From a virus: DNA of 22,947 nt. Shown here piece by piece: positions 1 to 22,947 of the stretch. The notes below the pieces were generated by a model that did no database searches, was not told the DNA's origin, and saw only the letters and a program-made list of their open reading frames with translations. Position 1 is the first letter of the stretch. Each line of letters begins with the position of its first letter. The stretch lies in IMG/VR virus record IMGVR_UViG_3300032311_000276, positions 1-22,947 of that record, one strand, 5' to 3'. The translations under genes were made by a program, and so were the position numbers.

Positions 1-1024
1 TAAAGTCACCAGCTCGTGGCAATGGTTTTAATGATTCACCTTGTGGGCCACCATTACGTGCTACAGGAATAATAGCGCCAGGAATAATCTTAACTGTATT
101 AGGATTTAATACACCATCATCTGCTGCTGTATAAACACCAGCAATAGCCAATGAAGCATTCTTTAATACTAACTCTAATGTCTTGTTAAGTGTTTTAATA
201 TCTGGCAATGCAGTAATTAATGGACCACGACCATAGATCTCACCAGCTACTTTAGCGTAACGAGATACAATCCATGGGCTTCTAGTCATACGTCTATAAA
301 CTATTTCAGTTTTAGATTCTCTATGAATTACATGGTAACAAAAATCACCACGCTTTTGATCTAATATAGTAGCTTCAATAAAGTCTAAATCATCTGTTGG
401 CTTTTGATCTATTTTCTTTTGTAGATCTTCTGGAATATTTGCATCTGACCATTGACGCATAATAGACTCGCCTTTAATACGCATACGTCTATATACATTA
501 TCTACTTGACCATTAGCACCTTCTTCAAATGATACTAAGAATTGTGGCACAGGAATAAAGTTAATTGGATTAATGTCATCACCAGGTTGCACCATCATTA
601 CAGCAGTGCCTACTGATAGATCTAATAAGAACTCACCAATAGCAATATCAAAGTTTGATTGCTTTAATGCAGCAAACATTTTATCTGAGTATATATCTAA
701 TGAAGCTTGAGCTTGTGCTTTACGCTCTTGTGGAATATCTGTGCCTGGCTCTAGTCTGCACCACTTACGTTGTGGTGGGAATATGCCAGATTGCATACGA
801 TTAGCAAATCGTTGTGTAGAGTTAATGGCAGTAGCATCAAATACACGATTCATTTTCTTTTGGCCAGATGTCTTACCATCGTAATAGCCGTCATAAAGAT
901 TACGTTGTGGTAACGCAAACTCATAACATTCTTCGTATAAAGATCTAAAGTCCTCTTTTTTTGTTAGCGCTTTATCATGTCTTTTTAAAACATCATCAGC
1001 GGATAATCTCATCATCTCTGCCAT
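1..1024 (-). CDS. Portal (head-tail connector) protein, C-terminus cut by window edge
   Basis: The portal is the dodecameric ring at the capsid vertex through which the terminase pumps DNA and to which the tail attaches. Reading from 1024, the frame is open for 341 codons and runs off the left end with no stop. The N-terminal part carries the pattern of the podoviral head-to-tail connecting family (PF12236): an early LYEECYEFALPQRN stretch, then a TAINSTQRFANRMQSGIFPP segment just before RKWCRLEPGT. Near the window edge it reads NPNTVKIIPGAIIPVARNGG, a segment also typical of these portals. An AAGGA ribosome site lies about seven bases upstream, inside the last codons of the preceding gene. 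It is the last gene of the minus-strand packaging operon visible here. The family is recognised from motifs only, but confidence is high. Confidence 0.93.
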   Translation of the reverse strand, partial: MAEMMRLSADDVLKRHDKALTKKEDFRSLYEECYEFALPQRNLYDGYYDGKTSGQKKMNRVFDATAINSTQRFANRMQSGIFPPQRKWCRLEPGTDIPQERKAQAQASLDIYSDKMFAALKQSNFDIAIGEFLLDLSVGTAVMMVQPGDDINPINFIPVPQFLVSFEEGANGQVDNVYRRMRIKGESIMRQWSDANIPEDLQKKIDQKPTDDLDFIEATILDQKRGDFCYHVIHRESKTEIVYRRMTRSPWIVSRYAKVAGEIYGRGPLITALPDIKTLNKTLELVLKNASLAIAGVYTAADDGVLNPNTVKIIPGAIIPVARNGGPQGESLKPLPRAGDF

Positions 1025-1025
1025 A

Positions 1026-1298
1026 TCAATCCTTTTTATTTCTATTTGCGAAGTTACGTGCTGCTTCTTTACTACCAAATCCCCATGCTTTTAGTGCTAA
1101 CTTTAGTCTTGTTGGTCTGCCTTTTTCATCTGTTAATGGGCCAGCCATTCCACCAAATCGAGCAGCAAATGATACTCGTCTTGGGTTAGTGCCAGCTTTA
1201 ACTGGTGCTTTTAAGTTTGAGCCTTCTGTTCGTTTAAAGTATTTACGACCAGCTTCATTCAAACCACCTTTAGGATTCTGATATTTCTTTAATGGCAT
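1026..1298 (-). CDS. Small basic protein, DUF6321-like
   Basis: This 90-residue, strongly basic protein contains NPKGGLNEAGRKYFKRTEG near the N-terminus, followed by several Lys/Arg-rich segments and GFGSKEAARNFANRN at the end. The NPKGGL-x-x-x-GR start and the conserved FAARFGGM segment resemble the DUF6321 family, small proteins often encoded beside virion genes in aquatic phages; this assignment is from memory of the family pattern. The start codon overlaps the stop of the upstream 194-residue gene by one base (TAATG), and the portal start lies directly downstream, so the three genes are translationally coupled. A nucleic-acid-binding or head-completion role is possible but not shown. Confidence 0.75.
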   Translation of the reverse strand: MPLKKYQNPKGGLNEAGRKYFKRTEGSNLKAPVKAGTNPRRVSFAARFGGMAGPLTDEKGRPTRLKLALKAWGFGSKEAARNFANRNKKD

Positions 1299-1882
1299 TA
1301 TTCATACCACTCTAAAAATAATTCAGCCATGTGAGCAGAGCCACTTACATTAGTCAATCTAAATAAATATGTTGTTAATGGATTTAATACAATTTCTAAA
1401 ACATTAGATCCACCACCGCCAGATTTTTTACCAGAGCCACCAGCAACAATTTCTGCATCAATTTCAGTTCCAGTGACTGATACAGTTGGATTAATTAATA
1501 TTGCTGATTGACTTGTTGTTGCACTTGTTCTATTTCTTTTAACTGCTGTAAATGATGTGCCACCAGTTACAGTTGCTCCTTCATAAACATAAAGTTCAGC
1601 ATCACCACCGCAACTTGCATCGACTGCTATGTGTGCATATACGCCACTAGCCCATGCAATAGCTATATTACAGCTTGCTCCATTTGCTAACTTTGTTGCG
1701 TCTGGATATATTCTGTATGCCTTAAAAGCTTTACCTTCATGTAAACGTAAGTGATTAATATCCAAAATAGGAAATGGTCTATCAGAACTAGCAATATAAC
1801 TATTGCCATCCTTATCTACATAAGCTGGATTAACATGACGTGATTTGGTCGTGTCCGACTCACGCAATACATTAATCGCCAT
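1298..1882 (-). CDS. Putative virion structural protein
   Basis: This 194-residue protein has no motif I can name with confidence. It is rich in Thr, Ser, Ala, Gly and beta-prone segments, with a Gly/Ser linker (SGKKSGGGGS) near residues 151-160 and a compact C-terminal segment ending LFLEWYE. It lacks a signal peptide and membrane segments. The composition and its place just upstream of the portal gene suggest a capsid decoration or head-surface protein. The start overlaps the stop region of the 52-residue gene upstream, and its stop shares one base with the start of the DUF6321-like gene downstream. The functional label is inference from context; the coding call itself is secure. Confidence 0.7.
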   Translation of the reverse strand: MAINVLRESDTTKSRHVNPAYVDKDGNSYIASSDRPFPILDINHLRLHEGKAFKAYRIYPDATKLANGASCNIAIAWASGVYAHIAVDASCGGDAELYVYEGATVTGGTSFTAVKRNRTSATTSQSAILINPTVSVTGTEIDAEIVAGGSGKKSGGGGSNVLEIVLNPLTTYLFRLTNVSGSAHMAELFLEWYE

Positions 1883-2030
1883 TTTCTTCCATCTTATCTT
1901 CTTCTGAATCCATTAACTCTGGCTTTTTATTCTTTGTCTGCTGAACCATAAGCTTAACAGCTTGCTGAACAAATTTAGCGCTGGACTTAATATCTTCGTC
2001 ATCTAACTCAATCGATAATTCTGCTTTCAT
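1872..2030 (-). CDS. Small acidic protein of unknown function
   Basis: This is a 52-residue frame starting MKAELSIELDDEDIKSSAKF and ending in an acidic tail (MDSEEDKMEENGD). The middle (FVQQAVKLMVQQTKNKK) would form an amphipathic helix. The ATG overlaps the stop codon of the upstream 50-residue gene as ATGA, and the end overlaps the start of the 194-residue gene by 11 bases. This chain of overlaps is the main evidence that it is real, because the reading frame fills an otherwise unexplained gap. I recognise no family. Confidence 0.7.
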   Translation of the reverse strand: MKAELSIELDDEDIKSSAKFVQQAVKLMVQQTKNKKPELMDSEEDKMEENGD

Positions 2031-2179
2031 TTTTTAGATGCCCTCATATTGTCTACAAGATTGGGATATGGCCTACCAGATTTCTTAGCCATTTGTTTAG
2101 CTGCTGCTTTTTGCATAGGCGTAAGTTTTTTAGACTTGCCTAAGCTTTTTGGTCTTTCCTTATCCCAAACTTCTTTCAT
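2027..2179 (-). CDS. Small basic phage protein (RPYPNLVDN motif)
   Basis: This is a 50-residue, Lys-rich frame starting MKEVWDKERPKSLGKSKKL and containing KKSGRPYPNLVDNMRASKK at the C-terminus. The combination of an N-terminal RPKSLGK and a C-terminal GRPYPNLVDNM recurs in small uncharacterised proteins of aquatic podoviruses and siphoviruses, as far as I recall. Both ends overlap neighbours by ATGA junctions (with the DUF6496-like gene upstream and the acidic gene downstream), so translation is coupled. The high charge suggests DNA or virion association, but no function is established. Confidence 0.72.
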   Translation of the reverse strand: MKEVWDKERPKSLGKSKKLTPMQKAAAKQMAKKSGRPYPNLVDNMRASKK

Positions 2180-2331
2180 TTCTTTTTAGCCATTCCAGCT
2201 TCGCTCATTGCAATAGCAACGGCTTGCTTTTGTGATTTAACTACTGGGCCACCTTTGCCAGAATGCAATGTGCCTTTTTTATATTCACGCATAACTTTAT
2301 GAACTTTAGCTTGCATTTTGTCTTTTTTCAT
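2176..2331 (-). CDS. DUF6496-like small basic protein
   Basis: This 51-residue protein has the features of the DUF6496 family: a basic N-terminus with KVHKVMREYKKGTLHSG, then KSQKQAVAIAMSEAGMAKKK. The V-M-x-E-(F/Y)-K-x-G-x-L-x-S-G and QA(I/V)AIA-S-E-AG segments are the diagnostic blocks. Members occur in phages and bacteria and have no known function. The start shares one base with the stop of the upstream Pro-rich gene (TAATG), and the stop overlaps the next start (ATGA). The family call is fairly sure and the role is unknown. Confidence 0.8.
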   Translation of the reverse strand: MKKDKMQAKVHKVMREYKKGTLHSGKGGPVVKSQKQAVAIAMSEAGMAKKK

Positions 2332-2525
2332 TATATTTTTTCTCCAGTGCCTAAAGTTGCATCAGCTCCTAATGCATCTGGTGTAGCTACAGATGAAATC
2401 AATGATGATCGTCTTTGACGCGCACGTTTAGCAGCTGCTGATTCTGTTGCTGCGCTACGTTCTGGCGCTAAATCTTTAACTGGTGGTGGTGGTGGGGGTG
2501 GTGATGATGGTGATGATCCGCCCAT
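2331..2525 (-). CDS. Pro-rich small virion-associated protein
   Basis: This 64-residue protein begins MGGSSPSS followed by a run of seven prolines (about residues 9-15). It then has an Ala/Arg-rich helix (AATESAAAKRARQRRSSL) and ends with LGADATLGTGEKI. The arrangement of an MGG start, an Arg-rich RRSSLISS block and a small LG tail resembles minor tail or ejected proteins encoded near the portal in T7-like phages (gp6.7/gp7.3 types). It also parallels the next gene upstream. The homology is weak and is offered as a hypothesis. The gene is coupled to its downstream neighbour by a one-base TAATG overlap. Confidence 0.6.
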   Translation of the reverse strand: MGGSSPSSPPPPPPPVKDLAPERSAATESAAAKRARQRRSSLISSVATPDALGADATLGTGEKI

Positions 2526-2527
2526 GA

Positions 2528-2779
2528 TTAATATCCTCCTGTTGGTGGGGTTTCAGTTCCTAGCGTTTCTACGCCAGTTTCTGGATTAAGTCTTGCTTCT
2601 GAAAGTAGCACACGTGAACCAGTTGCTGCTCTTGATCTACGTCTGCCAGCCATTTGTTCTTCTAAATTACGTTTATCTTCTAATGCCTTTGCTTCTGCAT
2701 CTGCCATTTGCTTGCGTTGCATAGCTAAACTTTCTTCGGCAGCAGAAGTGTCTGGCGCTCCGCCAAATAATCCACCCAT
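2528..2779 (-). CDS. Small helical virion-associated protein
   Basis: This is an 83-residue protein. It has a Gly-rich start (MGGLFGGAPDTS), a charged helical middle likely to form a coiled coil (SLAMQRKQMADAEAKALEDK) and an Arg-rich block (GRRRSRAATGSRVLLSEARL). It ends with a Gly/Thr/Pro tail (GTETPPTGGY). Its layout matches the adjacent Pro-rich gene: MGG start, helix, RR-rich block, LG tail. The pair may therefore be diverged paralogues of a minor tail or ejected protein. The start overlaps the stop of the gp13-like gene by one base. The function is inferred from position only. Confidence 0.65.
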   Translation of the reverse strand: MGGLFGGAPDTSAAEESLAMQRKQMADAEAKALEDKRNLEEQMAGRRRSRAATGSRVLLSEARLNPETGVETLGTETPPTGGY

Positions 2780-3273
2780 TACAATCTCCTTAATAAAGTA
2801 AAATCTTCCTGTGCCGGACTATATTTAGCCATAATGCCCTCTGGCTCAAACTTTAAAGCTAGAGCAAAGCGCATAGCAACATTATCAGATGTTTTAACAG
2901 ATATTTGCAATCTGTGCAAGTTAAATGTTATCCAACAGATATCTAAAAAGGCTTTTGACGCGCGAATCATGGCTATTGGATATCGCTTAGATGTCGGAGA
3001 TAGTAGTGACCACACTTCTGCCACACCATTCCATAGTAATCCGCACCCAAATACAGCTACTGGCTGGCCATGAAGAAAAGCTGTAATCACTGGCCCACGT
3101 GTTGCTTGACCAGCAATTTGTGTTTTAAATCCTTCTAGGCCTAACATTTGAATATATCCTTCAATACCATCTAGATTATCTAAATGGTTTACATGAAATG
3201 GCAAATAATAACTTCCATCAACATGCGGGAAGTTTTCTAAGGCTTCTGGACTAATCAAATATGTTGAAGTCAT
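2779..3273 (-). CDS. T7 gp13-like (DUF2833) GNAT-fold protein
   Basis: This 164-residue protein has an acetyltransferase-like fold pattern. A central strand (ITAFLHGQPVAVFGCGLLW) is followed by AEVWSLLSPTSKRYPIAMIR, then a helix with FNLHRLQISVKTSDNVAMRF and ALALKFEPEGIM, the typical GNAT ending of neighbour comparison and large-residue strand. Phage proteins of this type are grouped with T7 gp13 (PF11090), an internal virion protein needed for assembly or ejection. The gene starts 23 bases inside the large terminase gene, so the two are coupled. The assignment comes from the fold pattern and the position between terminase and virion genes; enzymatic activity is not implied. Confidence 0.7.
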   Translation of the reverse strand: MTSTYLISPEALENFPHVDGSYYLPFHVNHLDNLDGIEGYIQMLGLEGFKTQIAGQATRGPVITAFLHGQPVAVFGCGLLWNGVAEVWSLLSPTSKRYPIAMIRASKAFLDICWITFNLHRLQISVKTSDNVAMRFALALKFEPEGIMAKYSPAQEDFTLLRRL

Positions 3274-4804
3274 TGCTGGCTACAGTTTGTGCAATTACAG
3301 TTGATGCTGATAATGGACTCTTAGTTAATCGTTTATGTTCCCCGCCGCCAAGAAGTAAGTATCCAAATGCATCACCTACGTGAGAGTGTTCGTTCTTGTT
3401 AGGTGCATCTTTAAATCTTTCTTGACCAGCACCGACAGCTACGCGTTTAAAATGGTATCCGCCCGCTAAAGACTTACGGATCATTTTGCATTTAGTAGCA
3501 ATCATAAGTCCAGGCTTACCCATAATAAGTCTTTGCATGGGAGCTGCTGCTGCTTCACGTCTAACCTTAAAGTCATTAGATGGTGTAGGCTGTGCGCGTA
3601 ATCCTAATGTTCTTAAATAATCAAATGCAGTCACTTCGTAAATAGCATCTCGTTGCATACCCGCTGGATCGCCCCACATCATCATCTGTGCTTTAGGGTA
3701 TCTAGCATTAAGCTCTGCTAATAACTGCTGACCAAATCGTTCTAGTCCCATATCAAATGTAACTATCTCATCTAATATAATCCATCGTCCATTGTTTAAT
3801 CTTTGCCCAACGACTGCGGCTGGAGTCAAACCAAAGTCAAGGCCCACTTGCAATGGCAACTCTGGATCGTAATCTACTTCACCACTCATGGCACTGTCAT
3901 CATACTCTGGCCATACTGGTCTGCCTTCTTGAACGTATGTATATTTACCTTCGGCATAACACTTAATCCAATCTAAGTTCTTACCGCCTAACATCTGCAT
4001 GTAGTAACCAGCTGGTAGATTGCCTACGTTTTCAGCCTTAGGATTTATCTTCCACCAACGGCCACCAGAAAATATATGATCGTTAGCTTCTGGATTGTCT
4101 GGTAAGTTTCCAGGATCTACTTCTGTAACACCGCCAGGTTGTTTAAAGAATTGCCATGCATACTTGCCATTAAGCTTATCCTTCTCTGCTAGTCGATACC
4201 ACCAGTGGTCATCATCCATTGGATTAGTATCCATCCACACACCATGCCAGGTAGGTCCACCATCACGTTGTGTCGGATATCGACCCACACGATGAGTAAG
4301 TCCGTCAATAACTGCTTTAGGAAGTTCACGAGCTTCATTTACCCACGCTCCAGTCAATTCAAGTGATAGTAGTTTTCTTACGTCTTTAGGTTGATCTAAT
4401 GCTAAAAAGATAACTTCGCAATCAATACCCGCTGCTTCACCACGAGATGGCAAACGAATATGATGAGTAATAGGGGGAGTGTATAACATTGGACCAAAGG
4501 TGTTCTCTGGAAATAAATCTTGCCATGTTTTAATCGTTGTTGTTTTTAATTCTGGATATGAGTTACGGACAATGACAAATCGTGTATAACGAATACCATC
4601 CACTGGAGATGGCTTTTGTCTGACTGCTCGCATCATAATCTCTGCGGCACATGCATAGGATTTACCAGAGCCAACAGGCCCCATCAGTCCACGCACGAAT
4701 GCGTCTGACTGTAGAAAGTTCCATGTTGTTGGAGCGGTGCTAAAATCTAAATCAATCCCAGGGCCATGAATGGCTTTCTGAGATGTTTCTTTTGTTTTAG
4801 CCAT
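3251..4804 (-). CDS. Terminase large subunit (packaging ATPase/nuclease)
   Basis: This is the motor that cuts concatemeric DNA and drives it through the portal. The 517-residue protein shows a Walker A loop at 42-49 (GPVGSGKS), a Walker B with catalytic glutamate at 149-158 (ELTGAWVNEA), and the coupling-region context TNPMDDDHWW near 193-202. The C-terminal RNase H-like nuclease has acidic residues at Asp323 (VGLDFGLTPA), Asp379 (MWGDPAG) and Asp478 (HVGDAFGYLLLG). The length fits podoviral terminases. The start overlaps the upstream 55-residue gene by eight bases. Small terminase is encoded about 0.4 kb upstream, separated by two small genes. Confidence 0.96.
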   Translation of the reverse strand: MAKTKETSQKAIHGPGIDLDFSTAPTTWNFLQSDAFVRGLMGPVGSGKSYACAAEIMMRAVRQKPSPVDGIRYTRFVIVRNSYPELKTTTIKTWQDLFPENTFGPMLYTPPITHHIRLPSRGEAAGIDCEVIFLALDQPKDVRKLLSLELTGAWVNEARELPKAVIDGLTHRVGRYPTQRDGGPTWHGVWMDTNPMDDDHWWYRLAEKDKLNGKYAWQFFKQPGGVTEVDPGNLPDNPEANDHIFSGGRWWKINPKAENVGNLPAGYYMQMLGGKNLDWIKCYAEGKYTYVQEGRPVWPEYDDSAMSGEVDYDPELPLQVGLDFGLTPAAVVGQRLNNGRWIILDEIVTFDMGLERFGQQLLAELNARYPKAQMMMWGDPAGMQRDAIYEVTAFDYLRTLGLRAQPTPSNDFKVRREAAAAPMQRLIMGKPGLMIATKCKMIRKSLAGGYHFKRVAVGAGQERFKDAPNKNEHSHVGDAFGYLLLGGGEHKRLTKSPLSASTVIAQTVASNDFNIFD

Positions 4805-4964
4805 CTATATCTTTAATTTCGAGCATTAGTAATTGATTAAGCACTGCGAGTTGCGCTTGCAATGCATCAATAATTTGTAACGCTTCGGTTTGATATATGT
4901 TATTTAATGCATATGCATCTCTTAACTTTTGAATACGCGATTCTAAATCATTTGGTGCGCTCAT
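4797..4964 (-). CDS. Small helical protein, possible packaging accessory
   Basis: This 55-residue protein starts MSAPNDLESRIQKLRDAY. An upstream in-frame start at 4997 would add 11 residues, but I choose 4964 because a perfect AGGAGG ribosome site (4976-4971) lies six bases before it. The sequence is almost entirely helical with heptad-like leucines (ALQIIDALQAQLAVLNQLLM), so a coiled-coil dimer is likely. It overlaps the DUF6378-like gene upstream and the large terminase start downstream. I recognise no family, and any link to packaging rests on its position alone. Confidence 0.75.
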   Translation of the reverse strand: MSAPNDLESRIQKLRDAYALNNIYQTEALQIIDALQAQLAVLNQLLMLEIKDIDG

Positions 4965-5250
4965 TAAATTCCTCCTCAATTTGTAAACGATTTCCAACTA
5001 ACATAATATAACCAGCTATGTCTAGCCAGTTATCAGTATGATATGGATCTCCATAAAGAATACGACTAATCTTATGTATCACCATATCTAATGATTCTTG
5101 CATGTCTGAATCTAATCTATACCAATTTCCGTTTTCATCGCGCATGGCTTCTTTGGTCGCTTGAATGAAAACACATTTAGGCAAATAACCACCATGCGTT
5201 ACTTGACGATCATTCAGTATCTTTGTTATCGGGTCTTGTGGTTTCGTCAT
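4948..5250 (-). CDS. DUF6378-like protein
   Basis: This 100-residue protein has the hallmarks of the DUF6378 phage family: an early ILNDRQVTHGGY block near residue 12, an EAMRDENGNWYRLDSDMQES segment, a helix with LDMVIHKISRILYGDPYHTDNW and a closing helix with DIAGYIMLVGNRL. Members are common in phage early or packaging regions, and their biochemical role is unknown. The start lies 41 bases inside the small terminase gene, and the end overlaps the 55-residue gene downstream. The family call rests on the HKI(A/S)RIL-x-GDP-x-H-x-D-x-W-x-DIAGY pattern. Confidence 0.8.
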   Translation of the reverse strand: MTKPQDPITKILNDRQVTHGGYLPKCVFIQATKEAMRDENGNWYRLDSDMQESLDMVIHKISRILYGDPYHTDNWLDIAGYIMLVGNRLQIEEEFNERTK

Positions 5251-5680
5251 TGTCTATGATCTCTGGTGCGCGTATGTTAATACCTAATACGCTTGGTTTA
5301 TCTGATTCTTCCGGATTATCTAACAAACCAGAAGCTTTAGCAAGTATACGTAATACACCAACCTTGTCCCACAGTTCTATATCAAGAGTTGTATAGCTAT
5401 TGCCCTCTTTATCCGTCTTAGTATTTGACTTAATGCTTTTAATAGCTTGCAAGGCGTGTTCTGGTATATCCTTGCTCGGTTTAACTTTAATATTACCTTG
5501 CTCATCCCACTCCATAACATCAGTAAGCTTTGTATTCGCCAAACATAAAAGAGAATAGCTAACAGCTTCACGATTCTGTTGCAACGTAGTCGAACGCTCA
5601 AGCTTCTTTTGAAGGCTACGGACACCACCATAGCCAGCAAGTGAAGGAATGGGCTTTTTGGTTTTGACTTCATCTGTCAT
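5210..5680 (-). CDS. Terminase small subunit (putative)
   Basis: This 156-residue protein has no enzymatic motif. Its C-terminal half contains IKSNTKTDKEGNSYTTLDIE followed by LWDKVGVLRILAKASGLLD. The pattern of Lys-rich strand, short linker, then W-D-K-x-x-x-L-x-x-L-(G/A)-K-x-x-G-L is characteristic of small terminase subunits, which bind the packaging site as oligomeric rings and recruit the large subunit. An N-terminal helical DNA-binding region is plausible. Its start shares one base with the stop of the preceding gene. The assignment is from that signature and the position upstream of large terminase; it could also be a different packaging adaptor. Confidence 0.65.
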   Translation of the reverse strand: MTDEVKTKKPIPSLAGYGGVRSLQKKLERSTTLQQNREAVSYSLLCLANTKLTDVMEWDEQGNIKVKPSKDIPEHALQAIKSIKSNTKTDKEGNSYTTLDIELWDKVGVLRILAKASGLLDNPEESDKPSVLGINIRAPEIIDNDETTRPDNKDTE

Positions 5681-5946
5681 TAGAATGGTAAGTCATCTGG
5701 TAAGTCATCAAAAGATGCTGGCGCTGCATTAGCTGGAGCAGCCTTTGGCACTTTTGGTTTAATACTTACTTGACGATATGGTGTTCCAAGATGTTGGCCT
5801 ACTGCTTCTTTAATATTAAGATAATATAAATTGCCATCAAGGTCTGCAAACTCACCAGTCCACTCTGGATGCCAATCTTCTTTTTTATTTTCGTTTACAA
5901 ATGCTACGCCTGTTCCTGGTTTACGTGGTTTTTTATCTTCCGCCAT
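5680..5946 (-). CDS. ssDNA-binding-like protein with acidic SSB-type tail
   Basis: This 88-residue protein has a compact beta-rich core (about residues 10-60: TGVAFVNENKKEDWHPEWTG, then LDGNLYYLNIKEAVG and RQVSIKPK). An Ala/Pro linker follows, and it ends with the acidic tip DDLPDDLPF. A flexible linker plus a D-D-x-P-F terminus is how bacterial SSB binds its partner proteins. The core resembles small phage proteins with a GxxF-N-N-K-K start and a GxxY(W/Y)LN strand, whose role is unknown. An AGGAGA ribosome site precedes the start. It sits among RusA, a zinc ribbon and terminase genes. An ssDNA-binding or SSB-mimic role is inference; the tip motif is seen directly. Confidence 0.6.
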   Translation of the reverse strand: MAEDKKPRKPGTGVAFVNENKKEDWHPEWTGEFADLDGNLYYLNIKEAVGQHLGTPYRQVSIKPKVPKAAPANAAPASFDDLPDDLPF

Positions 5947-5955
5947 GCTATTCTC

Positions 5956-6147
5956 CTATTTAACGGGTGCGCCTTTAACTCTTTTCTCTAGACACCTAGC
6001 GCAGATCCAGCGTCTATTTGTTTTCTTCGGTGATACCTTCCACATGCCACCATCACTTTTAACATGGGCATAACATGTAGAACAAAATCTGTGGCCAAAC
6101 TGACCAACGGGGGCTTCTTCAAAAGTAACTTCTGGTTTAGATTTCAC
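5956..6147 (-). CDS. Small zinc-ribbon protein
   Basis: This 63-residue protein has two CxxC knuckles, FCSTCYAHVKSDGG (Cys22, Cys25) and RRWICARCLEKR (about Cys50, Cys53), separated by about 24 residues. This is the spacing of a four-cysteine zinc ribbon. The rest is short and basic. Phage genomes often carry such single-domain ribbons beside recombination genes, where they may bind DNA or modify a host complex, but no specific role can be assigned. The start overlaps the end of rusA by 11 bases, so it is co-expressed with the Holliday-junction resolvase. Confidence 0.75.
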   Translation of the reverse strand: MKSKPEVTFEEAPVGQFGHRFCSTCYAHVKSDGGMWKVSPKKTNRRWICARCLEKRVKGAPVK

Positions 6148-6481
6148 TAATCACCACCATTGTTTTACCGCCTACACATGGCTCAACTCTGTTAATAGAT
6201 AACTGATCTATCTGTGAATCGTCATCATATACACCAGCTGCCATCATAGCATCTAAAATAGCCTTTAAACAATTGTCCAAATCAAATCTTCGCTTGCTAC
6301 GTGGATGAATATTAATATACACATTAAGACGCTTATCACCAAAAGATTTAACTTTCTCTTTGAAACAGTAAGCTTGGACAGCCAGCTTAAAGAGAGTGCC
6401 TTCTTTAGAAATGAATCTTCTTTTGCCATTGGCTCTCCAATAAGTATTTACTGATGGTGGGTATGGTAATTCTAATATCAT
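6137..6481 (-). CDS. rusA: RusA-type Holliday junction resolvase
   Basis: RusA homodimers cut four-way DNA junctions in symmetric fashion, which helps resolve recombination intermediates and debranch DNA before packaging. The 114-residue protein begins with the family's typical MILELPYPPSVNTYWR. It carries the catalytic acidic cluster RRFDLDNCLKAILDAM (Asp67, Asp69, Lys73, Asp77) and DDDSQI (Asp86-88), equivalent to Asp70, Asp72, Lys76 and Asp91 of the E. coli enzyme. The length matches the family. It lies between a ribbon-helix-helix gene (ATGA overlap) and the zinc ribbon. Functionally it pairs with the YqaJ/ERF system encoded on the opposite strand at 11.7-13.5 kb. Confidence 0.93.
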   Translation of the reverse strand: MILELPYPPSVNTYWRANGKRRFISKEGTLFKLAVQAYCFKEKVKSFGDKRLNVYINIHPRSKRRFDLDNCLKAILDAMMAAGVYDDDSQIDQLSINRVEPCVGGKTMVVISEI

Positions 6482-6657
6482 GCGTTTAACTTATTTAATC
6501 GCTCATTGATATCATTTAAGCTATCAGATAAGTATTGATTAATAAGTTGGTTAATAATAACTGCCTTGTGTCTTTTAAGTTGCTTTGATGCTTTATCTAA
6601 TAACTCTACACTCTCTGGTGTCAGTCTTACTAGAAATGGTTTTAATTCGCTACTCAT
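6478..6657 (-). CDS. Ribbon-helix-helix (CopG/Arc-like) DNA-binding protein
   Basis: This is a 59-residue protein. An N-terminal strand (KPFLVRLTPESVELLDKASK) is followed by a turn and a second helix (KRHKAVIINQLINQYL), the strand-helix-helix order of Arc/CopG repressors, in which the strands of a dimer insert into the major groove. A charged C-terminal helix follows. Both ends overlap neighbours as ATGA (the 87-residue gene upstream and rusA downstream). As the second gene after the promoter at 6924-6952, it could repress its own operon. The paired -35 boxes there form an inverted repeat suited to a dimeric repressor. The fold is well supported; the operator is speculation. Confidence 0.78.
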   Translation of the reverse strand: MSSELKPFLVRLTPESVELLDKASKQLKRHKAVIINQLINQYLSDSLNDINERLNKLNA

Positions 6658-6917
6658 ACGTTCTCCTTATACTTGGTTAATTGCTTGACTAGTTTCTTTT
6701 TATCTTTATCTTTTGCCTGTTGTTTAGCATTTCTTAAAAATACTGGCAAGATACAATCAATAGCTTTATATGCTTTTAGATTAGGGGGGTCATCACGCCA
6801 TTGAGGTGATTTGAATATTGCAGATCCTTTGTCGGTAATAACTTCTGCTTTGTATTCACATGGGCCAAACACTTTAAACATGTCTTGCATCCATTCCTTA
6901 GCAGAGTTATATTTCAT
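6654..6917 (-). CDS. Unknown protein, first gene of the minus-strand operon
   Basis: This is an 87-residue protein beginning MKYNSAKEWMQDMF and ending in a Lys-rich helix (KDKDKKKLVKQLTKYKENV). An upstream in-frame GTG at 6935 would add six residues. It lies inside the predicted promoter (between its -35 and -10 boxes), so a transcript from that promoter could not use it, and I choose the ATG at 6917. This ATG falls almost exactly at the expected transcription start, which suggests a leaderless message. The core (GPCEYKAEVITDKGSAIFKS) is beta-prone. No family is recognised. It overlaps the ribbon-helix-helix gene by ATGA. Confidence 0.65.
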   Translation of the reverse strand: MKYNSAKEWMQDMFKVFGPCEYKAEVITDKGSAIFKSPQWRDDPPNLKAYKAIDCILPVFLRNAKQQAKDKDKKKLVKQLTKYKENV

Positions 6918-6923
6918 ACGCTC

Positions 6924-6952
6924 AATATATATCACTAAGATATCTATGTCAA
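6924..6952 (-). promoter_or_regulatory. Sigma70-type promoter of the packaging/rusA operon
   Basis: On the minus strand, TTGACA (6952-6947) is followed after 17 bases by TATATT (6929-6924). This is a full-consensus -35 box with a five-of-six -10 box at ideal spacing. The predicted start is at about 6917, the same position as the ATG of the first gene. It drives the leftward operon and stands back-to-back with the plus-strand promoter at 6966-6994; the two -35 boxes are 13 bases apart. Confidence 0.7.
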
Positions 6953-6965
6953 TAGTATTTATAGA

Positions 6966-6994
6966 TTGACTTAAAATTATTTATCGCTTATATT
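6966..6994 (+). promoter_or_regulatory. Sigma70-type promoter reading into the structured noncoding region
   Basis: On the plus strand, TTGACT (6966-6971), a 17-base spacer and TATATT (6989-6994) form a near-consensus promoter with predicted start at about 7001. No open frame follows for more than 500 bases on this strand, and the next gene (7508-8140) is encoded on the other strand. The natural product is therefore a noncoding RNA. GTCAAT (6948-6953) and ATTGAC (6965-6970), which contain parts of both divergent -35 boxes, form an inverted repeat that one repressor could cover. Confidence 0.65.
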
Positions 6995-7000
6995 ACTCAT

Positions 7001-7425
7001 ACGGGGCCATTACCCAGCCCTCCTAAATGTAGTAGCTGACAGATAGGGATAAACGTGTTGAATCAGTGGATTCTCCTTAAGTGTTGTTCCCGGATGGGAT
7101 CAAACAACAGTATCGGGGATCTGACCACTGGGGATGTAGCGTAGTGCATTACATCTAGACTAGATAAACGAGAAGCTACAACCATATTTGGTTAGTAAGA
7201 TAATTTAAACAATACTGTTTATTATCGGGTTAGGTTCTATTGTCGCACGATCTTTAGGTTTTAAATCATTATGTATTACTAAATACAGTCAGTAGGAAAG
7301 GTTTGCTTTTGCCAAGACATACCATCTTTGAGATATCCTTTGTTATCAATTCCTTAATTTCTAGCGAAAAATTGTGTGAGATACCCCTCATAGAAGCGGA
7401 CGGGGTGGGGGGGAAAGGGTCGTCT
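7001..7425 (+). ncRNA. Candidate large structured RNA
   Basis: No protein frame fits this 0.5-kb stretch, but it folds in an ordered way. A closing helix joins the ends: ACCC 7012-7015 with GGGT 7417-7420, and CCCTCC 7018-7023 with GGGGGG 7408-7413. Inside are CAGTGG 7064-7069/CCACTG 7125-7130 enclosing ATTCTC 7070-7075/GGGGAT 7115-7120 and TGTTGTT 7082-7088/AACAACA 7103-7109; GATGTA 7133-7138/TACATC 7150-7155; AACCA/TGGTT 7180-7193; GATAAT 7199-7204/ATTATC 7221-7226 continued by AAAC/GTTT; ATTGT/ACGAT 7239-7251; TGTATT 7272-7277/AATACA 7282-7287; and ACCCC 7383-7387/GGGGT 7402-7406. Several pairs are G-T wobbles that would be A-C mismatches on the other strand, which favours the plus strand and matches the promoter at 6966-6994. 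The 3' end is not defined. No tRNA or known ribozyme motif is evident. Confidence 0.5.
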
Positions 7426-7494
7426 TTCTGATAACTCACTAGAGCCATGCATGTTTTAGAGCATTAATGAATTACTATTGATTCTTTTCTGACA

Positions 7495-7512
7495 GCTAAA
7501 CGAACATTTAGC
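7495..7512. other. Perfect hairpin across the stop codon of the winged-helix gene
   Basis: GCTAAA (7495-7500) and TTTAGC (7507-7512) pair perfectly around a six-base loop and include the stop codon at 7508-7510. No T-run follows on either strand, so it is not a standard terminator. It could protect an RNA 3' end or slow the polymerases converging here. Between it and the structured RNA (about 7426-7494) I see only a weak AT-rich hairpin ahead of CTTTTCTG near 7465-7488, a possible but poor plus-strand terminator. Confidence 0.3.
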
Positions 7513-8140
7513 CTATGTAATTGATCGCCTCTGATACGCTCAAGCCTGTTGATAGGCCATCAAGTATCTTAATTGGATCTGATCCAGCCTCGAGAGCCTT
7601 CTCAATCGCCAACATATCACCCTCACTCTTTAGATATTTAAAAATAGCTAGTATAGGATCATCACTCTGATTCACTGATTCAGAATCTCTATCGGGTTTC
7701 ACTTGATCCGATTCAATCTGATTCAATAGCATTGTATGCCTTTGGATCGTTAAGATGTCATTATTCGATAGATCATCATTCTTTAGATCATCATGCTTGA
7801 TCTTATCGTCATAAATGATTCGCCTTGTATTGCCTTTGAGGTTAGGAAAGTAATTACTAAACGATTGAATATAACCCAGCCTCTCGATCTTTTTTAAATG
7901 CTTTCCGATATTCTGTGGTGTGCATTTTAAGTCTTTAGCGATCGTCTTTAATGATACGAATGAATAGCCCGACTTATTACAATACCCAGCTAATGCACAT
8001 AAAGCCCGTAAATTCTCGCCTGTCACTCGCCTATCGATCACGGCCTTAATTGGTATCACCACAAAATGTCGCTGATCCTCATTCTTAATCTTTTTAAGTT
8101 TTATCGCCTCTGGGATCGTATAGCTTTTAGATATATTCAT
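7508..8140 (-). CDS. Winged-helix DNA-binding protein (putative regulator or replication initiator)
   Basis: This 210-residue protein has a helix-turn-helix region at about residues 30-95. AVIDRRVTGENLRALCALAG is followed by YSFVSLKTIAKDLKCTPQN and then IGKHLKKIERLGYIQS, the pattern of phage winged-helix domains of the type found in replication initiators and MarR-like regulators. The second half is acidic and low-complexity (NDDLSNNDIL, SDQVKPDRDSES), then ends with a helical domain. It is transcribed from its own promoter, whose predicted start coincides with the ATG (leaderless). It diverges from the 8241 operon with only 100 bases between them, a switch-like arrangement. GATC sites are unusually dense in the gene. 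Whether it regulates the divergent operon or starts replication cannot be told from sequence. Confidence 0.7.
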   Translation of the reverse strand: MNISKSYTIPEAIKLKKIKNEDQRHFVVIPIKAVIDRRVTGENLRALCALAGYCNKSGYSFVSLKTIAKDLKCTPQNIGKHLKKIERLGYIQSFSNYFPNLKGNTRRIIYDDKIKHDDLKNDDLSNNDILTIQRHTMLLNQIESDQVKPDRDSESVNQSDDPILAIFKYLKSEGDMLAIEKALEAGSDPIKILDGLSTGLSVSEAINYIG

Positions 8141-8147
8141 ACTCTAC

Positions 8148-8176
8148 ATTATAGCAAAATAATATATCTTTTTTAA
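8148..8176 (-). promoter_or_regulatory. Promoter of the winged-helix gene
   Basis: On the minus strand, a perfect TATAAT (8153-8148) is preceded by TG one base upstream (extended -10) and, 17 bases further, by TTAAAA (8176-8171) as a weak -35. The start would be at about 8141, next to the ATG at 8140, so the message should lack a leader. The arms ATTAT (8148-8152) and ATAAT (8159-8163) form a small inverted repeat over the -10 box, a possible autoregulatory site. Confidence 0.65.
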
Positions 8177-8182
8177 TATAGC

Positions 8183-8193
8183 TATGAGATAAT
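8183..8193 (+). promoter_or_regulatory. Extended -10 promoter of the rightward operon
   Basis: TATG (8183-8186), one base, then GATAAT (8188-8193) match the extended -10 consensus; the -35 region is poor. The start would be at about 8200, giving a 40-base leader before the ATG at 8241. The -10 box lies only 35 bases from the -10 of the divergent winged-helix promoter, so the two RNA polymerase footprints overlap and mutual exclusion is expected. TATAGC occurs twice in the region (8150-8155 and 8177-8182). Confidence 0.55.
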
Positions 8194-8240
8194 CAGATCG
8201 CCAATAAAGGCATTTTACAATCCAGAAAGGATATAAAACT

Positions 8241-8396
8241 ATGTATTATAACCCGTATGATCCAGCGTCATTCAAGCGTAAGCCTCTCGATCGTGACCAA
8301 TGGCATAAGCCCGAAACTTCATGGCTTGTCATTATCTCGATTCTTTTTATCATTGAAACGATCGCATTAATAGTATATATGGCCAACAATGTATGA
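8241..8396 (+). CDS. Small single-span membrane protein
   Basis: This 51-residue frame has a polar, basic N-terminus (MYYNPYDPASFKRKPLDRDQ) and one hydrophobic segment at about residues 29-47 (LVIISILFIIETIALIVYM). A GAAAGG ribosome site lies about ten bases upstream, and the stop overlaps the next start (ATGA). Positive charges before the span suggest the N-terminus stays in the cytoplasm. It is the first gene of the four-gene rightward unit and shares its codon style. The function is unknown; a membrane-directed host-takeover or superinfection-exclusion role is only a guess. Confidence 0.7.
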   Translation: MYYNPYDPASFKRKPLDRDQWHKPETSWLVIISILFIIETIALIVYMANNV

Positions 8397-8479
8397 AATA
8401 TGTTATGGGATTTATATATTTCTATTGTGGTGTGGCCGTCTATTTAATATGTCGGCTCATTCTCTCATTCTTTAAATAA
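8393..8479 (+). CDS. 28-residue membrane micropeptide
   Basis: This very short frame (MKYVMGFIYFYCGVAVYLIC, then RLILSFFK) is hydrophobic almost throughout and ends with basic residues, as expected for a single membrane span. It starts by ATGA overlap with the preceding membrane-protein gene, so it would be translated by reinitiation, and a 17-base gap separates it from the next gene. The overlap, composition and lack of spare sequence support it. No family can be named for so short a peptide. Confidence 0.55.
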   Translation: MKYVMGFIYFYCGVAVYLICRLILSFFK

Positions 8480-8496
8480 ACTCTGAAAGGGTATAT

Positions 8497-10005
8497 ATGG
8501 AATCAAGACTTTTAAAATTGAATAATCTCATACATGATCGATACGACATAGAGAGATTAATTCACAGCAATATAAGGCTTAATGTTGCACCTTATGAACA
8601 GAAATACACTAATAAATATAATAAACAAGTCATTAGAACGACTGGCCGACTAGTTTCACAATATATAAGTAAGATTAAAAGCAAGAAAATAGGCCTCGAC
8701 GGCGAGATTGAATATCTCAATACGATTAGATCTCAATTATCGAGTGAAGTAGCCTACAGAATTGAGCCTCGCCTCAAATATATTGAGGATCAATTCAAAC
8801 ATGGCCATTGGATCAAGATAGATTATGCCTCATATATAATAGGCCTCGAGGCTGTCTATTCTAATTTCTCGCAATATAACATATTGCACAATCTACACGA
8901 ATCCACGGCCGATCCCTTGCTAGTCGCATACTATCCCACAATCGATCACATGAGAAAAGGCCGAGAAGTAAGAACAAAGCTCGGAAAGTATCTCAAAACG
9001 TATCAAATAGAATTTGGATTATCTGATGCACAGATCAAAAGCATAGTAGAGAATCACAATACTTTAATCGAGGCTCGGGCTGGTTGGACTGTGAAATTTA
9101 TTGGCTCGAATGATCCTCAAGGCTGGTTTAATGTTTATGCAAACTGCACATATCGATCATGTATGAGCGATCGAAAAGGTGATGCTGACGAATGGATTAA
9201 ACAATATGCACACGATCGATCTGTTTTAAGACTTGCTTTCATTCAGTCGGGCGATAATATCGTGGCTCGTTGCATTGTAAGAGAGGATTTAAAGGAATGG
9301 ATTCGAGTATATCCCGAGCCTAACGGCTACACCGAGGGTAATTTCCTCAAGTCATATTTGCAAAATATGGGATATAAACACGGAACATTAATCGATACTT
9401 TAATCACTACGAGGCCTCATTCAGAGGGTGGCTATGTTGCACCTTATATCGATCGAGGCTCGAATGATAATTTTCCTCAAGGTGTAATCGAAAAGAATGG
9501 CGATCAATTATATATTCGGATTGTTGAGGACGGCGATTTTGATCTTACTTATACGAATGGACGCACAGAAGAGGAAGAGGAAGAGTATCACTGTGAATGT
9601 TGCGACGGCTATTTTAACGAGGACGACATGGACGGCGATATTTGCCTAGATTGTCTTGATGAATATACGTCGGCTCGTAGTTGTAACGGAACTGATGCAT
9701 GGATTAATAATAATGACGTGATCTGGGTTGGCGATTATGCTTATGATCCCGATTATCTCGAGGATAATAATATTTATTATGATGAGTATAACGGCGAGTA
9801 TTATCATTTAGATGATCTGGTTTCTACTTCTCGAGGCATGGTGCATCATCACGATTGTATATTATTAGATCACGAGGACTGCGAGGGAAATTCTCATGCC
9901 GTGAATGATGATTCTCACGAATTATCGGACGGCACAATTTGTCATACAGATGATGCCGAATCACTCGAGGCCGAATTACAGAAAAGCGAGGCCACAAGTG
10001 AATAA
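8497..10005 (+). CDS. Large phage protein of unknown function with zinc-binding cysteines and acidic C-terminus
   Basis: This 502-residue protein has an AAAGG ribosome site six bases before the ATG. The first 200 residues are helical and basic. The core, about 205-350, contains WFNVYANCTYRSCMSDRKGD, then LRLAFIQSGDNIVARCIVRE and GGYVAPYID. I recall this order of blocks (SCM, ARxxVR, Y(V/A)xPYID) in other uncharacterised phage proteins. A run of glutamates leads into a Cys cluster at about 366-385 (CECC, then CLDC), which could bind zinc. The last 130 residues are strongly acidic and Tyr-rich with further Cys and His. There is no recognised catalytic motif. It overlaps the peptidase gene by eight bases. 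An enzymatic core with a DNA-mimic-like tail is a hypothesis. Confidence 0.8.
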   Translation: MESRLLKLNNLIHDRYDIERLIHSNIRLNVAPYEQKYTNKYNKQVIRTTGRLVSQYISKIKSKKIGLDGEIEYLNTIRSQLSSEVAYRIEPRLKYIEDQFKHGHWIKIDYASYIIGLEAVYSNFSQYNILHNLHESTADPLLVAYYPTIDHMRKGREVRTKLGKYLKTYQIEFGLSDAQIKSIVENHNTLIEARAGWTVKFIGSNDPQGWFNVYANCTYRSCMSDRKGDADEWIKQYAHDRSVLRLAFIQSGDNIVARCIVREDLKEWIRVYPEPNGYTEGNFLKSYLQNMGYKHGTLIDTLITTRPHSEGGYVAPYIDRGSNDNFPQGVIEKNGDQLYIRIVEDGDFDLTYTNGRTEEEEEEYHCECCDGYFNEDDMDGDICLDCLDEYTSARSCNGTDAWINNNDVIWVGDYAYDPDYLEDNNIYYDEYNGEYYHLDDLVSTSRGMVHHHDCILLDHEDCEGNSHAVNDDSHELSDGTICHTDDAESLEAELQKSEATSE

Positions 10006-10963
10006 ATTACTCAACATAATGACGTATCGCCGAGAACATGGCTCGAAAGGTGAAAAGGCTTTCATTAAGCATTATTTAAAAGGCTTTAAGCCGATTAAAA
10101 GTAAAGCGAACGAGATCATAGCCTATTCTCACGAGATCACATCAAAGAATAAGAATCGCATTTTATGGTCATGTCACATTGATACAATGCACAAAAAAGA
10201 TCCCGACGTTATAAAGCAAAATGTCTATTTGGATTCTTTTGATGTTGCCTTTGTAGATGATAAATCGGATTGCCTCGGTGCTGATAATGGTGCTGGTGTA
10301 TTTTTAATGCTGGAAATGATCGAGGCTGGTATTGCTGGGACGTATATATTTCACAGAGGCGAGGAAATGGGTTGTTGGGGATCATCACAGATCGCAAAAG
10401 ATCACGAGGATTTTCTCAAGACTTTCACTCATGCGATCGCTTTTGATCGTCGAGGCACAACGTCGATTATTACTCACCAATCGGGATCGAGAGCCTGTAG
10501 TGATAAACTAGGGCTACAGATCGCCGATCTTTTCGGCATGGGTTATAAATTGGACGACACGGGCGTATATACCGACACGGCCGAATATACTCATTTAATA
10601 CCCGAGTGTTTAAATATCTCGATAGGCTATGCCAACGAACATACGAGCAAAGAATCGCTCGACGTGGCTCACGTTATGGCCTTACGAGATCGGATATTAT
10701 TGATCCAATGGGATAAGATCGTTTTAAAAGTAGATCGCAAACCCGAGGCCAAACAAAGTCGCTACGGCTCTTATTCTTACGACTACGGCCTTTCTTATGA
10801 GGATATTCTTTATATGAATGGCGATCAGATTAAGAAATGGGCTAAAACGGCTACGCCTCAAGAGATAACCTATCTTATACAAGATCTAGTATCACAGATA
10901 GATTACTATGAGCAAGGCTACCAAATGGCCTACAACGATCCGAATCAAGAAATACCATTTTAA
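9998..10963 (+). CDS. M20/M28-type zinc metallopeptidase homologue
   Basis: I place the start at a GTG (9998) with GAGG six bases upstream, overlapping the preceding stop; an earlier frame opening at 9905 would run through that gene. The 321-residue protein shows the two-metal peptidase signature in order: His60-x-Asp62 (SCHIDTMH), bridging Asp96 (LGADNGAG), general-base pair Glu122-Glu123 (HRGEEMGCWGS), Asp150 (AFDRRG), and a late His215 (NISIGYANEHTSKESLDVAH). Such enzymes trim peptides, amino-acid conjugates or acylated amino acids in the cytoplasm. There is no signal peptide. It ends the four-gene unit and is followed by a strong terminator. The fold is well supported; the substrate is unknown, and the gene is an unusual phage cargo. 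Confidence 0.82.
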   Translation: MNKLLNIMTYRREHGSKGEKAFIKHYLKGFKPIKSKANEIIAYSHEITSKNKNRILWSCHIDTMHKKDPDVIKQNVYLDSFDVAFVDDKSDCLGADNGAGVFLMLEMIEAGIAGTYIFHRGEEMGCWGSSQIAKDHEDFLKTFTHAIAFDRRGTTSIITHQSGSRACSDKLGLQIADLFGMGYKLDDTGVYTDTAEYTHLIPECLNISIGYANEHTSKESLDVAHVMALRDRILLIQWDKIVLKVDRKPEAKQSRYGSYSYDYGLSYEDILYMNGDQIKKWAKTATPQEITYLIQDLVSQIDYYEQGYQMAYNDPNQEIPF

Positions 10964-10966
10964 GAC

Positions 10967-10996
10967 TTGCACAGAGATATCGAGCCGTGTTAAAAT
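10967..10996 (+). promoter_or_regulatory. Candidate promoter for the recombinase/recombination operon
   Basis: TTGCAC (10967-10972), 18 bases, then TAAAAT (10991-10996) with TG one base before the -10 box (extended -10). The start would fall at about 11003, inside the 3' arm of the terminator hairpin that ends the preceding operon. The new transcript would thus begin after the stem can no longer form and escape termination. This compact arrangement is plausible, but the -35 is weak. Confidence 0.4.
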
Positions 10997-11018
10997 CATG
11001 GCTCAATATCTTTTTTTT
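10976..11018 (+). terminator. Strong rho-independent terminator of the 8241-10963 operon
   Basis: GATAT-C-GAGCC (10976-10986) pairs with GGCTC-A-ATATC (11000-11010), ten pairs with one C/A mismatch, around a 13-base loop. It is followed at once by eight T residues (11011-11018). It lies 12 bases after the peptidase stop and separates that unit from the serine recombinase. Confidence 0.88.
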
Positions 11019-11041
11019 AATCCGTGAAAGGACATAAAGGC

Positions 11042-11737
11042 ATGAAATTTATAGCATATTATCGAGTTTCCACCGACAAACAAGGCCAATCGGGATTAGG
11101 CCTCGAGGCTCAAAAGCAAATTTGCTTTTCATACGCCCAGCAACAAGGCGCTGAAATCGTAACAGAACTCACCGACGTAGAATCTGGCAGTCACAATGAT
11201 AGGGCAAATTTAATTGTAGCTTTGGATATGTTAAAGCATGATCCAAGTTGTAAATTATTGGTAGCCAAACAATGCCGTCTTACTAGATCAGTTGCATTGA
11301 TGTCAAAACTATTGGAAGAATTACCAGCCAATAGTATTGTTGTAGCTGAAAGCCCTCAAGCATCTATCTTTGAATTACATATTAGAGCTGTATTAAATGA
11401 GGAAACACGTCGGCAAATCTCAATCAATACCAAGAATGCATTACAGGCAGCCAAAGCACGTGGCATCAAGTTAGGTGCGCCACCCAAAGACATTAAAAGA
11501 ATTTCACAAGCGGGCGGCGATGCAACAAGGCGCAAGGCCGCAGAGTTTTCACTTGGTATGATTGATGTGATACAGATAGTTAAGGGTAGAAATCAATCCT
11601 TTGACGCTGAGAAGTATGCAGAAGATCTTAACGCATTAGGCATACTAACTTATAGGCGTAAGAAGTGGAGTCAAGGAAGTGTGTATCGTTTAATGAAAAA
11701 CATTCATAAATTAAATAAGGATATCAATCTATGGTAG
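11042..11737 (+). CDS. Small serine recombinase (resolvase/invertase family)
   Basis: I choose the ATG at 11042 (MKFIAYYRVSTDKQG); an in-frame GTG at 11024 would put six residues before the usual first strand. The 231-residue protein has the catalytic Arg8 and Ser10 (YYRVSTDKQ), the conserved LEAQ block, Glu42-Ser48 region (ELTDVESG), and QCRLTR with Arg79 and Arg82, where the usual aspartate of the DRLSR motif is replaced by Cys78. A LGAPP linker near 150 leads to a C-terminal helix-turn-helix (ALGILTYRRKKWSQGSVYRL). It is far shorter than large serine integrases, so resolution or inversion is likelier than integration. It overlaps the YqaJ gene by seven bases. Codon style changes at about 11175, inside the catalytic domain. 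Confidence 0.88.
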   Translation: MKFIAYYRVSTDKQGQSGLGLEAQKQICFSYAQQQGAEIVTELTDVESGSHNDRANLIVALDMLKHDPSCKLLVAKQCRLTRSVALMSKLLEELPANSIVVAESPQASIFELHIRAVLNEETRRQISINTKNALQAAKARGIKLGAPPKDIKRISQAGGDATRRKAAEFSLGMIDVIQIVKGRNQSFDAEKYAEDLNALGILTYRRKKWSQGSVYRLMKNIHKLNKDINLW

Positions 11738-12681
11738 GCAAACTAACACCCAATGACATTTTGTCATGCAGTAGACTCCCGGCCGTGCTTGGTTTTAGCA
11801 AGTATCGGACAGCCAATGATGAATTAAAAGTATCTATTGATTCATTACATGGCAAAGAGCCAGAGTTTAATAACAACGAAGCTATGGACTGGGGCAACAG
11901 GCTAGAGAAAACAATTCTTGCAGAGTCAGCAACAAGGCTCGGACTTGAATCGTATGATTTAGAACACGATAAAGCATACTTTCATCGTGACATTCCATTA
12001 GCATGCAGTCTTGATGGCACAGCTAAGGGTAATGATTCTATTATATTTACAGACATTGATAAGGGTATTTATGTTATGAATAAAGATTCTATTAAACTCA
12101 GTGGTTTAGGTATCATTGAAGCCAAACTTACAGGCCAAGATGTTGAAGATACACCAGCAGTTTATCGTGGTGTCATTCAATTACAAGGCCAGATGGACAT
12201 TATGGAAGCATCATGGGGCGCACTTTGCGTCTTATATAAAGGAACGCAGTTAAGAATATTCCTATATGAGTATAATGAAGATCAAGTCAATATGGTGCGT
12301 CAAGCGGCCATTGAATTTAATGAGAAGATTCAGAAGTATAAACGTGAGTCTGAAATTGATTGGTATCCATTAGCAACAAGTGCAGAAGCAACAAGGATCT
12401 TTGACCATGCAGAAAAAGAAGTTATTGAGATTCCAGAGATTGAAATACAAGCTGAGAAGATCATTACTTTAAGAGAAGCTATTGCAGAAGCAGAAGAAGC
12501 TATTGATAGATTACAGCGCAACATTATGGATCAGATGCGCGATAAAGAGATATGTCATGCGGGTCGTTACAAGATCTCATGGCCTATGCGTCAGTATAAA
12601 GCACAGCCAGCAAAAACTGTGCCAGCAAAAGAAGGTTATGTTATTCGTCAATCTAAACTATCTATAAGGGATCGTATATGA
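11731..12681 (+). CDS. YqaJ-type (lambda-exonuclease fold) recombination exonuclease
   Basis: This enzyme resects double-stranded DNA ends 5' to 3', giving 3' single strands for the annealing protein encoded just downstream. The 316-residue protein shows the PD-(D/E)xK core of the family: Glu59 in WGNRLEKTIL, Asp95 in ACSLDGTA, Glu130-x-Lys132 in LGIIEAKLTG, and Gln150/Gln152 in VIQLQGQMDIM. The N-terminus (DILSCSRLPAVLGFSKYRTA) matches the YqaJ entry region. The last third is a charged coiled coil (EIEIQAEKIITLREAIAEAE). An AAGGA site precedes the ATG inside the recombinase gene. It is followed by a small membrane-protein gene and ERF. Confidence 0.92.
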   Translation: MVGKLTPNDILSCSRLPAVLGFSKYRTANDELKVSIDSLHGKEPEFNNNEAMDWGNRLEKTILAESATRLGLESYDLEHDKAYFHRDIPLACSLDGTAKGNDSIIFTDIDKGIYVMNKDSIKLSGLGIIEAKLTGQDVEDTPAVYRGVIQLQGQMDIMEASWGALCVLYKGTQLRIFLYEYNEDQVNMVRQAAIEFNEKIQKYKRESEIDWYPLATSAEATRIFDHAEKEVIEIPEIEIQAEKIITLREAIAEAEEAIDRLQRNIMDQMRDKEICHAGRYKISWPMRQYKAQPAKTVPAKEGYVIRQSKLSIRDRI

Positions 12682-12812
12682 AAGATTTGATTTGTGCATT
12701 ATGGGGGTTAGGTATTTGTGGTGGACTCCTATTGTTAATGGTAATAGTAGCAGTAGTATGGGCAGAGATTAATCTCAAGAAGAATGAATCATATTTTGAA
12801 AAGGATAAATAA
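12678..12812 (+). CDS. Small single-span membrane protein
   Basis: This 44-residue frame begins MKDLICALWGLGICGG, continues with a hydrophobic stretch LLLLMVIVAVVWAEI and ends with a short charged tail. The start overlaps the YqaJ stop by ATGA, and the ERF start follows two bases after its own stop, so it is embedded in the recombination operon. A GG pair near residue 15 could allow helix packing. No family is recognised. Membrane insertion is predicted from hydrophobicity alone. Confidence 0.7.
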   Translation: MKDLICALWGLGICGGLLLLMVIVAVVWAEINLKKNESYFEKDK

Positions 12813-12814
12813 AC

Positions 12815-13465
12815 ATGAAAGTTATAGCAGCAGCCTTTGTAAAGGCACAAAAAGAGTTTGCACCAGCATTAAAGACAGCAACAAACCCTCACTTTAGATC
12901 TAAGTATGTAGCTTTAGATGGCTGTATTGAGGCCGTGCTTGATGCGTTAAACAACAATGGCATAGCATTGATTCAACAAACTCACGATTGTGAGAGTGGC
13001 ATTCGCATTGAAACAATCCTATTGCATGAATCTGGTGAGCAGTTAAGTGGTGGTATATTACATGTGCCAGCACCTAAACAAGATCCTCAAGGGTATGGTA
13101 GTGCATTGACATATGCCCGTAGATATAGCCTTATGGCCACTTGTGGCATAGCCCCAGAGGATGATGATGGTAATTTAGCTACAGAAAGGTCTGGCAGTGT
13201 TGCAAAAAAGCCACAAACTAACGCTTTATCCTTCTTTATTCCGGGTAAAGATGCAATTAGTTGCCCAGATCTATTGACATGGGAGAAGAATTTTGATGCA
13301 ATGTCAGAACAGCTAGTTAATTCTAGCCTTCCAACAGAGGATAAAGTAGCAAAACTCAAAGCACTAATCGACGTAAACTTACCGACATTAGACCGCTTAC
13401 CCGTAGATAAGAAGGTTCTATACATAGGCAGACAAGCCACTAGGATCAACAGAACGAAAGGATAA
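12815..13465 (+). CDS. erf: ERF-family single-strand annealing protein
   Basis: ERF proteins anneal complementary single strands, working with a partner exonuclease (here the YqaJ-type enzyme). The 216-residue protein starts KVIAAAFVKAQKEFAPALKT and has the family pattern NPHFRSKYVALDGCIEAVLD, then ALNNNGIALIQQ, ILLHESGEQLSGGILHVPAP, and the diagnostic QGYGSALTYARRYSLMATCG followed by the acidic APEDDDGN. The C-terminal third, probably a flexible protein-binding region, is less conserved. An AAGGAT ribosome site lies about 12 bases upstream. The family assignment is secure; the gene symbol follows common use for P22 Erf homologues. Confidence 0.92.
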   Translation: MKVIAAAFVKAQKEFAPALKTATNPHFRSKYVALDGCIEAVLDALNNNGIALIQQTHDCESGIRIETILLHESGEQLSGGILHVPAPKQDPQGYGSALTYARRYSLMATCGIAPEDDDGNLATERSGSVAKKPQTNALSFFIPGKDAISCPDLLTWEKNFDAMSEQLVNSSLPTEDKVAKLKALIDVNLPTLDRLPVDKKVLYIGRQATRINRTKG

Positions 13466-13467
13466 TA

Positions 13468-13668
13468 ATGAAACCAGTTAAGACAGACTTCAATGCTTTT
13501 GAGTGGCGTTTTCCACGCTCGTTTAAAGAAATTAATGGATATGAATACGAAGTAAATTTAGAGTCGCCAAAAGAAAAAAGGCAACGCGTATGGAGAGCAA
13601 CAAAGATCTCCGTAGGCATTGCCCTTAGCCTTATGGCTTGGATTACTTATTCATTACATACATTGTAA
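13468..13668 (+). CDS. Small C-terminally anchored membrane protein
   Basis: This 66-residue protein has a polar N-terminal half with aromatic residues (NAFEWRFPRSFKEINGYEYE), a basic patch (SPKEKRQRVWRATK) and a hydrophobic span at about residues 46-62 (ISVGIALSLMAWITYSL). The positive charge before the span predicts a cytoplasmic N-terminus. AAAGGA lies just upstream. Its last 26 bases overlap the 3' end of the minus-strand pqqA, so both genes are real only if the two strands are used in a tail-to-tail overlap. No family is recognised. Confidence 0.7.
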   Translation: MKPVKTDFNAFEWRFPRSFKEINGYEYEVNLESPKEKRQRVWRATKISVGIALSLMAWITYSLHTL

Positions 13669-13714
13669 CTTCGAAGCCAAAGCGCATTTCAGTAGCTGCT
13701 GGAGTTGTCCACAT
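13643..13714 (-). CDS. pqqA: PqqA, precursor peptide of pyrroloquinoline quinone
   Basis: This 23-residue peptide starts MWTTPAATEMRFGFEVTMY and ends VMNK (stop at 13645-13643). It has the same length as Klebsiella PqqA and keeps the family residues at the same positions: Trp2, Pro5, Arg11, Gly13, and above all Glu15 and Tyr19 in the E-V-T-M-Y core. In the known pathway, radical-SAM PqqE with chaperone PqqD crosslinks this Glu and Tyr; the peptide is then cut out and matured to PQQ, the cofactor of periplasmic methanol and glucose dehydrogenases. AAGGA lies about eight bases before the ATG. No other pqq gene is in the window, so the product would feed host enzymes. It lies on the minus strand in a gap between plus-strand genes. 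Chance matching at this level is very unlikely. Confidence 0.88.
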   Translation of the reverse strand: MWTTPAATEMRFGFEVTMYVMNK

Positions 13715-13752
13715 GGTGTTAGTCCTTATTTATGACAAGCAAGATTACTTGT

Positions 13753-13769
13753 TACGCAAATTATGCGTA
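13753..13769. promoter_or_regulatory. Inverted repeat upstream of pqqA (operator candidate)
   Basis: TACGCA (13753-13758), a five-base spacer and TGCGTA (13764-13769) form a perfect inverted repeat, with a further TTGCGA half-like site at 13772-13777. On the minus strand a CATAAT -10-like box (13765-13760) lies inside it, about 46 bases before the pqqA ATG; its -35 is poor. The gap also leads to the plus-strand gene at 13828, so one regulator could act on both. No clear plus-strand promoter is visible. Confidence 0.45.
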
Positions 13770-13827
13770 TTTTGCGATACAAAGTATATAAGCAAAAACA
13801 TTAAACATACCTAATGAAAGGAAATTT

Positions 13828-14118
13828 ATGTTAGATGCAGAAGATCAAGCGGTATTAGACACAACAGACTTATATCGGTTCACTCCGGAAGGTAAGTTAT
13901 TTATAGCATTATTCTCAAGTGCTATGCATGATGCAATAAATAATAAATGCACGTTACTAGAGAGATGCAATGCAATTAGTTTTTTAACTAGAGAGCCACA
14001 GGATTTACGAGATATATGTTTATCTATTGCTGGCTATCATAAAGACTATGTAAAGAAGAAGTTGATGCAAAGTCTTGGAGTTAAAGAGTTTTTCACTTTA
14101 CAGGGCAAGATAAAATGA
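13828..14118 (+). CDS. Phage protein of unknown function
   Basis: This is a 96-residue, mostly helical protein preceded by GAAAGG. A segment FIALFSSAMHDAINNKCTLL, followed by RCNAISFLTREPQDLRDICL and SIAGYHKDYVKKKLM, repeats a pattern I know from other small phage proteins: an acidic or hydrophobic helix, an (A/W)xxFL turn, then D-(F/L)-x-x-(V/I)-C-x-x-A-G. That family has no known role, and this match is from memory. It overlaps the SleB-like gene by four bases, so it is coupled to a lysis gene. Confidence 0.65.
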   Translation: MLDAEDQAVLDTTDLYRFTPEGKLFIALFSSAMHDAINNKCTLLERCNAISFLTREPQDLRDICLSIAGYHKDYVKKKLMQSLGVKEFFTLQGKIK

Positions 14119-14462
14119 TAAGTGCAGCAATGATGTGTATGGCATTAACGATTGCTCACGAAGCTGGTGCAGAGCCAGTTAGTGGGCAAGTGGCAGTGGG
14201 TTACGTTTTGTATCGCAGAGCTAACTATGACCGCAACAAAGTATGTCTTGAAGTTTATAGGCCATACCAATTTGAATGGACTACCAAGCCAAAAGATTAT
14301 GACATGCAGAAGTTGCGACCATATCTAGATTTAGCTGAAAAAATTCTAAACAAAAAGATCAAAGATACAAGTAAGGGCAGCACACATTTTCATAGCGTAG
14401 CTTTACCTAACCAGTGGGGCAAGCCTATAAAAGTAGTTATTAACAATCATATATTCTATTAA
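14115..14462 (+). CDS. SleB-type cell wall hydrolase
   Basis: This 115-residue protein fits the Hydrolase_2 (SleB/CwlJ) family, lytic transglycosylase-like enzymes that cut peptidoglycan glycan strands. ALTIAHEAGAEPVSGQVAVG (residues 10-29) matches the family's (E)A-x-G-E-x-x-x-G-x-x-A-V-x-x-V block with the likely catalytic Glu16, and GSTHFHS (88-94) matches its G-A-T-H-(F/Y)-H strand. The usual ARGE is AGAE here, a divergence near the active site. No signal peptide is evident. It is the second wall-degrading enzyme in the window and lies on the opposite strand from the M15 endolysin/holin cassette. Confidence 0.8.
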   Translation: MISAAMMCMALTIAHEAGAEPVSGQVAVGYVLYRRANYDRNKVCLEVYRPYQFEWTTKPKDYDMQKLRPYLDLAEKILNKKIKDTSKGSTHFHSVALPNQWGKPIKVVINNHIFY

Positions 14463-14472
14463 GGAGAAAAGT

Positions 14473-14664
14473 ATGGAAAATACAGAAGCAGAAGATAATT
14501 TTAACGCGTGGGTAGATATCGTTAAGAGGAATCATCCAGATGTAAATATCACAAAAGAGCTAATGGATATCTTGTTTGATACATTTGCAGCTGGAGCAGT
14601 GACTGTTTATCTTGACGGGCCAATAGACGTCACTGTAGTGCAGCCAAACTCACGAATGCATTAA
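14473..14664 (+). CDS. Small acidic protein of unknown function
   Basis: This 63-residue protein has a strong AAGGAG ribosome site before the ATG. It begins MENTEAEDNFNAWVDIVKRN, followed by a helix KELMDILFDTFAAGAV and a short beta-prone end (VTVYLDGPIDVTVVQP). It has no cysteines or membrane segment. It is the last plus-strand gene, followed by the terminator at 14685-14729. I recognise no family. Confidence 0.65.
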   Translation: MENTEAEDNFNAWVDIVKRNHPDVNITKELMDILFDTFAAGAVTVYLDGPIDVTVVQPNSRMH

Positions 14665-14684
14665 ATTGATATGATGGTATAGGT

Positions 14685-14729
14685 GACTCACAGATCGTTC
14701 GTTATAGAGCGATTGTGTGGGTCATTTTT
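14685..14729 (+). terminator. Rho-independent terminator closing the plus-strand early region
   Basis: GACTCACA (14685-14692... read to 14697 with GATCG) pairs with CGATT and TGTGGGTC (14710-14723), allowing one bulged base and one G-T pair, around a 12-base loop, and is followed by a T5 run at 14725-14729. It lies 21 bases after the last plus-strand stop. The minus-strand gene from the right ends inside its T-run at 14728, so this is the convergence point of the two transcription directions. Confidence 0.75.
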
Positions 14730-14928
14730 AGTGTAATTGCGTTGGTTTTGGTGTGACTATGGACATTTCCATATATTGAGCATAGATAAGTATAAAATCA
14801 TCTTCATTTTCACTGAAAAAAATTCTAACGATAGTTTCGTTATTTTCCTCAATGATTTCGATATCCCATATCTTACGTCCTATGAGTTTATCTAAAGCAT
14901 GTAACTGTTCTGATGTAGGGTTTTCCAC
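14728..14928 (-). CDS. Small acidic protein of unknown function
   Basis: This 66-residue frame opens with a GTG whose G is the last base of the metallophosphoesterase stop codon (TAGTG), so it is translated by termination-reinitiation. The sequence MENPTSEQLHALDKLIGRKI is followed by two beta-strand-like acidic segments (WDIEIIEENNETIVRIFFSE, then FILIYAQYMEMSIV). No motif is recognised. It is the last minus-strand gene before the convergent terminator. Confidence 0.6.
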   Translation of the reverse strand: MENPTSEQLHALDKLIGRKIWDIEIIEENNETIVRIFFSENEDDFILIYAQYMEMSIVTPKPTQLH

Positions 14929-15641
14929 TACACAATTTTACCATTCCATTTACCATTTGTATTAAGAACCATTGGCATAAGTTTTGGCTGGCCATCAAGG
15001 ATCATTCCACAGCCAACGATGAATCTTGTCTTAAAGTTTTTAGCATAGTTAAATGCCATTGACTTTTGATTGATAAGTGAACCGACTTGCATGCCCCAAA
15101 CTAGCGCATCTGGATTTGAATAGTAACCAATACTAAACTTAGTATGGTAGTGACCTTGGACTGTGTTCATACCATACTGCATAGCTACTTTTAATACGTC
15201 AGCAGATAGTCCATGTGTAAAGAAGCACCTTGATCCATCTGATAAGGTGACAGTAATATCTTCTTCCCATTGCCAGCCTTTGCCAACACCTAGGAAATCA
15301 TTGTAATGTTTAAGGTAACCTTTAGGAACGCCATGCTTTAATGCACGTCTGTATAACATAGATGAGTGATTGCTATGCACAATCTGCATCTTAGGGAATA
15401 TCTTTTCTAGTGTTTGAATGTATGCAATAGACGCTGCCAACTCATGGCCAGCAGAGAATAGATCTGGATCGCTATCATGCATAGACATCGCATGCATATC
15501 AAGCTCGTCACCAATATTAATAACGAGATCGGGTTTGTATTTTGTCTTGAGCGCTTTAAGAAAGTTGAATGCATCTGGATGGTGATATGGTATATGTAAG
15601 TCTGATATTACTAATACGGATTTGTATGATTTAGTAGCCAT
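14928..15641 (-). CDS. Calcineurin-like metallophosphoesterase
   Basis: This 237-residue protein carries the complete two-metal phosphoesterase motif series: Asp14-x-His16 (VISDLHIPYH), Asp45 (INIGDELDMH), Asn91-His92 (HSNHSSML), His143 (FFTHGLS) and His164-x-His166 (VQGHYHTK). Such enzymes hydrolyse phosphomonoesters, phosphodiesters or nucleotides, and phage members may act on DNA ends, nucleotide signals or RNA ends. The substrate here cannot be predicted. There is no signal peptide. It follows the M15 endolysin gene after a 40-base gap that holds a hairpin overlapping its start codon. Confidence 0.9.
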   Translation of the reverse strand: MATKSYKSVLVISDLHIPYHHPDAFNFLKALKTKYKPDLVINIGDELDMHAMSMHDSDPDLFSAGHELAASIAYIQTLEKIFPKMQIVHSNHSSMLYRRALKHGVPKGYLKHYNDFLGVGKGWQWEEDITVTLSDGSRCFFTHGLSADVLKVAMQYGMNTVQGHYHTKFSIGYYSNPDALVWGMQVGSLINQKSMAFNYAKNFKTRFIVGCGMILDGQPKLMPMVLNTNGKWNGKIV

Positions 15642-15669
15642 AACGATCCCATGTAGTTAGGTATCGTTA
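15641..15669 (-). promoter_or_regulatory. Hairpin over the metallophosphoesterase start
   Basis: TAACGAT (15641-15647) and ATCGTTA (15663-15669) form a perfect seven-base inverted repeat. On the minus strand the 3' arm ends at the A of the ATG (15641), and the loop carries the only purine-rich ribosome-site candidate (TGGG). Folding in the message would hide the start region. There is no T-run, so it is not a terminator. Confidence 0.4.
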
Positions 15670-15681
15670 AGATATCATGCA

Positions 15682-16119
15682 TTACTTGAACTGTCTAGTG
15701 CCTTGTTTATCAATGATTAAAGTTTGTTTACGAGGGATGTAACCTTCTTCTGCAAACGCAATGTGAACCCAACGATCGAACTCCAATATAAGTTGATCGT
15801 AAGCCACGTTGCTAGACGATAATCTTTTAACAATTTCTTTAGGTGTTCCGAACCCTGGGCAGACGAAATCTGCCGCCAGTCCTTTGACGTGAGCGCTTGT
15901 CGGCTTGCTTCCAAGTAGAGTATTAACCATGAGGCAACGATAAGCACTGTTAATATGAATAGGGCTTCCCAAGCATTCACGGACATCCTCCAAATTCTTG
16001 GCTAAAAATTTTAGGTGATTCTTTACTTTTACATCTGTTGGCTGATTGTCTATACCTTGTCTGTCAGCTGTTTCAGACGCTATTAATTCTTCGAGTGTAA
16101 AGTGTGGGGATAGATTCAT
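15682..16119 (-). CDS. M15-family peptidase endolysin
   Basis: This zinc carboxypeptidase/endopeptidase cleaves peptidoglycan peptides (D-Ala-D-Ala carboxypeptidase-like, PF08291 type). The 145-residue protein has the family's entry LSPHFTLEELIASETADRQG. The metal and substrate residues are in SAYRC (59-63), SAHVKGLAADF with His77 and Asp84, and WVHIAF with His119. No signal peptide is seen, so holin pores are needed for release. Its start overlaps the holin gene by four bases, giving a classic holin-endolysin pair. A second frame inside this gene is discussed among the rejected items. Confidence 0.93.
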   Translation of the reverse strand: MNLSPHFTLEELIASETADRQGIDNQPTDVKVKNHLKFLAKNLEDVRECLGSPIHINSAYRCLMVNTLLGSKPTSAHVKGLAADFVCPGFGTPKEIVKRLSSSNVAYDQLILEFDRWVHIAFAEEGYIPRKQTLIIDKQGTRQFK

Positions 16120-16481
16120 TTTTTCTTAATGTAAAATAGTGAACGCTCACCGAATAGATAGAAGCCAACTGCTGATGCAAAGTTGTTTACTTCATCTGAC
16201 ATCGTGCCATGTAATACTGTGTATGCCCATGTGCCTAATACAATCACACCAATGATAGGGCGCATCAATCTAATGGCAGCTTCTACCCATGGATATGATG
16301 GATTACCACCACCAGCTTCATTCATAACCTTAAAGAAATCAAGATCAATCTGCTTCATCTGAGCATACTGCTCTATAGTTGCTGGCTTGAATACATCTGG
16401 TGCTACAAACTTATTGATTAAAGACTTTCCTAAGTCCATGACTACTGGAGCAAAGGCTGATAGTAAGGTTATTGGGTCCAT
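16116..16481 (-). CDS. 3TM-type phage holin
   Basis: This 121-residue protein resembles the holins of the three-transmembrane group first noted in gene-transfer-agent clusters (PF11351). It has an N-terminal MDPITLLSAFAPVVMDLGKS helix, a middle charged segment (ATIEQYAQMKQIDLDFFKVM), then WVEAAIRLMRPIIGVIVLGT and a final hydrophobic segment ending ASAVGFYLFGERSLFYIKKK. The R-P-x-I-x-x-x-(V/I)-(V/L) turn and the closing FGERSL are typical. It forms the inner-membrane lesion that frees the M15 endolysin encoded immediately downstream. AGGAG lies just upstream of the ATG. Confidence 0.85.
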   Translation of the reverse strand: MDPITLLSAFAPVVMDLGKSLINKFVAPDVFKPATIEQYAQMKQIDLDFFKVMNEAGGGNPSYPWVEAAIRLMRPIIGVIVLGTWAYTVLHGTMSDEVNNFASAVGFYLFGERSLFYIKKK

Positions 16482-16820
16482 CTAAAACTCCTCTTTATTA
16501 AATCCATATAGGTTGCATATGATGTTAGCATATTTGTTAAACTTCTTTTCATGTGCATCGAAGTCATTGTGATTGTGATAATACAATAAGCAATGGATCA
16601 TCTCATGCATAAGTGTTTCGCTTATCTTTAGGTAGGTGTCATTAGATACATCTACTTCGATGCGTGTAGGATCTGTATGAAAGTATCCAAGCACATCACC
16701 ACTGGTATTGATGATTCCGAACTGAACTTTGTGTGGTGCTGGCATTCTATAGCCATTAAATGGTGGCAACTTAACAAAGCATGCGTATAGTTTGCGCAAG
16801 TTTTGTCTAGTAAGAAGCAT
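16482..16820 (-). CDS. SprT-like zinc metalloprotease
   Basis: This 112-residue protein has the zinc-binding helix TLMHEMIHCLLY, with His72, Glu73 and His76. A third ligand is likely at His90 (DAHEKKFNKYAN), the H-x-x-x-F arrangement of SprT/minigluzincin proteins. SprT relatives include SPRTN, which digests protein-DNA crosslinks; small phage versions are common but uncharacterised. It sits between the XhlA-like gene and the holin, so a lysis or late-stage role is possible by position, as is a DNA-repair role by family. It has no signal peptide. Confidence 0.82.
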   Translation of the reverse strand: MLLTRQNLRKLYACFVKLPPFNGYRMPAPHKVQFGIINTSGDVLGYFHTDPTRIEVDVSNDTYLKISETLMHEMIHCLLYYHNHNDFDAHEKKFNKYANIICNLYGFNKEEF

Positions 16821-16822
16821 GG

Positions 16823-16993
16823 TTACTTGTTGAATATCTGTGTCAGTAAGAATACAATAACAAATCCAGCAGTGCCTAATAGGATTTGCTCTAGTCGTTT
16901 CAATCTAGCATTGATTGACTCATAACGATAAGCACATACTTCTTCATGTGTGCTTAGTCTTGACTCTACTTCATTTACGTTATGCTTAACCAT
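16823..16993 (-). CDS. XhlA-like coiled-coil membrane protein
   Basis: This 56-residue protein has an N-terminal heptad region (NEVESRLSTHEEVCAYRYES, then INARLKRLEQIL) and a C-terminal span (LLGTAGFVIVFLLTQIF) ending NK. Coiled coil plus a single C-terminal membrane helix is the layout of haemolysin XhlA-type proteins, which assist holins. It lies directly before the SprT-like protease and holin genes. The call is from architecture and context, and sequence-level homology is not certain. Confidence 0.72.
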   Translation of the reverse strand: MVKHNVNEVESRLSTHEEVCAYRYESINARLKRLEQILLGTAGFVIVFLLTQIFNK

Positions 16994-17002
16994 ACATATT
17001 CC

Positions 17003-17680
17003 CTACATAAAGTATTTAAGTTTAGGATGGATCTCTACAATGCTATCTACCCATCTCATTAATTCAAAATCAGCAGCATCTGGTGGCTCTACAAAAGATG
17101 TTTTTACAGCAACATTATCTAACTCAATAGGGTTATCTGTATGATTTAACTCTGCATCTTTAACGTCATAGTTAATCTCTACTGGCACATACTCTATACC
17201 AAAATGAACACACACTTTTTTAGCTACTTTTTGTTGATCTTCAAATAAATCTTTAGCATTAATTAACAAAACATCTTTTGAGTCTATTGTCCAAAAACAT
17301 CTATCCATCCACAATAAAGTTTGTATAGTTGTTTCAGTTTCTCCCATATCCCATTTTTTAGTTTTAAAATGAAAGTTAGGAGTCATAGTATTTAAATGAA
17401 ATACTAGATCTGGACTATCCTTTAATTTATTTATATGAGATGTTAATGATCTATATACAAATACTTTCTTACCTTCAATTTGTGGCATTAAATAGCAATA
17501 AACACTAGGGTATTTAATAATCTCATTGTCACTAGCATTTTGTTTAACAAACTCTAATGGGTTTGTTTGTTGTGCTATTTTATGTGACCACTCTGGCTCA
17601 TTCTTTGTAGGTAAAGACTTACTTAGTAAAGCACCTAATAATGTTGAACCACATTGGGAAGTGTGAAATATTGAATACAT
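17003..17680 (-). CDS. Sulfotransferase-like protein
   Basis: This 225-residue protein begins with a PAPS-loop-like motif, IFHTSQCGSTLLGALLSK (residues 4-21), matching the GST(L)L phosphosulfate-binding loop of sulfotransferase-family proteins. A second conserved region is KKVFVYRSLTSHINKLKDSP, the usual place of the 3'-phosphate-binding arginine and serine. The middle carries an LWMDRCFW segment and the end a helical FELMRWVDSIVEIHP. Sulfotransferases move sulfate from PAPS to hydroxyls or amines. The gene follows two 2OG-Fe(II) oxygenase genes behind the tail fibre, so it may act on a virion or host-surface substrate created by hydroxylation. Confidence 0.72.
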   Translation of the reverse strand: MYSIFHTSQCGSTLLGALLSKSLPTKNEPEWSHKIAQQTNPLEFVKQNASDNEIIKYPSVYCYLMPQIEGKKVFVYRSLTSHINKLKDSPDLVFHLNTMTPNFHFKTKKWDMGETETTIQTLLWMDRCFWTIDSKDVLLINAKDLFEDQQKVAKKVCVHFGIEYVPVEINYDVKDAELNHTDNPIELDNVAVKTSFVEPPDAADFELMRWVDSIVEIHPKLKYFM

Positions 17681-17688
17681 ATTTTATA

Positions 17689-18177
17689 TTACCCTATCTT
17701 TAAAAGTTTAAATGCTAAGGTTACTCGTAACCCATTAAATTCTTTGCTTATTGGCAAACCACAATGATCTTTGTTATTTTTAAAGTAAACTGCTGAATAA
17801 GGTTTGTTATTAACTATAGTATCATTCTCTGCCAAATAAGTTCCACCACCCCATTCTATATTCCATTCAGAATTGCAATAGATTAAAAATGTTCTACCAT
17901 CTTCAAGTTCTGTATCTTTGTGCATATTACCATTACCACCACTTGTGTGACCATTCATGTATATGCGTTCTATAGCTAAATTATCGCCTGTTAATTCTTT
18001 AATTTTATTTAATAAGTAAGGATTAAAAAATGTATCAAACTCAAGTTTGTTTATCTTCCAAAAAGAACCTATAGAGTTTCCATTAGACTTATGACCCCAT
18101 TGCCATTTAGGGCTTTCAATAATAGATTGTATATAATTTTTATCTTGCTCTGTTAAAAAGTTATCGTATGTTTTCAT
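17689..18177 (-). CDS. 2OG-Fe(II) oxygenase, prolyl-hydroxylase type (short)
   Basis: This 162-residue double-stranded beta-helix enzyme shows the iron ligands His86-x-Asp88 (GNGNMHKDTELEDGRTF) and His138 (NNKDHCGLP), and the 2-oxoglutarate-binding Arg151 (FNGLRVTLAFKL). The segment EWGGGTYLAEN is the typical strand before the distal histidine. Such enzymes hydroxylate protein, sugar or lipid substrates using O2 and 2-oxoglutarate. The start overlaps the second oxygenase gene by 17 bases, so the pair is co-translated. Confidence 0.85.
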   Translation of the reverse strand: MKTYDNFLTEQDKNYIQSIIESPKWQWGHKSNGNSIGSFWKINKLEFDTFFNPYLLNKIKELTGDNLAIERIYMNGHTSGGNGNMHKDTELEDGRTFLIYCNSEWNIEWGGGTYLAENDTIVNNKPYSAVYFKNNKDHCGLPISKEFNGLRVTLAFKLLKIG

Positions 18178-18760
18178 CTATATTAAAAAACTGTGTCATA
18201 GTATATTTACCTTTACCTGTAATATGACCCTCTTGTTTTAAAGATACTGGTAAAGATTCATGCCAGATAGCACCCACAAATAAAACCATCATATTATTCT
18301 TTAACTTAATTGTATAATCAAAGTCATTAAAGTATAAATCACCGCCTTCAAATTCTTTAGGTTCTTTATAAAAATAAGTTAATGCAGTAAACCTAGCAAG
18401 GTCTTGATGTTTTTTATACCCATTATAATTCTCATAATATTTAATCTTAGTTAAATCTGTATTAACCAAATTAATATGAGCTAGTATTGGGTTTAACTCT
18501 ACAAAAGCATCTTTTATTTCTTTGCTTAAAGCTTTTTTATTTACAGTTAATATATCAGAAATGCTACGATTAGCATAAACTTGATCTAATACAACAGATA
18601 AATGATTTGCTTCAATTGAACCATTTAGATTAGCTGGCATTAACTTATTGGGTGAAGTTAAAAAATCTAACTCTTGCCATATAAGTTTTAATTCATCTTG
18701 ATTATAAAAATCTTCAATAACAAGATGTGGAAATGGTTCTGCTACTTTATGTATAAACAT
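18161..18760 (-). CDS. 2OG-Fe(II) oxygenase, prolyl 4-hydroxylase type
   Basis: This 199-residue protein opens with the family's EPFPHLVIEDFYNQDELKLI. It has YKKHQDLARFTALTYFYKEP with iron ligands His118 and Asp120, the EFEGGDLYFNDF strand, and AIWHESLPV with distal His167. The co-substrate anchor is Lys185 (GKGKYTMTQFF), where most relatives have arginine. The length is usual for phage members. It shares one base with the tail-accessory gene upstream. Together with the shorter oxygenase and the sulfotransferase-like gene it forms a three-gene tailoring cluster behind the tail fibre. Confidence 0.87.
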   Translation of the reverse strand: MFIHKVAEPFPHLVIEDFYNQDELKLIWQELDFLTSPNKLMPANLNGSIEANHLSVVLDQVYANRSISDILTVNKKALSKEIKDAFVELNPILAHINLVNTDLTKIKYYENYNGYKKHQDLARFTALTYFYKEPKEFEGGDLYFNDFDYTIKLKNNMMVLFVGAIWHESLPVSLKQEGHITGKGKYTMTQFFNIDENIR

Positions 18761-19044
18761 TAAACAGTAGGTTCAGTTGTAACCTCTGTTGGTGTAACAT
18801 CTATTGTTGGATCTTTTAATTTTGGTTTTGGTTGTGGTGGTGGTGGAATATACTCTGCCACTTCACCAAACTCACCAGCAACTGCTCTAGCAAATATCTC
18901 ACGACCATGTTCGTAGTGGTCATTAGGGTTAGCACCAAAAGGTGTCCATTCTTCTGAATTAATATCATCAAAATAAACTTCACATTCAATAGATGAATGA
19001 TCTTCTGTTGCCCATTTACAATTTCTAACTTGACTATATTTCAT
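18760..19044 (-). CDS. Tail-associated accessory protein
   Basis: This 94-residue protein contains SSIECEVYFDDINSEEWTPF, then GANPNDHYEHGREIFARAVA and GEFGEVAEYIPPPPQP, followed by a low-complexity Pro/Thr tail. The order I-x-CEV-x-F, EEW(V/T)PF-x-A-x-P-x-D, HGR-x-IF, AG-x-(F/Y)G-x-(V/I)A-x-Y-(I/V)PPP recurs in small proteins encoded directly after phage tail fibres. Some are annotated as tail-fibre assembly chaperones. A chaperone role is inferred from that position. AAAGGA lies upstream of the ATG. Confidence 0.72.
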   Translation of the reverse strand: MKYSQVRNCKWATEDHSSIECEVYFDDINSEEWTPFGANPNDHYEHGREIFARAVAGEFGEVAEYIPPPPQPKPKLKDPTIDVTPTEVTTEPTV

Positions 19045-19059
19045 ATATTTTCCTTTTAT

Positions 19060-21714
19060 TTATGCGTAACGAACCCAAAGACCCGCCATTCCTACATTGC
19101 CACCACTAGGCATTCCACCTGCAGTTGATAATGAAACACATCTCCATGATCCTGTATTTACTAATGATGTTCCAGCTGTATTCTGATAAGAACCTAGACC
19201 CGGAATATACATGCCAGTTCCAATAAAAGCGTGAACAACAGTTTCACCAGTTTGATCAAGATAACCCGTAAATGATGTAGCATATAAAGTTGTCCCAGCT
19301 ACAGTTGTATTATTGTAAGATGTAGATGAGTTAGCTGGTCTTCCCATTATATAACTACCAATAGCATATTGAGTAGTATTATCAATTGCACCTGTTTGAC
19401 CATTTAATGATGTTACGCCACCTCCAGCTGCTGTTTGAAATGTTGGTAATGCGCCAGCACCATTAGATGTTAAGATTTGACCAGCTGTTCCTACTGATGC
19501 TAATGATTGGAATGCTCCTGTGGTAGTTGTTCCACCAGCTACTAAAGCATAAGCAGTTGCTGATGTATTACCAGTGCCACCATTTGCTACAGGAACAGAT
19601 GTTGTAAATCCTGTATAGTCAGCATCCCATGATGCAGCAGTTGTTCCAGAAGTTAATATACATGTTATAACAGCAGTTGTATTTCCTGTTACAACAATGA
19701 CAGAATTTAAACCAGAAGATTGAACAGTAACAGATCCAGTAGAGTTATTATGTATTTCAAATCTTTGGCCTACTGTTAATGTGCTTGCTACTGGTAACAC
19801 TACTGTTTGAGTAGTTGTTCCAGTGAAGTATTGTAACTGTGTGCTAGATACAGTAAGTGTAGTTGTGCCAGCCGCAGTAGCAGTAGTTGTGTATCCTTGT
19901 GTAGCAATAGTAGCAGCAGCTAGTGATGTAGCTCCAGTTCCACCATTTGCTAATGGCAGTGTTCCTGTTACTTGTGTTGATAATCCAATATTAGAAATAG
20001 TATTGGAAGCTCCACTAATTGTTTTATTAGTAAGCGTTTGAGTATCAGACGTTCCTACTACTGTGCCAGAAGGGGCAGCTACTGTAGCAATAGTGCCAAG
20101 ACCTAATGTTGTTCTTTGTGCAGAAGCGTCTGCATCATCCAACAATGCTTTACCAGCTGTTGTTAAATCAAATGTAGCAGCAGTTCCAGATCCAGTAAAT
20201 TGGATACCTTTATCAGCAGCAGAAGTTAATCCAGCAATAGCAGTTAATTCAGCATCAGATGCTTGTGGAGTAAATGTTAATGCACCAGTGACATCACCAG
20301 ATGTTAATGTAATAGCACCAGTTCTAGTATTAAATGATGTTACTGCACCAGATGTGCTAAATGCAGCAGCATTCCATGCAGATCCACTCCATACATATAG
20401 TTGACTTCCTGTTGTATTCCAATATAAAGCACCAGTTAATAAAGCATTTCCATCATTATCTACACTTGGAGCTGTTGATTTAGCACCAAGATATCTGTCA
20501 TCAAAAGCATCATAACTAGCAGCAGCATTAGTTTCTGATGTAGCTGCATTGGTAGCACTTGTTGCAGCATTAGTGGCTGACGTAGAAGCATTAGTTGCTG
20601 ACGTAGAAGCTGCACTAGCAGATGAGGCAGCATTAGTAGCTTGTGTGCTTGCAGTTGAAGCTGAACCAGATGCTGCTGTCGCAGATGAAGCTGCGTTTGT
20701 AGCAGAAGTTGATGCATTAGAAGCCTGTGTTGTAGCAGTAGTAGCAGATCCAGATGCAGAAGTTGCACTAGAAGCGGCAGCAGTTGCTGAACTTGCAGCA
20801 GCTGTAGCAGATGTGCTTGCGTTACTTGCTTGTGTTGAAGCTGTTGTTGCTGATCCACTTGCAGCTGTTGCACTTGATGCAGCATTGGTTGCACTTGTAG
20901 ATGCGTTTGATGCTTGAGTAGATGCAGTCGATGCGCTAGTAGAAGCATTACTTGCTTGAGTAGATGCAGTAGAAGCAGAAGCAGCAGCGTTAGTAGCTGA
21001 TGTTGAAGCAGCACTTGCACTTGTAGCAGCATTGGTAGCACTAGTTGAAGCACTAGCAGCGTCTACAACTAAAGACCATTTAGCTACATCGGCATTACTT
21101 GAAATAGGTTGTGATCCTGTAGATGTATGTGCAGTAATACAAATATAGATATTGCTATTAGATGTATCTTTAACGATATCTTGTAATACATATGCTGTGC
21201 CTGTAGCCCAATTACCTTTGTATGTTCCAACAGCATTTAATGTTTGTGGATTACCAGTAGAGTCAAATGCTAAAAACTTATTAGCACGTGTTGTATCTGC
21301 TGGCAACGTCATGCTAATAGATGTAGGATCTGTTACAGGCGCTTTAATAGAACGCTCTGCTGTTTCAGCAATTTGCTGAATAAAGATTGTTTCTGAATCT
21401 AATTCTGTATTAAGTGTGTTAGCAAAGAAGTCACCACCAGTTACGAAGTCTGTTGAACGCTCAATAGATCTTGCACCAACGATTGTAATACGATCAGCAC
21501 CTGTGGCAGCTACTACTAATGTGACTGATCCAGTTCCTGTAGTTCCACTAATGGTTACAGTGTAGTCTGTGGTTAAAGTAAGTAGTGTGGTGTTCTTATA
21601 TACTGCGATATCTGTAGAAGTTAATACAGGGAATGAGAAGGCGTAAGGGCCTACACCCGCAGATCCTGTGTATACTACTCGTCTTGCTACGCTCGTTATT
21701 GCATAATCAGCCAT
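19060..21714 (-). CDS. Tail fibre protein with T7 gp17-like N-terminus
   Basis: This 884-residue receptor-binding fibre has a virion-attachment N-terminus (1-150): [20 protein letters not shown], a [20 protein letters not shown] strand and [20 protein letters not shown], as in T7 gp17. The middle (about 219-398) is a Ser/Ala/Thr-only heptad-like repeat, probably a trimeric helical shaft. The module [20 protein letters not shown] then [18 protein letters not shown], common in phage fibres, follows. After this come beta-rich Gly/Thr/Ser repeats ([20 protein letters not shown]), GGTG hinges and a tip with NTGSWRCVS and GLWVRYA that likely contacts the host. It starts from GGAAAAATC-ATG. The T/S/G-rich C-terminus is expected to vary fastest. 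Confidence 0.92.
20520..21060 (-). repeat. Ala/Ser/Thr-coding repeat tract in the tail fibre
   Basis: About 540 bases encode residues 219-398 almost only as Ala, Ser, Thr, Gln, Asn and Gly in imperfect seven-residue units such as [14 protein letters not shown] and ASSATAA. At DNA level the tract is a degenerate array of AGC/GCA/TGC-rich words. It can change length by slippage or unequal recombination, which would change the shaft length of the fibre. It also creates spurious long frames on other strands. Confidence 0.8.
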
Positions 21715-21731
21715 GATTTTTCCTTTGCCTT

Positions 21732-21782
21732 ATTTTAACTATATTCTTGTTTTTGTCTATACCATTTTTGCTATTGTGTCAA
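21732..21782 (-). promoter_or_regulatory. Candidate promoters ahead of the tail-fibre gene
   Basis: Two minus-strand candidates lie in the 56-base gap. The first has TTGACA (21782-21777) and, after 15 bases, TATAGA (21761-21756) with a TG extension. The second has TAGACA (21759-21754), 16 bases, and TAAAAT (21737-21732). The second would start at about 21725, ten bases before the ATG. Either would give the fibre and downstream tailoring genes a start separate from the internal virion protein. Confidence 0.4.
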
Positions 21783-22947
21783 TAAAGTTTCACTAGATAT
21801 CTCTGGTAATCTATCTGGCTTTTCTTCGCCTGGACGCCACCAATAATGCTGGCCAGTTTCCCTAAGGTATTTGGTCTGCATTCTATTTAGTTTAGATTGA
21901 TAATTAGGATCTACATACAATTGCAATCTCTCAAAGAATCCTCTTTGGAACAATAAGTATCCATACCATAGTGTTTTGCCTGGCATATATGTTTCTAAAA
22001 ACTTCAATGATTCACCAGCGATATTAGTATCTTTGCCTTGAATGTATTGTTGTAAGTTACCAAATGTTAGGTTCTTAATGTTATTAGCCATATTAACTAC
22101 AGGGCCAGCTAATGTATCTTCTAAGCCACCACCAAAACGATTAACATTACTAAATAATAAGTCACCATAAATACCTAAGCCACCACCTTGTAGGAATGCA
22201 GCACCCCAAAACTCTGGAGTATTCATTGGTCTTGGATCACGGCCTTTACGTATCTCTTGCAGTTGCATTGCTAATGCAGCCATAGCTGTAGTAGCTATTG
22301 CCAAGTCAGCTATAGATCCAGCCTTAGCTTTAAATGTAGCTTGATTCATGGCTTCCCATAAATGAGTAAACACAACTTGCACAGAGAAGTTTTTATACAT
22401 AGAGAAACTTCTTACTAATTCACCAGCTGCTGTTCCAGCTCTAGTTCCGCCATTTAAAAATGCTTTAGCGCGCAATCCAACTGTAGGCACTGCATAATCC
22501 ATTTCAGTATGCATCATTTCTAAGTAGCGTAAAGATAACTCTTGTGCTTGATCTTTAGGCATATGAGTAGCTAAACGTATTTCTTCTGGACGTAAGAATT
22601 TAGATCCATCATAATCGTATAGCTCTGACTTCCTTACTAAATCCCATGTATCAGAATTAAACCCATATCTAGTTAATGCTTTTTGTTTCTTAGCGCTTAA
22701 CTTGGCAAATGGTGTTTCAACTAAATCAGCCATGCCACCCATAAGTTCAAAACCAAAAGCCATACGGCCAGCTTGTGTCCATGCTGTTAATCCAGAAGCT
22801 CTCATAACAACATCAGATATTCTTTGTGTTATTTGTGGGCCACTCATTTCACCAGCAAAACGTGCTTGCGTTTGTGCTAAACCAATCCATGAGTCAAGAA
22901 TAATGCCCATACGAGCAGCTTCTTTTCCTCTGGCTTCTACATCTGTA
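21771..22947 (-). CDS. Internal virion/ejection protein, C-terminal part (N-terminus beyond window)
   Basis: The frame stays open to the right edge (upstream of Met at 22910 it continues TDVEARGKEAAR), so this is the C-terminal 391 residues of a longer protein. It contains amphipathic, membrane-active-looking helices (LIDS-like GIILDSWIGLAQTQARFAGE, then ADLAIATTAMAALAMQLQEI) and LTRYGFNSDTWDLVRKSELY, which recurs in the large polyvalent proteins and T7 gp16-like ejection proteins of podoviruses. It ends PDRLPEISSETLLTQ. These proteins leave the capsid before DNA and build the channel across the envelope. The position just ahead of the tail fibre matches T7 gene 16-17 order. The specific homology is inferred. 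Confidence 0.75.
   Translation of the reverse strand, partial: TDVEARGKEAARMGIILDSWIGLAQTQARFAGEMSGPQITQRISDVVMRASGLTAWTQAGRMAFGFELMGGMADLVETPFAKLSAKKQKALTRYGFNSDTWDLVRKSELYDYDGSKFLRPEEIRLATHMPKDQAQELSLRYLEMMHTEMDYAVPTVGLRAKAFLNGGTRAGTAAGELVRSFSMYKNFSVQVVFTHLWEAMNQATFKAKAGSIADLAIATTAMAALAMQLQEIRKGRDPRPMNTPEFWGAAFLQGGGLGIYGDLLFSNVNRFGGGLEDTLAGPVVNMANNIKNLTFGNLQQYIQGKDTNIAGESLKFLETYMPGKTLWYGYLLFQRGFFERLQLYVDPNYQSKLNRMQTKYLRETGQHYWWRPGEEKPDRLPEISSETLLTQ

Follow-up and report, generated by a model that had tools for sequence, protein, structure and literature searches.

A conserved sense-strand RNA domain of aquatic phages with two predicted long-range pseudoknots

The OOP RNA of phage lambda is a simple, short phage transcript (~77 nt) that lies near the replication initiator gene and runs against the neighbouring gene. 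ColE1 RNA II and the T4 origin R-loops involve structured or promoter-driven transcripts near the replication region, and riboswitch-like elements and other cis-acting mRNA leaders are 5′-terminal, compact, and pseudoknotted. GOLLD and ROOL are structured phage or prophage RNAs with pseudoknots and of unknown function (PMC12286853); many GOLLD members exceed 800 nt (PMC12286853) and have a universally conserved 3′ region, and both families, which assemble into homo-oligomeric cages, often occur near tRNA islands without strictly requiring them. The window analyzed here, a 22,947-nt stretch of viral DNA (IMG/VR record IMGVR_UViG_3300032311_000276), contains a gap flanked by minus-strand genes at 6654-6935 and 7508-8140, in which an earlier note had placed an RNA of ~0.5 kb (7001-7425) recalling GOLLD and ROOL. 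The RNA described below is likewise structured, pseudoknotted, and phage-borne, but its core is 170-310 nt long with a different fold, and the 22.9-kb window contains no tRNA according to ARAGORN. At the gathering threshold, no Rfam 15 family matched the window or any of 16 diverse homologues, and a relaxed threshold yielded nothing of note for the window, its single match being to an unrelated family and at chance level. With no Rfam match and too small a core, the likeness to GOLLD and ROOL was given up. Nothing naming such an RNA family was found in the open-access papers searched, and the parts of the paper on Methylophilales phage MEP301 reached by a term search do not mention non-coding or intergenic RNA. 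By the tests made, the RNA belongs to a family of phage RNAs unmatched to any described and is neither GOLLD nor ROOL.

The window is akin to MEP301, with which its large terminase is 84.5% identical. TerL-based retrieval provided ~40 loci with a homologous gap, and viral contigs were scanned with DNA patterns built from the motif conserved at the 5′ end and from the second AUAAAC motif (Table 1); after the removal of duplicates and chance matches, at least 165 sequences representing at least 122 distinct RNAs were obtained. The carriers are freshwater and marine phage contigs, the OM43 phage MEP301 included, and comprise phages with two large terminases from separate sequence clusters. When 10 phage records were searched over their full length, each contained a single copy. 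Of the annotated phages, two have the RNA, namely MEP301 (33432-33614) and the uncultured MW202825 (36-221), and no others do; neither record has an annotated feature over its 5′ match, and the predicted start of MEP301 gp54 falls within the 3′ end of its RNA core. Cellular genomes provided one real match, on a Nitrosomonadales MAG contig (L264, 78.9 bits). Other exact-motif matches of the bacterial genome scan had chance-level scores and were rejected, ~600 further related genomes gave no second cellular match under stricter filters that lose weak matches, and the plasmids searched gave none.

Table 1. Positions in the window of the RNA, its predicted pairings, and adjacent features
Feature	Position	Strand	Remarks
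Sigma-70-like promoter	6966..6994	+	-35 TTGACT 6966-6971; 17-nt spacer; -10 TATATT 6989-6994
Conserved RNA core	7001..7240	+	R1 model match 1-205, 167 bits
P1 hairpin	7004-7007 with 7017-7020 (7004..7020)	+	Loop includes ACCC of pseudoknot B
Pseudoknot B, 5′ strand ACCC	7012..7015	+	P1 loop
P2	7021-7024 with 7045-7048	+	99.4% of cells paired; two-sided changes at every pair
P3	7028-7030 with 7039-7041	+	94.9% of cells paired; two-sided changes at every pair
Pseudoknot A, 5′ strand GUAGCU	7032..7037	+	P3 loop
First AUAAAC motif	7049..7054	+	Invariant in A1
P4	7057-7059 with 7158-7160 (7057..7160)	+	Closes variable arm; 78.6% paired, two-sided changes
P5, variable arm	7063-7069/7125-7131	+	Covaries, 87.8% paired
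P6, variable arm	7072-7076/7115-7119	+	
P7, variable arm	7083-7091/7096-7108	+	Compensatory changes in close relatives, by inspection
P8a, variable arm	7133-7138/7150-7155	+	Compensatory changes in close relatives, by inspection
Second AUAAAC motif (AUAAACGAGA)	7164..7169	+	Invariant in A1
Pseudoknot A, 3′ strand AGCUAC	7174..7179	+	Segment past second AUAAAC motif
Hairpin past pseudoknot A	7180-7184/7189-7193	+	Variable; 52.9% paired, alignment register poor there
P9 hairpin	7199-7204/7221-7226	+	By inspection
Pseudoknot B, 3′ strand GGGU	7227..7230	+	3′ end of core
Variable tail containing a conserved block resembling GCGAAAAATTG and a G-run	7361..7420		Outside RNA core; in MEP301-type genomes
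Replication-initiation-like gene, convergent	7508..8140	-	Pfam HTH_36; PHROG replication initiation proteins

Mean identity of window-clade relatives to the window was 0.82-1.0 across blocks of 7001-7240 (0.98 at 7001-7060, 1.0 at 7164-7180, and 0.85-0.89 at 7181-7240) and fell past the core to 0.68 (7241-7300), 0.54 (7381-7425), and 0.31 (7426-7500). The extent of ~0.5 kb proposed previously was therefore too long: the conserved core stops near 7240, and the 3′ half of 7001-7425 lies outside the conserved structure. The core measures 240 nt in the window and mostly 170-260 nt among members (maximum, ~310), with both its 5′ and 3′ ends conserved across members and a sharp 5′ edge 7 nt past the conserved -10 box. 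Its length varies by 1-4 nt between close relatives, so it is non-coding. The description of ~0.5 kb free of genes and kept uncoded by selection was only half right: the gap holds no conserved gene, but past 7240 many relatives carry a small ORF, which is absent from the window lineage. In the sisters L006, L013, L117, and L234, an ORF for a 29-aa hydrophobic peptide (e.g., MILYITYKLLDTLVFGLYLIYIFIKGVSR) lies ~85 nt past the second AUAAAC motif, between the core and a 3′ block; marine relatives have a DUF1289 gene instead, and the peptide ORF is absent from the window. MEP301-type genomes conserve the 3′ block, which resembles GCGAAAAATTG and precedes a C/G-rich hairpin and a G-run that some relatives replace by a C-run; the block encodes the DUF1289 C-terminus where that ORF is present and is kept even after ORF loss. 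At 7361-7420 of the window, it might serve as a cos site, an origin, or a site of recombination.

Comparison of the homologues shows a predicted sense-strand RNA domain with two long-range pseudoknots, and the window gap almost certainly holds a real conserved RNA. Alignment A1 comprised 39 sequences, with P1, P2, P3, P4, P5, the 7180 hairpin, and pseudoknot B in its model. In A1, 88.3% of cells were paired (100% for both P1 and pseudoknot B), percentages that lean towards the structure because it was drawn by inspecting the same sequences. Double-change cells numbered 181 as opposed to 57 after shuffling, and the covariation score was 0.465 as opposed to 0.166 (shuffled) and at most 0.115 (slid), these counts being of sequences, which are non-independent events. 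Judged from the alignments, compensatory changes are clear in P1, P2, P3, and both pseudoknots, in agreement with the covariation that the earlier note had expected of homologues, and are less certain in P4 and the outer arms. All seven pairs of P2 and P3 changed on both sides in A1, and P1 changed from GC to CG at 4-20 in 3, from GC to AU at 5-19 in 12, and from GC to AU at 6-18 in 5 of the 122 RNAs among the matches listed. The two AUAAAC motifs flank P4, whose register shifts from clade to clade; permuting P4 as one contiguous helix in an initial test gave no significant result, and this stem rests on the A1 column counts. The variable arm spans 7063..7155, and the hairpins at 7180..7226 have U-rich loops in many homologues. 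Nine helices can be drawn in the window core, in line with the eight or more proposed previously, and many unpaired bases are invariant in A1. Over the 22 pairs counted, 54 G.U cells were found versus 3 A.C cells, which identifies the RNA as the plus strand, the direction that the earlier note had read from the G-T pairs. A stretch in the arm resembling the 3′ end of 16S rRNA, UUCUCCUUA, was set aside as not conserved across clades. Natural variants were also observed. Most of the variable arm is gone in L131 (7828-7981, minus strand, of a 37-kb contig; possibly an assembly error), in which P1-P3, both AUAAAC motifs, and the strands of the two pseudoknots are nevertheless retained and which still matches the model with 120.7 bits, and in L145, L195, L149, and L366 the hairpin past pseudoknot A is swapped for a much larger, structured-looking insertion of ~60-90 nt.

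Pseudoknot A was not in the model used for aligning and was read from the 3′ end of the P3 loop; 175 of its 210 cells were paired, compared with 110 ± 5 after shuffling. In the larger set, the matches listed gave a complementarity score of 795 versus 488 ± 17 when permuted, with at least five perfect complements in 52 of the 58 distinct pairs among them. For pseudoknot B, the 3′ strand was placed by a conserved sequence anchor in 118 RNAs among the matches listed (4 of 122 were not placeable), and A12-U257 was replaced by G-C in 8 and C15-G254 by U-A in 5, with 0 mismatches. The long-range helix proposed to close the whole region (7012-7023 with 7408-7420) is not conserved; 7012-7015 covaries instead with 7227-7230, and the G-run at 7408-7420 is a C-run in L099, L174, L200, and L069. 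An alternative from RNAalifold (columns 3-5/13-15 and 17-20/254-257) had zero double changes and was rejected, since P1 and pseudoknot B explain the double changes at 4-20, 5-19, 6-18, 12-257, and 15-254.

Folding energy gave a different picture. The single-sequence fold of 7001-7425 was no better than shuffled sequence on the plus strand (z, -0.77; 18 of 100 shuffles equally good), with a z of -0.61 on the minus strand, about -2.7 for the core alone (40 shuffles only), and a family mean of -0.64. The earlier note would have taken such a result as refutation; this would wrongly fail a real RNA, and the energy test was set aside because pseudoknots are unscored in minimum-energy folding. Single-sequence fold energy can thus miss genuine pseudoknotted RNA. 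The unremarkable folding of 7001-7425 would suit a non-functional AT-rich spacer with chance helices, but this explanation is contradicted by the strand asymmetry, the conserved promoter position, and the compensatory changes seen in the two pseudoknots as well as in P1, P2, and P3, and is extremely improbable.

The promoter of the window, taken alone, is at chance level (10 promoter-like sites at 6500-8600 versus 9.8 expected). Among homologues, a promoter matching at least 9/12 at the right distance was present in 21 of 41 non-redundant upstream regions versus 3.9% of shuffles, so that the claim of an own promoter was borne out, TTGACT-17-TATATT being present and its distance to the core fixed. 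The first RNA base predicted from these elements is 7001. By sequence, the window RNA has the predicted promoter of its own expected of a stand-alone small RNA, but a second group (L087, L127, L113, L147, L106, L196, and L171) does not: a long hairpin with a T-run 25-35 nt upstream takes its place, and the RNA is thus not always 5′-terminal. This hairpin lies ~120 nt upstream of the core, apparently interleaved, with the T-run 25-35 nt before ACGGGG, and has the look of an attenuator or of a further small RNA; at a relaxed threshold, Rfam matches to L171 and L113 were at chance level only. A divergent near-consensus promoter (TTGACA-17-TATATT, 11/12) was also observed on the minus strand at 6924-6952 of the window, back to back with that of the RNA; it points into the terminase-side operon.

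Our main reading, to which we assign a probability of roughly 0.5, is a 5′-terminal regulatory RNA of the early or replication module, the mechanism being inferred. A stand-alone early RNA that acts in trans by binding a protein, polymerase, ribosome, or RNA, with the adjacent ORFs as unrelated cargo, is a tentative alternative, although we regard it as nearly as likely as early/replication regulation. It accords with a core kept without a following ORF in several lineages (L137, L157, L106, and the window), with cargo that varies by lineage (a TM-like peptide, DUF1289, and others), and with convincing intrinsic terminators shortly past the core in L104, L175, and L200. However, terminator-like hairpins downstream are at chance level family-wide (5 observed versus 6 expected, with no excess), the fused initiator clade described below appears cis-acting, and the target or partner is hypothetical; no intrinsic terminator was found in the window. 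The window and its close relatives probably lost the peptide ORF in a single shared deletion, so that loss with an intact core is weak evidence of independence, evidence which other ORF-less lineages such as L137 and L157 strengthen.

Early/replication regulation accords with the surrounding genes. Of the 66 loci whose flanks were long enough, 45 have an initiator-like gene at most 2.2 kb away, mostly in the convergent orientation seen in the window; the other 21 have no initiator of the window's cluster nearby, which speaks against this role. About 16 distinct RNAs among the matches listed are fused to an initiator-like ORF (GGGUGAGGUUCUAUG or GGGUGAGGUUCUAUUCAAUG), directly upstream and on the same strand as expected of a leader. 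Here the RNA leads directly into the AUG of the initiator-like gene, which lies 12-18 nt past the start of the pseudoknot B strand, and the Shine-Dalgarno sequence abuts pseudoknot B. The fused protein contains HTH_36 and clusters with the initiator-like protein of the window; it has no PHROG match, and we infer its initiator role from this clustering. No leader arrangement is seen in the window or in 40 of the 122 RNAs among the matches listed, in which the 330 nt downstream contain no ORF of 50 aa starting with ATG, some of these 40 carrying the shorter 29-aa peptide. Other downstream neighbours of the core are a 29-aa membrane-like peptide, a DUF1289 protein, and other small ORFs.

In the proposed mechanism, P1 to P4 would fold first during transcription, and GGGU, made last, would close pseudoknot B. 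In the fused initiator clade (GGGUGAGGUUCUAUG), this closure may cover or abut the Shine-Dalgarno sequence and thereby gate initiator translation. In window-type phages, with no ORF directly after, the folded domain may act alone as a short RNA or, alternatively, through a transcript that converges on the initiator gene. That gating by pseudoknot B was the ancestral mechanism is doubtful, as it leaves the 40 of 122 ORF-less RNAs among the matches listed and the window unexplained, which counts against it. The broader scenario, in which a doubly pseudoknotted RNA class governs aquatic-phage replication, ancestrally by gating from the initiator leader and in window-type phages as a separate convergent transcript, is unlikely.

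The position of the window RNA is like that of lambda OOP, to which it is likened by description only, and differs in comprising a 240-nt doubly pseudoknotted domain. As with ColE1 RNA II and the T4 R-loops, a structured or promoter-driven transcript lies near the replication region with a G-run downstream in the window, and it could be an origin transcript or primer of that kind, running from 7001 towards the initiator with an origin near the G-run. The RNA adjoins the initiator gene at the place where the two gene modules diverge, the cumulative GC-skew minimum lies nearby, and the G-run follows the core in MEP301-type genomes. This role is quite unlikely, however, as the G-run becomes a C-run in several relatives and is absent outside MEP301-type genomes, GC skew is confounded by gene strand, and the origin is putative. 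Within the initiator gene, at 7594-7790 of the window, short direct repeats (e.g., TCACTCTGATTCA/TCAATCTGATTCA and TCACTCTTTAGAT/TCATTCTTTAGAT) were observed, which could be candidate iterons of an origin within the initiator gene, as in lambda O. I1, an inverted repeat linking the RNA to the initiator gene, was set aside, as the shared stretch differs in relatives.

The compact double-pseudoknot fold and the many invariant unpaired bases are features also of riboswitches and ribozymes, and the hairpin with a T-run before the core in the second group would suit a ligand-binding riboswitch or a catalytic RNA with a hypothetical ligand or reaction. The RNA shares with riboswitch-like and other cis-acting leaders its 5′-terminal position, compactness, and pseudoknots, and in one clade the fusion to a start codon with the Shine-Dalgarno sequence beside a pseudoknot strand. 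It differs from them in having no known ligand, in lacking a consistent gene downstream, and in that many members are followed by no ORF. Rfam yielded no match to a riboswitch or ribozyme, and the downstream genes have no common metabolic theme, making this a rather improbable explanation.

Few phage RNAs show a comparable density of covariation. The RNA is frequent among publicly available virome contigs from fresh and marine waters, is also present in a cultured pair, MEP301 and its OM43 methylotroph, and as a defined domain of 170-260 nt with predicted pairs, it is open to synthesis, probing, and mutation. Collectively, our findings point to RNA-level control within the early/replication module of aquatic phages.
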